The position numbers were made by a program, and so were the translations under genes. The notes below the pieces were generated by a model, which was not told the origin of the DNA, searched no databases, and saw nothing but the letters and a program-made list of their open reading frames with translations. From Leptothrix discophora (GTDB lineage Bacteria > Pseudomonadota > Gammaproteobacteria > Burkholderiales > Burkholderiaceae_C): a stretch of 64,000 nt of DNA. Positions within the stretch are counted from its first letter, which is position 1. The number at the start of each line of letters is the position of its first letter. This document shows positions 1 through 64,000 of this stretch, piece by piece. The stretch spans positions 186,001-250,000 of the forward strand of contig NZ_JAUZEE010000004.1 of NCBI RefSeq assembly GCF_030705305.1, given 5' to 3'.

Positions 1-2
1 CG

Positions 3-1601
3 GCACTGGCTCAGTCGCTGACACCGGGCGATCACCGCCTGACGCTGGGTGAACCACCCTTGCTCACCGTCCGAGCTCGCTTGGCAGAGGGCCAACAGAT
101 CGCCGGCACCCTGCCGCAACGCTGCCTGAGCGCCAGCCTTCAACCGGTCGACCCACGCGAAGGTGCAGCCGTGCCGCTCGAATGGCACGGCGCCGAACGC
201 GCCGACGACGGCAGCACGTGGGTCACGCTGACACACCCCGAACCGCTGAGGCTGCTGCGCATGCTGCTGCGCGCGACCCTGCATTGCGGCCCGCCGTTCA
301 CGCGTCTCCAGTTGCTGCAGGCCGAGGTCGACGGCACCGAACCTGCCAGGCCCCTCGCACCCGCGACCTACACCCTGCCTGCCCCTCCAGCCTCGAACGC
401 AGCGCCCGGGAGACCCTCCGAGTCCAGGTCGGCAGCACGGGCGCTGCCACCGCCGACCCGACCACCCTCTCCCCATCGACCAGACCGCGCCAGTCCCGCG
501 CCGCCCTGGCGCGAGCCACCGCCGCCAACGCCGATGAGGTCGGCCGAACCGACGGCGGCTGCAGCGGCGTCGGCCTCCGTGCCAACCATCTCGACGTCGC
601 CTGCGCTGGCCACATTCCTGCCGCCGACAAGCGCTGTGCCTCCTGCGCCACCTCCGCCACCTGCGCCGTCAGCCTCCACCGCCAGCCCGCTCACCGATGC
701 CTTCATGCAGGCCTGGCAGCACGATCTCTCCGAAGTGAAGAGGGACCTGCTGCCGCTGCAGCGACAGGTTGCTGTCCAGGAGCAACGCCTGAGCCGGCAG
801 GAAGACCTGCGCCGAGACGCCCTCGGCGTGCTGCTCGCGGTCGGCATCGGTGCGGGACTTTCGCGGGTCGCGTCTCGCGTCTGGCGCGACATCAGCTTGC
901 GTCGGATGCGCGCAGAGCCTGCGTTGGCGGCGACGGATGCACGAGACCGCGGCACACGTTCAACCGTCGGGCAGTTCGACCCGCCCACGCACCCGCATTC
1001 CTCCGACATGCCCGAGACCGACGCGCCCCACCTGCGCGCCGCCCCTGCGTCTCGGGCCACGCTGGACGAGTCGACGCATGTGGCGCTGTACGCGGAGGTC
1101 GATGCGCTGCGCTCGACCGGCCACCTCGATGCCGGCGTCGCGCTGCTGGAAACCGCCCTGCATGGTGAGATCGACCAGCCGCCCGGCGCGCTGCTGCGGC
1201 TGCTGGACCTGTACCGTCGGCTCGGCCTGGCCGATGCGCACGGCCACATTGCCGACGAGCTGGGGCGGCTCTACGCGGTTGAGGTGCCGGAGCTTGGTCA
1301 TTGCGCCCTGATCGACGAGGTCGACGTCGCAGGCACCCGTTCGGCGCTGCTGCGCCGACGCCCCGAACTGGCCGGACGCAGCCCCGCCGAGTCACGCCAG
1401 CGGCTGGCCGAGGCCCTGCTGGATCGCCGCTCCGGTACGCCCTTCAGCTGGCAGGACTTCCAGGCCGCCTTGGCCTGGCATGCCGAACTCGGCCGGCGTG
1501 ACGGCCGGATCACCGCATCGTCGGAACCCGCGACGACCACGCCCACCACGGCGGCCACGCCGTCGGCGGAAGAACCGGCCTGGCTGCTGCAGACGGGCTG
1601 A
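3..1601 (+). CDS. Proline-rich membrane protein of unknown function, 5' end outside window
   Basis: The frame is open from base 3 with no start that must be used, so the gene begins upstream of the window; a TTG at 60 is only an internal candidate. The visible part reads in order: a beta-type segment, a long low-complexity Pro/Ala/Ser region (about 330-690), a coiled-coil-like stretch rich in Gln, Arg and Leu (about 700-820), one hydrophobic segment around 820-870, and a C-terminal helical domain with TPR-like Leu/Ala spacing. This order loosely resembles FimV-type polar proteins, but I see no LysM domain and no convincing FimV motif, so no function is assigned. It converges with the oxidoreductase gene, 29 bp away. 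Confidence 0.6.
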   Translation, partial: ALAQSLTPGDHRLTLGEPPLLTVRARLAEGQQIAGTLPQRCLSASLQPVDPREGAAVPLEWHGAERADDGSTWVTLTHPEPLRLLRMLLRATLHCGPPFTRLQLLQAEVDGTEPARPLAPATYTLPAPPASNAAPGRPSESRSAARALPPPTRPPSPHRPDRASPAPPWREPPPPTPMRSAEPTAAAAASASVPTISTSPALATFLPPTSAVPPAPPPPPAPSASTASPLTDAFMQAWQHDLSEVKRDLLPLQRQVAVQEQRLSRQEDLRRDALGVLLAVGIGAGLSRVASRVWRDISLRRMRAEPALAATDARDRGTRSTVGQFDPPTHPHSSDMPETDAPHLRAAPASRATLDESTHVALYAEVDALRSTGHLDAGVALLETALHGEIDQPPGALLRLLDLYRRLGLADAHGHIADELGRLYAVEVPELGHCALIDEVDVAGTRSALLRRRPELAGRSPAESRQRLAEALLDRRSGTPFSWQDFQAALAWHAELGRRDGRITASSEPATTTPTTAATPSAEEPAWLLQTG

Positions 1602-1630
1602 GCGCGGTTCCGGCCGAAGCCGGCGCCGGA

Positions 1631-4600
1631 TCAGACCAGCACGCGCTCGATGCCGCCGGCGTTGGCGTGGCCGACGTAGTCGGGCATCCAGTTCTCGCCC
1701 AGGATCTGGCGGGCCATCTCGACGACGATGTAGTCGGCCTCGAGCAGGCCGTTGTTCAGGTCATCCTGGTAGCGGCTCAGGCCCTGCAGGCAGGCCGGGC
1801 AGGACGTCAGGATCTTCATGTCGCCCTGGTGCCCGGCCGCACGCAGCTGGGCCTCGCCCTTGCGGATCTCCTCTTCCTTGCGGAAGCGGATCTGGGTCGA
1901 GATGTCCGGCCGGTTCAGCGCCAGCGTGCCGGCCTCGCCGCAGCAGCGGTCGCTCTTGACCACGCCGTCGCCCAGCAGCGCCTTGACCGTCTTCATCGGG
2001 TCCTGGAGCTTCATCGGCGTGTGGCAAGGGTCGTGGTACAGGAAACCGCCCTGGCCGGACAGGGTGATGCCCTTCTCCAGCAGGTACTCGTGGATGTCGA
2101 TGATCCGGCAGCCCGGGAAGATCTTGTCGAACTGGTAGCCCTGCAGCTGGTCGTAGCAGGTGCCGCAGCTGACCACGACGGTCTTGATGTCGAGGTAGTT
2201 GAGCGTGTTGGCGACGCGGTGGAAAAGCACCCGGTTGTCGGTGATCATCTTCTCGGCCTTGTCGAACTGGCCGCTGCCGCGCTGGGGGTAGCCGCAGCAC
2301 AGGTAGCCCGGCGGCAGCACGGTCTGCACGCCGGCATGCCACAGCATGGCCTGCGTGGCCAGGCCGACCTGGCTGAAGAGTCGCTCGGAGCCGCAGCCCG
2401 GGAAATAGAACACCGCCTCGCTGTCGACCGTCGTCGCCTTGGGGTTGCGGATGATCGGGACATAGTTCTTGTCCTCGATGTCCAGCAGCGCCCGGGCCGT
2501 CTTCTTCGGCAGCCCCCCCGGCAGCTTCTTGTTGATGAAGTGGATGACCTGTTCCTTGACCGGCGCGGCACCGACCGAGGCCGGCGGCGCGCTGGTCTGC
2601 TTGCGGGCCACCACCTTGAGCACGTCGTTGGCGACGCGCTGCATCTTCATGCCCACGCCGACCATTGCCCCGCGCACCAGCTTGATGGTCTCGGGGTGGG
2701 TCGCGTTGAGCATGAACATCGCCGCCGCGCCCGCCGGGCGGAAGCTCTTCTGGCCCATCTTGCGCAGCAGGTTGCGCATGGCCATCGAGACATCGCCGAA
2801 GTCGATCTTGACCGGACAGGGGCTCAGGCACTTGTGGCAGACCGTGCAGTGATCGGCCACGTCCTCGAACTCTTCCCAGTGCTTGATGCTCACGCCGCGC
2901 CGGGTCTGCTCCTCATAGAGGAAGGCCTCGATCAGCAGCGAGGTCGCGAGGATCTTGTTGCGCGGCGAATAGAGCAGGTTGGCACGCGGCACGTGGGTGG
3001 CGCAGACCGGCTTGCACTTGCCGCAGCGCAGGCAGTCCTTGATGCTGGCGCTGATGTCGCCGATGTCGCTGCGCTGCATGATCAGCGACTCATGGCCCAT
3101 CAGGCCGAAGCTGGGCGTGTAGGCCTCGCTCAGGTCGGCCGAGCGGGTCTCGCTGCCCAGCGCGGCGGTGCGGTCCTTGGCCCGCAGCAGCTTGCCCTTG
3201 TTGAAGCGGCCTTCCGGGTCGATGCGGGCCTTGTAGGCGGCGAAGTTGCCGATCTCCTCGTCGGTCAGGAACTCGAGCTTGGTGATGCCGATGCCGTGTT
3301 CGCCGGAGATCACGCCGTCCAGGCTGCGCGCCAGCGTCATGATGCGGGCGACCGCCTCGTGCGCCGTCTGCAGCATCTCGTAGTTGTCGCTGTTGACGGG
3401 GATGTTGGTGTGCACGTTGCCGTCGCCGGCATGCATGTGCAGGGCCACCCAGACGCGCCCGCGCAGCACCGTCTGGTGGATCTTGCGGCAGGCCTCGACG
3501 ATGGGCTCGAAGGCCGCGCCGGCGAAGATCTGCTGCTGGAAGGGCTTGAGGATCTGCGCGCGCCACGAGGCCCGCAGGCTGTGGTCCTGCAGCTGGTCGA
3601 AGAAGCTGCGGCCGGCGCTGACCTCGTCGTGCTGGGCCGCGTCCAGGCCGTCCTTCCAGCCCTGCCAGCGCTGGCGCACCTCGGCCAGCAGTGCCAGGGC
3701 CTGCTGGACGCGGTCGCCCAGCAGCTCGGCGCTCGGGATCTCGCTGGCGTCGTCGGTCTTGCCCAGCGGCAGCGAGCCGGCGCTGAAGAAGGCTTCCAGC
3801 CGGTCGACCAGCTCCAGCTTGTTGCGCAGCGACAGCTCGATGTTGATGCGCTCGATGCCCAGCGTGTACTCGCCCATGCGTTCGAGCGGGATCACCACGT
3901 CCTCGTTGACCTTGAACGCATTGGTGTGGCGGCTGATCGCCGCCGTGCGCTTGCGGTCCAGCCAGAAGGTCTTGCGCGCGTCGGCGCTGACCGCCACGAA
4001 GCCTTCGCCCGATCGGCCGTTGGCCAGCCGGATGACCTCGCTGGTGGCGCGCGCCACCGCGTTCTCGTCGTCGCCGACGATGTCGCCGACCAGCACCATC
4101 TTGGGCAGGCCGCCGCGCTTGCTCTTGGTCGTGTAGCCGACCGCCTTGAGGTAGCGGTCGTCAAGGTGTTCCAGGCCGGCCAGGATGGCGCCGCCGGGGC
4201 GCTTCATCTCGGCGAACATGAAGTCCTTGATGTCGACGATCGACGGCACGCATTCCTTCGGGTTGCCGAAGAACTCCAGGCAGACCGTGCGCACATGCGC
4301 CGGCATGCGGTGCACGACCCAGCGCGCGCTGGTGATCAGGCCGTCGCAGCCCTCCTTCTGGATGCCGGGCAGGCCGGCGAGGAACTTGTCGGTGACGTCC
4401 TTGCCCAGCCCTTCCTTGCGAAACACGCGGCCGGGGATGTCCAGGCGCTCGGTGCGCTCCAGCGTCTTGCCGCTGGCGTCGAAGTAGCGCAGCTCGAAGC
4501 TGGCGGTCTCGACGTCGTGGATCTTGCCGAGGTTGTGGCCCAGGCGAACCACCTCCAGCCACTTGGCCTCGGGCGTGACCATGCGCCAGCTCGCCAGGTT

Positions 4601-5578
4601 GTCCAGCGCGGTGCCCCACAGCACGGCCTTCTTGCCACCCGCGTTCATCGCGATGTTGCCGCCGATGCAGCTGGCCTCGGCCGAGGTCGGGTCGACCGCG
4701 AAGACGAAGCCGGCGCGCTCGGCCGCATCGGACACGCGCTGCGTCACCACGCCCGCGCCGGTCCAGATGGTCGGCACCGGCTGGGCCAGACCGGGCAGCG
4801 AGACGTGCTCGACCTCGGTCATCTGTTCGAGCTTCTCGGTGTTGATGACCGCGCTGCGCCAGGTCAGCGGGACCGCGCCGCCGGTGTAGCCGGTGCCGCC
4901 GCCGCGCGGAATGATGGTCAGGCCCAGCTCGACGCAGCCGGCCACCAGCGCGGCCATCTCGGCCTCGGTGTCGGGGGTCAGCACGACGAAGGGGTATTCG
5001 ACGCGCCAGTCGGTCGCGTCGGTCACGTGCGACACGCGCGACAGGCCGTCGAACTTGACGTTGTCGCGCGCCGTGTGGCGGCCCAGCACCTTGCGGGTCC
5101 GGGCGCGCAGGTCGTACACCGTGCGGAAGCGGGCCGAGAACTGCTCGACCGCGACGCGCGCGGCCGCCAGCAGCTCGCCGACCGCGGCGTCGCGCTCGCC
5201 GTCCTCGGCCGGGCGACGGCGCTTCTCGATCTCCTGCAGGCGGTGGTTGAGCGCGTCGACCAGCAGCTGGCGACGCTTCGGGTTGTCGATCAGGTCGTCT
5301 TCGAGGTACGGGTTGCGCTGGACCACCCAGATGTCGCCCAGGACCTCGTAGAGCATGCGCGCGGACCGGCCGGTGCGGCGCTCGGCGCGCAGGCGTTCGA
5401 GCAGGTTCCAGGCGTGCTGGCCCAGCAGGCGCTGGACGATCTCGCGGTCGGACAGGGACGTGTAGTTGTAGGGGATCTCGCGCAGGCGCGGGGCGGCGGA
5501 ATCGGCCACGTGGACATCGGCGCCGAGGGCATCGCCTGCCGGCAGGTCGTTGGGCATCAGGGGGAGCGGAGCGTTCAT
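1631..5578 (-). CDS. DUF3683-type FAD-linked oxidase fused to 4Fe-4S and CCG domains (D-lactate/glycolate dehydrogenase-like)
   Basis: A 1315-residue fusion. Residues about 35-130 match the DUF3683 N-terminal domain. A GlcD/Dld-type FAD-binding domain follows, with the pyrophosphate loop [13 protein letters not shown] near residue 220 and GEHGIGITK towards its end. Two 4Fe-4S ferredoxin motifs ([11 protein letters not shown] near 850, [12 protein letters not shown] near 910) come next, then two CCG cysteine-rich domains (FPGCGSE...CCGY, then DPCH...CCGEAG and CPACL). This is the architecture of flavin 2-hydroxyacid dehydrogenases that pass electrons through Fe-S and CCG modules to the quinone pool; the exact substrate is not evident. 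The start is the ATG giving [11 protein letters not shown]; the longer open frame upstream has non-coding character. Probably cytoplasmic or membrane-peripheral. Confidence 0.9.
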
Positions 5579-5854
5579 GAGGCCGCGGGCGCGAACAGCG
5601 CGCGAGAGAGGCGCGGACGGGGTGTTTCCCGCCGCTGGAAACGGGGCCTGAAGGTCCTGGCGGGCAGGCTCAAGCGCGATCGCGAATGGTAGCGCAGGGG
5701 CGTATTTTCCCTGGGAGACAGGCCCTTGCCGGAGCCCGGGCGCCGCCCGGCCGGCGGTCGCCCGCGCGGTGCTCACCGGACGGCTCGCGCCGCATCCTGA
5801 CTTGCCCGGTTGCCGGGCCCGCGGCTTCATGACAAAACCGTGTCGTGCGAGCCG

Positions 5855-5872
5855 CTGCCATGAAGCGGTCAC
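5855..5872 (+). promoter_or_regulatory. Pho box (PhoB-binding site) upstream of ugpB
   Basis: CTGCCAT-GAAG-CGGTCAC matches the Pho box half-site pair CTGTCAT-N4-CTGTCAC at 12 of 14 positions with the correct 4-bp spacer. It lies 64 bp before the ugpB start, in the 358-bp gap between the oxidoreductase and ugpB. The ugp operon is a known PhoB target in enterobacteria, so site and target agree. The rest of this gap (5579-5854) holds no gene I can support. Confidence 0.75.
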
Positions 5873-5936
5873 AGGCCTGACCGAAGCTCGCGCCCCGGTT
5901 CGCAGCCCTGCCCACCGATCACCCGGAGATGTCCCG

Positions 5937-7250
5937 ATGAAACAGACCGCCATCCGACTGAGCCTGGCCCTGGCCGGCCTGGCCGCCAGCTTCGCCAGCC
6001 AGGCCCAGACCGAGATCCAGTGGTGGCACTCGATGACCGCCGTCAACGGCGAATGGGTCAACGACCTCGCCACCCAGTTCAATGCCAGCCAGTCCGACTA
6101 CAAGATCGTGCCGACCTACAAGGGCAGCTACGACGAGTCGATGACCGCGGCCATCGCCGCCTTCCGCGCCGGCAACGCGCCGCACATCCTGCAGGTCTTC
6201 GAGGTCGGCACCGCGACCATGATGGCCAGCAAGGGCGCCGTCGTGCCGGTCGGCCAGGTCATGAAGGACGCCGGCCTGAAGTTCGATCCTGCCGCCTACA
6301 TCCCCGCCGTGGCCGGCTACTACACCGCGCCGAACGGGCAGATGCTGAGCTTCCCGTTCAACTCGTCGACGACGGTCTTCTACTTCAACAAGGACGCCTT
6401 CAAGGCCGCCGGCCTGAACCCCGACAAGGCCCCGGCGACCTGGCCGGAGGTGGCGCTGGCCGCCGCCAAGCTCAAGGCCAGCGGCCACAAGTGCCCGCTG
6501 TCGATCGCCTGGCAGGGCTGGACCCAGCTGGAGAGCTTCTCGGCCTGGCACAACACCGAGTACGCGACGAAGTCCAACGGCCTGGCCGGCCTGGACGCGC
6601 GGCTGAAGATCAACTCGCCGCTGCATGTGCGCCACATCGAGAACCTGGCCAACATGGCCCAGCAGGGCCTGTTCGTCTACAAGGGCCGTGCCAACGTGCC
6701 CGAGGCCAGCTTCATCTCCGGCGAGTGCGCCATGATGACCACGTCCTCCGGCTTCTACGGCAACGTGAAGAAGAACGCCAAGTTCGCCTACGGCCTGTCG
6801 CCGCTGCCCTACTACCCGGACGTCACCGGCGCGCCGCAGAACACCGTCATCGGCGGGGCCAGCCTGTGGGTGCTGTCGGGCAAGAAGCCGGCCGAGTACA
6901 AGGGCGTGGCGCAGTTCTTCAACTTCCTGTCCAACGCCGAGGTCCAGTCGGCCAGCCACAAGCGCACCGGCTACCTGCCGATCACGCTGGCGGCCTACAA
7001 GCTGACCGACCAGTCCGGCTACTACAAGGACAACCCCGGCACCGACGTGGCGGTCAACCAGATGGTCCGCAAGGTGACCGACAAGTCGCGCGGCATCCGC
7101 CTGGGCAACTACCTGCAGATCCGAACCATCGAGGACGAGGAACTCGAACAGGTCTGGGCCGGCAAGAAGACCGCCAAGGACGCGCTGGACAGCGTCGTCG
7201 CGCGTGGCAACGAACTGCTGGAGCGCTTCGAGAAGGCGAACAAGCCCTGA
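5937..7250 (+). CDS. ugpB: sn-glycerol-3-phosphate ABC transporter, periplasmic binding protein UgpB
   Basis: A 437-residue solute-binding protein with a Sec signal peptide ([20 protein letters not shown], cleavage probably after SQA) followed by the UgpB-typical QWWHSM and [17 protein letters not shown] segments. It captures sn-glycerol-3-phosphate or glycerophosphodiesters in the periplasm for UgpAEC. The ATG at 5937 has GGAGA seven bases upstream, so the open frame that starts earlier is not used. First gene of the ugp operon, directly behind a Pho box. Family assignment is firm; the relative affinity for glycerol-3-phosphate versus glycerophosphocholine cannot be read from sequence. Confidence 0.95.
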
Positions 7251-7297
7251 CGGACCCGTTCGCCTCCGGCTGCCGACATGACGGCACCCCTCCCCGT

Positions 7298-7320
7298 CCC
7301 TCCCCGCCCGGCGGGGAGGG
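7298..7320. repeat. Perfect intercistronic hairpin between ugpB and ugpA
   Basis: CCCTCCCCGC, loop CCG, GCGGGGAGGG: a perfect 10-bp stem ending 21 bp before ugpA. There is no T-run after it, so it is not a standard terminator. Hairpins or REP elements between binding-protein and permease genes commonly stabilise the upstream mRNA and make the binding protein more abundant; that role is inferred here. Confidence 0.6.
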
Positions 7321-7341
7321 TCTGCCCAGAAGGACCCGTGC

Positions 7342-8229
7342 ATGAGCGCTGACAAGCGCGTCGTCTTCCGTTCCCGCTGGCTGCCCTGGCTGCTGCTGGC
7401 GCCGCAGCTCGTGGTGATCGGGGCCTTCTTCTTCTGGCCGGCCGGCCAGGCGCTGCTGCAGTCGCTGCAGCAGAGCGATGCCTTCGGCACCTCGGTCGAG
7501 TGGGTCGGGCTGGAGAACTTCCGCCACCTCTGGAACGACCCGCTCTACCTCGCCTCGTTCAAGACCACGGCGGTGTTCTCGCTGCTGGTCGCCGGACTGG
7601 GCATCGGCCTGTCGCTGATGCTGGCCGTCTTCGCCGACCGCATCGTGCGTGGCGCGACCTTCTACCGCACGCTGCTGATCTGGCCCTATGCCGTCGCACC
7701 GGCCATCGCCGGCGTGCTGTGGCTGTTCCTGTTCTCGCCCGGCATGGGCGTGGTCGCGCACGCGCTGGGCCTGTTCAGCGTCCACTGGAACCACCTGCTG
7801 CGCGGCGACCACGCGATGACGCTGATCGTCATCGCGGCGGTCTGGAAGCAGATCTCCTACAACGTGCTGTTCTTCATCGCCGGCCTGCAGTCCATCCCGG
7901 CCTCGCTGATCGAGGCGGCCGCGATCGACGGGGCGCGGCCCTGGCGGCGCTTCTGGACGATCCAGTTGCCGCTGCTGTCGCCGACGACCTTCTTCCTGCT
8001 GGTCATCAACATCGTCTACGCCTTCTTCGACACCTTCGCGATCGTTGACGCGGCCACGCAGGGCGGGCCGGGCAAGGACACGTCCATCCTCGTCTACAAG
8101 GTCTACCACGACGGCTTCAAGGCGCTGGACCTGGGCGGCTCGGCGGCCCAGTCGGTCGTGCTGATGGTCATCGTGGTCGGCCTGACGGTGCTGCAGTTCC
8201 GCTTCGTCGAGAAGAAGGTGACCTACTGA
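7342..8229 (+). CDS. ugpA: sn-glycerol-3-phosphate ABC transporter permease UgpA
   Basis: A 295-residue inner-membrane permease of the MalF/UgpA type, with about six hydrophobic helices starting at [19 protein letters not shown]. The cytoplasmic EAA loop ([20 protein letters not shown]) that docks on the ATPase lies near residue 195. It forms the membrane channel with UgpE. The ATG at 7342 follows a purine-rich stretch (AGAAGGA), and the gene lies 91 bp after ugpB with a strong hairpin between them. Confidence 0.94.
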
Positions 8230-8245
8230 TGCGGGCCGCGCCGTG

Positions 8246-9097
8246 ATGGTCGAACGCCGCCCCTGGCTGGACCTGCTCGCCCATGCGGTGCTGCTGCTGG
8301 GCGTGCTGGTCGTGGCCTTCCCGGTCTACGTGACCTTCGTCGCCTCGACCCACACGGCGCAGGAGATCGTGCAGGCGCCGATGCCGCTGCTGCCCGGCGG
8401 GCACTTCATCGACAACTACCTGACCGCCCTGGGCGGCACGCGCGAGGGCACCGGCTCCAAGGCCGCCGTCGGCCAGATGATGCTGGTCAGCCTGGTGATG
8501 GCGCTGGGCATCGCGCTGGGCAAGATCGCGATCTCGCTGCTGTCGGCCTTCGCGATCGTCTACTTCCGCTTCCCGCTGCGCCGGCTGTGCTTCTGGGCCA
8601 TCTTCGTGACGCTGATGCTGCCGGTGGAGGTCCGCATCGCGCCGACCTACAAGGTGGTCTCCGACCTCGGCATGCTCAACAGCTACGCCGGCCTGACCAT
8701 CCCGCTGATCGCCTCGGCCACCGCGACCTTCCTGTTCCGGCAGTTCTTCCTGACCGTGCCGGATGAACTCGCCGAGGCCGCCCGCATCGACGGTGCCGGA
8801 CCGCTGTGCTTCTTCAGGGACGTGCTGCTGCCGCTGTCGGCGACCAGCGTCGCCGCGCTGTTCGTGATCCAGTTCATCTACGGCTGGAACCAGTACCTCT
8901 GGCCGCTGCTGGTGACCACCGACGAGCGCATGTACCCCGTCGTGATCGGCATCAAGCGGATGATTGCCGGCGGTGACGCGCAGATCGAATGGAACATCGT
9001 GATGGCCACCGCCATCCTCGCGATGCTGCCGCCGGCGCTGGTCGTCGTGCTGATGCAGAAGTGGTTCGTCAAGGGCCTGGTCGACACCGAGAAATAG
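8246..9097 (+). CDS. ugpE: sn-glycerol-3-phosphate ABC transporter permease UgpE
   Basis: A 283-residue MalG-type permease, partner of UgpA, with six predicted membrane helices and the EAA motif [24 protein letters not shown] codon directly precedes the chosen ATG at 8246; the ATG is preferred because the resulting N terminus MVERRPWL aligns with the MIENRPWL start of enterobacterial UgpE. It begins 16 bp after the ugpA stop, so both are surely cotranscribed. Confidence 0.94.
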
Positions 9098-9128
9098 ACG
9101 ACGGGTCCACCCGTCAAGGACACACCCA

Positions 9129-10274
9129 GTGGCAGCTCTCTCCTTGCGTGGCGTGGTCAAGCGCTACGGCTTCGGCAAGTCCGCGCAACAGGTCGTGCAC
9201 GGCGTCGATGCCGAGTTCGACGACGGCGAGTTCATCGTCATCGTCGGCCCCTCCGGCTGCGGCAAGAGCACGTTGCTGCGCATGGTCGCGGGGCTGGAGG
9301 AGATCAGCGCCGGCCAGATCCTGTTCCGCAACGCCAAGGGCGAGCGGGTCGTCAACGACCTCGAGCCGGCCGAGCGCGACATCGCCATGGTGTTCCAGAA
9401 CTACGCGCTCTACCCGCACATGAGCGTGTACGACAACATGGCCTACGGCCTGAAGATCGCCGGCCTGGACAAGGCCGAGATCCGCCGCCGGGTCGACAAG
9501 GCCGCCGCCATCCTCGAACTCGGCACGCTGCTGGAGCGCCGGCCGCGCCAGCTCTCCGGCGGCCAGCGCCAGCGCGTCGCGATGGGCCGCGCGATCGTGC
9601 GCCAGCCGCAGGTCTTCCTGTTCGACGAGCCGCTGTCCAACCTGGACGCCAAGCTGCGGGCCCAGACCCGGCTGGAGATCCGCCGCCTGCATGCGGAGCT
9701 GGGCATCACCTCGCTGTTCGTCACCCACGACCAGGTCGAGGCGATGACGCTGGCCCAGCGCATGGTCGTCATGAACGCCGGCCGGATCGAGCAGATCGGC
9801 ACGCCCGAGGCGGTCTATGCCGAGCCGGCCACGCCCTTCGTCGCGACCTTCATCGGCTCGCCGCCGATGAACCTGGTGGAGACCCGCGTCGAGGCCGGCC
9901 GGAAGGTCCGCTGCGCCGGCCTGGCGCTGGACCTGCCGGCCGACCTGCCTTTCGCCTGCCCGATGCCCGGCGAACCGCTGCTGCTGGGCGTGCGGCCGGA
10001 GCACCTGGGCATCGCCAACGACGACGGCAACGGCCTCTCCAGCGCGGCCACCCACTGGCCGGCCGTCGTCGAGATGGTCGAGATGCTCGGCGCGGAACGT
10101 CTCGTGCACGCCCGCCTGGCCACGCCCGATGCAGCCACCGCACCGCTGCTGACCGCCCGCATCGACGCCACCCTGCCCTGCCCGGTCGTGCACGCCCGCG
10201 TCACGCTGCGCTGTGCCGCCGAACACCTGCACGGCTACGACCCGACGAGTCAGCGACGCCTGCCCCGGGCGTGA
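9129..10274 (+). CDS. ugpC: sn-glycerol-3-phosphate ABC transporter ATP-binding protein UgpC
   Basis: A 381-residue MalK/UgpC-type ATPase that drives UgpAE. Visible motifs: Walker [10 protein letters not shown] (residues 39-47), Q-loop in [14 protein letters not shown] signature [14 protein letters not shown], Walker [13 protein letters not shown] and the switch histidine FVTHD. A C-terminal MalK-like regulatory/TOBE domain includes GVRPEHLGI. The start is a GTG (GTG GCA GCT), 31 bp after ugpE. The C-terminal domain is where MalK relatives take regulatory input. Confidence 0.95.
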
Positions 10275-10316
10275 AAATCTTCTCTCCCCGACTGCGGCCG
10301 CCAGGCCCGATCCACC

Positions 10317-11111
10317 ATGTCCACTGCCCGCCTGTCCCCCTGGCCCTACCCGCGCTGGATCGCGCACCGCGGCGCCGGCAAGCAGGCGCCCGAGAACACG
10401 CTGGCGGCCTTCCGCCACGGCGCCGCGCTGGGCTGGACCAGCTACGAATGCGACGTCAAGCTCAGCGCCGACGGCGAGCTGTTCCTGCTGCACGACGACA
10501 CCCTGCAGCGCACCAGCGACGGCCACGGCATCGCCGGCCTGCTGGACTGGACCGCCCTGTCGCGGCTCGATGCCGGCAGCTGGCAGGGCCCGGCCTGGGC
10601 CGGCGAGCCGCTGCCCCGGCTGGAGGCCATCGCGCGGCACTGCCTGGCGCGCGGCCACACGCTCAACATCGAGATCAAGCCGACCACCGGCACCGATGCG
10701 CCGACCGGGCGCGCCGTCGCGCTGGCCGTGCGCGACCTGTGGCAGGACGCGGTGCAGGCCGGTCGCAGCCCCTGGCCGCTGCTCAGCAGCTTCCAGCCCG
10801 AAGCGCTGGCCGCCGCCCGCATCGCCGCCCCCGAACTGCCGCGCGCGCTGCTGCTCGACACCCTGCAAGCCGACAGCTGGCAGCGCGCCGATGAACTCGG
10901 CTGCGTCGCCGTGGTGCTCAACCACCGGCTGATCGACGGTCACGGGCTGATCGCGCAGCGCCAGGCCGACGGCCTGCGCGTGCTGGTCTACACCGTCAAC
11001 GACGCGGCGCGCGCGCGCCAGCTGTTCGACTGGGGCCTGGACGGCGTCATCAGCGACGCGGTCGACGACATCCGCGAGCAGGTCGAGGCGCTCGCCAGGA
11101 CGCAGCCATGA
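10317..11111 (+). CDS. ugpQ: Glycerophosphodiester phosphodiesterase UgpQ
   Basis: A 264-residue GDPD-family hydrolase that splits glycerophosphodiesters into glycerol-3-phosphate and an alcohol. The family signature is clear: IAHRGAGKQAPENTLAAF near the N terminus, YECDVKLSADGELFLLHDD with the second catalytic His, and IEIKP. No signal peptide, so cytoplasmic, acting on diesters imported by UgpBAEC. It follows ugpC by 42 bp, and its TGA overlaps the ATG of the next gene (ATGA). Confidence 0.94.
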   Translation: MSTARLSPWPYPRWIAHRGAGKQAPENTLAAFRHGAALGWTSYECDVKLSADGELFLLHDDTLQRTSDGHGIAGLLDWTALSRLDAGSWQGPAWAGEPLPRLEAIARHCLARGHTLNIEIKPTTGTDAPTGRAVALAVRDLWQDAVQAGRSPWPLLSSFQPEALAAARIAAPELPRALLLDTLQADSWQRADELGCVAVVLNHRLIDGHGLIAQRQADGLRVLVYTVNDAARARQLFDWGLDGVISDAVDDIREQVEALARTQP

Positions 11112-12169
11112 ATGCCCCCACGACGCCGGCCAGCGCCCCGCTGGCGACGCTGAAGGTGCTGGAGTTCGAGGGCCTGGGCCCCGGACCCTTGGCCGGCTGG
11201 ATGCTGGCCGGGCTGGGCGCGCAGGTCACGCTGGTGCGCCGACCGGGCGGCAACCCGATGGCCGACCAGCTCGGCGGCCCGCACGGCTCGCGCCTGGTCG
11301 AGGGCAAGACCCCCGTCACGCTGGACCTCAAGAGCGCCGAGGGCCGCGCCGCCGCCCGCGCGCTGATCGCCGGCCATGACGCGCTGATCGAGGGCAACCG
11401 CCCCGGCGTGATGGAGCGCCTGGGCCTCGGTCCGGCCGAGGCCGCCGCCCTGAACCCGCGGCTGGTCTACGGCCGCATGACCGGCTGGGGCCAGACCGGG
11501 CCGCTGGCGCAGGCGGCCGGGCATGACCTGAACTACGTCGCGCTCAGCGGCATGCTGTCGCTGGGCAGCCGGCGCGGCGGCGAGCCGCCGATCGTCCCGC
11601 CGACCGTGCTGGGCGATGCCGGCGGTGCCATGGGCCTGGCGCTGGGCATCGTCAGCGGCGTGCTGGCCGCACGCCAGCCAGGCGGCCGCGGCTGCGTGGT
11701 CGATGCGGCCATCGTCGACGTGGTCGCCATGCTCGGCACGCTGGCCCTGTGGATCCACGGTGGCGGCCAGCTGGCCGGGCCGCGTCCCGACAGCCCTTTC
11801 CACGACTCGCCGTTCTACGACGTCTACCGCTGCGCCGACGGCGGCTGCATCAGCCTGGGCGCACTGGAGCCGGCCTTCTGGGCGCTGGCGTTGCAGCGGC
11901 TCGGGCTGGACGACATCGCCCCCGACAGCCAGTACGACGTGCGCACCTGGCCGGCACTCAAGCAGCGCCTGGCCGCGCGGTTCGCCAGCCAGACCCGGGC
12001 GCACTGGGACGCCCGGCTCGAAGGCAGCGACGCCTGCTACGCGCCGGTGCTGGGCCTGGCCGAGGCCGCCGCGCACCCGCACAACGTCGCGCGCGGCACG
12101 CTGCGCGTCGACCCGGCCACCGGCCAGATCCACGCGGCCATCGCGCCGCGCTTCACGCCACTGGGCTGA
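11108..12169 (+). CDS. CaiB/BaiF family CoA-transferase, alpha-methylacyl-CoA racemase-like
   Basis: A 353-residue class III CoA-transferase fold protein. Hallmarks: LKVLEFEGLGPGPLAGWML at the N terminus, LKSAEGRAAARALIAGHD, NPRLVYGRMTGWGQTGP, and GHDLNYVALSG, whose His-Asp pair (near residues 139-140) matches the active-site region of alpha-methylacyl-CoA racemases. It may racemise 2-methylacyl-CoA or transfer CoA; the sequence does not decide. Its ATG overlaps the ugpQ stop by four bases, so it is translationally coupled to a phosphate-scavenging operon, an unusual partner. Confidence 0.88.
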   Translation: MNAPTTPASAPLATLKVLEFEGLGPGPLAGWMLAGLGAQVTLVRRPGGNPMADQLGGPHGSRLVEGKTPVTLDLKSAEGRAAARALIAGHDALIEGNRPGVMERLGLGPAEAAALNPRLVYGRMTGWGQTGPLAQAAGHDLNYVALSGMLSLGSRRGGEPPIVPPTVLGDAGGAMGLALGIVSGVLAARQPGGRGCVVDAAIVDVVAMLGTLALWIHGGGQLAGPRPDSPFHDSPFYDVYRCADGGCISLGALEPAFWALALQRLGLDDIAPDSQYDVRTWPALKQRLAARFASQTRAHWDARLEGSDACYAPVLGLAEAAAHPHNVARGTLRVDPATGQIHAAIAPRFTPLG

Positions 12170-12241
12170 ACAACCGGTCAAGTCGGCGCGGGGGCCGTCC
12201 GATAACACCGGCATCACGGGCAAGCCTGCGCCCGAATCCCG

Positions 12242-15200
12242 ATGCCGACCTCGACCCACGCCGAACCCGCCTCCCGCCCCACCAGCCACGCCCCCCAGCA
12301 CCCCGCCCCGGACGCCACCCGTGTGGTGCTGGACGGCGCGCGGCTGGACACCGCCTACCTTCCTGCACGCCTGCCGGCCGGCACGGTGGCCGCTCTGCAG
12401 GGACATGCCCTGCAACGCCTGCCCGACGGCACGCTGCGCATGCTCCAGGTCGGCGACGAGGTGCGCCGCGGCGACACCATCCTGACGACCCAGGACGGCA
12501 TCGTCGAGATCACCCAGGGCGACGGCCGGCTGCGGCCAGCCCCGGCCTTTGACGAGGAATGGACGTTCGACGGCCCCGGCGCCGGTCGCCGCGCCAGCAC
12601 CGCCGGCTTGCAGCCCGGCTTGCGGGTGGCGCGTGTTCAGGAAATGGTCGCACCCGACGCACGCGACATCGAACCCGGCAGCGGCGAGACCAGCACGGGC
12701 CCGACGTCGAACGCCGGGCTGCTGCCCACACCCGCGCTGTCACCCCTGTTCACCAGCCCGACCACGCCGGCCACGGTCGATGCCGCCACGCGGCCCGCGC
12801 CGGGAGCGGTTCCGGTTCCGGTTCCGGTTCCGGTTCCGGCTCCTGGTCCAGCCCCCGATTCAGCCCATGCACCGGAACCTGCGCCCGTACCAGCACCTGC
12901 ACCCGCGCCCGTTCCAGCCCCAGCGCCCGTTCCGGGTCCGGCCCCTGCTCCCGCACCTGGCCCAGCGCCGACGCCCGCGCCGGAACCTGCGCCGCAACCG
13001 GCACCGGCACCCGGACCTGCCCCGGAACCTGCGCCTGCGCCTGCGCCTGCGCCTGCGCCCGCACCGGCACCGGCACCGGCACCCGGACCGGCGGTCGAGA
13101 TCACGGGCGACCTGGTGCTCGACCTGGCCGAGTCGGGTCTCGTGACCGACGCCCATGTCGTCGTCAGCGGCCAGATCCTGGCCACCGGGGGCGACGGCAG
13201 CGCCACCACCTACACGCTGCTGGCACCGACGCAGCCCTGCACGGCCGGCGGGCTGCCCATCGTCTGGCAAGGCAGCGGCAGCGCCGTGCTGGTGGGACAT
13301 GTCGGCACCGCCGGCGGCGTCGAGGCCCTGCGCATCGAGATCGCCGCCGACGGGCGCTGGCAGGCCCTGCTGTCCGGGCCGCTGGACCACGTGGCATCGG
13401 GCGCAGACCTGCGCAGCCTGGACCTGCAGGTGCAGGCCGAGATCGGCGGCACGGTGCAGACCGCCGACCTGTCGGTGCATCTGACCGACGACCTGCCGAG
13501 GGCGCCGGACATCGTGGTGCAGGCGGTCGAGAGCCGCACCAACCTGCTCATCAACCTGGACGTCTCCGACGCGATGACCGTCGCGGACGGCCCCGGCGGC
13601 ATGACCCGGCTGGCGCAGGCGATCGATGCGGCACAACGGCTGCTGGACCTGCACGACCGCCGCGGCGAGGTCGCCGTCCGCCTGGTCAGCTGGTGCGGCG
13701 GCACGCAGATCGAGGGCGCGGCCTGGACCGATGTCGCCACCGCCCGCCAACAACTGGTCGACCTGCAGGCCCGATGGACCGGCGGCCACGGCGTGACCCT
13801 CGACGAGGTCGTGGCGGCGGCACAAGCCGCTTTCGACGCCCCGGGCAAGCTCGTCGATGCACGCAACCTGAGCTACGTCCTGTCGGCTGCCGACCCGCTG
13901 GTGGGCGGCGGTGGCAACGACGAGGCGACGCTGGCCGCGTGGGTCGCCTGGACACAGGCCAGCGCGCTGACCAGCCACACGCTGGTCGTCGGCAGCGGCG
14001 TACCGGCCGCGGCGCTGGACGGCCTGGCCTACGACGGCGCGGCCGTCTCCGACCTGAACGCAAGCGACCTGAACGATCCCGCCACGCTGGGCCAGGTCAC
14101 GGCGCCCCTGCCCACGCAGATCCACAGCGGCAACTTCCTGGCCCAGGGCGGTGCCGATGGCGCCCGGCTGAGCGAGATCGTCGCCGACGGCCTGCGCCAC
14201 GCGCTGTCAGCCGGTCCGCCCGCCTCGGTCACGAGCAGTGGCACGGCTGCGCCGGGCAGCGCCGCTGCGTTCGACGCCATGACCGGCCAGCTGACGCTCA
14301 CGCTCGCCCAGGGCGGCACCCTGATCGTCGACGTCGCCACGGGCGACTGGCAGCTCACGGCGGTCGGTGACGCCGGCCGCACCGTCATCGACTACACGGT
14401 CGTCGACCGCGACGGCGACCGCGCCAGCGGGACGCTCGGCCTGACGCTGACGCCGGGACGCACGGCCGCCGACAGCCTCGTCGACGGCGATCTGAGCGGC
14501 CACGTCACCGAAGCCGGCATCGGCATCCCGGACCAGGGTCCGCACAACCGGGCCCAGGGCCAGCTGTCGGTCCGCGACGCCACGCCGGGTGATGGCGTCG
14601 ATGCCTGGGCCGATCGTTTCGTGCCCGTCAACCAGGCACCGTCGGCCTGGGGACTGGGTCGCGTGGACGTCGGCGTCGATGGGCGCTGGACCTACACGCT
14701 GGACAACGCCCACCCCCGCGTCGATGCCCTCCCGCCGGGAGCGACCGTGGTCGATCACTACACGGTGCAGACGGCCGACGGCAGCACGCAGACCCTCAGC
14801 GTCACGATCCTCGGCAGCAACGACGCGCCGACGGTCATGGCCAGTGGTGGCGGCGGGCTGCTGGGCCTGGTCGACGCGGCGGTGCTGGACCTGCTGGACT
14901 TCGGCGCCGCCCAGGTCTTCCGCGCCCACGACGTCGACCAGAACCTCCAGTCGGTGCAGCTGAGTTTCGACAGCGGCCTGCTGGGCAACCTGACGGGGGC
15001 GCTGACCAGCACCATCGGCTTTGCGTGGGATGCACGCATCGCCGAGTCGCTCGGGCTGACGGTCCAGACAGGGTCCACCGGTGGCCTCGGCGGTGGTGGC
15101 CTGCTCGGCGGCTTGCTGGGCAGCCAGACCTGCACCTTGACGGTCAGCGCCACGTCCGGCGGCAGCGTCGACGATGCGACGGTGAACGAGTTCCTGGCCA

Positions 15201-15937
15201 GCGTGCGCCTGACCGGCGACGGCGGTCTGCTCGACGGCGCCGCAACGCTCAACCTGCTGGGCGCGACGACGATCGTGGCGACCGACTCGGCCGGTGCCAG
15301 CGCCAGCGCACGCGTCGGCAGCGTCGTCACGGCCGAGGTGCTGGCCGCGACGTCGGCCACCGCCCTGCTGGCCGACGCGATGGCCGGCGCGCATGTGCTG
15401 ACCGGCACGGACGACCACGACGACCGCCTGTACGGACGGGACGGCGACGACACGCTGCAAGGTCGGGACGGCCAGGACCTGCTGCGCGGTGGCAGCGGCA
15501 ACGACACGCTGGACGGCGGCGCCGGCCATGATCTGCTGGTCAGCGGCAGCGGCGAGGATCGCCTCATCGGCGGCCTCGGCGCGGACGTGTTCCGCTGGTA
15601 TCTGGCCGATGCCGCGACCGGCGGCGCTGCGGCACCCGACGATCGCATCGTCGACTTCGACCCCTCGGCGCCCTCGGCCGGCGGCGACGTGCTCGACCTG
15701 CGTGACCTGCTCGGCCACGAATGCGGCGCGGGCGGTGTGGGCAACCTGGAGGACTACCTCCATTTCCTGCGCGACGCGGACGGCCTGTCGACCCGGCTGG
15801 AGATCCGCAGCCAGGGTGCCGGCAGCGCCGTCGACCAGGTCATCACCTTCGAGGGCGTGGACCTGATCGGCTCGGCGTCGGGCGATGCGGCGGTGATCCG
15901 GCAGCTGATGCAGGCCGGCAAGCTCCTGACCGACTGA
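12242..15937 (+). CDS. Large type-I-secreted RTX/VCBS protein with retention-module-like N terminus
   Basis: A 1231-residue exported protein. Residues about 30-100 (LQVGDEVRRGDTILTTQDG) resemble the N-terminal retention module of LapA-type adhesins. Residues about 188-284 are a Val/Pro/Ala linker. A vWA-like domain follows (about 430-620, NLLINLDVSDAMT, the MIDAS DxSxS only partly kept), then VCBS-type repeats (about 697-862, including DGRWTYTLDNAHP and ILGSNDAPTV). GGxGxD-type RTX calcium-binding repeats lie at about 1055-1110 and a C-terminal type I secretion target domain (DRIVDFDPS...GDVLDLRDLL) ends it. There is no Sec signal, as expected. I see no TAAG/PAAG-type LapG cleavage site and no secretion genes nearby. 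Likely a surface adhesin. Confidence 0.85.
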   Translation: MPTSTHAEPASRPTSHAPQHPAPDATRVVLDGARLDTAYLPARLPAGTVAALQGHALQRLPDGTLRMLQVGDEVRRGDTILTTQDGIVEITQGDGRLRPAPAFDEEWTFDGPGAGRRASTAGLQPGLRVARVQEMVAPDARDIEPGSGETSTGPTSNAGLLPTPALSPLFTSPTTPATVDAATRPAPGAVPVPVPVPVPAPGPAPDSAHAPEPAPVPAPAPAPVPAPAPVPGPAPAPAPGPAPTPAPEPAPQPAPAPGPAPEPAPAPAPAPAPAPAPAPAPGPAVEITGDLVLDLAESGLVTDAHVVVSGQILATGGDGSATTYTLLAPTQPCTAGGLPIVWQGSGSAVLVGHVGTAGGVEALRIEIAADGRWQALLSGPLDHVASGADLRSLDLQVQAEIGGTVQTADLSVHLTDDLPRAPDIVVQAVESRTNLLINLDVSDAMTVADGPGGMTRLAQAIDAAQRLLDLHDRRGEVAVRLVSWCGGTQIEGAAWTDVATARQQLVDLQARWTGGHGVTLDEVVAAAQAAFDAPGKLVDARNLSYVLSAADPLVGGGGNDEATLAAWVAWTQASALTSHTLVVGSGVPAAALDGLAYDGAAVSDLNASDLNDPATLGQVTAPLPTQIHSGNFLAQGGADGARLSEIVADGLRHALSAGPPASVTSSGTAAPGSAAAFDAMTGQLTLTLAQGGTLIVDVATGDWQLTAVGDAGRTVIDYTVVDRDGDRASGTLGLTLTPGRTAADSLVDGDLSGHVTEAGIGIPDQGPHNRAQGQLSVRDATPGDGVDAWADRFVPVNQAPSAWGLGRVDVGVDGRWTYTLDNAHPRVDALPPGATVVDHYTVQTADGSTQTLSVTILGSNDAPTVMASGGGGLLGLVDAAVLDLLDFGAAQVFRAHDVDQNLQSVQLSFDSGLLGNLTGALTSTIGFAWDARIAESLGLTVQTGSTGGLGGGGLLGGLLGSQTCTLTVSATSGGSVDDATVNEFLASVRLTGDGGLLDGAATLNLLGATTIVATDSAGASASARVGSVVTAEVLAATSATALLADAMAGAHVLTGTDDHDDRLYGRDGDDTLQGRDGQDLLRGGSGNDTLDGGAGHDLLVSGSGEDRLIGGLGADVFRWYLADAATGGAAAPDDRIVDFDPSAPSAGGDVLDLRDLLGHECGAGGVGNLEDYLHFLRDADGLSTRLEIRSQGAGSAVDQVITFEGVDLIGSASGDAAVIRQLMQAGKLLTD
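12808..13094 (+). repeat. In-frame low-complexity repeat tract encoding the Val/Pro/Ala linker
   Basis: Five perfect GGTTCC hexamers (12808-12837) open a 290-bp run of short VP/AP/GPAPAP codon repeats; CCTGCG and ACCGGC hexamers recur near its end. All units are multiples of three, so slippage would change linker length without breaking the frame. Confidence 0.85.
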
Positions 15938-15943
15938 AAACGA

Positions 15944-15968
15944 CGACGCCCCGCAGGGCGGGGCGTCG
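15944..15968. terminator. Bidirectional hairpin between the RTX gene and argJ
   Basis: CGACGCCCCGC, loop AGG, GCGGGGCGTCG: a perfect 11-bp stem in the 64-bp convergent gap. On the minus strand it is followed by GTTTTC, so it suits argJ as a rho-independent terminator; on the plus strand the tail lacks T residues and termination would be weaker. Confidence 0.75.
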
Positions 15969-16001
15969 AGGGCGTGCCGGAAGCTGTCAGGAGTGCGTCG
16001 A

Positions 16002-17231
16002 TCAGGACCGGTAGTCGGCGTTGATCTTCACGTAGTCGTAGGACAGGTCGCAGGTCCAGACCGTCGCATGGCTGTTGCCGCGATGCAGGTCCACCCGCAC
16101 GGTGATCTCGGCCTGCTTCATGACGCGCGCACCGTCTTCCTCGCGGTAGTCGGGGTGGCGGCCACCCTGGCGGGCGACGTGCACCGCGTCGAGGTAGAGG
16201 TCGATCTGCGACTGATCGAGGTCGGCGATGCCGGCATAGCCGACCGCCGCGAGGATGCGGCCGAGGTTGGGGTCGCTGGCGAAGAAGGCGGTCTTGACCA
16301 GCGGCGAGTGGGCGATCGCGTAGGCCACCTGGCGGCACTCTTCCTTGGTCCGGCCGCCGTCGACGCGCACGGTGATGAACTTGGTCGCGCCCTCGCCGTC
16401 GCGCACGATGGCCTGGGCCAGCTGCTGCGAGACCTCGATCACCGCCTGGCGCAGCAGCGCACCTTCGGGCGACTCCAGCTGCTCGATCGGCGCGTGCCCG
16501 GCCTGGTGCGTGGCGATCAGCAGGAAGCTGTCGTTGGTCGACGTGTCGCCGTCGATGGTGATGCGGTTGAAGCTGCGGTCGGCGGCCTCGCGCACCAGGT
16601 CCTGCATCAGGTGCGGCGCGACGACCGCATCGGTCGCCACGAAGCCCAGCATCGTCGCCATGTTCGGGCGGATCATGCCGGCGCCCTTGCTGATGCCGGT
16701 CACCGTGACCGTGCGGCCGCCGATCTGCACCTGCCGCGAGGCGGCCTTGGGCAGCGTGTCGGTGGTCATGATGGCCTCGGCCGCCGCCGCCCAGTGGTCG
16801 GCCTTGCGGTCGGCCAGCGCGGCCGGCAGGCCGGCCTGGATGCGGTCGTGGGGCAGCGTCTCCATGATCACGCCGGTCGAGAACGGCAGGATGTCCTCGG
16901 GCGCCAGGTCCAGCTGCTGGGCCAGCGCGATGCAGACCGCGCGGGCCCGCACCAGGCCGTCGGCCCCGGTGCCTGCATTGGCATTGCCGGTGTTGATCAC
17001 GATGGCGCGGCGCGCCGGGCCGCAGGCCAGGTGCTCGCGGCAGATCTGCACCGGTGCGGCGCAGAAGCGGTTGCTGGTGAACACGCCGGCCACGCTGCTG
17101 CCGGGCGCCAGCGTGATGACCGTCAGGTCACGGCGGTTGGCCTTGCGCACGCCGGCCATCGCCACGCCGAGTTCGACGCCGGCCACCGGGTGGAGTTCTT
17201 CAGGCAGGGGGGCACGCAGGTTCACGGGCAT
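16002..17231 (-). CDS. argJ: Bifunctional glutamate N-acetyltransferase / ornithine acetyltransferase ArgJ
   Basis: A 409-residue ArgJ, which recycles the acetyl group from N-acetylornithine to glutamate in arginine synthesis. The precursor is self-cleaved at the Ala-Thr bond within [15 protein letters not shown], giving alpha and beta chains; that motif is intact near residue 190. Other family segments include [17 protein letters not shown] and [11 protein letters not shown]. The ATG at 17231 lies 48 bp after the secA stop on the same strand, so it may be read from secA. Cytoplasmic. Confidence 0.96.
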
Positions 17232-17279
17232 GGCAACTTCCTTCGGCAGATCGATCGATGGAGACAGACGCGGCCTGGC

Positions 17280-20033
<2,754 letters not shown>

Positions 20034-20230
20034 GGACGGGACAAACGTGACGGCCCTGGCGCGAGGGCACCCGCCAGGGCCGGTGTGATGGGCTTCGTCG
20101 TCGACGTGCCGGACGGTCAGGACAACGGTGGCGCGCGGGGCCTGGGGCCTGCGCTGGCGGCCTGGATTTCAGGCCCCGTTTCCTGTGCCGCCGACGGTGC
20201 GGGTCGACGCAGAAAAATCGCGCGAGTCTA

Positions 20231-21268
20231 TCACCGGGCCCGTGAGCTTCCGGTGACGGCGCCAGCCTTGGCCTCGTTGCGATCGGCCTTCGGCGACAGG
20301 CTCTCGCCGCGCGCCAGGAAGCGTGCCGGGTTCTGCGGCACGCCGTTGAGCAGCACCTCGAAGTGCAGGTGCGCACCGGTCGAACGGCCGGTGTTGCCGA
20401 CCTGCGCGACGGTCTGGCCGCGCCGCACCAGCTCGCCGGGGCGGACCATCATCCGCGAGGTGTGGGCATAGCGCGTGACCAGGCCGTTGCCGTGGTCGAT
20501 CTCGATCATCTGGCCATAGGGTCCGGCCGGCTCGGCGCTCAGCACGACGCCGGCGGCGGCCGAACGGATCGGCGTGCCGACCGGACCGGGGAAGTCCAGC
20601 CCGGTGTGCAGCGCCGGGCGCGAGGTGAAGGGGTCGATGCGGAAGCCGAAGCCCGATCCGACCGGGCCGAGCACCGGCGGCGCGCTCGGCACCATCATCA
20701 GTTCGAGGCGGCGTTCGAGCAGGCGCGACTCGATCAACGTGAAGACGTCGCCACTGCGGCCGGCCTGCGTGTCGAGCGTGTCGACCAGTTCGTTGAGGTG
20801 AGCCAGCGAGGGCTTGTCCTGCGCTGGCTCGACCGGCAGGTAGGGACCGCCGGCGCCGCCCCTGGCCACCGGCAGGCGCTCGGTCGACGGCCGCGCGGTC
20901 GCGTCGGCGGCCTCGGCGGCGCGGATCTCCTCGGGCTTGATGCCGGCCAGGCCGGCGATGCGCTCGCCCATGGCCTCCAGGCGCACGACCTTGGCCTGCA
21001 TTTCGCCGACCTTCTGGGCCATCGCGTCGAGGTTCTCGCGCAGGAAGCGGTCACGCTGCCCGGTGTCTCCAGGCACGACCAGGCCGGCGATGTCGGCGAC
21101 GATCGGCCAGCCCGCATGCACCGCCTTCAACAAGACCATGTGATAGATCACGCCCGACAGCATCATCAGGGCGAGCAGCAGGGCGATGACGGTGGTCACC
21201 AGCGTGGCCGGACTCACGTGAAAGGATCGCGTGCGTGCCAGGCCGCCATGGGTGATCAAGATGTCCAT
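20231..21268 (-). CDS. M23 family zinc metallopeptidase, inner-membrane anchored
   Basis: A 345-residue LytM-type endopeptidase. A single N-terminal membrane helix (about 24-48, LVTTVIALLLALMMLSGVIY) is followed by a helical/coiled-coil periplasmic region (about 60-190) and a C-terminal M23 domain with HTGLDFPGPVGTPIRSAAAG and HLHFEV, the zinc and catalytic His residues. It probably cleaves peptidoglycan cross-links or activates amidases. The ATG at 21268 (MDILITHGG) lies only 18 bp from the divergent GTG of the DUF721 gene. It precedes secA by about 200 bp; that gap shows no gene. Confidence 0.92.
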   Translation of the reverse strand: MDILITHGGLARTRSFHVSPATLVTTVIALLLALMMLSGVIYHMVLLKAVHAGWPIVADIAGLVVPGDTGQRDRFLRENLDAMAQKVGEMQAKVVRLEAMGERIAGLAGIKPEEIRAAEAADATARPSTERLPVARGGAGGPYLPVEPAQDKPSLAHLNELVDTLDTQAGRSGDVFTLIESRLLERRLELMMVPSAPPVLGPVGSGFGFRIDPFTSRPALHTGLDFPGPVGTPIRSAAAGVVLSAEPAGPYGQMIEIDHGNGLVTRYAHTSRMMVRPGELVRRGQTVAQVGNTGRSTGAHLHFEVLLNGVPQNPARFLARGESLSPKADRNEAKAGAVTGSSRAR

Positions 21269-21286
21269 CGTCACTAAACTCCTGGT

Positions 21287-21616
21287 GTGAAACACAGCCC
21301 GCCCGCCGTTCCCGACGCACTGGCCATGAGGCAGGCGCTCGCCCACTGCGAGCCCCTGCTGAACCTGCAGCGCCGCCTCGCCGAAGCCGACGCGCGCATG
21401 CAGGCCATCCGTCCCCTGCTCCCCCCAGGCATGTTGGTATCCGTGTCCTCGGGCCCGACCGAAACCGATGGTTCGGGCTGGACCCTGCTGGCGGCCAATC
21501 CTGGTGTGGCCGCCAAGTTGCGCCAGCTGCTGCCCCGTTTCGAGGCGGCTTTGCAAGATCGGGGCCTGCAGGCTAGCCCAATCCACATACGCGTTCAATC
21601 GCCGAAACGGGCGTGA
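21287..21616 (+). CDS. DUF721 (DciA-like) family small protein
   Basis: A 109-residue basic protein starting with GTG. The spacing RRLAEADARMQAIRPLLPP...LLAANPGVAAKLRQLLPRF matches the DUF721/DciA fold. DciA proteins load replicative helicase in bacteria lacking DnaC; whether this short divergent copy does so is unproven. It is divergent from the M23 peptidase-secA-argJ block, where Burkholderiales usually carry a DUF721 gene. No Shine-Dalgarno is obvious before the GTG. Confidence 0.7.
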   Translation: MKHSPPAVPDALAMRQALAHCEPLLNLQRRLAEADARMQAIRPLLPPGMLVSVSSGPTETDGSGWTLLAANPGVAAKLRQLLPRFEAALQDRGLQASPIHIRVQSPKRA

Positions 21617-21641
21617 ACGTTGCGCCATCCCCGAGGCGCAG

Positions 21642-21658
21642 GGCCTGTTGGACAGGCC
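21642..21658 (+). terminator. Hairpin after the DUF721 gene
   Basis: GGCCTGT, loop TGG, ACAGGCC: a 7-bp stem 25 bp after the DUF721 stop in the convergent gap. It has no T-tract, so terminator function is uncertain. A second 6-bp stem (GGCCAC/GTGGCC, 21702-21718) lies closer to the desaturase end. Confidence 0.35.
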
Positions 21659-21739
21659 TTCGACAGCTGTGATTCAGGCCCTCGCGGCGGTCCGTGACAT
21701 CGGCCACGCGAAGTGGCCTGGATGTGTGACCGATCCGTT

Positions 21740-22963
21740 TCAGGCCCGCGCCGCACGCAGCGTGAGCGCGAACTCCTGAAGCGCGGCGATGCCGCTTTCC
21801 TCGGCCCGGTGGCACCAGGCCTGCAGGTCGTGGACCAGCTGGTCGGCCGACACGTTGGTGCGGGTCCAGAGTGCGCGCAGTTCCTCGCGCATCGCCACCA
21901 ACTTGGCCAGCGTCGCGCTCTCGCCGCAGGCTGCGGCCACCTCGCCCTGCAGGGCGACCGGGATCTTGTCGGCATCGCGGTGCAGCCAGCGCGACGCGAG
22001 CCGCATGCGTTTCCACGCCTCGGTGCCTTGCTTGCCCTGCGCGCGCAGGCGTTCGAGTTCCTCGGCAACCACGCTGCGCAGGCCGCCGGCGTACTGGGCC
22101 ATGACCTCGTAGCGGTTGGCGATGAGCGCTTCCAGCGTCTGGTTGTCGGCCACCGGCTTGACCGCGCCGAGCTTGAGCTGCGGCGGCGTCTTGCGGACCT
22201 TGGCCAGCCCAACCAGCTCCATGGCGCGGATGTAGCCCCAGGCGATGTCGAACTCGTAAGGCTTGACCGACAGCTTGGCCGAGGTCGGGTAGGTGTGGTG
22301 GTTGTTGTGCAGTTCCTCGCCGCCGATCAGGATGCCCCAGGGCGAGATGTTGGTCGACGCGTCGACCGCCTCGAAGTTGCGGTAGCCCCACCAGTGGCCA
22401 AGGCCGTTGATGATGCCGGCGGCGGTGATCGGGATCCACAGCATCTGGACCGCCCAGACCGTCGCGCCGATCGCACCGAACAGCAGCAGGTCGATCACCA
22501 GCATCAGGCTCACGCCGAGCGCGCTGTGGCGGGTGTAGACATGGCGCTCGATCCAGTCGTCCGGCGTGTTGTGGCCGTACTTGCGGACCGTCTCGAGGTT
22601 CTTGGCCTCGGACCTGTACAGCTCCGAGCCGGTCAGCAGCACGGTGCGGATGCCGCGCGTGACCGGACTGTGCGGGTCGTCGACGGTCTCGCACTTGGCG
22701 TGGTGCTTGCGGTGGATCGAGACCCACTCCTTGGTGACCATGCCGGTGGTCATCCAGAGCCAGAAGCGGAAGAAGTGCGACGGGATGGCGTGCAGGTCGA
22801 GCGCGCGGTGCGCCTGGCTGCGGTGCAGGAAGATGGTGACGGCGGCGATCGTGATGTGCGTGGCGATCAGCGTGCAGGCCAGGATCTGCCAGCCGCTCAG
22901 GTCGAGCAGGCCGTCGGAGAGCAGGTCGAGCACGGCGCCCGGCAGCAGGGAAACATCAAGCAT
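21740..22963 (-). CDS. Acyl-CoA desaturase (membrane fatty acid delta-9-type desaturase)
   Basis: A 407-residue membrane di-iron desaturase. The three histidine boxes are intact: HRSQAHR, HRKHH and HNNHH, separated by hydrophobic segments that form the membrane hairpins. This class places a cis double bond in saturated acyl chains for membrane fluidity; the delta-9 regiochemistry is inferred from family. A soluble C-terminal region of about 150 residues rich in charged helices follows the catalytic part. It is flanked by a convergent DUF721 gene and by 219 bp up to rsmB with no gene; a TACAAT on the minus strand at 23066-23071 could be its -10 element. Confidence 0.92.
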   Translation of the reverse strand: MLDVSLLPGAVLDLLSDGLLDLSGWQILACTLIATHITIAAVTIFLHRSQAHRALDLHAIPSHFFRFWLWMTTGMVTKEWVSIHRKHHAKCETVDDPHSPVTRGIRTVLLTGSELYRSEAKNLETVRKYGHNTPDDWIERHVYTRHSALGVSLMLVIDLLLFGAIGATVWAVQMLWIPITAAGIINGLGHWWGYRNFEAVDASTNISPWGILIGGEELHNNHHTYPTSAKLSVKPYEFDIAWGYIRAMELVGLAKVRKTPPQLKLGAVKPVADNQTLEALIANRYEVMAQYAGGLRSVVAEELERLRAQGKQGTEAWKRMRLASRWLHRDADKIPVALQGEVAAACGESATLAKLVAMREELRALWTRTNVSADQLVHDLQAWCHRAEESGIAALQEFALTLRAARA

Positions 22964-23182
22964 CAGGGTCCTTCAGGGTCACTCGCGGCCGCAGCGGCGC
23001 CGGGGCGGCAGGGTTGCCGCGATCCGGCGACAGGCGGTCGGCACGGGGTCTCCGGCCAGCCCGTGATTGTATTCGGGGGGTCCGAATGGCCTGGGATCGG
23101 GTGAGCCCGTTTGAGGGATACCCTGATGCGATCACGCGTCAGGCTTGAGCGAGGTCAAGCCGGCCGCGCGCACCGGGAACTT

Positions 23183-24439
23183 TCAGCGGCGTTGCCAGAC
23201 GGCCGCGAAGAAGCCGTCGGTGCCGTGGCGATGCGGCCACAGGCGCAGGTGGCCGGCGTCGGTCAGCTCGGTCGCGTTGGCCACGCCCTGACGGGCCAGC
23301 ACCTCGGCCACATCGACCGGCACGAAGTCCGGGTGGGCAGCCGCGAACGCGTCGGCGATCTCCTCGTTCTCGGCCCGCAGCAGGCTGCAGGTGGCGTAGA
23401 CCAGCCGGCCGCCCGACTTCACCAGCCGCGCCGCGCTGGCGAGGATGGCGCCCTGCTTGGCGGTCATCTCGGCGATGGCCTCGGGGCTCTGGCGCCATTT
23501 CAGGTCGGGATTGCGGCGCAGCGTGCCCAGGCCGGAACACGGCGCATCGACCAGCACGCGGTCGATCTTGCCGGCCAGGCGCTTGACGCGCTCGTCGCGC
23601 TCGTGGGCGATGCCGGCCGGGTACACGTTGGACAGGCCGCTGCGCGCCAGCCGCGGCTTGAGCGCCGCGAGCCGGTGGGCCGAGACGTCGAAGGCGTAGA
23701 GGCGGCCGGTGTTGCGCATCATCGCGCCCAGCGCCAGCGTCTTGCCGCCGGCACCGGCGCAGAAGTCCACCACCATCTCGCCGCGCTTGGCCTCGGTCAG
23801 CAGCGCGAGCAGCTGGCTGCCCTCGTCCTGCACCTCCATGTCGCCGCGCAGGAAGGCGTTGCTGCGGTTCAGCGGCGGCTTGCCCAGCGCGCGCAGGCCC
23901 CAGGGCGACCAGGGCGTCGGCGTGGTGTGGATGCCTTCCTCGGCCAGCGCGGCCTGGGCCAGTTCACGCTTGGACTTCAGCAGGTTGACGCGCAGGTCCA
24001 GGCCGGCCGGCTGGCGCAGGCTCTCGACCAGCGGCCAGAAGCTGTCACCGACCTGGGCCTTGAGAGGCTCGGCCAGCCACTCGGGCAGGTTGTGGCGCAG
24101 GTTGTCGGGCTGCTTGTCGAGGCTCAGCAGGCGGGCCGTCGTCAGCCACTTCAGTTCCTCGGGCGTGGCCGCCGCTCGGAGGAAGGCTTCGGTGCCCTGC
24201 CAGGCCAGCAGGCTCAGGCGACGTTCGAGCGAGCCCTTGCCCGACTTGGCCAGGTACTGCAGCCGGATCTTGTCGCGCAGCACCGAATAGACCGTCTCGG
24301 CCAGCGCATGGCGCTCGCGCATGCCGAGCGCCTTCTCGCGCCGGAAGAAGGACGAGACGACCGAGTCGGCTGGCTGGCTGAAGCGCAGCACCTCGTGGAG
24401 CAGTTCGTCGCAGAGCGCGAACAGGGCTTTGGGATTCAT
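23183..24439 (-). CDS. rsmB: 16S rRNA (cytosine-C5)-methyltransferase RsmB
   Basis: A 418-residue RsmB/Sun protein that methylates C967 of 16S rRNA. An N-terminal NusB-like RNA-binding domain (about 1-140) precedes a Rossmann methyltransferase domain with VVDFCAGAGGKTLALG, the DAPCSGLGTLRRNP catalytic-Cys motif and YATCSLLRAENEE carrying the second cysteine. The ATG at 24439 overlaps the purN stop by four bases (ATGA), so the two genes are translationally coupled. Confidence 0.95.
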   Translation of the reverse strand: MNPKALFALCDELLHEVLRFSQPADSVVSSFFRREKALGMRERHALAETVYSVLRDKIRLQYLAKSGKGSLERRLSLLAWQGTEAFLRAAATPEELKWLTTARLLSLDKQPDNLRHNLPEWLAEPLKAQVGDSFWPLVESLRQPAGLDLRVNLLKSKRELAQAALAEEGIHTTPTPWSPWGLRALGKPPLNRSNAFLRGDMEVQDEGSQLLALLTEAKRGEMVVDFCAGAGGKTLALGAMMRNTGRLYAFDVSAHRLAALKPRLARSGLSNVYPAGIAHERDERVKRLAGKIDRVLVDAPCSGLGTLRRNPDLKWRQSPEAIAEMTAKQGAILASAARLVKSGGRLVYATCSLLRAENEEIADAFAAAHPDFVPVDVAEVLARQGVANATELTDAGHLRLWPHRHGTDGFFAAVWQRR

Positions 24440-25092
24440 GTCGTGTCCTTGCCGCCGGCCATGTCGGCCAGCAGGTGTTGTGCGGCGGCGCCGGTGTGGC
24501 GCACGCGCAGGCCTTGCAGCGCCAGCTCGTCGTTCACGAACCAGCGCACCGCCATCGGGTAGAGGCGATGTTCCTGGACCAGCACGCGCCGGGCCAGCGT
24601 GTCGGCGTCGTCACCGTCCAGCACCGGCACGACCGCCTGCGCGACGATCGGGCCGTGGTCCAGCTCTGCGGTGACGAAATGGACCGTCGCGCCGGCCACG
24701 CGACAGCCCGCGTCGATCGCGCGCCGGTGCGTGTGCAGGCCGGAGAAGGCCGGCAGCAGCGACGGGTGGATGTTGATCATGCGGCCCTCGTAGCGCGCCA
24801 CGAAGGCCGGCGTGAGGATGCGCATGAAGCCGGCCAGCACGACCAGGTCGGGCTGCTGGCGGTCGATCTCGGCGGCCAGCGCGGCGTCGAAGGCGGCCCG
24901 GTCGGCATGCGCGCGGTGGTCCAGCCCGACCGCCTCGATGCCCTGTTCACGGGCCCAGGCCAGCCCGGCGGCCTCGGGCTGGTTGCTCAGCACCGCGACG
25001 ATCCGGGCCGGCCAGGCCTCGGCCAGGCAGGCGTGGTGGATCGCCTGGAGGTTCGAGCCGGTGCCGGAAATCAGGACGACGATGCGTTTCAT
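24436..25092 (-). CDS. purN: Phosphoribosylglycinamide formyltransferase PurN
   Basis: A 218-residue folate-dependent GAR transformylase of purine synthesis. Evidence: [11 protein letters not shown] at the N terminus (phosphate-binding), [11 protein letters not shown] with the catalytic Asn and His, and [10 protein letters not shown] with the catalytic Asp. The start giving [10 protein letters not shown] is chosen; the longer open frame upstream runs into the intergenic region shared with trpS. First gene of a purN-rsmB pair. Confidence 0.96.
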
Positions 25093-25150
25093 GAGGGGGG
25101 CGAGTGTAGCGAGCAGCGCCCCGCGCCCCGGGGGCCATCGGGTCGGCTGC

Positions 25151-25156
25151 CTACAA
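25151..25156 (+). promoter_or_regulatory. Candidate -10 element for trpS
   Basis: TACAAT lies 100 bp before the trpS ATG in the divergent purN/trpS gap. No good -35 hexamer is visible at 16-18 bp, so this is a weak call. Confidence 0.3.
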
Positions 25157-25255
25157 TCCGCCCTCCCCGCGACAGGCCCGATCAGCACGGGCCTGCCGGC
25201 CGAACCCGCGCCGCGCATGCCGACCGCCCATCCAGCAGAAAACGACTCCGCCACC

Positions 25256-26593
25256 ATGTCCACCCGCGTCCTCACCGGCATCACCACCACCGGCACCCCG
25301 CACCTGGGCAACTACGTCGGCGCGATCCGCCCGGCCATCGCCGCCAGCCGCGAGGCCGGTGTCGAGAGCTTCTTCTTCCTGGCCGACTACCACGCGCTGA
25401 TCAAGTGCGACGACCCGGCCCGCATCGAGCGCTCGCGGCTGGAAATCGCCGCTGCCTGGCTGGCTGCCGGCCTGGACCCGCAGCGCGTCACCTTCTACCG
25501 CCAGAGCGACATCCCCGAAATCCCCGAGCTGACCTGGCTGCTGACCTGCGTCACCGCCAAGGGCCAGATGAACCGGGCCCATGCCTACAAGGCCGCCGCC
25601 GACGCCAATGTCGCCGCCGGCGAGGACCTGGATGCCGGCATCACGATGGGCCTGTACAGCTACCCGATCCTGATGGCCGCCGACATCCTGATGTTCAACG
25701 CCCACCGCGTGCCGGTCGGCCGCGACCAGATCCAGCACATCGAGATGGCGCGCGACGTTGCCCAGCGCTTCAACCACCTGTTCGGCGCCGGGCGTGAGTT
25801 GTTCGTGCTGCCGCAGGCCGAGGTCGAGGAAGACGTCGCCACGCTGCCGGGCCTGGACGGCCGCAAGATGTCCAAGAGCTACGACAACACGATCCCGCTG
25901 TTCGACGGCGGCGCCAAGGCCTTGCGCGAGGCGGTCGCACGCATCGTCACCGACTCGCGCCTGCCCGGCGAGCCCAAGGAGCCCGAAGACACGGCGCTGG
26001 TGACGATCTTCGACGCCTTTGCCGATGCCGCCGAGCGGGCCGCCTTCCGCGACGCGCTGCGCGCCGGCCTGGCCTGGGGTGACGCCAAGCAGCGCCTGGT
26101 CGAGCAGATCGAGCGCAGTGTCGCGCCCATGCGCGAGCGCTACGAGACCCTGATCGCCCACCCCGAGCGCATCGAGGAGACGCTGCAGGCCGGCGCCGCC
26201 AAGGCGCGCGCCATCGCCCGGCCCCTGCTGGACGAGCTGCGCCATGCCGTCGGCCTGCGCCGCATGCAGCCGATCGCGACGGTGGCACCCGACGCCAAGG
26301 CTGCGGCCAAGGCCACCGCAGCCGCGCTGGCCCAGTTCAAGCAGTACCGTGAGGCGGATGGCCGCTTTCATTTCAAGCTGGTCGGTGCGGACGGCGAGGT
26401 GCTGATCCAGAGCGTGGGGCTGGCCGAAGGCCGCGAGGCCGGCCGCTGGGTGCAGCAGCTCAGGTCGGGCGAAGCCGGCGCGCTGGACACCGCACCGATC
26501 GAACGCGGCGAGCGCTACGACCGTGCGGCGGCGCTGGCGGCGATCGAGGCCATCGCCGCCGAGCTGGCCCGCCAGCAGGCTGCCAAGGGCTGA
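25256..26593 (+). CDS. trpS: Tryptophanyl-tRNA synthetase with extended C terminus
   Basis: A 445-residue class I synthetase charging tRNA-Trp. The HIGH-type motif is [12 protein letters not shown] near residue 15, the AIDQ-like segment [20 protein letters not shown] is present, and KMSKS is intact at about 203-207. After the usual end near residue 335 the protein continues about 100 residues, including [20 protein letters not shown], which resembles a DUF1508/YegP-type small beta domain. The ATG at 25256 is chosen because the N terminus [13 protein letters not shown] matches family length; the longer upstream frame is not coding. Divergent from purN. Confidence 0.95.
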
Positions 26594-26612
26594 GCGCCCT
26601 TCCCGCGCAACC

Positions 26613-27071
26613 ATGGCGACGATCCACCTGACCGACCTGGAAGCCGCCATCAACTGGTGGCGCGAGCGTCGGCCCACGCCCGACGGCGAGCCACTGTGCG
26701 ACGAGCTGTCCGCGCTGGCCGAGCTGTATGCGCTGCTGGTCTACCACCGCGAACGTGCCGTCGACGAGGCAGCGATGCCGCCGGCCGCGATGGGCGCCTG
26801 GCTGGCCTGGTATGCCACCACGCCCGATGCGCCCTGCATCGCGATCTGTTCGACCACCCAGGGCGACGCCGTCTGCAAGGGCTGCGGCCGGACCTGGGAC
26901 GAGGTCCGGCACTGGCCGGAGTTTGGCCCGGCGGCCAAGCGCGAGGTCTGGCACCGCATCACCGTCGACGGCACGGCCTGGCGCTTCAACCGCTATGCCG
27001 AGCGGGCCCGCGGCGGCAACGTCGAAGCCGGCAAGACGAAGGCCGCCCCGGACGGACCGGCAGCGGCCTGA
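26613..27071 (+). CDS. DUF3717 / DUF1289 domain protein
   Basis: A 152-residue cytoplasmic protein. The N terminus (IHLTDLEAAINWWRERRP) fits DUF3717. The centre (APCIAICSTTQGDAVCKGCGRTWDEVRHW) fits DUF1289, a short four-cysteine motif that probably binds a metal or Fe-S cluster. The function of both domains is unknown. It begins 19 bp after trpS and is probably cotranscribed; it converges with the response-regulator gene. Confidence 0.8.
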   Translation: MATIHLTDLEAAINWWRERRPTPDGEPLCDELSALAELYALLVYHRERAVDEAAMPPAAMGAWLAWYATTPDAPCIAICSTTQGDAVCKGCGRTWDEVRHWPEFGPAAKREVWHRITVDGTAWRFNRYAERARGGNVEAGKTKAAPDGPAAA

Positions 27072-27105
27072 ACGACACCGACGCGGCAGGGCCGCATCGG
27101 ACCGG

Positions 27106-27489
27106 TCAATCGGACGGGATCTTGGCGACCATCGCCTCGACTCGGTCGATCAGCTCCAGCGGGCTGAACGGCTTGACGAGGTAGGCGTCTGCGCCGGACT
27201 GTTCGCCCGCGCTGACGTCGCTGCTCTGCCCGCGCGCGGTCAGCATGACGACCAGCGTCGCGCGGAGGTCCGGGTCGGCCTTGATCGCCCGGCAGACCTG
27301 GAAGCCGTCGAGGCGGCCCGGCATCATGACGTCGAGCAGCATCAGGTGCGGACGCACCGAACGGGCGAGTTCAAGGCCGGATTCGCCGTCGGCGGCCTCG
27401 TGCAGGTCGAAATCGCTGAACTCCAGCGTCATGCGGATCAGCTTGCGGATGTCCGCCTGGTCTTCAACGATAAGGATGCGGTGGGTCAT
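27106..27489 (-). CDS. CheY-like single-domain response regulator
   Basis: A 127-residue stand-alone receiver. The acidic pair is in ILIVEDQAD, the phospho-acceptor Asp in LMLLDVMMPG (near residue 53), the Thr in VMLTARG and the Lys in YLVKPFSP, so all switch residues are present. No output domain, and no histidine kinase nearby. It converges with the DUF1289 gene. Confidence 0.9.
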   Translation of the reverse strand: MTHRILIVEDQADIRKLIRMTLEFSDFDLHEAADGESGLELARSVRPHLMLLDVMMPGRLDGFQVCRAIKADPDLRATLVVMLTARGQSSDVSAGEQSGADAYLVKPFSPLELIDRVEAMVAKIPSD

Positions 27490-27623
27490 GACGGAACTGA
27501 CCTGTTCTGTTGGGGAGCGCGGCGCATCGTCACGCTTGGGATTCGCCTGAGCCCACTGTAACGGCAGGCGCTGCGCCGGTCATCAGCGCAGCCGCTTACC
27601 TGACTGGGTGGCTTGCCTGGCCG

Positions 27624-28271
27624 TCAGGCCTGGAGGTCGCGGTGGGGCGAACGGCCGAGTCGGGCCAGTTCGCTTTCGGCCCAGCTGCGCACGGCCATGC
27701 CGGGCACCGGCTGGTGCATCACGCGGACCCGGTCGGGCAGACCGCCGCGTTCGGCGATCTGCTGCGGCGACTGGGCGGTGATCGCCAGCACGCGCAGGTT
27801 CGAGTAGTCGTGCAGGCCGGCCAGCGTCAGCAGCATCGCGTAGCCGTCGATGTCGGGCATCGACAGGTCGGTGATGAGCAGATCTGGCGTTTTTCGTCCG
27901 AGCTGCAGTAACCCGGTGTAACCATTGTTAGCGCCACGCAGCGTGATGCTGCCGTACAGCGGCTGCAGCGCTTCCTGCCAGACCTGCAGCTGGTCGACGC
28001 TGGCGGCGACGAGCAGCACGTCCAGGGGCGCCATCGCGGGCTGCAGCATCTGGGTGGTCTGGGCGGCGGCGCGCAGGCCGCTGCGCTGGGCCAGGGCCTC
28101 GACGGCCGACAGGCGGATGCGACGGTGTCCGCCCGGCGTACGCCCGGCAGGCAGGGTGCCGGCTTCGACCCAGAGCTGGACCGTGCGCAGCGACACGCCC
28201 AGACGCATCGCCGCTTCGCGGGTCGTCAACAGGGGGTCGAGGGGGTCGGGAGCAAAATGCGGACGGGACAT
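27624..28271 (-). CDS. Excisionase/MerR-type HTH protein fused to an atypical receiver
   Basis: A 215-residue regulator. An N-terminal helix-turn-helix of the excisionase/MerR type (LTTREAAMRLGVSLRTVQLWVEAG, then GGHRRIRLSAVEAL) is joined to a C-terminal receiver-like domain. The receiver keeps the phospho-Asp region LLITDLSMPDIDG and LAITAQS, but the beta-1 acidic pair is replaced (VLLVAAS) and the beta-5 Lys position reads MHQPV, so it may not be phosphorylated normally. The ATG at 28271 has GAGGA eight bases upstream and is preferred over a TTG at 28316. DNA target unknown. Confidence 0.8.
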   Translation of the reverse strand: MSRPHFAPDPLDPLLTTREAAMRLGVSLRTVQLWVEAGTLPAGRTPGGHRRIRLSAVEALAQRSGLRAAAQTTQMLQPAMAPLDVLLVAASVDQLQVWQEALQPLYGSITLRGANNGYTGLLQLGRKTPDLLITDLSMPDIDGYAMLLTLAGLHDYSNLRVLAITAQSPQQIAERGGLPDRVRVMHQPVPGMAVRSWAESELARLGRSPHRDLQA

Positions 28272-28509
28272 GACGGGGGTCCTCAAGGAGGTGGCGGGCA
28301 GGCTCAGGACGTTCAAGATCGCGTGACTCCGGTGCTTGATCAGAAGTGCGAGTTCTTGTGTCTTCGGCTGCCGTGTCCCTGAACTGAAGTGCCTAGTTTA
28401 CAAAATGTGACATTCACCACAACCTGAGCACGAAATCTGCAGTTCAGCGGGTGGCCCGTGCCCATCCTCCAACGTTCGACCCCCCGCTGCCAGCCGACCG
28501 GAAGATCCG

Positions 28510-29085
28510 ATGAGCAAGGCCTTCACGAAAGAATCCGACGACGCCGATGACGACGAGCAGGCCGGTGGTCTGCCGCCGTTGCCGGCGGGGACGCGCAACT
28601 ACCTGACACCGCCCGGATATCGGCGCCTGCGCGAGGAACTGTTGAGCCTGATCGACGTCGAGCGCCCGCGCGTCGTCGAAGTCGTGTCATGGGCCGCGAA
28701 GAACGGCGACCGCTCGGAGAACGGCGACTACCTGTACGGCAAGAAGCGCCTGCGCGAGATCGACCGGCGGATCCGCTTCCTGACCAAGCGGCTGGACATC
28801 GCCGAGGTGGTCGACCCGTCGGCGCACCACGGCAGCGACCAGGTCTTCTTCGGCGCGACCGTGACCTACGCCGCCGCCGACGGCAGCGAACGCACGATCA
28901 CGATCAAGGGCATCGACGAGGCCGACAACCTGGCCGGCGACGTCAGCTGGGTCTCGCCGATCGCCCGCGCGCTGATCAAGTCGCGCGAGGGCGACGAGGT
29001 CACGCTGATGACCCCGGGCGGGCTGACGAAGCTGGAGGTGGTGGAGGTGCGCTACCCGGCACCCGGCGAGGACGGCGCCCGCTGA
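28510..29085 (+). CDS. greB: Transcription elongation factor GreB
   Basis: A 191-residue Gre factor that rescues backtracked RNA polymerase by stimulating transcript cleavage. YLTPPGYRRLREELLSLIDVERP starts the coiled coil, NGDRSENGDYLYGKKRLREID carries the acidic tip and is GreB-like, and the C-terminal FKBP-like domain includes GDEVTLMTPGG. An acidic N-terminal extension (about 30 residues) is longer than in E. coli GreB. The 238-bp gap before it (28272-28509) has no gene; GTTTACAAAATGTGACA near 28394 is the AT-richest segment and may hold a promoter. Confidence 0.94.
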   Translation: MSKAFTKESDDADDDEQAGGLPPLPAGTRNYLTPPGYRRLREELLSLIDVERPRVVEVVSWAAKNGDRSENGDYLYGKKRLREIDRRIRFLTKRLDIAEVVDPSAHHGSDQVFFGATVTYAAADGSERTITIKGIDEADNLAGDVSWVSPIARALIKSREGDEVTLMTPGGLTKLEVVEVRYPAPGEDGAR

Positions 29086-29110
29086 GCCAGGGCGGCTGGG
29101 CGCCAACCGA

Positions 29111-31450
29111 TCAGCTCTTGATCCGGGCGACCTTCTCGACCACCGGCGCGCGGCGCACCACGCGCAGCACGTCGGCGAGGTGCTGGCGGTCTCGCACCGC
29201 GAGCAGCAGGCGCAACTCGGAGGTTTCACCCGACTGCGCCGGGTCCATCTCGATGTGGGCGATGTCGGCCTCGGCCCGGCTGACCGCCTGGGCCACCTCG
29301 GCCAGCACGCCCTTGCCGTTGTTGACCAGCACGGCCACGGCGCTCTGGAACATCCGCTTCGGCTGCTCGGACCACTCGACCGCGAGCCAGCGCTCGGGAT
29401 CGCGCTCGAACAGCTTGCGGCCGACCGCGCAGTCGGCGGTGTGCACCGTCAGGCCCTCGCCGCGGCCGAGGTAGCCGACGATGTCGTCGCCCGGGATCGG
29501 GTGGCAGCAGGCGCCGAGCTGGACGGTGGCGTTCTCGCTGCCGTCGATCACGACGGTGCCCTGCGACGGCGCGTCGCTGTCGGACGCATAGCGGCCCAGG
29601 CTGAGCGTGACCGCATCGGGCCGCCGGCCGGCCTCGGCCATCTGGCTGGCCAGCCGCTTGGCGACGATGGTCGCGATCTTGCGGCCCAGGCCGATGTCGA
29701 CCAGCAGCTCGCGGCGATGCCGGTTGCCGCTCCAGCGCACCAGCGACTGCCACAGCGCCGCATCGGCATCCGAGGCGTCGTCGCCCTGCGAGGGCATCTG
29801 CAGGCCCTCGGCCCGCAGCGCCTGGGCCAGCAGCTTGTGGCCGAGCTCGTAGGACTCGTCGGCCTCCATGTTCTTGAGGAAGTGGCGGATCTTGGAACGC
29901 GCCTTGCCGGTGCGCACGAAGTTCAGCCAGGCCGGGTTCGGCCGGGCGGAGGCGGCGGTGACGATCTCGACCACGTCGCCCGAACGCAGTTCGGTGCGCA
30001 GCGCGACGGCCTCGCCGTTGACCTTGGCCGCGACGCAGTGGTCGCCCACGCGTGAGTGGATCGCGTAGGCGAAGTCGATCGCGGTGGCACCGCGCGGCAG
30101 CGCCAGGATCTTGCTCTTGGGGGTGAAGACGTAGACCGACTCGGGGAAGAGGTCGATCTTGACGTGTTCGAGGAACTCGGCCGAGTCGCGCGTCTCGCTC
30201 TGGATGTCGATCAGCGACTGCAGCCACATCGTGCCGAGGTTCTCCGCCTCGGGCATGTCGGTGCCCGACTTGACCTTATAGATCCAGTGCGCCGCGACGC
30301 CGGCCTCGGCCACCGCGTGCATGGTCTCGGTGCGGATCTGGAACTCGACCGCCGTGCCGACCGGGCTGACCACGGTCGTGTGCAGGCTCTTGTAGCCGTT
30401 GGCCTTGGGGATCGCGATGTAGTCCTTGAAGCGCCCCGGCACCGGCTTGAAGAGCTGGTGCAGCACGCCCAGCGCGAGGTAGCACTCGGGCAAGGTCGCC
30501 ACGACGATGCGGAAACCGAAGATGTCGCTGACCTGGGCAAAGCTCAGGTGCTTCTCCTGCATCTTCGAGTAGATCGAGTGGATGGTCTTCTCGCGGCCGT
30601 AGACCTGCGCCGGCACCGTCGCCTGGCTCATCGCGTCCTCGACCTCCTGGCGCACCCGGTCGACCACGTCCCGGCGGTTGCCGCGAGCCTTGGCCACGGC
30701 CTTGGACAGCACGCCGTGGCGCCACGGCCGCAGGTACTGGAAGGACAGCTCCTGCAGCTCGCGGTAGGTCTGGTTCAGGCCGAGACGGTGGGCGATCGGC
30801 GCGTAGATCTCGAGCGTCTCGCGGGCGATGCGGCCACGCTTGGTGGCCGCCATCGAGTCCATCGTCCGCATGTTGTGCAAGCGGTCGGCGAGCTTGATGA
30901 GGATGACGCGCAGGTCGCGCGCCATGGCCAGCAGCATCTTGCGGAACGACTCGGCCTGGGACTCTTCCCGGGTCGAGAACTGCAGCTTGTCGAGCTTGGT
31001 CAGACCATCGACCAGTTCGGCGGTCTGGGCGCCGAAGCGTTCGACCAACTCGGTCTTGGTGATGCCGCAGTCCTCCATCGCGTCGTGCATCAGCGCGGCC
31101 ATAATGGCCTGCGCATCGAGCCGCCAGTCGGCACACAGGCCGGCCACCGCGATGGGGTGGGTGATGTAGGGCTCGCCACTGGCGCGGAACTGGCCGAGGT
31201 GGGCCTCGTCGGCGAAGCGGTAGGCCTCGCGCACGCGCTTGAGGTCGGCGGCGTCGAGGTAGTCGAGCTTGTCGGTCAGCGAGGCGAACGAAGATGCGCT
31301 GACACCGTGCGCGCCGGGCGTCGGTCCGCGCACCGGTACCGCCAGGACCGTGTCACCCTGTTCGTCGTCGGGCGCATGGCGAGCCGCACCACGTCCAACC
31401 CAGGGGGTGAAGAACACACGTCGCAGGACATCGGCAGCACGAGACACCAT
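29111..31450 (-). CDS. spoT: Bifunctional (p)ppGpp synthetase/hydrolase SpoT
   Basis: A 779-residue long RSH enzyme controlling the stringent response. The HD hydrolase domain is intact (THPIAVAG, HDAMED near residue 122, KLADRLHNMRTM). The synthetase domain carries DYIAIPKANGYKSLHTTVV. TGS (VFTPKSKILALPRGATAIDFAYAIH) and C-terminal ACT domains follow. The intact HD motif argues for SpoT rather than RelA. About 50 extra N-terminal residues precede the conserved start; a downstream start is possible. Downstream of rpoZ, but a strong terminator lies between them. Confidence 0.95.
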   Translation of the reverse strand: MVSRAADVLRRVFFTPWVGRGAARHAPDDEQGDTVLAVPVRGPTPGAHGVSASSFASLTDKLDYLDAADLKRVREAYRFADEAHLGQFRASGEPYITHPIAVAGLCADWRLDAQAIMAALMHDAMEDCGITKTELVERFGAQTAELVDGLTKLDKLQFSTREESQAESFRKMLLAMARDLRVILIKLADRLHNMRTMDSMAATKRGRIARETLEIYAPIAHRLGLNQTYRELQELSFQYLRPWRHGVLSKAVAKARGNRRDVVDRVRQEVEDAMSQATVPAQVYGREKTIHSIYSKMQEKHLSFAQVSDIFGFRIVVATLPECYLALGVLHQLFKPVPGRFKDYIAIPKANGYKSLHTTVVSPVGTAVEFQIRTETMHAVAEAGVAAHWIYKVKSGTDMPEAENLGTMWLQSLIDIQSETRDSAEFLEHVKIDLFPESVYVFTPKSKILALPRGATAIDFAYAIHSRVGDHCVAAKVNGEAVALRTELRSGDVVEIVTAASARPNPAWLNFVRTGKARSKIRHFLKNMEADESYELGHKLLAQALRAEGLQMPSQGDDASDADAALWQSLVRWSGNRHRRELLVDIGLGRKIATIVAKRLASQMAEAGRRPDAVTLSLGRYASDSDAPSQGTVVIDGSENATVQLGACCHPIPGDDIVGYLGRGEGLTVHTADCAVGRKLFERDPERWLAVEWSEQPKRMFQSAVAVLVNNGKGVLAEVAQAVSRAEADIAHIEMDPAQSGETSELRLLLAVRDRQHLADVLRVVRRAPVVEKVARIKS

Positions 31451-31595
31451 GCTGTCACTCTACCTTGCCTGGCCGGAAACTGGCACGCTCGCGGGTTTGG
31501 TTGCACCGCCCGGGTGCGCGGTCCCGAACCAGGGCTGGCGCGAAAATCGTGCAGCGCGGGTGACGAAGGCCGAAGGGTCGGCCTCGAAACGAAAA

Positions 31596-31620
31596 AACCG
31601 GCGCGAAGCCGGTTCTTTTT
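31596..31620 (-). terminator. Rho-independent terminator after rpoZ
   Basis: AACCGGC, loop of five, GCCGGTT. On the minus strand the stem is followed by TTTTC, and on the plus strand by CTTTTT, so it can work both ways. It separates rpoZ from spoT. Confidence 0.85.
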
Positions 31621-31663
31621 GGGGGGTCCGACGCGCCGTCGGGCGGCTCGTCGTTCAAGGCTT

Positions 31664-31723
31664 GCTGGCGTCGGTCAGCCGAGGCTGGCGTCGATCATCC
31701 AGGGCTGAGGTCGATCAGCCCGG
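31664..31723. repeat. Three 20-bp tandem repeats spanning the rpoZ stop codon
   Basis: Units at 31664-31683, 31684-31703 and 31704-31723 share the pattern GCTG-GTCG-TCA-CC with 3-6 differences each. The rpoZ stop codon lies inside the third unit, so the last codons and 3' UTR of rpoZ appear triplicated. Confidence 0.7.
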
Positions 31724-31918
31724 CACCTTGCGCAGCATCTCGAGGCCGACCTCACCGGCGGCGATCTCGCGCAGAGCGGTCACGCCCGGCTTGTTCTTGG
31801 TCTCGACCTTCGGCGCGTGACCCTGGCTCAGCATGCGGGCGCGGTAGGTCGCGGCAAGCACCAGCTGGAAGCGGTTCGGGATCTTGTTCAGGCAGTCTTC
31901 GACGGTGATGCGGGCCAT
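31715..31918 (-). CDS. rpoZ: RNA polymerase omega subunit RpoZ
   Basis: A 67-residue omega subunit that assists RNA polymerase assembly. The sequence [20 protein letters not shown] and the [16 protein letters not shown] segment are diagnostic; 67 residues is the usual Burkholderiales length. The ATG at 31918 is chosen over an upstream in-frame ATG at 31939. It follows gmk by 58 bp on the same strand, and 3' repeats and a terminator follow. Confidence 0.96.
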
Positions 31919-31976
31919 GTGATTTCCATCCAGCGGCATGAGGAGCCAGCCCGTCGGGCTGCCTCCTGTGGCGGCG

Positions 31977-32597
31977 TCAGTTCAGTTGAAGGGCGTCGAA
32001 GACAGCCGACCGGCTGCGACGCTGAGCCGCCCATTTTAGCCGCTGCGCGTGAACGATGGCCTTCAGGTCGAACAGGGCGGTCTCGAACAAGGCATTGACC
32101 ACGATGTAGTCGAAGTGCCTGGCCTGCGCCACCTCGTGCCGCGCGTTGACCATGCGCTGCTCGATCACCTCACCGGCGTCCTCGCCACGGCGCAGCAGGC
32201 GCTGTCGCAGCTCGTCCCAGGACGGCGGCAGGATGAAGATGAGCACCGCCATCGGGAAGATCTGCTTGATCTGCAGGGCGCCCTGGTAGTCGATCTCCAG
32301 CACCACGTCCTCGCCATGGCTCAGGCGGGCTTCCATCGCGGCGCGCGAGGTGCCGTAGAGGTTGCCGTGGACCTCGGCCCACTCGAAGAAGTCGCCCCGG
32401 TCGATCATGGCGCGGAACTCGTCCGGGCCGATGAACCAGTACTCGCGGCCGTGGCGCTCCTGGCCGCGCGGCGCGCGGGTGGTGTGCGAGACCGACACCA
32501 TCAGGCGCGAATCCAGCTCCAGAAGCGCCTTGACCAGGCTGGACTTCCCGGCCCCGGAAGGCGCCGCGACGACATAGAGGTTGCCGGGGTATTCCAT
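31977..32597 (-). CDS. gmk: Guanylate kinase
   Basis: A 206-residue GMP kinase (GMP + ATP to GDP + ADP). P-loop [10 protein letters not shown] near residue 12, the GMP-binding [11 protein letters not shown] and GREYWFI segments, and [12 protein letters not shown] are all typical. The ATG at 32597 gives [10 protein letters not shown], the family-length start; a GTG further upstream would add about ten residues. Central gene of yicC-gmk-rpoZ. Confidence 0.96.
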
Positions 32598-32623
32598 CTC
32601 TGTGTGCTTCTCCGTGTCCGTCG

Positions 32624-33547
32624 TCACTCGATGTTCTGGACCTGCTCTCGCAGCTGCTCGATCGCCACCTTCATTTCCACCGAGATCTGGGTCAGCTCCA
32701 GCGCCGCCGACTTCGAGCCCAGCGTGTTCGCTTCGCGGTGCAGCTCCTGGATCAGGAAGTCGAGCCGCTTGCCGACTTCGCCACCGGCCTGGAGCAAGCG
32801 CTCGATCTCGTCGAGGTGGGCACCCAGGCGCGACAGCTCCTCGGCGACGTCGATGCGCAGCGCGTAGGCCGTCGCCTCGGCCAGCGCCCGTTCTGCCAGC
32901 GTCTGCGTGGGCAGGTTGGCGGCTGCGCCGGCGGCCTGCAGGGCCTCGTTCCAGCGGTCGATGAAGCGCTGCTGCTGGCGCGCGACGACCTGCGGCACCA
33001 GCGGCACGGCCTGGGTCGCCAGCCGGCGCAGGGTGTCGATGCGCTCGGACATGATCTTCACCAGCCGCTCGCCTTCTCGGGCGCGGGCCTCGCGCAATCG
33101 CTCGATGCACTGCTGCACGGCGACCAGCACCTCGGCGTCGTCAGGGGCCGCATCGGCCTGGTTGCGACACCAGTGCAGCACCTCCTGGACCGACAGGGCC
33201 GCCGCCTGCGGCAGTTGTTCACGGACTTGCCGGTCGACCTGCGCGAGCTGCTCGAGCTGCTCGCGGCGCGGCATCGGCGCGATGCCCTCGGACTGGCGCT
33301 CGCTGCTCAGGCGCAACTCGATCTTCCCGCGCTTGAAGGCGGCCCCGACACGCTCGCGCAGCTGGGGCTCCAGACCCCGCCATTCATCCGGCAGACGCAG
33401 CGCCAGATCGAGGAACCGGCTGTTCACCGAACGCAGCTCGACCCCGATCGACACGGACGTTCCGGCCCCTTGCCCCGCCGACTGTGGCGCCTGTGCCGAC
33501 AGGCCGGCCGCGACGCTTGCAAAGCCGGTCATGCTGTAAACTGCCAT
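32624..33547 (-). CDS. yicC: YicC/YloC family endoribonuclease
   Basis: A 307-residue YicC protein. The N terminus [12 protein letters not shown] and [17 protein letters not shown], and the C-terminal [17 protein letters not shown]...[22 protein letters not shown], are the conserved blocks. YicC members are reported endoribonucleases acting in RNA turnover. The insertion [12 protein letters not shown] after residue 18 is longer than in E. coli. First gene before gmk; its ATG lies in a CCATGG shared with an alternative start of the divergent kinase. Confidence 0.93.
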
Positions 33548-33575
33548 GGCGGATACCGCTAACCAAAACACGATT

Positions 33576-34544
33576 ATGTCAAAGCCAAAACCTGCCCCGT
33601 TGCCCGCTGGCACAGTGGTAGGCGGCTATCAAATCGTTCGCAAACTGGCGGCGGGAGGTTTCGGCGTGGTTTACCTTGCCGAAGACGCCGAGCGACGATT
33701 GGTGGCCCTCAAGGAATACCTGCCTTCGTCGCTGGCCGAACGGGCCGTTGGCGAGCTGATCCCCGTGGTCAAGGCCGAGAAGCAACCGCTCTACCGGCTG
33801 GGCCTGAAGAGCTTCTTCGAGGAAGGCCGATCCCTCGCGCAGATCTCGCACCCGAGCGTCGTCTCGGTGTTGAACTTCTTCCGCGAGAACGAGACGGTCT
33901 ACATGGTGATGAACTACCTGCAGGGCGACACGCTGCAGGACTTCATCGTCACCGCGCGCGACCTCAAGCGCGACAAGGTGTTCCGGGAGAGCACGATCCG
34001 CTCGCTGTTCGACGAGATCCTGCGCGGGCTGCGCATCGTGCACCAGCACAAGATGCTGCACCTGGACATCAAGCCGGCGAACATCTTCATCACCAACGAC
34101 AACAAGGCGGTGATGCTGGACTTCGGCGCGGCGCGCGAGGTGCTGTCCAAGGAAGGCAACTTCATCCGGCCGATGTACACGCCCGGCTTCGCGGCACCCG
34201 AGATGTACCGGCGCGACGGCACCCTGGGTCCCTGGACCGACATCTATGCGATCGGTGCCTGCATCTACGCCTGCATGCAGGGCTACCCGCCCAACGATGC
34301 GCCGCAGCGCATCGAGAAGGACCGCCTCAGCCTGTCGCTGTCGCGGCTGCGCAATGTCTACTCGGACAACCTCATCGAGGTGACCGAGTGGTGCATGTCG
34401 CTCGACCCGCTGGCCCGGCCGCAGAGCGTGTTCGCGCTGCAGAAGGAGCTGGCGCGCGAGACCGAGCGGCGCTACACCAAGCTCAGCTTCAGCGAGCGCC
34501 TGAAGCTCCAGCTCGAGAACATCAAGAGCGGCGCCAAGGCCTGA
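33576..34544 (+). CDS. Hanks-type serine/threonine protein kinase
   Basis: A 322-residue soluble kinase. Glycine loop AAGGFGVVYLAED, the ATP-anchoring Lys in VALKEYLP, catalytic HLDIKPANIFI, DFG in VMLDFGAARE, the activation segment YTPGFAAPEMY and the ALK-type WTDIYAIGACIY are complete. No membrane segment and no sensory domain, so cytoplasmic. The ATG at 33576 (MSKPKPAPLPAG) is preferred; an in-frame ATG at 33546 would overlap the start of divergent yicC. Neither has a clear Shine-Dalgarno. Followed 55 bp later by its likely antagonist, a PP2C phosphatase. Confidence 0.92.
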   Translation: MSKPKPAPLPAGTVVGGYQIVRKLAAGGFGVVYLAEDAERRLVALKEYLPSSLAERAVGELIPVVKAEKQPLYRLGLKSFFEEGRSLAQISHPSVVSVLNFFRENETVYMVMNYLQGDTLQDFIVTARDLKRDKVFRESTIRSLFDEILRGLRIVHQHKMLHLDIKPANIFITNDNKAVMLDFGAAREVLSKEGNFIRPMYTPGFAAPEMYRRDGTLGPWTDIYAIGACIYACMQGYPPNDAPQRIEKDRLSLSLSRLRNVYSDNLIEVTEWCMSLDPLARPQSVFALQKELARETERRYTKLSFSERLKLQLENIKSGAKA

Positions 34545-34599
34545 CCGCCCGTCCCGTCACGGCCTTCCCACTTTCTCCGCGCACGTCGCCGCCCTCCCC

Positions 34600-35514
34600 A
34601 TGCGTTTTTCGGTTTACCAGATCAGCCGTCGCGGCGGCCGCGAGAAGAACGAAGACCGCATGGGCTATTGCTACACCCGTGAATCCGGCCTGTTCGCGCT
34701 GGCCGACGGCATGGGCGGCCACCCGGAGGGCGAGGTCGCCTCGCAGCTGTCGCTGCAGACGCTGGCGGTGATGTTCCAGCGCGATGCCAAGCCGACGCTC
34801 AAGGACCCGCGCCGCTTCCTGACCGAAGGCATCCTGGCCGGCCACCACCAGCTGATCCGCTACGCCACCGAGCGCGCGCTGCTGGACACGCCGCGCACGA
34901 CCATCGTCGCGGCCATCCTGCAGGGCCGGGAGGCCTACTGGGCCCACTGCGGCGACTCCCGCCTGTACCTCGTGCGCGGCGGCAAGCTGCAGGCCCGCAC
35001 CCGCGACCATTCCTATTCCGAGCTTCAGGAAACGCTGGCCGGCGTCGTGCCGATCGGCGAGCGGGTCAACCGCAACGTGCTGTTCACCTGCCTGGGCAGC
35101 CCGGGCAAGCCGGTGATCGACCTGATCGGTCCGCTGACGCTGCAACCGGGCGACAAGATCCTGCTGTGCTCGGACGGCCTGTGGGGCAGCATCGACGACG
35201 ACACCATCACCGACCACCTGACCCGCAGCCCGATCACCGACGCCGTGCCGGACCTGGTCGAGCTCGCCCTGCGCGTGGCCGGCGACAAGAGCGATAACGT
35301 CACCGTGATCGCGGTCGAGTGGGAATCCGCCGAGGACGAGGAAGCCACCACCGGCATCGAAACCGATGACCTCGGCAGCGACGTCTTCGCTTCGACCATC
35401 CAGGCCAGCGTCGGCCCCGGCAACCCGGACGACCTGCTCGACGAGGCCGAGATCGAGCGCTCGATCCGCGAGATCAACGAGGCGATCAAGCGCAGCGCCC
35501 AGAAGCGCGGCTGA
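34600..35514 (+). CDS. PP2C-family serine/threonine phosphatase
   Basis: A 304-residue PPM phosphatase. Metal-binding motifs are visible: [47 protein letters not shown] and [10 protein letters not shown]. The C terminus (about 60 residues) is acidic and helical, with no membrane segment. It presumably reverses phosphorylation by the upstream kinase. The kinase-phosphatase pair sits directly before rph-rdgB-hemW. Confidence 0.93.
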
Positions 35515-35585
35515 ACGCTCCCGCCACCTGTGCCCCACGGCGGCCGCCCGGCCACCCGGCCACTTTTTTCCACGAGCATCCCGAC

Positions 35586-36311
35586 ATGACCTCCACCCGT
35601 CCGAACGGCCGCGCGGCCGACGCGCTGCGCCCGGTGCGCATCACCCGTGGCTACACGAAACACGCCGAGGGCTCGGTCCTGATCGAGTTCGGCGACACCC
35701 GCGTGCTGTGCACCGCCAGCGTCGAGGAACGCGTGCCGCCGCACAAGAAGGGCAGCGGCGAAGGCTGGGTCACGGCCGAGTACGGCATGCTGCCGCGCGC
35801 CACCCACACGCGCAGCTCGCGCGAGGCGGCCAAGGGCAAGCAGACCGGCCGCACGCAGGAGATCCAGCGCCTGATCGGCCGCTCGCTGCGCGCGGTGTTC
35901 GACCTGGCCGCCCTGGGCGAACGCACCATCACGCTGGACTGCGACGTGTTGCAGGCCGACGGCGGCACGCGCACGGCGGCCATCACTGGCGCCTTCGTCG
36001 CCGCCCACGATGCGGTCGCCGGCCTGCTGGCGTCGGGCCAGCTGGCGGCCAGCCCGATCCGGGACCACGTCGCCGCGATCTCGGTCGGCCTGCTGGACGG
36101 CCTCGCGCTGCTGGACCTGGAATACGTCGAGGACTCGGCCTGCGACACCGACATGAACGTCGTCATGACCGGCTCCGGCGGCTTTGTCGAGCTGCAGGGC
36201 ACCGCCGAAGGTGCGCCCTTCAGCCGCGAGCAGATGGACGCGCTGGTCGAGCTGGCGCGCCAGGGCATCGTCGACCTGGTGCAGGCGCAGAAGCGCGCGC
36301 TGGGGCTTTGA
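35586..36311 (+). CDS. rph: Ribonuclease PH
   Basis: A 241-residue phosphorolytic 3'-5' exoribonuclease that trims tRNA precursors. [58 protein letters not shown] and [23 protein letters not shown] are signature blocks. Full length, unlike the truncated E. coli K-12 form. Its TGA shares a base with the rdgB ATG (TGATG). Confidence 0.97.
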
Positions 36312-36991
36312 TGACACAGGCGGCGATGTTGCGGGTCGTGCTGGCGTCCAACAACGCCAAGAAGCTCAAGGAACTGGGCGCGCTGCTGGCGCCGGCCGGC
36401 GTCGAGCTGGTCACGCAGGGCTCGCTGGGCATCGCCGAGGCCGAGGAGCCGCACCACACCTTCATCGAGAACGCACTGGCCAAGGCCCGCCACGCCGCAC
36501 GCGCCAGCGGGCTGCCGGCGCTGGCCGACGACTCCGGCCTGTGCGTCGATGCTCTGGGCGGCGCGCCGGGCGTGTACTCGGCCCACTACGCGACGTTGCC
36601 CGAAGCGGTCGCCGACGGCCTGGACCGCGAGGACCTGCGCGCGCGCCAGGACGCCGCCAACAACGCCAAGCTGCTCCGGGCGCTGGCCGATCGCATCGAG
36701 CCGGCCGCGCGCAGTGCCCGCTTCGTCTGCACGCTCGTGGCCGTGCGCAGCGCCGACGATCCCGAGCCGCTGGTCGCGTTCGGACGCTGGCCGGGCCAGA
36801 TCCTGCCCGCGGCGCGCGGCGCGGGCGGCTTCGGCTACGACCCGCTGATGTGGATCCCGGCGCTCGGCGCCAGCGCGGCCGAGCTGGCCACCGACGTCAA
36901 GAACGCGCACAGCCATCGCGCACGTGCCGCCGCCGAGATGCTGCGCCAGCTCGACGCGGCCTGGGCGCACCTGCTGCACCCGCGGGCCTGA
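36311..36991 (+). CDS. rdgB: XTP/dITP pyrophosphatase RdgB (Ham1 family)
   Basis: A 226-residue house-cleaning NTPase that removes non-canonical purine triphosphates. LASNNAKKLKEL, TFIENALAKARHAA, ADDSGLCVDALGGAPGVYSA, GGFGYDPLMW and SHRARAAAEML mark the Ham1 fold; the conserved YSARY reads YSAHY here. Coupled to rph by a one-base overlap. Confidence 0.96.
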   Translation: MTQAAMLRVVLASNNAKKLKELGALLAPAGVELVTQGSLGIAEAEEPHHTFIENALAKARHAARASGLPALADDSGLCVDALGGAPGVYSAHYATLPEAVADGLDREDLRARQDAANNAKLLRALADRIEPAARSARFVCTLVAVRSADDPEPLVAFGRWPGQILPAARGAGGFGYDPLMWIPALGASAAELATDVKNAHSHRARAAAEMLRQLDAAWAHLLHPRA

Positions 36992-36993
36992 AC

Positions 36994-38286
36994 ATGGTCG
37001 ATGCCCTTCGTCCTCGCGGCAGCCTGCCGCCGCTGGTCGCCGAAACCTCGGTTGATGCCGGCCCGAACACGCCGCTGAACGCCGCCGTCGCCGACCGCTT
37101 CCTGCGCGCCGGCACGCTCAACCTGACGGCGCAGCCGCCGCTGGCGCTCTACGTGCATCTGCCGTGGTGCCTGCGCAAGTGCCCCTACTGCGACTTCAAC
37201 TCCCACGAGACCGACTCGCACGGCACCGGCACCGGCCTGCCCGCCGCCCAGCAGCAGCGCTACCTCGATGCGCTGGTAGCCGACCTGGAGGCCGCGCTGC
37301 CGCTGGTCTGGGGCCGCCCGGTCGTGTCGGTCTTCATCGGCGGGGGCACGCCCAGCCTGTTCTCGCCGGACGCGATCGGGCGACTGGTCAGCGACATCCG
37401 CGCCCGGCTGCCGCTGATCCCGGATGCCGAGATCACGATGGAGGCCAACCCCGGCACCTTCGAGCGCGAACGCTTCCGGGCCTACCGCGCAGCCGGCGTG
37501 ACGCGCCTGTCGATCGGCGTGCAGAGCTTCAACGACCGCCACCTCGCGGCGCTCGGCCGGGTCCATGACCGGGCCCAGGCGCTGGCAGCGGCCGAGGAAG
37601 CCGCCGCGTCCTTCGAGACCTTCAACCTCGACCTGATGTACGCCCTGCCCGGCCAGACCCTGGCCGAGCAGGCCGAGGACCTGGCGACCGCGCTGGCGCT
37701 GCAGCCGCCGCACCTGTCGGTCTACCACCTGACGATCGAGCCGAACACGCGCTTCGCGGTCGATCCGCCGAGCGTGCCGGACGACGACCAGGCCGCCGAG
37801 ATGCTCGACCAGATCGCCGCGACGACCGGCGCGGCCGGCCTGCAGCGCTACGAGGTCTCGGCCTACGCCCGGCCCGGCCACCGCTGCGCCCACAACCTGA
37901 ACTACTGGTCCTTCGGCGACTACCTGGGCATCGGCGCGGGCGCACACGGCAAGCTCAGCTTTCCGCACCGGGTGCTGCGGCAGGTGAAATGGCGCGAGCC
38001 GGCCCGCTACATGGACGAGGCGCTGCGCGGCGCAGCCGTCTCCAACGAGCACGAGGTCGCGCGTGCGGACCTGCCCTTCGAGTTCATGCTCAACGTGCTG
38101 CGGCTGCGCGACGGCTTCCCGCTGTCGCTGCTGGCCGAACGCACCGGCCTGCCGATGTCGGCCATCGAGGCCGGCCTGTCCGAGGCCGAGCGGCACGGCC
38201 TGATCGAGCGCGACTGGGCGCAGGTGCGGCCAACCGCCCGCGGCTTCGACTTCCTCAGCGACCTGCAGGCGATGTTCCTGGCCTGA
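36994..38286 (+). CDS. hemW: Radical SAM haem chaperone HemW
   Basis: A 430-residue HemW-family protein. The radical SAM cluster motif CLRKCPYCDFNSH, GGGTPSLFSPDAIGRL, TMEANPG, RLSIGVQSFND and NLDLMYALPGQT define the HemN/HemW family. The short N terminus before the cluster fits HemW (haem trafficking) rather than oxygen-independent coproporphyrinogen oxidase HemN. An extra Ser/His/Gly-rich insertion follows the cluster. It starts two bases after rdgB. Confidence 0.92.
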   Translation: MVDALRPRGSLPPLVAETSVDAGPNTPLNAAVADRFLRAGTLNLTAQPPLALYVHLPWCLRKCPYCDFNSHETDSHGTGTGLPAAQQQRYLDALVADLEAALPLVWGRPVVSVFIGGGTPSLFSPDAIGRLVSDIRARLPLIPDAEITMEANPGTFERERFRAYRAAGVTRLSIGVQSFNDRHLAALGRVHDRAQALAAAEEAAASFETFNLDLMYALPGQTLAEQAEDLATALALQPPHLSVYHLTIEPNTRFAVDPPSVPDDDQAAEMLDQIAATTGAAGLQRYEVSAYARPGHRCAHNLNYWSFGDYLGIGAGAHGKLSFPHRVLRQVKWREPARYMDEALRGAAVSNEHEVARADLPFEFMLNVLRLRDGFPLSLLAERTGLPMSAIEAGLSEAERHGLIERDWAQVRPTARGFDFLSDLQAMFLA

Positions 38287-38307
38287 GCGCCAGCCGCCGC
38301 CGCTGGT

Positions 38308-39414
38308 TCAGACCCGCGACAGCGCCACGCCGGCCGTGCTGCGCAGGTGCTCGATCAGGTGCGAGCCGATGCGCTTGAGCGGCAGCACCTCGTGGCAGGC
38401 GCCGGCCGCGATGGCCTCGCGCGGCATGCCGAAGACCACGCAGCTGGCCTCGTCCTGCGCGACGTTGTAGGCCCCGGCATCGCGCATGACCTTCATCGCG
38501 CGGGCGCCGTCCGCGCCCATGCCGGTCAGCATCACGCCGACCGCGTTGCGGCCGGCCACGCGGGCGGCCGACAGGAACAGCACCTCGACGCTGGGCCGGT
38601 GGCGGTTGACCGGCTCCTCGCTGGTGACGCGGGCGACGTAGTTCGCGCCCGATCGCTCGATGGCCAGGTGAAAGCCGCCTGGCGCCAGGTAGGCATGGCC
38701 GGGCAGCACGCGCTCGCCGTCGACCGCTTCCTTGACCGCGATGCGGCACAGGCTGTCCAGCCGCGCCGCGTAGCTCTTCGTGAAGCCCGGCGGCATGTGC
38801 TGGGTGATCAGCACGGCCGGCGAGTCGGCGGGCATGGCCATCAGCACCTCGCGGGTGGCCTCGGTGCCGCCTGTGGACGCGCCGATGAAGATCAGTTTTT
38901 CCGTCGACAGCCGGCCCAGCGGGGCGGCAGGCGGCGCGGCTGGCGCGCTGCCGTCGGCTGCGGCGCCCGGTGCGCCGGCGGCCTGTGGCGGTGGCGCGGT
39001 GTGGCGTGCCACCTTGGCCTTGGCGGCGATGCGGATCTTGTCGGTGATCTCCTGCGCCAGCTGGCGGATGCCGTCGGTGATGCCGATCTTGGGCTTGGCG
39101 ACGAAGTCGACCGCGCCCAGTTCCAGCGCCCGCAGCGTGACCTCCGCGCCGCGCTCGGTCAGCGTCGAGACCATCACCACCGGCATCGGCCGCAGGCGCA
39201 TCAGCTTGGACAGGAAGTCCAGCCCGTCCATGCGGGGCATCTCGACATCCAGCGTGATCACGTCCGGATCGAGGTTGCGGATCATCTCGCGGGCCGCGTA
39301 GGGATCGGCCGCCGCGCCGACGCAGCTCATGTCGGGCTGCCGGTTGATGATCTCCGCCAGGATGCTGCGGACCAGGGCCGAATCGTCGACCACCACCACG
39401 CGCGTCTTCGCCAT
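38308..39414 (-). CDS. cheB: Chemotaxis protein-glutamate methylesterase CheB
   Basis: A 368-residue CheB. The receiver domain ([36 protein letters not shown]) is joined by a Gly/Ala/Pro linker (about 150-175) to the methylesterase domain with catalytic Ser in [11 protein letters not shown], His in [10 protein letters not shown], and the [17 protein letters not shown] Asp region. It demethylates receptors during adaptation. Last of cheR-cheD-cheB; no cheA or cheW appears in the window. Confidence 0.96.
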
Positions 39415-39465
39415 GGGTACTCCTGCGTCTTTCGTTGTTCGTGTGCCGTCGTCGCTGGCCTGCGC

Positions 39466-40128
39466 TCAGAACAGGTCGACGCTGCCGCCGGCGCTGGTCG
39501 TCGTGCGGGCCTTCTGGGCCGCGTCGCGGTCGGTCGCGACGATCGCCTCGACGCTGGTCGGCGCCAGGCGCTTGACCATGGCCTTGCCGCTGGCCGGGAA
39601 GAAACAGACCTTGCGCGGGTAGACGTCGAGCACGTCCTTGGAGACCACCGGGATGCGCTCGGTCGACAGGTAGTCGAGCACGAAGGCGGTGTTGCGCTCG
39701 CCGACGTTGAGGCTGCTCATGCCGCTCATGACCGCGCCGCCGCCGAAGACCTTGGCCTCCAGCGTGGCCCGCGAGGCGCCGCGCTTGAGCAACTCGTTGA
39801 TCAGCAGTTCCATCGCGTAGGAGCCGTAGCGCCCGCCATCGGTCGCGCCCAGGCCGGCGTCGGGCAGCATGAAGTGGTTCATGCCGCCGACCCGCGCGTT
39901 GCGGTCCCACAGGCAGGCGGCGATGCACGAGCCCAGCGTGGTCATGATCAGCAGGTCCTCGTCGTGCACGAAGTACTCGCCCGGCAGGACCTTCACCGCA
40001 TCGGCCTTGAAGAAGGCGTCGTAGAAGAAGAACGAGGCCTCGCCCGGCTTGCGCGACTGGCTGCGCAGCTGTTCGACGCGGCTGCTGCGGGGCGGGGACG
40101 TGCGCGGCGTGGCGGTGGGGTTGGACAT
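39466..40128 (-). CDS. cheD: Chemoreceptor glutamine deamidase CheD
   Basis: A 220-residue CheD. The catalytic Cys lies in TTLGSCIAACLWD and the His in GGMNHFMLPD. The segment FKADAVKVLPGEYFVHDEDLL precedes them. It deamidates receptor glutamines and couples with CheC/CheY systems. Start ambiguous: the ATG at 40128 gives MSNPTATPRTSP; an ATG at 40194 would add a Pro/Ser-rich 22-residue extension nearly touching cheR. Neither has a strong Shine-Dalgarno. Confidence 0.92.
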   Translation of the reverse strand: MSNPTATPRTSPPRSSRVEQLRSQSRKPGEASFFFYDAFFKADAVKVLPGEYFVHDEDLLIMTTLGSCIAACLWDRNARVGGMNHFMLPDAGLGATDGGRYGSYAMELLINELLKRGASRATLEAKVFGGGAVMSGMSSLNVGERNTAFVLDYLSTERIPVVSKDVLDVYPRKVCFFPASGKAMVKRLAPTSVEAIVATDRDAAQKARTTTSAGGSVDLF

Positions 40129-40199
40129 CGGGAGCCCTGCTGGAAACGGAGGGGGAGGCGAGACGGACGACGAGGCGCCGGCGAGGTAGGCCATGGTGT

Positions 40200-41207
40200 T
40201 CAAGCCCGCTGGTAGACCGTCTTGCCGCGCAGCTGGAACAGGTCGCGCGAGTCGGTGAAGTTCTCGGAATGGCCGACGAACAGGTGGCCGCGCGGCTTCA
40301 TCACCGCATGCATGCGTTCAAGCACGCGGCGCTGGGTCGGGGCATCGAAATAGATCATCACGTTGCGGCAGAAGACGATGTCGAAGGGCTCGCCCAGCGC
40401 CCAGCTCGGGCTCATCAGGTTGAACGGCCGGAAGTCGATCAGCTTCTGCAGCTCGGGCCGCACCCGGATGTAGCCGGCGTTGTTGCCGGTGCCGCGCATG
40501 AAGTGGCGCTTGAGCCGATCCGGGCTCAGGCCGCGCGCGTCGTGGGCGTAGACGCCGCGCTGCGCGGTCGCCAGCACCTGGGTGTCGATGTCGCTGGCCA
40601 GGATCGTCACCGGCGCGCTGTTGCCCAGCGCCTCCAGTGCACACATCGCGATCGAGTAGGGCTCCTCGCCGGTCGACGCGGCGCTGCACCAGATGCGGAT
40701 GGGCACGCGCGGGCCGATCGCGCGCAGCGCCTCGGTCAGCACCGGGAAATGGTGTTCCTCGCGGAAGAAGGAGGTCAGGTTGGTGGTCAGGCAGTTGACG
40801 AACTGCTGCCACTCGCGCTCGCCGCTGTCGCCGCTGGCGCCTTCGAGCCACTGCAGGTAGGACGAGAAGGTGCGGTGGCCGGTCTCGCGCAGCCGGCGCG
40901 ACAGGCGGCTGTAGACCATCGCCTGCTTGTGCTCATGCAGGCTGATGCCGGCGCGCTGGTGGATCAGCTCGCGCACGCGCTGGAAGTCCCGAGCGTCGAA
41001 AGAGAACTCCCGCGCCTGCGCATCGAGAGGCGTGTCCAGGGCGACCGGCAGATCGGAGAGGTTCATGGGCGTGGGCGGCGGGTGAACGGCATCGGTCGAC
41101 GACCGGGGCTGCGGAAGCGCGGGCGCAACTTCCGCATCGAAACGCAGCCAGTGTGTCGGTCCGGCCTGGGGCGCCACGGCCGGAGTTGAGGCGTGAATCG
41201 CGGCCAT
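40200..41207 (-). CDS. cheR: Chemotaxis protein methyltransferase CheR
   Basis: Up to 335 residues. The N-terminal CheR domain (FQRVRELIHQRAGISLHEHKQAMV) and the SAM-binding domain (TTNLTSFFREEHHF, RIWCSAASTGEEPYSIAM, ILASDIDTQVL, FDIVFCRNVMIYF) are complete. It methylates receptor glutamates. The first 47 residues are Pro/Ala-rich and not conserved, so the internal ATG at 41066 (MNLSDLPVALD) may be the true start. First gene of cheRDB, divergent from the diguanylate cyclase. Confidence 0.94.
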   Translation of the reverse strand: MAAIHASTPAVAPQAGPTHWLRFDAEVAPALPQPRSSTDAVHPPPTPMNLSDLPVALDTPLDAQAREFSFDARDFQRVRELIHQRAGISLHEHKQAMVYSRLSRRLRETGHRTFSSYLQWLEGASGDSGEREWQQFVNCLTTNLTSFFREEHHFPVLTEALRAIGPRVPIRIWCSAASTGEEPYSIAMCALEALGNSAPVTILASDIDTQVLATAQRGVYAHDARGLSPDRLKRHFMRGTGNNAGYIRVRPELQKLIDFRPFNLMSPSWALGEPFDIVFCRNVMIYFDAPTQRRVLERMHAVMKPRGHLFVGHSENFTDSRDLFQLRGKTVYQRA

Positions 41208-41267
41208 TTCCAGTTCGGGCGCGAATTCGGCTGTCGTAGACTGGACTGAACCGAAGCGGAGTCATCC

Positions 41268-42185
41268 TTGAACGATCGCCTCCGCGCACGTCGCCCTTCA
41301 GCCCCCGCCACCGTGAGCGCAGATCCACCGACATCCCGATTCCTCGATGCCCGGTCGTCCGTCCTCGACGGGGCCGACAGCAGCGTCGGCGTGTTCGACT
41401 ACCCGACCGGGTACGGCGACTTCGACGCCCACACCAGCCCGCTGTCGACGCCGCCGATCGCGGTCACGGGTGGCTCATTGCAGCTCGACCTGGCGCTGCG
41501 CCTGCTCGAACGCAGCGGCCACCGTTTCCCGATCGACGCGCCGGTCGGCTCGCCTGCCTGGATGCAGAGCCTGGTCGACGGCCTGTGCAACCTGTCCAGC
41601 CGCGACCCGCTCACCGGCCTGCCGAACCGGCGCGAGTTCGAGTCGGCGCTGGAGCAGCAGGTCGACCGCGTCGCCCGTTCCGGCGAGCCGGCCGTGCTGC
41701 TGCTGTTCGACATCGACCACTTCAAGCGCGTCAACGACACCTGGGGCCATGCGGTCGGTGACCTGGTGATCCAGGCCATCGCGCGCGGCCTGCAGGACAG
41801 CGTCCGGCCGATGGACAGCGTCGCCCGGCTGGGCGGCGAGGAATTCGCCGCCGTGCTGCCGAACTGCCCGCCCACGTTCGGCCACATGGTGGCCGAGCGG
41901 GTGCGCCGCAACATCGAGGCGATGAAGATCCCCATCGGCCAGGACCGCCACGTCAGCGTCACCGTCAGCGTGGGCGGCGCCTACGCGCCGCGCTGGGTGC
42001 GCTTCTCCCGCACGATCTGGCTCGAACGGGCCGATCAGCAGCTCTACCGGGCCAAGGACGAAGGCCGCAACCGCACCTGCCTCGAAACCCCTCCGCAGAC
42101 CGATGTGAGCGCAGCCGAACGCGGCATGTTGCTGGGCGCGTCGTCGTCAACCTACCCGCCCGAATCCGAGAACTCCGCGCCATGA
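41268..42185 (+). CDS. GGDEF-domain diguanylate cyclase
   Basis: A 305-residue soluble protein. The N-terminal 100 residues match nothing I recognise. The GGDEF domain starts at DPLTGLPNRREFE; FDIDHFKRVNDTWGH and the active-site loop RLGGEEFA are intact, so c-di-GMP synthesis is expected. No RxxD inhibitory site is evident before the loop. The start is a TTG with GGAG about seven bases upstream. Its TGA overlaps the ATG of the next gene (ATGA), coupling it to a MinD-family ATPase. Confidence 0.88.
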   Translation: MNDRLRARRPSAPATVSADPPTSRFLDARSSVLDGADSSVGVFDYPTGYGDFDAHTSPLSTPPIAVTGGSLQLDLALRLLERSGHRFPIDAPVGSPAWMQSLVDGLCNLSSRDPLTGLPNRREFESALEQQVDRVARSGEPAVLLLFDIDHFKRVNDTWGHAVGDLVIQAIARGLQDSVRPMDSVARLGGEEFAAVLPNCPPTFGHMVAERVRRNIEAMKIPIGQDRHVSVTVSVGGAYAPRWVRFSRTIWLERADQQLYRAKDEGRNRTCLETPPQTDVSAAERGMLLGASSSTYPPESENSAP

Positions 42186-43018
42186 CCGCCCCACCCTCGA
42201 CCTCCTCGCCGCTGGCTGCCGCCGCGGCTGCGGCCAATGCCGCCAACCGGCCGCTGGCGCGCATCACCGCCGTCACCAGCGGCAAGGGCGGCGTCGGCAA
42301 GACCATGGTGTCGGCCAACCTCGCCGCCGCCCTGGCCCGACGCGGCGAACGCGTGCTCGTCATCGACGCCGACCTCGGCCTGGCCAACCTGGACGTGGTG
42401 CTCAACCTGCAGCCTCGCGCCACGCTGCACGACGTCTTCACCGGCAAGGTCGCGCTGGAGGCTGCGCTGGTCGAGGCACCGGGCGACTTCCACGTGCTGC
42501 TGGCCGGCTCCGGCCTGGTCGAGTATTCGCACCTCACGCCCGAGGTCCGCGAGCAGCTGCAACTCGTGCTGGCCAAGGTCCGGCCGCGCTACGACCGGGT
42601 CCTGCTCGACACCGGCGCGGGCATCTCGGACGTGGTGCTGTTCGCGGTCTCGCTGGCCGACGAGGTGCTGGTCGTCGCCACCCCAGAGCCCACCGCCATG
42701 GCCGATGCCTACGCGACCATCAAGGTGCTGGCCATGCAGCAGGGCCGCGAGGCGATCCAGCTGGTCGTCAACCAGACCCAGCGCCTGGGCGAAGGCCGCG
42801 GCGTCGCCCAGCAACTGCAGACCGTGATCGACCGCTTCGTGCAGCTGCCCGAGGGCCAGCAGCTGCGGCTGAACTACGTCGGCGAGATCCCGTCGGACAA
42901 CTCGGTGCGCCAGTCGGTGCAGCGTCGCCAGCTGATGGTGACGACCTACCCGGGCTGCGCGGCGGCGCTGGCGATCGCGCAGCTGGCGGGCAAACTCCCG
43001 GCCCTCGCCACGCGCTGA
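42182..43018 (+). CDS. MinD/ParA family ATPase (FlhG/FleN-like)
   Basis: A 278-residue deviant-Walker ATPase: SGKGGVGKTMVSANLAAAL near residue 34, VLVIDADLGLANLDVVLNL, LLDTGAGISDVV and VVATPEPTAMADAYATIKVL. The last segment and overall length match FlhG/FleN flagellar-number regulators better than MinD, but no flagellar gene is adjacent, so no symbol is given. An Ala/Ser/Pro-rich 25-residue N-terminal tail precedes the fold. Coupled by overlap to the diguanylate cyclase. Confidence 0.85.
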   Translation: MTAPPSTSSPLAAAAAAANAANRPLARITAVTSGKGGVGKTMVSANLAAALARRGERVLVIDADLGLANLDVVLNLQPRATLHDVFTGKVALEAALVEAPGDFHVLLAGSGLVEYSHLTPEVREQLQLVLAKVRPRYDRVLLDTGAGISDVVLFAVSLADEVLVVATPEPTAMADAYATIKVLAMQQGREAIQLVVNQTQRLGEGRGVAQQLQTVIDRFVQLPEGQQLRLNYVGEIPSDNSVRQSVQRRQLMVTTYPGCAAALAIAQLAGKLPALATR

Positions 43019-43030
43019 TCCTGCTTTCAG

Positions 43031-43486
43031 ATGACCGACACGACCGACCCCCGCAACGACCACGCCGACCGGACGGACCCGGCCCACACGCCCCCCGAGG
43101 CCAAGCCCGCCACCGCCTTCGACTGGGTCGGCGGCGAGGCCCAGGTCCGCGCGCTGGTCGACCGCTTCTACGACCTGATGGACCTGGAGCCCGGCTACCG
43201 CGAGTTGCGCGCCGTGCACGGCAGCACGCTGGACAGCGCGCGCGACAAGCTCTTCATGTTCCTGTGCGGCTGGCTGGGCGGGCCGCAGCACTACGTCGAA
43301 CGCTACGGCCACCCACGCCTGCGGGCCCGGCACCTGCCCTTCCCGATCGGCATCCGCGAACGCGACCAGTGGCTCGCCTGCATGCACCAGGCGATGACCG
43401 ACACGGCGCTCGACCCGGCGCTGATCGCGCGGCTGGACGAGAGCTTCTTCAACACGGCGGACTGGATGCGGAACAAGGGGTCCTGA
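43031..43486 (+). CDS. Group II truncated haemoglobin
   Basis: A 151-residue 2-over-2 globin with a 30-residue acidic N-terminal extension. FDWVGGEAQVRALVDRFYDLMD carries the B10 Tyr, LFMFLCGWLGGPQHYVERYGH the E-helix Trp/Gly pattern, HPRLRARHLPFPIG the proximal His and RDQWLACM the G8 Trp. It probably binds oxygen or detoxifies NO. It starts 12 bp after the ATPase gene, so it is likely in the same operon as the diguanylate cyclase. Confidence 0.92.
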   Translation: MTDTTDPRNDHADRTDPAHTPPEAKPATAFDWVGGEAQVRALVDRFYDLMDLEPGYRELRAVHGSTLDSARDKLFMFLCGWLGGPQHYVERYGHPRLRARHLPFPIGIRERDQWLACMHQAMTDTALDPALIARLDESFFNTADWMRNKGS

Positions 43487-43497
43487 GGTCAGCCACC

Positions 43498-44226
43498 TCA
43501 CTCCCCCTCGCGCGCGGCCGCCTCCGCCCGGCGCCGCTGTGCGCGAGGCCTGTTCACCGTTCCGGCCAGCAGCACGATCAGCGCGCCCGCGCCGCCGTCC
43601 GGCCCGCGTGCCTGCGTGAAGGCCAGCACCTCCTGGCGCTGCACCAGCCAGCTGCGCACCTTGCCCTTGAGCACCGGCTCGCGGCCGGGCGAGCCCAGGC
43701 CCTTGCCGTGGACCACACGCACGCAGCGCCAGCCGCGCTTGCCGGCGTCGACGAGGAAGCCGGCCAGGGCCTCGCGGGCGTGGTCGCGCGTCAGGCCGTG
43801 CAGGTCGATCTGGCCCTGCACCGTCCAGCGGCCCAGGCGCAGCTTCTTCAGCACGTCCGGACCCAGCTCCAGGCGGCGGAAGGACAGCTGGTCGTCGGTC
43901 TCCATCAGCGACTCGGGATCGAACTCGTCGGACAGCGAGGCGCGCATCACCTGGCGGTCGTCCAGCTCGCGCTGCAGCGGCTCGGGCGCGGGGCGCGCCC
44001 GCTCGATCTGTGCCAGCCCGGTCGGCGCCAGCGGCGTGACCGTGCCGAGCGTCTCGCGCAGCGTGTGCAGGAACAGCGCCTGCTCGCGCTGGCGGGCCTC
44101 GGCCTGCTGGCGCGCCAGCTGGGCCGCACGCTCCTCGGCCTCGCGGCGCGCCTGGGCCTCCTTCATCAGGCCCTTCAGGTCGGCCAGCTCGCGCCAGCCG
44201 CGACCCTCGCGCTGGCTGGACCTCAT
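43498..44226 (-). CDS. Smr domain protein (SmrA/YdaL-like)
   Basis: A 242-residue protein. An N-terminal charged coiled coil (Ala/Arg/Glu/Gln-rich, about 20-50) and linker precede a C-terminal Smr domain with QIDLHGLTRDHAREALAGF and VRVVHGKGLGSPG, the LDxH and HGxG motifs of Smr nucleases. Stand-alone Smr proteins cleave or bind branched DNA or RNA; the target is unknown. It converges with the haemoglobin gene and follows radC by 10 bp. Confidence 0.88.
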   Translation of the reverse strand: MRSSQREGRGWRELADLKGLMKEAQARREAEERAAQLARQQAEARQREQALFLHTLRETLGTVTPLAPTGLAQIERARPAPEPLQRELDDRQVMRASLSDEFDPESLMETDDQLSFRRLELGPDVLKKLRLGRWTVQGQIDLHGLTRDHAREALAGFLVDAGKRGWRCVRVVHGKGLGSPGREPVLKGKVRSWLVQRQEVLAFTQARGPDGGAGALIVLLAGTVNRPRAQRRRAEAAAREGE

Positions 44227-44236
44227 GGTGCGGCCC

Positions 44237-44905
44237 TCACATCAGACCCCGCTCGGCCAGGCTGACGACCTGGGCGCCGCCGACCACCAGATGGTCGAGC
44301 ACGCGCACGTCGACCAGCGCCAGCGCGTCGCTCAGTCGGCGCGTCAGCAGCTCGTCCGCACGCGACGGCTCGGCCAGTCCGGAGGGGTGGTTGTGAGCCA
44401 GGATGGCTGCGGCCGCATTGAGCGCCAGCGCCCGCTTGACAACCTCGCGCGGGTAGACCGTGGTCTGGGCGATGCTGCCCTGGAACATGGGCTCGTAGGA
44501 CAGCAGGCGGTGGCCGCTGTCGAGGAACATCACCGCGAAGACCTCGCTCTGGCGGGCGGAGAGATGCAGGCGGAGGAACTCGCGCACCTTGTCCGGGCTG
44601 TCGAAGACCGGCCGGACCGCCAGCTCGGCGCGCACCGCACGGCGCGCCAGTTCGAGCACCGCCTGCAACTCGGCTCGCTTGGCCGGACCGAGCCCCTTGA
44701 CCTCGCGCAGCGCCGCCACGTCCGTGCCCAGCAGGCCCGACAGGCCGCCGAAGCGCTTCAGCAGCTCACCGGCCCATTCGAGCACGCCGGTGCCCTTCAG
44801 GCCGGTGCGCAGGAGCAGCGCCAGCAGCTCGGCATCGGCCAGTGCGGCCGGCCCCAGCGCCAGGAGTTTTTCGCGCGGTCGCAGCGCGGCGGGCAGGTCT
44901 TTCAT
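44237..44905 (-). CDS. radC: RadC/YeeS-type JAB-domain protein
   Basis: A 222-residue RadC. A helix-hairpin-helix N-terminal half ([20 protein letters not shown]) is followed by a JAMM metal motif [17 protein letters not shown]. Despite the historic name, a repair role is not established. The ATG at 44905 gives [15 protein letters not shown], which matches family length; the longer open frame is ignored. Divergent from the slpA-type gene, 74 bp apart. Confidence 0.93.
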
Positions 44906-44979
44906 CGGGGCTTCCGGTCCGTCGGCGCGGGCTGCGCACCTAAAATCGTGGGTCAGTCTACCGAACACAGGATCACCGC

Positions 44980-45432
44980 GTGCCTCAGGTCCAACCGGGT
45001 TCATTCCTCACCCTGCACTATCGATTGGCCGGTCCCGACGGGGCCGACATCGTCAACACCTTCGACGAGAAGCCCGCCACGCTGTCGATGGGCACCGGCG
45101 AACTCGCGCCGGCCATCGAGGCCCAGCTGCTGGGCCTGGAAGAAGGCACCCACACCACGCTGACGCTGGCGCCGGGCGTCGCCTTCGGCCAGCGCAACCC
45201 CGAGCTGCTGCAGCGGGTCAAGCTGGCGCTGCTGCGCGAACTGGGCGATCCGGATGCCGAGTACCACGTCGGCGACGTCGTGCAGTTCCCCACGCCCGAT
45301 GGCCAGGGCAGCTATGCCGGCGTCGTGCGCGAGGTCAGTCCGCCCGAGGACGATTGGGCGCTGTTCGACTTCAACCACCCGCTGGCCGGCCAGGCCGTGA
45401 CCTTCGAGGTCCGGCTGATCGGGGTGCTGTGA
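44980..45432 (+). CDS. FKBP-type peptidyl-prolyl isomerase (SlpA/FkpB-like)
   Basis: A 150-residue SlyD/SlpA-class FKBP with an inserted IF domain between [10 protein letters not shown] and the C-terminal strands; [13 protein letters not shown] and [25 protein letters not shown] are typical. It starts with GTG. A TAAAAT at 44941-44946 may be its -10. Its stop overlaps the ispH start by one base; slpA-ispH pairing is widespread in proteobacteria and supports the identity. Cytoplasmic chaperone-isomerase. Confidence 0.93.
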
Positions 45433-46418
45433 TGGGCCAGTCCGTGCACAACGTGGCGTTGCAGGAGGTGGTGCTGGCGCAGCCGCGCGGCTTCTGCGCC
45501 GGTGTCGACCGCGCCATCGAGATCGTCGAGCGGGCCCTGGTCCGCTACGGCGCGCCGATCTATGTGCGCCACGAGATCGTGCACAACACCTTCGTGGTCG
45601 CCGACCTGAAGGCCAAGGGCGCGATCTTCATCGAGGACCTCGCCGACGTCCCGGCCGGTGCCACGCTGGTCTTCAGCGCCCACGGCGTGAGCCAGGCGGT
45701 GCGCCAGGAGGCGGCCGAGCGCGGCTTCCAGATCTTCGACGCGACCTGCCCGCTGGTCACCAAGGTCCACGTCGAGGTCGCCAAGCTGCGCCGCGAGGGC
45801 TACGAATTCATCATGATCGGCCACAAGGGCCACCCGGAAGTCGAAGGCACGATGGGCCAGCTCGACGACGGCATCTACCTGGTCGAGGACGTCGAGGACG
45901 TCGAGCGTGTTCAGGTCCGCCAGCCCGAGCGGCTGGCCGTGGTCACGCAGACCACCCTGAGCGTGGACGATGCCTCGGCCATCCTCGCGGCGGTCAAGGC
46001 GCGTTTCCCGCTGGTGCGCGAGCCCAAGAAGCAGGACATCTGCTACGCCACCCAGAACCGTCAGGACGCGGTCAAGCTGCTGACGGCCGAGGTCGACGTG
46101 CTGATCGTCGTCGGCAGCCCGACCAGCTCGAACAGCAACCGCCTGCGCGAGGTCGCCGAGCGCCGCGAGCTGGCGGCCTACATGGTCGACAACGCCAGCG
46201 AGCTGCAGCCCGAGTGGTTCGAGGGCCGCCAGCGCGTCGGCCTGACCGCCGGTGCCTCGGCGCCCGAGCTGCTGGTGCAGCAGGTCATCGAGCGCCTGCG
46301 CGAACTCGGCGCGACCAGCGTGCGGACCATGCCCGGTGTCGAGGAGACCATCGAGTTCCCGCTGCCGCTGGGCCTGGGCGACAAGTCGATGGCGGCAGCC
46401 GCGGCGTCCCGATCCTGA
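45432..46418 (+). CDS. ispH: 4-hydroxy-3-methylbut-2-enyl diphosphate reductase IspH
   Basis: A 328-residue Fe-S enzyme catalysing the last step of the MEP isoprenoid pathway. The three cluster cysteines lie in [24 protein letters not shown] and [10 protein letters not shown]; substrate residues in RHEIVHN, FSAHGVS and [11 protein letters not shown] are present. ATG at 45432, one-base overlap with the upstream isomerase gene. Confidence 0.97.
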
Positions 46419-46519
46419 CGATCCGTCCGACGCCTCCGAACGAACGCCCCTCGGCCCGACCGGCCGACCCCGATGTGCGGGCACGGACCGACGCCGATGG
46501 CGCGTCCGTGCCGACCTGA

Positions 46520-47830
<1,311 letters not shown>

Positions 47831-47840
47831 TCGGCGAGGC

Positions 47841-47870
47841 TTGATCGCCTCGGATTTCGTCGTCTATACT
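47841..47870 (+). promoter_or_regulatory. Promoter of tRNA-Ser(CGA)
   Basis: TTGATC (47841-47846), 18-bp spacer, TATACT (47865-47870); initiation would fall near 47877, about 75 bp before the mature tRNA. Confidence 0.6.
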
Positions 47871-47950
47871 CCGGCCTCTTTGCGGGACAGACCCCTCGCA
47901 AGGAGCCGATCAAGGCGCCCCGCGCACCACGATCGCGTCAGCAGACACCA

Positions 47951-48041
47951 GGAGAGGTGGCAGAGTGGTCGAATGCGCCGGACTCGAAATCCGGTATACG
48001 GTACCCCCGTATCGAGGGTTCGAATCCCTCCTTCTCCGCCA
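47951..48041 (+). tRNA. tRNA-Ser, anticodon CGA
   Basis: 91 nt including an encoded CCA. The acceptor stem GGAGAGG pairs with CTTCTCC (one G-T), the anticodon stem CCGGA/TCCGG encloses CTCGAAA with anticodon CGA at 47985-47987 (reads UCG), a long variable arm follows (class II tRNA), and the T arm carries GGTTCGAATCC. It is preceded by serS. Its 3' end is the integration target of the island; the gene itself is intact. Confidence 0.97.
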
Positions 48042-48083
48042 AGATGAAGCCCAAGTGATTGATTCACTTGGGCTTTTTTCTTG
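48028..48083. repeat. attL, left direct repeat (tRNA 3' end plus terminator)
   Basis: It begins CTCCTTCTCCGCCAAGA, covering the last 14 nt of tRNA-Ser, then two mismatch positions relative to the right copy, then 37 identical bases including the whole terminator hairpin. Confidence 0.92.
48047..48079 (+). terminator. tRNA-Ser terminator
   Basis: AAGCCCAAGTGA, five-base loop, TCACTTGGGCTT, then TTTT: a textbook rho-independent terminator ending the tRNA transcript. It lies inside the attL repeat. Confidence 0.92.
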
Positions 48084-48353
48084 CCTTGTCCAATCACCCA
48101 ACTTCCTACCCATCATCCGGAAATCGCTGAATCCGAGCTCCGGAAGAAGCGTCGACCCCCAGGGCGCCGCCCGCCGTCGGAGCTTCCGCCAACCAGCGAG
48201 TCAAGGGCAGGCACCGCCTGGCGCAGCGTACCCTTGATGCGATGGTTGGTGGATCGACGCTCGTCGGATCGGGCTGGCCACCGGAGAGGCCGGCCCGATC
48301 CAGACCGTCGGCGTGGTTCATCTCGTCGAAGGCATCCTTTCTGACAACTTCCA
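48084..48353. other. Non-coding left end of the island
   Basis: About 270 bp with only short overlapping open frames of no recognisable family. A palindromic GGATCG/CGATCC flavour recurs (48252-48303), but I see no transposon end or complete gene. It may be a scar of earlier insertions at this tRNA. Confidence 0.4.
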
Positions 48354-48390
48354 ATGATGGTATAAATCATCGGATCATTTCATTGATGAA
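48354..48390 (+). promoter_or_regulatory. Promoter/operator of the abiE pair
   Basis: A TATAAAT (48361-48367) lies inside an ATGAT-N7-ATCAT inverted repeat (48354-48370), and a second palindrome, TTCATTGATGAA, spans 48379-48390. AbiEi antitoxins of the studied systems repress their own promoter by binding inverted repeats; this site is a plausible target just before the GAGGA Shine-Dalgarno. Confidence 0.55.
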
Positions 48391-48405
48391 CCGAGGATAC
48401 GCACC

Positions 48406-49038
48406 GTGCCATCAGGCTCAAGTTCTACTCTGCTGACCCAACGCGACCGGGTCCATGCCCTGCTGCGTCAGCGTGGGCTGGCGCGCCTGTCGGAACTGAA
48501 GGCCGAGGGCATCACGGCCACCACGGTCAGTCGCATGGAGCAAGCCGGCGAACTGGTTCGGCTGGCACGGGGCCTCTATCAACTGCCCGATGCCTCGCTC
48601 GACGTGCATCAGTCCCTCGCCGAGGCGTCTCGCCTTGTGCCGCGTGGCGTGATCTGCCTGAGTTCCGCCCTGGCGTTCCACGGCTTGACCGACCAGATGC
48701 CAGCCCAGGTCTGGATCGCCATCGGCCGCAAGGACTGGCGCCCACGGGTGACCTACCCGCCGCTGCGCGTGGCCCGTTACTCGGACGAGGAACTGGGGCG
48801 CGACGTCGAATCGGCGCAGATCGCCGGCATCGTGGTGCCCATCTTCGGTGTGGCGAAGACGCTGGCAGATCTGTTCCGATATCGCCGCAGCGTCGGAGAA
48901 CTGATCGCCGTCGAAGGGCTGCGACAGGCCCTGCGGCAACGCAAGGTGACCCCGTCCGAGATCGCCAACGCCGCGCAGACCGGTGGTGTCTGGCGCGCGA
49001 TGCAGCCCTATCTGATGGCGCTGACCAGCGATGCCTGA
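48406..49038 (+). CDS. abiEi: Type IV toxin-antitoxin system antitoxin AbiEi
   Basis: A 210-residue protein with an N-terminal winged helix (RVHALLRQRGLARLSELKAEGI, then RGLYQLPDA) and the AbiEi C-terminal domain (RGVICLSSALAFHGLTDQMP). In studied systems AbiEi represses the operon and neutralises AbiEii. GTG start with GAGGA eight bases upstream; no other start fits. It overlaps the toxin gene by eight bases. It likely stabilises the island or gives phage defence. Confidence 0.9.
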   Translation: MPSGSSSTLLTQRDRVHALLRQRGLARLSELKAEGITATTVSRMEQAGELVRLARGLYQLPDASLDVHQSLAEASRLVPRGVICLSSALAFHGLTDQMPAQVWIAIGRKDWRPRVTYPPLRVARYSDEELGRDVESAQIAGIVVPIFGVAKTLADLFRYRRSVGELIAVEGLRQALRQRKVTPSEIANAAQTGGVWRAMQPYLMALTSDA

Positions 49039-49924
49039 AATGCCTTCGAAGGGCACGCGCCAGGTCGGCGCCTCGGTGCGCCAACGCCTGCTGAACCTGG
49101 CCAATGCTCGAGGCGAGCCGCTGGACCTGCTGCTGACCCGCTACACGCTCGAACGCCTGCTGCACCGACTCAGCCTGTCGCCCCACCGTGATCGCTTCGT
49201 GCTCAAGGGCGCGATGCTGCTGACGACCTGGTTTGAAGAGCCCCATCGCGCCACCCGCGACCTGGACCTGCTCGGCTTCGGCGACCCGGCCGACGACGCG
49301 CTGCTGGCGGTGTTCCGTGAGGTCATGGCGATCCCGGTCGACGATGGACTGAGCTTCAATCTCGACGCCCTGTCGATCGGGCCAATCCGCGAAGACAACG
49401 ACTACGGCGGCTCGCGGTTGCGCACTACGGCCAACCTGGCAGGTGCGCGCGTCACCGTGGTCATCGACATCGGCTTTGGTGATGCGGTGGAGCCGGGCCT
49501 CGATCTCATCGACCTGCCGGTGCTGCTGGACCTGCCGGCACCGCGTCTGCGCGCCTATCCCCGAGAGACCGTGGTTGCCGAGAAGCTGCATGCCATGGTC
49601 GTGCTCGGCCTCGCCAACAGCCGCATGAAGGACTACTTCGATCTGTGGATGTTGCTGGCCACGTTCGAGTTCGATCCCCTCTGCTTGCAGCAGGCCGTCC
49701 AGGCCACCTTCCAGCGACGCGGCACACCGGTACCGGATCAAGTGCCCGTCGGGCTGAGCGATGTGTTCTCAGCGGACCCGAGCAAGCAACAGCAGTGGAG
49801 CGCCTTCGCGCGCAACCTGTCGAAGGAAGCGCCGAGCCTGGTCGACGTCGTGACGAGCTTGAGGGATCGTCTGAGCGACCTCTTTGACCCGGACGCTCGT
49901 CAGCGCTCCCAGTCCGGTCCTTGA
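49031..49924 (+). CDS. abiEii: Type IV toxin AbiEii, nucleotidyltransferase
   Basis: A 297-residue DUF1814 nucleotidyltransferase. DRFVLKGAMLLTTWFEEPHRATRDLDLLGFGD carries the conserved DxD-type metal residues, and RETVVAEKLHAMVVLG with SRMKDYFDLWMLL the downstream Lys and Asp motifs. AbiEii toxins cause reversible growth arrest and abort phage infection. The 3' end overlaps the 3' end of the convergent relaxase gene by 25 bp. Confidence 0.92.
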   Translation: MPEMPSKGTRQVGASVRQRLLNLANARGEPLDLLLTRYTLERLLHRLSLSPHRDRFVLKGAMLLTTWFEEPHRATRDLDLLGFGDPADDALLAVFREVMAIPVDDGLSFNLDALSIGPIREDNDYGGSRLRTTANLAGARVTVVIDIGFGDAVEPGLDLIDLPVLLDLPAPRLRAYPRETVVAEKLHAMVVLGLANSRMKDYFDLWMLLATFEFDPLCLQQAVQATFQRRGTPVPDQVPVGLSDVFSADPSKQQQWSAFARNLSKEAPSLVDVVTSLRDRLSDLFDPDARQRSQSGP

Positions 49925-50901
49925 GGTGTCCGTCCCGTCGAGGGCGCTGGTGCACGATCGCCACCCCTCGACACCCCTGGCAACGTGCGCTGTGCGGCCT
50001 GCTCCGGCGATTTGGACCGAACCCCCGGCAAATGCCGCGCATAGCCCACGACCAGGCGCGCCAGTTCACGGTCCCCCGCGTCGTCCGAGGTCGCCAGCGC
50101 GTTCGCGATCTCGACCCAGGCCAGAGCCACCTGTCGACGGCTGGGCGTGAGCTTCACGTTGTCGCCTTCCGATGGCGAGGCGCCGCCTTCCCCGCGCTCG
50201 CGGGCCTTGATCTGCCACAGCCGCTCGTTGTGGTGCCGACTCCCGCGCGTGACCCGAGACGAGGCCTCGGCCTCGATGCCCCAGCCGCGCAGCTTCTCCG
50301 CGAACACCTCGCGCCAGCGGCGCAGATCCTCCTTGCGCGGGTTCAAGCGTTTGCCGTCGCGCCCTTCGGCCCGCACGCTCAGGTGCACATGCGGATTGGC
50401 CTGGTGGGTATGCAGGACCATGACGTAGCGGTGTCTGGCCAGCTCGTCGGCGGCAAACTCTCGCACCGCCTGCTTCAGGTAGGTCGTGTTCGTGCCCTCG
50501 GGCATCGACAGCATGATGTTGAACGCCTCGCGCCGCTCGCTGCGATCGGGGATGCGCGTGCCACCCAGGCGCCATTGGCTCACCACGTCCTGCAGGGCTT
50601 CCTGGCCCTCGCGCACGACACCCCGATCGTCTTCGATCGGCAGCTGTCCACTCTTGCTGATGTAGCGCAGGTGGGCCGCGATGGGGCCCATGCCGCGACC
50701 TCCACCGGTGACCTTGACCATGACTTGCGGGGCGCGTGACTTGACGGTGGCCGCCAGCCGCTTGCGCACCCAGGCCGCGCGGTCGTGCAGGCTGGCCGTT
50801 CGTGGCCCTCCTGGCGCAGCCGATGTGCGGCGATTGCCGGCATAGAAGAGGCGGTCGCCCCACAGGACGAGCACGCCATCGACACGATTCGCGCTGGTCA
50901 T
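49900..50901 (-). CDS. Relaxase/mobilization nuclease, MOBP-like
   Basis: A 333-residue relaxase. VMVKVTGGGRGMGPIAAHLRYISKSG contains the probable active-site Tyr region (motif I), and HTHQANPHVHLSVRA is the histidine-rich metal motif III of MOBP/VirD2-type relaxases. A basic C-terminal tail follows. It would nick at oriT and lead the transferred strand. The ATG at 50901 has GGAGA five bases upstream; a TTG at 50916 is an alternative. It follows the accessory protein by 11 bp. Confidence 0.88.
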   Translation of the reverse strand: MTSANRVDGVLVLWGDRLFYAGNRRTSAAPGGPRTASLHDRAAWVRKRLAATVKSRAPQVMVKVTGGGRGMGPIAAHLRYISKSGQLPIEDDRGVVREGQEALQDVVSQWRLGGTRIPDRSERREAFNIMLSMPEGTNTTYLKQAVREFAADELARHRYVMVLHTHQANPHVHLSVRAEGRDGKRLNPRKEDLRRWREVFAEKLRGWGIEAEASSRVTRGSRHHNERLWQIKARERGEGGASPSEGDNVKLTPSRRQVALAWVEIANALATSDDAGDRELARLVVGYARHLPGVRSKSPEQAAQRTLPGVSRGGDRAPAPSTGRTPQGPDWER

Positions 50902-50912
50902 GGCCTTCTCCT

Positions 50913-51437
50913 TCAAAGTCCCGACAGGACCTTCGACGCCCGGTCGAGGTGGGCCTGCATCGCCACATCCATCTTTCGAAGTCGCTGGGCGAACGGCTCG
51001 GCCTCTTCCCGCTTCGCCAGATGGACGAGGCGCAGGAACGCATGGAGGTCGACCGACAAGGCGGCCATCGCATCGTTGGAGGCCAGCAGGGCTGCTCGGT
51101 CCGCCTCCCGTTCGGCCACGGGTTGAGGCAGCGGGGCTTCGCGCACCAGGCGCGCCACGACATCCCCATATGACAGCCCCAAGTGCCCGGCCATGAACGT
51201 CAGTCGCTCGGCATCGGCGATGGGTAGTCGCAGGGTCAGCTTGGTGATGCGTCGGCGGGGGCCTATGGCGATCTCATGACCCGGACGTTCAACGTCAGTT
51301 CGAGGGCCGATGGCCTCCACGATCGAAGCCCGTGCGAGGGCCGCCACCGTGACGCCACGATCCACAGCCGCTGACCGAACGGCATCACCGATGCCGCGCA
51401 GGTCAACCATGACGCGGTCACGCGAGGCGCTGGCCAT
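50913..51437 (-). CDS. Relaxosome accessory protein, RHH-like (MobC/TraJ role)
   Basis: A 174-residue protein directly before the relaxase gene. The central segment ITKLTLRLPIADAERLTFMAGHLGLSYGDVVARLV has the strand-helix-helix pattern of ribbon-helix-helix DNA-binding proteins, and the N terminus repeats a similar pattern (VTVAALARASIVEAIG). The C-terminal half is helical and charged. Position and fold suggest it guides the relaxase to oriT. No family name is certain. ATG at 51437; a GTG six bases upstream is possible. Confidence 0.65.
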   Translation of the reverse strand: MASASRDRVMVDLRGIGDAVRSAAVDRGVTVAALARASIVEAIGPRTDVERPGHEIAIGPRRRITKLTLRLPIADAERLTFMAGHLGLSYGDVVARLVREAPLPQPVAEREADRAALLASNDAMAALSVDLHAFLRLVHLAKREEAEPFAQRLRKMDVAMQAHLDRASKVLSGL

Positions 51438-51489
51438 GACCACCGCCCACGTCGGCCAGGCCGCGTGGCATCCAAATGCTGGCGGGACG

Positions 51490-51501
51490 CCTATCCTGCC
51501 C
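51490..51501 (+). other. Putative oriT nic site, IncP type
   Basis: CCTATCCTGCCC equals the core around nic in IncP plasmid oriT (cut ATCCTG^C; here between 51498 and 51499). It lies 53 bp before the accessory-relaxase operon, where such an origin is expected. A small GCAT-CCAA-ATGC inverted repeat is next to it (51468-51479). Confidence 0.7.
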
Positions 51502-51521
51502 TAGCCTTCCAAACACCCTAT

Positions 51522-52451
51522 TCATGGCTCGATTCCTCGGCCTGGTTCGGTGTCAGGGGTCTGACCGTCAGACCCCATGGGCAGCAAATCTGCCAGCGCC
51601 AATAGGCGACGCCGCAGATCGACGATCTCGTCTGCATCGCCCGACGGCTTGATGCGAGGCAGCAAGCGCTCGAGGCGATCGCAAGCTGCGTGAGCCTGAT
51701 GGACGGGCCGTGAGCCAGATGCCCGATGTGTCAATCGGATTGACTCCGGCGCTTCTCGGAGCGCGGCCACCGCCTCGCGCGTGATGGGCTCAGCGGCATC
51801 GACCAATGACTGCACCTGCTCTGGTCGGTGCGCGTGCAGCTTGCTCAGTTCATGCAGCGTTCGCGGTGAGGTGCAGCGGCCGGACTTGAGGGCAGCATCG
51901 AGCACGGGCGGCAGGTCGAGCAAGGTCAGGTGGTGAGCTACCGTCGTGAGGTTCATGCCCAGCCGTCGGGAGACCTCAGCCTGCGTGTCACCGGCATCGA
52001 TCTGCCCACGGATGAACCGGGCCAGGTCGATCGGTGTGAGGTTGGCACGCTTGAGGTTCTCGGCGACCTGCGCGTAACGATCGGTGCGATCGAGGCGAAC
52101 GACCACGGGGACTTCGGTCAGACCGGCCTGCCGCGCAGCACGCAGTCGACGGGCGCCGAAGTGCAGCAGGTAGCGGCCTTGGGGATTGGCAGGGTGGATG
52201 ACCAGGGGCACGAGGAGCCCGCGCAGGACGATGTCGGCGGCCAGCGCGTCAAGGTCGGCTTCGACGAAGTCGAAGCGGGGGCTGGCAGGGTCCTCGTCGA
52301 TCAGCTCGATCGGAACAAGGCATGGCGCGTTCGGACGCGATCTCCGAGCGGACCTTCTTGCGTTGACGCCTGAGGTCCGTGAAGTGCCTGGCGTGAGCTC
52401 GCTACCCAGCAGATCAAGTTGGGCATCGACCTGAGCATCTCCCTGGCGCAT
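51522..52451 (-). CDS. ParB/RepB/Spo0J family protein
   Basis: A 309-residue ParB. The CTP-binding N-domain is present (LVPIELIDEDPASPRFDF, GLLVPLVIHP, YLLHFGARRLRAARQAGLTEVPVVV), as is the ENLKRANLTPIDLARFI segment. The central HTH follows (TQAEVSRRLGMNLTTVAHHLTLLDLPP). The extreme N terminus (about 45 residues) is Arg/Ser-rich. No ParA ATPase is present, so segregation or a transcription role is open. It stands between a decayed IS fragment and the putative oriT. Confidence 0.85.
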   Translation of the reverse strand: MRQGDAQVDAQLDLLGSELTPGTSRTSGVNARRSARRSRPNAPCLVPIELIDEDPASPRFDFVEADLDALAADIVLRGLLVPLVIHPANPQGRYLLHFGARRLRAARQAGLTEVPVVVRLDRTDRYAQVAENLKRANLTPIDLARFIRGQIDAGDTQAEVSRRLGMNLTTVAHHLTLLDLPPVLDAALKSGRCTSPRTLHELSKLHAHRPEQVQSLVDAAEPITREAVAALREAPESIRLTHRASGSRPVHQAHAACDRLERLLPRIKPSGDADEIVDLRRRLLALADLLPMGSDGQTPDTEPGRGIEP

Positions 52452-52692
52452 GGGCGGATCGTGCCGATCGTTGTGCGATCAGGAAAGCACTCCGCAACAT
52501 GCTGATGTGGCTCATTGTTTGAGCCAGGACGCTCCACGAGAGGTCAGGTGAGTTCAGAGCATTCCACGTCGGTTTCAATCACTTACACCGCCCGTCGCGG
52601 GAAGTCATTTCCACGCCGCTCTGGAAGGCAGCTGAAGTACAGCCACTGACAGTCCCGATGCGCCTTGCGCGACGATCACGGAAGAACCCTAT
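52452..52692. other. Non-coding gap between parB and the transposase remnant
   Basis: 240 bp without a supportable gene. A short TGTGGCTCATTGTTTGAGCCAGG inverted arrangement near 52505 (GGCTCA/TGAGCC) could be a small hairpin. A lost parA may have stood here, but no trace is readable. Confidence 0.35.
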
Positions 52693-52875
52693 TTGCGCGG
52701 GCCCGACACCTACACCGAAGGCTTGTTCACGATGCGTCGGCTCGACGACTTCATGCCGGCCAACCATCCTTTGCGTCGGATCCGTGTCACGGCCAACGAG
52801 GCCCTGACCAAGATGGATTCCCTGTTCTCGGCCATGTACGAAGCCCACCTCACGGGTGGCCGGGCGAGCCGGCCG
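52693..52875 (+). pseudogene. Remnant of an IS5-type (DUF772) transposase
   Basis: The frame reads about 61 residues, from MRGPDTYTEGLFTMRRLDDF through NHPLRRIRVTANEALTKMD to TGGRASRP, which matches the N terminus of IS5-family DUF772 transposases. Beyond this point the similarity stops and no catalytic domain remains. The next 105 bp up to the peptidase stop hold no gene. It marks a past insertion and deletion beside parB. Confidence 0.75.
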
Positions 52876-52980
52876 CAATGTCTTTGCGAGAGCGATCTCG
52901 CCAGGCCCGTCAGCGGCCACGCAAGTGGCCGGGTAGCGTTGTGGGAACGCTTTACGCCCGCAGCGTGGCCACGGGCGTGG

Positions 52981-54051
52981 TCATGCACGCCAGGACTTGC
53001 CCGCGAACCGCCCTCGTTCCGGTTCGCCTTGCCATTGCCCAGGATCGGGTCCCCACGGCACCGCTGGCGAGGGTTGTTCAAGAAGCACACACACCACCTC
53101 ACCGAGATCGACGCCGAGGTATTGCCGCGCCGCGGCAGAACCTGCATCAGCACCATCGGCAGCCAAGACGAACTGCTTGAACGGCTCCCACGGGCGGCTC
53201 AACTGCTCGACGATCAGGCGCGCAAGATCGTAGGAGAGTAGGTTGCCATCATCAGGCCGCAGGAACGAACGACCTGACCAGAAATCTTGAATGTCTCGCG
53301 GCCTCCAGAAGGCCAAGTGCCTCGCATGCAGTTGTTGCGGCGTATGGGTCGGCGGTGTACGACAGAGGCGGCGCTCAACGTTCACCGCTAGGCCTTCATT
53401 TAACCAAGCCGGCAGCGGTAAGTGACCGAGGCAACCATGGGTCATTTCATGAGCGATGACCGGCTCGATCAGCCGAAGATCGGCCTTGATGGTCACATAG
53501 TGGCTGCAACCGGCATCAATATGCATGCCACCGCTAAATGCGTACTCCCCGGCGTTTGGATAATAGTACGAGACATATCGGTAGTAGCTCTCATAATCGT
53601 CGAAGATGATCATTACTTCTTGCCCCGCCGCCGGCATGCGCGCAACGCCATCAAGCATGCTCGCCACACGTTGGAGCGTGCGCTCCATGTAGTCGAGCGC
53701 GGCGCCCGCCACTTTCGGTTCGAGTGAGGACAACAGCAGAACGTTCTTCGATTCCCTCAGCCGGAAGCTCGGGCCAAGAGCGCAACGCATATGCAGCAAC
53801 CATACTCGCTTGGCTTCCCGCCACGCTGCGCTCTGATGCGCTGCCGACTCGATGCGTGACAACCAGTCGCAAACATCCTCCCAGGCCATCACCGGATAGC
53901 CCTCGTGGCGCTCACTGTGCTCGCCAGCAGCGAAGCTGGAAGCACCCTCGATAACTACCTCTGAGGGAGGTGGTTCAGAGTCCTGTGCCGAGTCCGCCTT
54001 TGCGTCTGGCGAAGCTCGCTTTCGACCGAACAAATCACGAAACGAGATCAT
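52981..54051 (-). CDS. Putative HEMTH zinc metallopeptidase of unknown family
   Basis: A 356-residue protein with no signal peptide. The segment VIAHEMTHGCLGHLPLPAWLNEGLAV has an HExxH motif followed by a Glu in LNEGLA, the layout of gluzincin (peptidase MA-like) proteases. Upstream YYRYVSYYYPNAGEYAFSGGMHID is Tyr-rich and the N terminus is acidic and disordered. I do not recognise the family beyond that. It is the last gene of the RHS operon, 39 bp after the small membrane protein gene; its codon use is less GC-biased than chromosomal neighbours. Confidence 0.7.
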   Translation of the reverse strand: MISFRDLFGRKRASPDAKADSAQDSEPPPSEVVIEGASSFAAGEHSERHEGYPVMAWEDVCDWLSRIESAAHQSAAWREAKRVWLLHMRCALGPSFRLRESKNVLLLSSLEPKVAGAALDYMERTLQRVASMLDGVARMPAAGQEVMIIFDDYESYYRYVSYYYPNAGEYAFSGGMHIDAGCSHYVTIKADLRLIEPVIAHEMTHGCLGHLPLPAWLNEGLAVNVERRLCRTPPTHTPQQLHARHLAFWRPRDIQDFWSGRSFLRPDDGNLLSYDLARLIVEQLSRPWEPFKQFVLAADGADAGSAAARQYLGVDLGEVVCVLLEQPSPAVPWGPDPGQWQGEPERGRFAGKSWRA

Positions 54052-54090
54052 GCCGACACGTGGCGCCGTCGCACGTTGAGCACCGGGGCA

Positions 54091-54357
54091 TCAGTCAAGG
54101 CGTTTGCTACCCTTGATCCGGCTGATCAGCGGTACAAGAAACAGTGCAGCCAACACGACGAAGAACCCTCCGGTCAGGATTTTGAGTAAACCCGGCCCAA
54201 GTAGACCAGCCAATGCCCTCGGGATGTCGCATTGCTTGAAGCAAAGCACCAAGGGATCTAGGTCTGTAAAGAGGACTGCCAAGCCGACGAGAAGCAGAAT
54301 TGCACCAATCAGCCCAGCTCCGAACTTGTCAACCTTCATCTCGGCCTGTTTCTCCAT
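54091..54357 (-). CDS. Small two-TM membrane protein, candidate immunity protein
   Basis: An 88-residue protein with two hydrophobic segments (about 12-30, GLIGAILLLVGLAVLF; about 55-80, ILTGGFFVVLAALFLVPLI) separated by a short loop with LCFKQCD. Its ATG lies 22 bp inside the end of the second RHS gene, the position where immunity genes sit beside polymorphic toxins. No family is recognised, and an immunity role is inference from position. GC content is clearly below the chromosome. Confidence 0.6.
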   Translation of the reverse strand: MEKQAEMKVDKFGAGLIGAILLLVGLAVLFTDLDPLVLCFKQCDIPRALAGLLGPGLLKILTGGFFVVLAALFLVPLISRIKGSKRLD

Positions 54358-56687
54358 TTGCCGTAAAGATCTGCCCAGTCCTTCTCATCCCAGAGACTCG
54401 GTGTTCCCTTTGGCATGAAGCGTGGGTCATCGCACACGCAGCCCTCTGGGGCACTGTTCGGATTCGTTTGTGCCGGGATGAAGTCGGTCGATCTCCTAGA
54501 CCGGCCTCTATGGTCATATGCGTCCGGGAAGCACATTTCAGCCCCCTCACACTTCCATCGCAAGCAAACGAACTCGCCTTCATCGTTGAAGTAGCCGGCA
54601 GCATCCATCCAAGGATTCCCTGTATCGTGCGCGGGACGAGGCTGACTTGGATTCGGGAATCGAGGACGAGGCCTGAACGGCGTGTAGTGACCATTCTGAG
54701 TTCGAAACAGCCCGTCGGGATCCGTGTAGCCCAGCGGATTGCCCTCGACATATGCATATGTGTTGATGCCACCACCGAGCCCGATGGGATCTGACTGCAT
54801 ATATCGCCCCAACCAAGCCGCATAGTCACGATGGTGGTTGTAGAACCCTGTGGTTTCCCGATCGTACACCTGCCCAGGGAACCGGAGGTTGAAGGTGTAG
54901 ACACCCAGCGCATTTGGGTTCTCGTTGACCGGCGTGACACCGAAGCTCTCGAAGCTGTCCCAGCGCCAGACGATGGCGTGGTCGCTGCTACGGGTCACGA
55001 TGCGGGGCGTGTTCAGGTGATCGGCGTAGACGTAGTCGATGCGGGTGGCCACGTTCAAGGTCGCGCCGCTGCCGGTGCGGGTCTGCTTGACCACCGCCAC
55101 CGGCTGGTCACCCAGCCAGACCACCTCGTAGATCGGGATGCCTGAGGCGTCGTACTCCCCGAGGATGTGCCCGTCCTCGTCGTAGGCGTAGTGCACCGCC
55201 CCGGTGGTCACAAGGGTCGTGACGCCGCTCTTGCGCACCCGCTGCTCCAGCCCGTTGTACCAGTAGTTCACCGGCGTGGTCGTGGTCGCGCTGGTTGGGA
55301 TGATGGCCTGGCTGAGGCGGCCACGATCGCTGTAGACAGCACCGCCTGCCGAGCCGTTCCCGGTGATGTTGCCAGCGTTGTCATAGGTCGGGACATCGGT
55401 TACCAGCGAGCCCGTGGAGTTCACGCGCTGGACGCTCGTCAGCCGGTTGCTGGTCGCGCTGACCTGGTTGGCGAAACGTGTGGCCGACACGAAGAACTCG
55501 GTGCGATTGCCGTTGGCGTCGTAGCTGTACGAATAGCTGGTCGTGCCTTGGTTCGAGCGCGTGAGCCGGCCCAGCCCGTCGTACACGAAGGCCTGGTCGA
55601 ACGCGGCCTGAGCCACGCCACTTCGGGTGTGGCTGTACGCGGTGATCCGACCGGCATCGTCATAACCGACGGTGCGCAACAGCCCTGCCGCCGTACCTGT
55701 CCCGATCGGATTGCCCAAGGGATAGGTCTTGGGCCGGCCATAGCTGTCCCAGGTCCGCGCATAGGTCACCGGCCCCGTGCCCCAGGTCCAACCCTTGGCA
55801 TTGCCCATCGCGTCGTACGCGATCGTCGTCAGGATCGACGTCGTGACGGTGGCGTTGGTGCCGACCCCGTTGGCATTGACCGGGTTGAGCGTCAGCCCGC
55901 TGACGCGACCGGTCAGGTCGTAGCTCAGGTTCACGCGCGCCCCGCTGGGCAGCGTGACGGTTTTGAGGTGCCCGTTGTCGGCACCCGCACTTCCCCAGCC
56001 GTACCGGACATCGAAAGTACGCGCTGTGGCCTGTCCGGTGACCAGGACCGTCTGCAGCTTGCGAACCACCCGACCCAGACCGTCGTACGTGTAGGCCGTG
56101 TTGCCGCTCTCATCGGTGATCTTGGTCAGACGGCCGATGCTGTTGGCAGGCTTGGGCGTGACGGTGCCGCCGTCGTACTCGAAGACGGTGTCCACCCCGG
56201 TCGGGTAGTCGATCTTGGTGAGCCGATTGAGTGCGTCGTAGGTATAGAGGACCTGCTTGCCACGGGCATCGGTGCGGGTCTTGAGGTTGCCGGCTGCATC
56301 AAAGGTGGCACTGGTTGTCCCTGTGTCGGGACTGACCTGACTGGTGCGATCGCCCAGGCCGTTGGCGGTGTAGCTGGTCACCAGGTTGCGAGGGTCCGTG
56401 AGCCCAGCCGGCTGATCCGCCAGGTCCCAGCTCGGACGCACCACCGGACGTGCCACGCCGGTGGCGGGCAAAGGCTGTGTCACCTGCACTGGCCTTCCCA
56501 GAGCGTCGTATTGCGTCTGTGTGGTCAGCCCCAGTGGATCGACCACGGTGTGGCGATTGCCCATCGGGTCGTAGCCGAAGGTGGAGGTCATCACGCCCGG
56601 TGCCGGGCTCTGCGCCAGGACGAGCGAGGACAACATCGAGCCTGAGGCGCCCAGCAACAGGGCGAGGGTGTGGGTAACGCGCTTCAC
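54336..56687 (-). CDS. YD-repeat (RHS) protein B with short variable C terminus
   Basis: A 783-residue RHS protein with its own Sec signal peptide (MKRVTHTLALLLGASGSML, then SLVLAQS). YD repeats run throughout (FGYDPMGNRHTV, YDALGRPVQV, YTYDALNRLTKIDYP). The conserved RHS core boundary YMQSDPIGLGGGINTYAYVEGNPLGYTDPDG ends near residue 660. The last ~123 residues are unrelated, proline-rich, and hold five cysteines (VCLRWKCEGAEMC, CVCDD) and a charged tail: the usual place of a toxin tip. Its ATG overlaps the stop of RHS protein A (ATGA). Confidence 0.85.
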   Translation of the reverse strand: MKRVTHTLALLLGASGSMLSSLVLAQSPAPGVMTSTFGYDPMGNRHTVVDPLGLTTQTQYDALGRPVQVTQPLPATGVARPVVRPSWDLADQPAGLTDPRNLVTSYTANGLGDRTSQVSPDTGTTSATFDAAGNLKTRTDARGKQVLYTYDALNRLTKIDYPTGVDTVFEYDGGTVTPKPANSIGRLTKITDESGNTAYTYDGLGRVVRKLQTVLVTGQATARTFDVRYGWGSAGADNGHLKTVTLPSGARVNLSYDLTGRVSGLTLNPVNANGVGTNATVTTSILTTIAYDAMGNAKGWTWGTGPVTYARTWDSYGRPKTYPLGNPIGTGTAAGLLRTVGYDDAGRITAYSHTRSGVAQAAFDQAFVYDGLGRLTRSNQGTTSYSYSYDANGNRTEFFVSATRFANQVSATSNRLTSVQRVNSTGSLVTDVPTYDNAGNITGNGSAGGAVYSDRGRLSQAIIPTSATTTTPVNYWYNGLEQRVRKSGVTTLVTTGAVHYAYDEDGHILGEYDASGIPIYEVVWLGDQPVAVVKQTRTGSGATLNVATRIDYVYADHLNTPRIVTRSSDHAIVWRWDSFESFGVTPVNENPNALGVYTFNLRFPGQVYDRETTGFYNHHRDYAAWLGRYMQSDPIGLGGGINTYAYVEGNPLGYTDPDGLFRTQNGHYTPFRPRPRFPNPSQPRPAHDTGNPWMDAAGYFNDEGEFVCLRWKCEGAEMCFPDAYDHRGRSRRSTDFIPAQTNPNSAPEGCVCDDPRFMPKGTPSLWDEKDWADLYGKWRNRPR

Positions 56688-59155
56688 GGCTGGACTCCGG
56701 TCACGCTCTGAACACGGCCCAGGGCGTCATAGACCCGGGTCACATTGCGCGCCAGGACGCCAGCCGGGTCCTTGAGCGCTTCTGCCGTGCGATTGCCTGC
56801 GTTGTCCAGCGTGTAGGTGATCGTGTTGCCTGCGCCGTCCTTGATGCCCGTGAGGCGATGCGCTGCGTCATAGCTGTAGGTGATCTTGGTGGCGTCGGGC
56901 AGCGTGGCTTCCTTGAGCTGCCCCACCCCGTCGTACAAGTAGGACGTGGTCTGCGCAGCGCCGGCACCCGTCGGAGGACTGACCGCGACCGAGTTCACCC
57001 ATCCGCGTGGTGTGTAGGTGATGTTCGTGACCACGCCATTGGGATCGACGCTGCGTTTGAGGCGACCGGCGCGGTCGTATACCGTGAACTGCGTGATGTG
57101 GCCGGCCGCGTTGGTGATGCTCTGCAAGTCACCCAGGGTGTGATCGACCGTCGAGTCAGCGTAGTACGCGTAGGTGGTCAGGTTGCCGAGTGCGTCCCGG
57201 GCGGTGAGCACTTGGCCGAACGCGTTGTAGGTGTAGCTGGTCACGCGTGCCGCGCCCGAAGGCGTTGCGGCAAAGCCCGCACTGCCATTGACGTCGGTCG
57301 TGGCTTGTTCGACCTGTTTGCACAGCACGGCAATCGGATTGCCGTCGGGCAGCACAGCCGTCGCCGGAGCGCAATTGAGCGCCACATTGCCTGCGGTCGG
57401 GTCCGGCTGGCCGTTGTAAACCCAGGTCGTGATCTTCTTCGGCTCGGCCAGGCGGGTCTTCAGATTCCAGATGGGATGCCACTGCGTGCTGATCTTGCGC
57501 TTGACATTCCCGGCGGGGATCACATTGCCGCTGACAGGGTATTGACACGCCTCAGTGGCGTGATTCAAGCCCTCCACTCTTGCAGTTTCCAGTCGCCGCC
57601 CTGAATCATTGTCGAAGCATGTCTTGACAGCATTGAAATCCACCGACGCGCGAACGAGTCCAGCTGTGTCGTAGTAGGTGCTGCTCGACGCTGCTGCACA
57701 CCCAGCCCCAGCGGGTTGGCTTTGGCTGGCAACGCGCGGAATCCCCAACCCCATTTCTACCCCGTAGTTCGTGATGCTGCCATTGGGCGTGGTCATGGAC
57801 GGCGCAACCGGGAGTCCCCAAGCATGATCACGCCAAACAACGCCGGCGGTTGCATCGAAAGTCTCTGACACATTCCACGTCGGAACACTGACGTACGAGG
57901 CTGTGAAGCGGTTCACCCCGCCGGCCAGTTCGGTTCCTATGGCACGACCCGCGACATCGTACGTGTAAGTGCTGTGACGCGATGCATTCTCATCAAGAAT
58001 GCCTGTCAATGCCCAAGGCAGGCCCGGCAACTCGTAGACGTATTGCCGGGACGTTGAATCTTGCCAGGTGAACTGACTCAACATTCCGCCAACCAAGTAT
58101 GAAACCAAGATGGTTCGACCATCGGGATCAGTGATCGACTTGATGCGAGGCACACCGGTGGACGCGTCTTGCTCATAGGCGAACTGCAGCACCCGCCCCG
58201 TCTGGTCTTGAATACCGATGATCAAGCCCGCCACAGGTGCCACGGTCAATGGCGTCGCGACATCACTGTAGAGATAGGTTAGGACTGTTCCATCTGCAGA
58301 CTTGATGTCAACCAACCGCCCATCTGCACGATACGTCTCGACCGATTGCGCGGCAGCGTCAATGTAGCGCCATCCATCAGGCGTCGCCACCAACCGATCT
58401 CGCACGTCAGTACTGGCACGATAAAGACCGCTTGCATCAAGGAGAAAGTCAACCCAGACGCCACCACCCCGTGACGCCTGTATACCCTGCTTGACACCAT
58501 TCAGGCCTGTTTGAAAGATCAAGCTCTTGTGTAGATTACTATCCCATTGAGATCCGAACGAAGGTGCCGGTCGTGACACCGGCAACTCCGCGCCACCTTC
58601 TGCCGGAAAATTCCGCCTACTGTCATATTGCGCAGAAAGGCGAATGCCGCCAATCTCAGCGGTCAGGCTTTCAGTCTGTCGCTTTGTGGCCGTGAGTGGG
58701 TAAATGGGGTTTCCGCCGCGCGGCTGCTCGCACGATTGCGGCTTGCCGGCGTATCGATCAACAATTTGAACACAGGCTCCCGCTTGGGCAACCCACAGAC
58801 TGTTTGCCGCACAAAATGTCCAAGCTGCTGAACCCCCGACGTGATCGCCACCACCTTCGGCGGTTTTGTTGTAGGCGTAGTCACACCGCCCTGACTCTGA
58901 CACATTGGCGGGAACAGCGCTGCAGGTATCAACGTATAACGAAGCAAGATATGGGCAACTCGCCGTATAAGCCATCAAGGCAGAAATAGCCTCGCTCACA
59001 CCAGAATAAGTTCCAGAAAAACTACCACACTTCCAGTCAGCACCGCTTGCGGTCGCGCTGATGAACCGTGCTGGTGCATTCTGTGCGCCGGCAGTTAGGC
59101 TTATAACAGCCAAACTCGCGATCGAAACGATTGATCGTCTGATTCTTGCAGCCAT
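56684..59155 (-). CDS. YD-repeat (RHS) protein A, N-terminal partner
   Basis: An 823-residue exported protein. Signal peptide MAARIRRSIVSIASLAVISL, then a ~200-residue cysteine-containing non-YD domain, then an RHS/YD barrel-type repeat region (YEQDASTGVPRIKSITDPDG, YTYNAFGQVLTARDALGN, YDRAGRLKRSVDPNGV, YSYDAAHRLTGIKDGAG). It ends in VYDALGRVQSVTGVQP exactly where repeats would continue, and protein B resumes. AGGGAGG four bases before ATAAATG is a strong Shine-Dalgarno. The 5' half has lower GC than the 3' half. Together A and B make one RHS-sized unit in two chains. Confidence 0.85.
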   Translation of the reverse strand: MAARIRRSIVSIASLAVISLTAGAQNAPARFISATASGADWKCGSFSGTYSGVSEAISALMAYTASCPYLASLYVDTCSAVPANVSESGRCDYAYNKTAEGGGDHVGGSAAWTFCAANSLWVAQAGACVQIVDRYAGKPQSCEQPRGGNPIYPLTATKRQTESLTAEIGGIRLSAQYDSRRNFPAEGGAELPVSRPAPSFGSQWDSNLHKSLIFQTGLNGVKQGIQASRGGGVWVDFLLDASGLYRASTDVRDRLVATPDGWRYIDAAAQSVETYRADGRLVDIKSADGTVLTYLYSDVATPLTVAPVAGLIIGIQDQTGRVLQFAYEQDASTGVPRIKSITDPDGRTILVSYLVGGMLSQFTWQDSTSRQYVYELPGLPWALTGILDENASRHSTYTYDVAGRAIGTELAGGVNRFTASYVSVPTWNVSETFDATAGVVWRDHAWGLPVAPSMTTPNGSITNYGVEMGLGIPRVASQSQPAGAGCAAASSSTYYDTAGLVRASVDFNAVKTCFDNDSGRRLETARVEGLNHATEACQYPVSGNVIPAGNVKRKISTQWHPIWNLKTRLAEPKKITTWVYNGQPDPTAGNVALNCAPATAVLPDGNPIAVLCKQVEQATTDVNGSAGFAATPSGAARVTSYTYNAFGQVLTARDALGNLTTYAYYADSTVDHTLGDLQSITNAAGHITQFTVYDRAGRLKRSVDPNGVVTNITYTPRGWVNSVAVSPPTGAGAAQTTSYLYDGVGQLKEATLPDATKITYSYDAAHRLTGIKDGAGNTITYTLDNAGNRTAEALKDPAGVLARNVTRVYDALGRVQSVTGVQP

Positions 59156-59585
59156 TTATCCTCCCTCTGCCTTAATTCTGTGCCTCATTCGAAGCCGCCT
59201 CGCCGTCTGATGACCCATTCCAACCCGAACAAGCAGATCGAAAAATCAAAAATGTGAGTGGCGCCACCTTCAGGCCACAGTCGCTTGAATTCGAACTGAC
59301 GAATATTGCTTGGGATGATTCTTTCATTTGAGGGGCGCGCTGCACTCCCCCAAATTGATGAAGTGGTTTTACTCTGGACAATCGGCCCCTGAACGGATAT
59401 GTACAGCATCACCACAAGCTCGATCTGAGCCAGATGACGGTTTCTTGACTGTTTGATTGCGGGTTGATAACTGTAAAAGATTATTCTTTGTCAGTATTTC
59501 GTCAGGTATCGCCCTTGCGGGTGACTGCCCATGCCTGAAAGACTCCTCGGTCGATTCGACGAATGGATCGGTCATGACATGCAGG
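59156..59585. other. 430-bp gap upstream of the RHS operon
   Basis: AT-richer DNA between the integrase stop and the RHS operon. Two short minus-strand frames overlap here (59172-59381 and 59185-59415), neither with a recognisable family nor a clear Shine-Dalgarno. The operon promoter should lie here; I cannot place hexamers with confidence. Confidence 0.4.
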
Positions 59586-60797
59586 TCAATTCGCAGCCAG
59601 AAACAGCGCCCAGTCCTCCATCAATCGGCGGCGTTTGTCGAACAGGTCGCCCCGCGCATAACTGGCCTCTGCCTTGTCCTTCAGCAGATGCGCCAAGGCG
59701 TGCTCGATCACTTCTCGTGCATGCGTGGTGCGCTCGCCAGCCCAGTCCCGAAAGGTCGATCTCATGCCATGTGCCGTCGCAGCCACCTTCATGCGTCTCA
59801 ACAGCGCCGTCAAGGCCATGTCGGACAACGTCTTGGCCTGGCCGTTGGGCAAGCGCTGCAGGCCCGGAAAGACGAGGATGTCGTGGTCAGGGCCTGGCAG
59901 CGATTTCAAGAGGAGGATCGCCGCTTCAGACAGCGGCACGCGGTGTTCCTTGCCTGCTTTCATGCGGTCGGCAGGCACCGTCCAAACTTGCTTGTCGAGG
60001 TCGATCTCTGACCAGCGCGCGCCTCGGACCTCGCCTGATCGCGCCGCAGTCAGCACCACGAACTCAAGCGCTCGGGCACCGATGCCAGGCTGCGTACGAA
60101 GCGTGCGCATGAAGGCTGGGACATCATCGACCGCCAACGCAGCGTGATGCTCGACTTGTGCGACCTTGGTCGGACGAGGCAAAAGCTTGTCGAGGTGTCC
60201 GCGCCACCGCGCCGGGTTCTCTCCCGACCGGTACTTGCGCACCGTCGCCCAGGCCAGCACCAGTTCGATCCGGCTGCGCAGTCGCGTGGCGGTCTCGGTC
60301 CTCGTTTGCCAGATGGGCTGGAGCACCGCCAGCACCTGGGGCAGATCGATGTCGCTGACCGGCAGTTTGCCCATCACGGGATAGGCGTATTGGGTCAGCG
60401 TGTTTGTCCATTGCTGGACGTGCTTCGCGTTCTTCCAGCCGGACTTGTTGTCGTCGATGTAGCGCGAGGCGCATTGCTCGAAGGTCAGCGCGTTGCTGCG
60501 CTTCAACGCGAGCGCTTTTCGTTCGGCCTGCTTCTGCTCGATAGGATCACCACCGCCGCGGATGACCTCTCGTGCATGTCGAGCCTGCAACCGCGCTTGT
60601 GCGAGGGAAACTTCTGGGTAGCCACCTAACCCCATGTCCCGACGACGCCCGGCAACCTTGACGCGCAGGATCCAACTGCGAGCACCGGAGGGCGCGACCT
60701 GCAACGCGAGTCCTGGCATGCCACCGACCGAGTGCAGTCCCGGCTCGGTCAACGTGGCCACTTGGGTGGCCTTGAGTGCAGCAGCGATCTTGGGCAT
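59586..60797 (-). CDS. int: P4-type tyrosine integrase
   Basis: A 403-residue site-specific recombinase with an N-terminal DUF4102 arm-binding domain (VGGMPGLALQVAPSGARSW), a core-binding domain, and a catalytic domain: Arg in LTAARSGEVRGARWSEID, HGMRSTFRDWAGER with the His-x-x-Arg pair, then IEHALAH and the nucleophile Tyr in ASYARGDLFDKRRRLMEDW. All catalytic residues look intact. The ATG at 60797 has GGAG six bases upstream. It lies 150 bp inside the right repeat and reads into the island. It is the likely enzyme for integration at tRNA-Ser. Confidence 0.95.
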   Translation of the reverse strand: MPKIAAALKATQVATLTEPGLHSVGGMPGLALQVAPSGARSWILRVKVAGRRRDMGLGGYPEVSLAQARLQARHAREVIRGGGDPIEQKQAERKALALKRSNALTFEQCASRYIDDNKSGWKNAKHVQQWTNTLTQYAYPVMGKLPVSDIDLPQVLAVLQPIWQTRTETATRLRSRIELVLAWATVRKYRSGENPARWRGHLDKLLPRPTKVAQVEHHAALAVDDVPAFMRTLRTQPGIGARALEFVVLTAARSGEVRGARWSEIDLDKQVWTVPADRMKAGKEHRVPLSEAAILLLKSLPGPDHDILVFPGLQRLPNGQAKTLSDMALTALLRRMKVAATAHGMRSTFRDWAGERTTHAREVIEHALAHLLKDKAEASYARGDLFDKRRRLMEDWALFLAAN

Positions 60798-60947
60798 AGG
60801 CGACTCCTGCCCCACATCCTACCCAACATAAATATTGGAATGGATCAGATTTCCTGACATTGAACGGGACGATCGATAGCCAATCATCACTATGAGAACC
60901 GCTCAATCCGGACGTACTGGGATCGCCTTGAATATCAAAAACACGGA
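60798..60947 (-). promoter_or_regulatory. Integrase promoter and attachment arm region
   Basis: 150 bp of AT-rich DNA (TAAATATTGGAATGGATCAGATTTCC near 60829, TTGAATATCAAAAACACGG beside attR) between the integrase start and the right repeat. This is where the integrase promoter and its arm-type binding sites are expected; no consensus hexamers are convincing. Confidence 0.45.
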
Positions 60948-61003
60948 CTCCTTCTCCGCCAAGACAAAGCCCAAGTGATTGATTCACTTGGGCTTTTTTC
61001 TTG
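60948..61003. repeat. attR, right direct repeat
   Basis: A copy of the last 14 nt of tRNA-Ser plus downstream DNA, identical to attL over 54 of 56 bases; the two differences are adjacent (CA here, TG in attL at 48045-48046). Beyond it the sequence diverges from the left copy. Confidence 0.92.
60967..60999 (+). terminator. Duplicated tRNA-Ser terminator hairpin in attR
   Basis: The same AAGCCCAAGTGA / TCACTTGGGCTT stem and T-run as behind the tRNA, now without a gene before it on the plus strand. It would insulate the chromosome from read-through out of the island. Confidence 0.85.
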
Positions 61004-61111
61004 TCCGCATGCCCGCCCAGGAAAGAAGAAGGCCCACCGAAGTCACCTTCGGCGGGCCCTGGCCATCGGTGGGGCCGCGCCCTCGTCCAGGGGCGGGGCC
61101 GGGCGATCCGA

Positions 61112-61468
61112 TCAGCTGCCCAGGTACTCGACCTCGAACACCAGCGTGGCGTTCGGCGGGATGACGCCGCCGGCGCCGCGGGCGCCGTAACCCAGTTCGG
61201 CGGGGATCAACAGCACGCGGGTGCCGCCGACCTGCATGCCGGCAACGCCCTCGTCCCAGCCGCGGATCACCATGCCGGCGCCGAGGTGGAAGCGGAAGGG
61301 CTGGCCGCGGTCCTTGCTGGAGTCGAACTTGCGGCCCCGGCCGTTGGCCTGGGTCGGGTCGTGCAGCCAGCCGGTGTAATGCACGGTCACTTGCTGACCG
61401 GCGGTCGCGGTGCTGCCGCTGCCGACGACGGTGTCTTCGTACTGCAGGCCACTGGCGGTGGTGTTCAT
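61112..61468 (-). CDS. FKBP-type peptidyl-prolyl cis-trans isomerase
   Basis: A 118-residue minimal FKBP12-like domain: VTVHYTGWLHD, FDSSKDRGQPFRFHLGAGMVIRGWDEGVAGMQVGG, LIPAELGYGARGAGGVIPPNATLVFEVEYL. All pocket positions (Tyr, Phe, Asp, Trp, Tyr) are present. No signal peptide, so cytoplasmic. The ATG at 61468 gives MNTTASGLQYED. It is the first chromosomal gene to the right of the island. Confidence 0.95.
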   Translation of the reverse strand: MNTTASGLQYEDTVVGSGSTATAGQQVTVHYTGWLHDPTQANGRGRKFDSSKDRGQPFRFHLGAGMVIRGWDEGVAGMQVGGTRVLLIPAELGYGARGAGGVIPPNATLVFEVEYLGS

Positions 61469-61571
61469 GGAGGCGCCTTTCTTCGCAAAAGAGGGCGCGA
61501 TGATGCCACCGTGCCTCGCTGTCACCCGGTCCGGCCGAACCGGGCTCACACCGGCTCGCGGACCCACGCGA

Positions 61572-62483
61572 TCAGTCCGGCCAGCGTTGCGCGCGCCAGG
61601 CCTCGCAAGCGGCAGCCAGGGTGTCGGCGACGCCGTCCGTGTCACGCAGAACCAGCCCCAGCACCGATGCCGCCCGCCGGAGGGCCTGCACCGGGTCCGC
61701 CAGATCCAGCGGCGCGGCCCCGTTCTGCTTGGACAGCTTGGCACCATCGGCGGCCAGCACCAGCGGCGTGTGCAGGTAGCGCGGCGTGGGCAGGCCGAGC
61801 GCGCGCTGCAGCAGGATCTGGCGGGCGGTGTTGTCGGTCAGGTCGGCCCCGCGCACGACGTCGCTGATGCCCTGCTCGGCGTCGTCCACGACCACCGCCA
61901 GCTGGTAGGCCCAGAGGCCGTCGGCGCGCCGCAGCACGAAGTCGCCGACCGCCTCTTCCACCACCTGCCGCTGCGGGCCGAGCCGGCGGTCGTCCCAGGC
62001 GATCTCGACGCCGCCGCCGGCCCGACCGGTGTGCAGGCGCCAGGCCCGCGCCGGACGGCCGGCCAGGCCACCGCGCTCCGGTCGGCAGGTGCCGGGATAG
62101 GGCCGTTCGCCATGTCGTTCATGGACCCAGCCGGCCTGCGCGGCAGCCGCCTCGATGTCCTTGCGAGTGCAGGCGCAGGGATAGGCCAGGCCGGCGGCCA
62201 CCAGCTGTTCCAGCGCGCCTGCATAGGCCGCACCGCGGCGGGACTGCCACCACGGTGGCTCGTCGCCGACCAGGCCGCAGCGGTCGAGCTGTCGCAGGAT
62301 GTCCTCGGCGGCGGCCTCGCTGCAGCGCGGTCGGTCGACGTCCTCGATGCGGACACGCCAGCTGCCGCCGCGGCTGCGGGCGTCCAGCCATGAGGCCAGC
62401 GCGGCCACCAGCGATCCGGCATGCAGCGGACCGGTCGGCGACGGCGCGAAGCGGCCGTGCACCGGCCGGTCCGGGCGGTTCAC
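61572..62483 (-). CDS. gluQ: Glutamyl-Q tRNA(Asp) synthetase
   Basis: A 303-residue GluRS paralogue that attaches glutamate to queuosine at position 34 of tRNA-Asp. HIGH-like [19 protein letters not shown], a zinc-type Cys set ([13 protein letters not shown]) and the KLSKQN loop are present. It lacks the anticodon-binding domain of full GluRS, as expected. The start is taken as the GTG at 62483, whose bases overlap the LysR gene stop (GTGA), so the two are coupled. Confidence 0.93.
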
Positions 62484-63607
62484 AGGACCAGGCCGGCGTG
62501 CTGTTCGAGCAGCGCCTTGCGCGTCGTCGGTCGTTCGAGCTGGGCCAGCCACCAGGTCAGGCCACGGCCCTGCGCCGCGCTGCGTCGCCAGGCGTAGTGG
62601 AGCTGGATCTCGCGGGCGCTGTCCTCGGTCTCCAGCACGACCAGACGACCGGCCTCGGCATGGCGGCGCACCAGGTTCTCCGGCAGGCGACCGCAACCCA
62701 GGCCCCGCAGCTGGGCTTCGACCTTGGCGGCCAGCGATGGCACGGTCAGCACGTCCTGGCCGGCCTGCACGCCGACGGTGACCGGCTCGAAGCGCTGCGC
62801 GGTGTCGGCGATGGCGACGATGCGATGGCGCGCGATGGTCTCCCAGCTCACCGGCTGCTGCTCGCGCGCGAGCGGGTGATGCGGCGCGACGGCCAGCACC
62901 ATGTGCAGCTCGCCCAGCGGTGCGGTCTGGATGTCGTCCAGCGCCGACGCTTTCGGCGCGACGCCGATGGCGAGGTCGGCCTGGCCGGTCACCAGCGCCT
63001 CCCAGGTGCCGGCGAGCACCTCGCTGCGCAGCTTCAGGCGGGTCGGCGGACAGGTCGACAGCGGCAGGTGGACCGCGCCGGCATGGGCCGGTGCGCGCTC
63101 GGGCAGCGCATCCCGGATCGGCTCGATGGTCTGGGCGTAGAAGGCGTCGATGAGGTCGAACAGCGCGGCCGGCGCGATGATGTTGTCGACCGCGATGGCC
63201 AGCTCGGCCTCCCAGCCGGTGGCCACGCGCTGGACCCGGTTGGCGACGGCGTCGATCTGCTGCAGCAGGCGGCGGCCCTCGCGCAGCAACTCGTGGCCGG
63301 CGGGTGTCAGCTGGGCCTGGCGCGAGCGGCGGTCGAACAGCAGCGCGTCGAGCGCCTCCTCGAGCTGGCGCACGCTGTAGGTCAGCGCCGACGGCACCTT
63401 GCCCAGTTCGCGCGCGGCCGCGGCAAAGCTGCCGGTGCGGGCGATGGTGTCCATCATCTCGAGGGCTTCGGGGGTGAGGGCGAGTCGGCGTTGGGGCGCG
63501 GTCACTGCGGCTGCGATCGGGGTCGTGGCAGGTGGAACGGGTGACGACCGATGGGTCGTCGGAGCGGGCGAGCCGGGGCTCACTTCAAGCCGCTTGAATG
63601 ATGCCAT
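62480..63607 (-). CDS. LysR-family transcriptional regulator
   Basis: Up to 375 residues. The HTH ([39 protein letters not shown]) begins only at about residue 47, so the Pro/Thr-rich first 40 residues are an odd extension; a GTG near 63505 would give a normal N terminus. The C-terminal LysR substrate domain is complete ([31 protein letters not shown]). Divergent from the pirin gene, which it may control, and overlapping gluQ at its 3' end. Confidence 0.88.
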
Positions 63608-63671
63608 CACGCCGGCTCAGACCTGGACGGGGCGCAACTGGCCATGATCGAGCCATCCAACGGAGAGTCCC

Positions 63672-64000
<329 letters not shown>

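Follow-up and report, generated by a model that had tools for sequence, protein, structure and literature searches.

The 12.9-kb stretch that lies within the serine-tRNA gene between positions 48028 and 61003 of the window (the whole 64,000-nucleotide stretch of DNA that was analysed) is foreign DNA and very probably constitutes an integrative and mobilizable element (IME) inserted at the 3' end of tRNA-Ser(CGA). The element is best read as a mosaic IME, that is, an element of a known kind in an unusual assembly, and judging from its genes it would carry most of what is needed for self-excision and for carriage by a borrowed conjugation machine. This reading rests on the direct repeats, the intact tRNA, an empty site in a genus relative, open integrase and relaxase frames, and six tRNA-Ser islands with related integrases. 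It is also based on the conservation of a nic-like core, relaxase loci sharing the accessory protein and ParB, a MOBP-typed plasmid relative, a relaxase relative at a second place in the genus, and the GC content. The anatomy of the element, its choice of site as seen by homology, the empty site, and the conservation of the nic-like core and of a palindrome are observed.

Insertion site and its state in relatives

An intact tRNA-Ser(CGA), the insertion target, was called by ARAGORN at 47951-48041 (+ strand). The left direct repeat (attL, 48028-48083, +) begins with the last 14 nt of this tRNA, as follows from the position of the called gene, and continues through the terminator, including its hairpin; the right repeat (attR, 60948-61003, +) begins 12,920 bp further on. 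The two copies are identical at 54/56 positions, and both mismatches fall outside the 14-nt tRNA part. An earlier note on this DNA had described 56-bp repeats with two mismatches at precisely this spacing, with the left one formed by the 3' end of an intact tRNA-Ser and its terminator, and both statements were reproduced. Within the window, aligning the 56-mer without gaps gave 28/56 as the next best result on the + strand, while the best matches on the - strand (35/56) were the repeats' own hairpins, inverted, and those elsewhere reached 30/56. In the whole genome the two repeat copies were the only matches above 90% covering the 56 bp; another tRNA-Ser-like place, at C25:320977-321115, matched the tRNA and terminator at 73%. 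The element thus shows the site-specific integration with direct repeats that is a feature of canonical IMEs, and its GC content (0.625) differs from that of its flanks (0.696 and 0.736).

Seryl-tRNA synthetase (SerRS) loci were fetched from 13 relatives (L138-L147 and L154-L156), eight from the genus and five from the family. SerRS and FKBP were identified by Pfam, and the GluQ and LysR labels were given by eye. Four of the 13 loci, all from the genus, include FKBP in the DNA that was fetched, and the flank comparison is based on these four. In genus relative G009 the order is SerRS, tRNA-Ser, FKBP, GluQ, LysR, with 76 bp from the tRNA to the end of the FKBP alignment. By this alignment G009 is an empty site, in which the homologue of the left flank joins that of the right flank; the adjoining of DNA left of 48028 and right of 61003 is what the earlier note had proposed looking for in relatives, and this outcome favours its reading. 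Other DNA separates tRNA-Ser and FKBP in the remaining three genomes (about 0.7 kb in G008, 2.6 kb in G007 and 12.6 kb in G011). G007 has the most similar SerRS (96%), and its tRNA and terminator match the window, i.e., the left copy, over 133/133 bp; a second copy was absent from the fetched stretch.

Two further observations concern this kind of site. The 12.6 kb in G011 (L142, 2038-14639) sits at the same tRNA-Ser; the window's integrase had no match in it, and the tRNA end there had no 12-bp repeat elsewhere in that stretch. Additionally, a 106-bp piece at L172 (G001:C5:260081-260186) is 96% identical to the 3' part of tRNA-Ser with its terminator, with no ARAGORN tRNA called there, and is possibly an old attachment scar.

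Gene content of the element

The mobilization genes lie on the - strand. The relaxase (49900-50916, -) is MobA/VirD2-like, carries HQANPHVH at residue 171 and matches PF03432 above cut-off (3.8e-11). Its match to NCBIfam MobP1 (2.2e-30) is nevertheless 106 bits under the cut-off of 200, a shortfall that was counted against the IME reading. The protein appears MOBP-like, and the element thus has its own relaxase of a canonical family, over the cut-off of PF03432 and under that of MobP1; a search for related solved structures returned none at 0.01. The gene before it encodes a weakly MobC-like relaxosome accessory protein (50913-51443, -), designated from its conservation in the loci and from a profile comparison with plasmid MobC (prob. 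63.6, E 6.7e-5); neither Pfam nor pairwise BLASTP against MobC gave a match. Upstream lies a nic-like core, GGCAGGATAGGC (51489-51500, -), with the nic-like TATCCTGC at 51492. The complement of this core contains CTATCCTGC, which we take to be the RP4-type nic sequence. The relaxase, accessory protein and nic-like site that the earlier note had placed inside the element were found there, and the nic-like site, a candidate nic, is conserved in relatives.

Next to the core is a gene for a ParB/KorB-like protein (51522-52451, -; PF02195 6.9e-14, PF08535 KorB 4.5e-8, TIGR00180 1.2e-28), and the 3' end of this gene holds a 21-bp palindrome, GGGGTCTGACCGTCAGACCCC (51556-51576). The 15-bp middle of the palindrome has a single location in the 4.65-Mb genome, which rules out a genome-wide repeat. 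Pfam detected no ParA among the ten main genes.

On the other side, the relaxase gene converges with an AbiE pair, its 3' end overlapping that of the second AbiE gene by 25 bp. The AbiEi-like antitoxin (48406-49038, +) scores 46.8 bits against a cut-off of 25 for Pfam AbiEi_4 and 1.9e-82 in PADLOC, and falls below the NCBIfam AbiEi equivalog (19.8 of 150 bits). The AbiEii-like nucleotidyltransferase toxin (49031-49924, +) matches Pfam AbiEii at 5.8e-49 and PADLOC at 4.7e-114, and its solved relative is 9hlo, named AbiGII (9.9e-29). The two genes are adjacent on one strand with frames overlapping by 8 bp, as in AbiE type IV toxin-antitoxin systems.

The right half carries cargo and the integrase. 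A 356-aa protein (52981-54051, -) contains HEMTH...NEGLA and is metallopeptidase-like by eye (NCBIfam HExxH 0.0023, far below cut-off). After a pair of RHS genes comes an open frame for an 88-aa hydrophobic protein (54091-54357, -), possibly an immunity protein. Neither this nor the 356-aa protein had a Pfam match, and an insertion-sequence remnant suspected by eye at 52693-53241 belonged to no Pfam family. The RHS pair encodes the N-terminal half (56684-59155, -; PF05593 3.1e-29) and the C-terminal half (54336-56687, -; PF05593 1.3e-34, Rhs_assc_core 5.3e-22) of a YD-repeat protein; the genes overlap by 4 bp, and the C-terminal half has, by eye, its own signal-peptide-like start. In relative G003 (L185, 753-3636) the first-half match runs to 1397 and a second start follows directly at 1411. 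Because G003 is arranged likewise, the RHS region is probably a real two-gene arrangement with no frameshift. G003 also has the C-terminal RHS half a second time, downstream of the first (G003:C152:21188-25570; L185, L187). The AbiE pair, the ParB-like protein and the RHS genes are additions to the gene list of the earlier note.

The tyrosine integrase (59586-60815, -) has a P4-type arm domain and an open frame with arm, central and catalytic domains (PF22022, PF13356, PF00589). Its motifs ARSGE at residue 258, HGMR at 349 and YAR at 386 are presumably the catalytic ones. An intact integrase beside the right repeat, as first described, is therefore confirmed, and the element has its own integrase, as canonical IMEs do. 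No transfer-pore or coupling family was found in the ten main genes by Pfam and NCBIfam, which agrees both with the earlier description and with the canonical class.

Relatives of the relaxase and of the integrase

A genome scan gave 116 relaxase relatives, of which the best 80 were kept with up to 10 kb on each side. By tblastn, 58 of these best 80 of the 116 loci held the accessory protein, 44 held ParB, 16 AbiEi and nine AbiEii. Seventeen of the 80 have the exact core GGCAGGATAGG upstream of the accessory gene. Among the 59 others with enough upstream sequence (four of the 80 were left out of this count), 39 carried a variant, GCAGAGATAGG in 29 and GCAGGATAGG in 10; the 20 with neither were counted against the IME reading. 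In 15 of the best 80 loci the 15-bp palindrome form preceded the relaxase by no more than 1500 nt, and GTCGGACnGTCCGAC, with both arms changed and the palindrome kept, was found in four. One form or the other preceded the core in 17/17 loci with the exact nic core and was present in 2/63 of the others, and a second copy occurred about 300 bp on in L063, L064, L067, L069, L072 and L073. This pattern marks the palindrome as a candidate ParB binding site, and conserved parB coding could account for part of its conservation. No tRNA 3'-end repeats were found in these best 80 of the 116 loci, nine of which held a tRNA call. Within the genus, the relaxase was present in two of 13 genomes, the host's own included, and the second copy is at a different place.

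Plasmids also carry relatives of the relaxase: 2,447 plasmid records matched, all below 60% identity. NZ_LR594661.1, typed MOBP and MPF_T, has a relaxase of 37% identity and resembles the element in the order ParB, DUF192, MobC, relaxase, with a ParB that is 38% identical over 183 aa. It represents a ParB-MobC-relaxase type that we take to be PromA, which differs in consisting of plasmids and in that the accessory proteins match weakly. Two observations here were counted against the IME reading, namely that the plasmid relative NZ_CP128437.1 is typed non-mobilizable and that no plasmid DNA match was found.

In a relaxase tree of 79 sequences, from which L081 and L096 of the best 80 were left out (L096, with 73% identity over 212 residues, comes from a contig that stops inside the relaxase), the window's relaxase groups with seven others with support of 99/90, and the exact nic core is present in all. 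Five of the seven clade-mates (L058, L059, L060, L062 and L066) have AbiEii and AbiEi beyond the relaxase, with one other predicted frame in between in L062; L061 has a Fic-family protein there, and in L065 the contig ends soon after the relaxase. A protein clustered with VirD4-type coupling proteins occurred in seven of the best 80 of the 116 loci (Pfam-confirmed in L123) and in none of the window's clade; because of these seven loci, self-transmissible kin probably exist in the wider group. Two metagenome bins of that group, L072 (2120-12270) and L073 (1068-11218), are 99.96% identical over 10,151 bp, with an unlike 0.8 kb adjoining on the left and DNA 95-98% alike again beyond it. Recent movement within the wider group may explain this, as may close-strain variation, and the comparison is silent on the window's element.

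The compact relatives bear on the origin of the element. In L058, L059, L062 and L066 the AbiE pair is followed by a 479-aa integrase (Pfam-confirmed in L062) that is only 22-27% like the window's, and attachment repeats in these four amounted to 11-12 bp matches or none. The shared mob-AbiE block with another integrase at the AbiE end suggests that two elements may have fused, a parB-mob-AbiE element having entered or settled beside an older tRNA-Ser island, the source of the integrase and RHS cargo; the GC content of the AbiE-ParB half (0.665-0.673) versus the other half (0.588-0.637) points the same way. Yet no third repeat copy was found inside the element, and the 479-aa integrase left no trace at the AbiE end, where the sole match under E 0.1 was the window's own integrase. 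Integrase, ParB, accessory gene and relaxase also stand in a one-strand row in L067, L069, L070 and L072. Fusion is a claim about origin that is compatible with the IME explanation, and we regard it as rather unlikely.

A second alternative is that a former mobile element is now fixed, readable but immobile without an excisionase and a helper. Neither PF05930 nor PF12728 matched inside the element and no excisionase was recognised there; AlpA-like ORFs (labelled by eye) of seven relatives matched the element at a best tblastn E of 0.060. Profiles for VirB4 (PF03135) and VirD4 (PF02534) had no match in the host genome (31 contigs, completeness 100), whereas of 14 control genomes they matched 1 and 5, respectively; by these profiles no helper conjugation system was found in the host. 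These absences were counted against the IME reading and, together with the two repeat mismatches, favour fixation. Against it, the integrase, relaxase, AbiE and ParB frames are all open, the nic-like core is as in relatives, and the mismatches spare the 14-nt tRNA part. We judge it unlikely that the element is fixed.

The integrase was followed through two sets of loci. In the first (20 loci, L038-L057, the window's own included), a pattern search matched, in nine, a sequence resembling a tRNA 3' end that runs outward from the start of the integrase, which is also the window's arrangement (L038, L040, L041, L044, L049, L051, L052, L054 and L055), and L045 and L057 show the same arrangement by eye. 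The tRNA itself adjoins the integrase in L048, L050 and L056, as it does in L154, a 35% relative. Pattern matches without a terminator (L039, L042 and L043) were set aside, and six of the 20 loci received no call. The second set comprised 17 loci, 15 of them integrase loci, and both island ends were readable in six of the 15 (L153, L159, L161, L163, L164 and L165). These islands measure 5.8 to 18.8 kb, sit at tRNA-Ser genes with anticodons CGA (four), GCT and GGA, have exact repeats 15-36 bp long (with more than one candidate in L153) and carry the integrase at the far end in 6/6 cases; in L169 and L170, which are short stretches, the integrase adjoins the tRNA. The window's integrase likewise lies at the end remote from the tRNA, as in most readable relatives. 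Its position does not follow the integrase tree, since the 3 changes over 16 labelled rows were equalled or undercut in 123 and 145 of 500 shuffles. The short repeats of the relatives point to crossover within the tRNA. No integrase relative above 60% was found in the 100 genomes scanned or in the IMG/VR scan, which was counted against the IME reading.

Islands L159 and L161 share the integrase clade, the tRNA-Ser 3' end and the far-end integrase with the window's element. They differ in gene content: both encode capsid, protease, portal and terminase, with a primase-like gene in L161, whereas the window's element has mob and AbiE genes. They are putative satellites, and the capsid set was also present on two of eight IMG/VR contigs bearing the window's integrase type. 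Although this clade is common to capsid-encoding islands, it is very improbable that the element is a phage satellite or prophage remnant travelling in phage particles, as Pfam found no capsid, terminase or portal family in its ten main genes and a relaxase and nic-like site are present. Another tRNA-Ser island, L163 (7067-16162), holds cytosine methylase, AIPR, Z1 and HATPase proteins and is defence-like. Taken together, the loci suggest tRNA-Ser 3' ends as the sites used by the integrase clade, in most cases with the integrase at the far end, and the islands concerned include capsid-encoding and defence-like ones.

Proposed movement and relation to known elements

For the preferred IME reading, we infer all activities, including the excision and helper-dependent mobilization that the earlier note had proposed. 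The integrase would recombine attL and attR at their tRNA 3' ends, the core probably being the 14 nt CTCCTTCTCCGCCA, thereby freeing a circle and leaving the tRNA gene whole. The relaxase and accessory protein would then nick at the RP4-like site (51492), the coupling protein and pore would come from a conjugative element of other origin, and the circle would re-insert at the 3' end of the recipient's tRNA-Ser. The ParB/KorB-like protein probably binds the palindrome, where it would regulate the mob operon or stabilise the circle, and AbiEi/AbiEii probably form an addiction and anti-phage module; the RHS, HExxH and 88-aa genes would be cargo.

The element resembles canonical IMEs in being integrated and in having its own integrase, its own relaxase and an oriT-like site without pore genes. 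The canonical class is defined in section 3.1 of a 2017 review by an own relaxase and no T4SS protein (PMC5704250), and corresponds to 'iMOB' in PMC11389934; that section of the review places no then-described proteobacterial IME in the class. In Mesorhizobium, a 2021 survey describes IMEs whose relaxases are MOBF or, in one, MOBQ; some of these IMEs lie at tRNA-Ser (PMC8627217). The Burkholderia glumae IncP island is, as described in PMC5704250, likewise a betaproteobacterial IME with a MobP relaxase, but is set apart by that description in encoding TraJ/TraK-like and some pore proteins. Tn4371-family ICEs share int, parB and relaxase blocks and differ, by their description in PMC11448139, in an oriT called distinct from previously identified ones. 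A literature search, mainly of titles and abstract starts, gave no recognised description of a parB-mob-AbiE group, which is no proof of absence.

New here are the conservation of the nic-like core, the candidate ParB palindrome, the placement of AbiE beyond the relaxase in the clade, and the use of tRNA-Ser by the integrase clade. As a tentative proposal, for which we claim somewhat less than even confidence, the element may belong to an undescribed Burkholderiales IME lineage. Its core would comprise parB with its palindromic site, nic, the accessory gene, the relaxase and convergent AbiE, placing defence or addiction inside the transfer module, and integrase swapping would change the insertion site, the integrase being drawn here from a pool of phage-satellite and defence islands.

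With its readable nic site and its candidate ParB site, such a compact group would make it possible to ask which helpers move these elements. It also raises the questions of what ParB does without a ParA among the ten main genes, and whether it is the element, the host or both that AbiE protects when it is part of a transfer module. Finally, the integrase clade at tRNA-Ser genes is common to a conjugation-type hitcher and to capsid-encoding islands.
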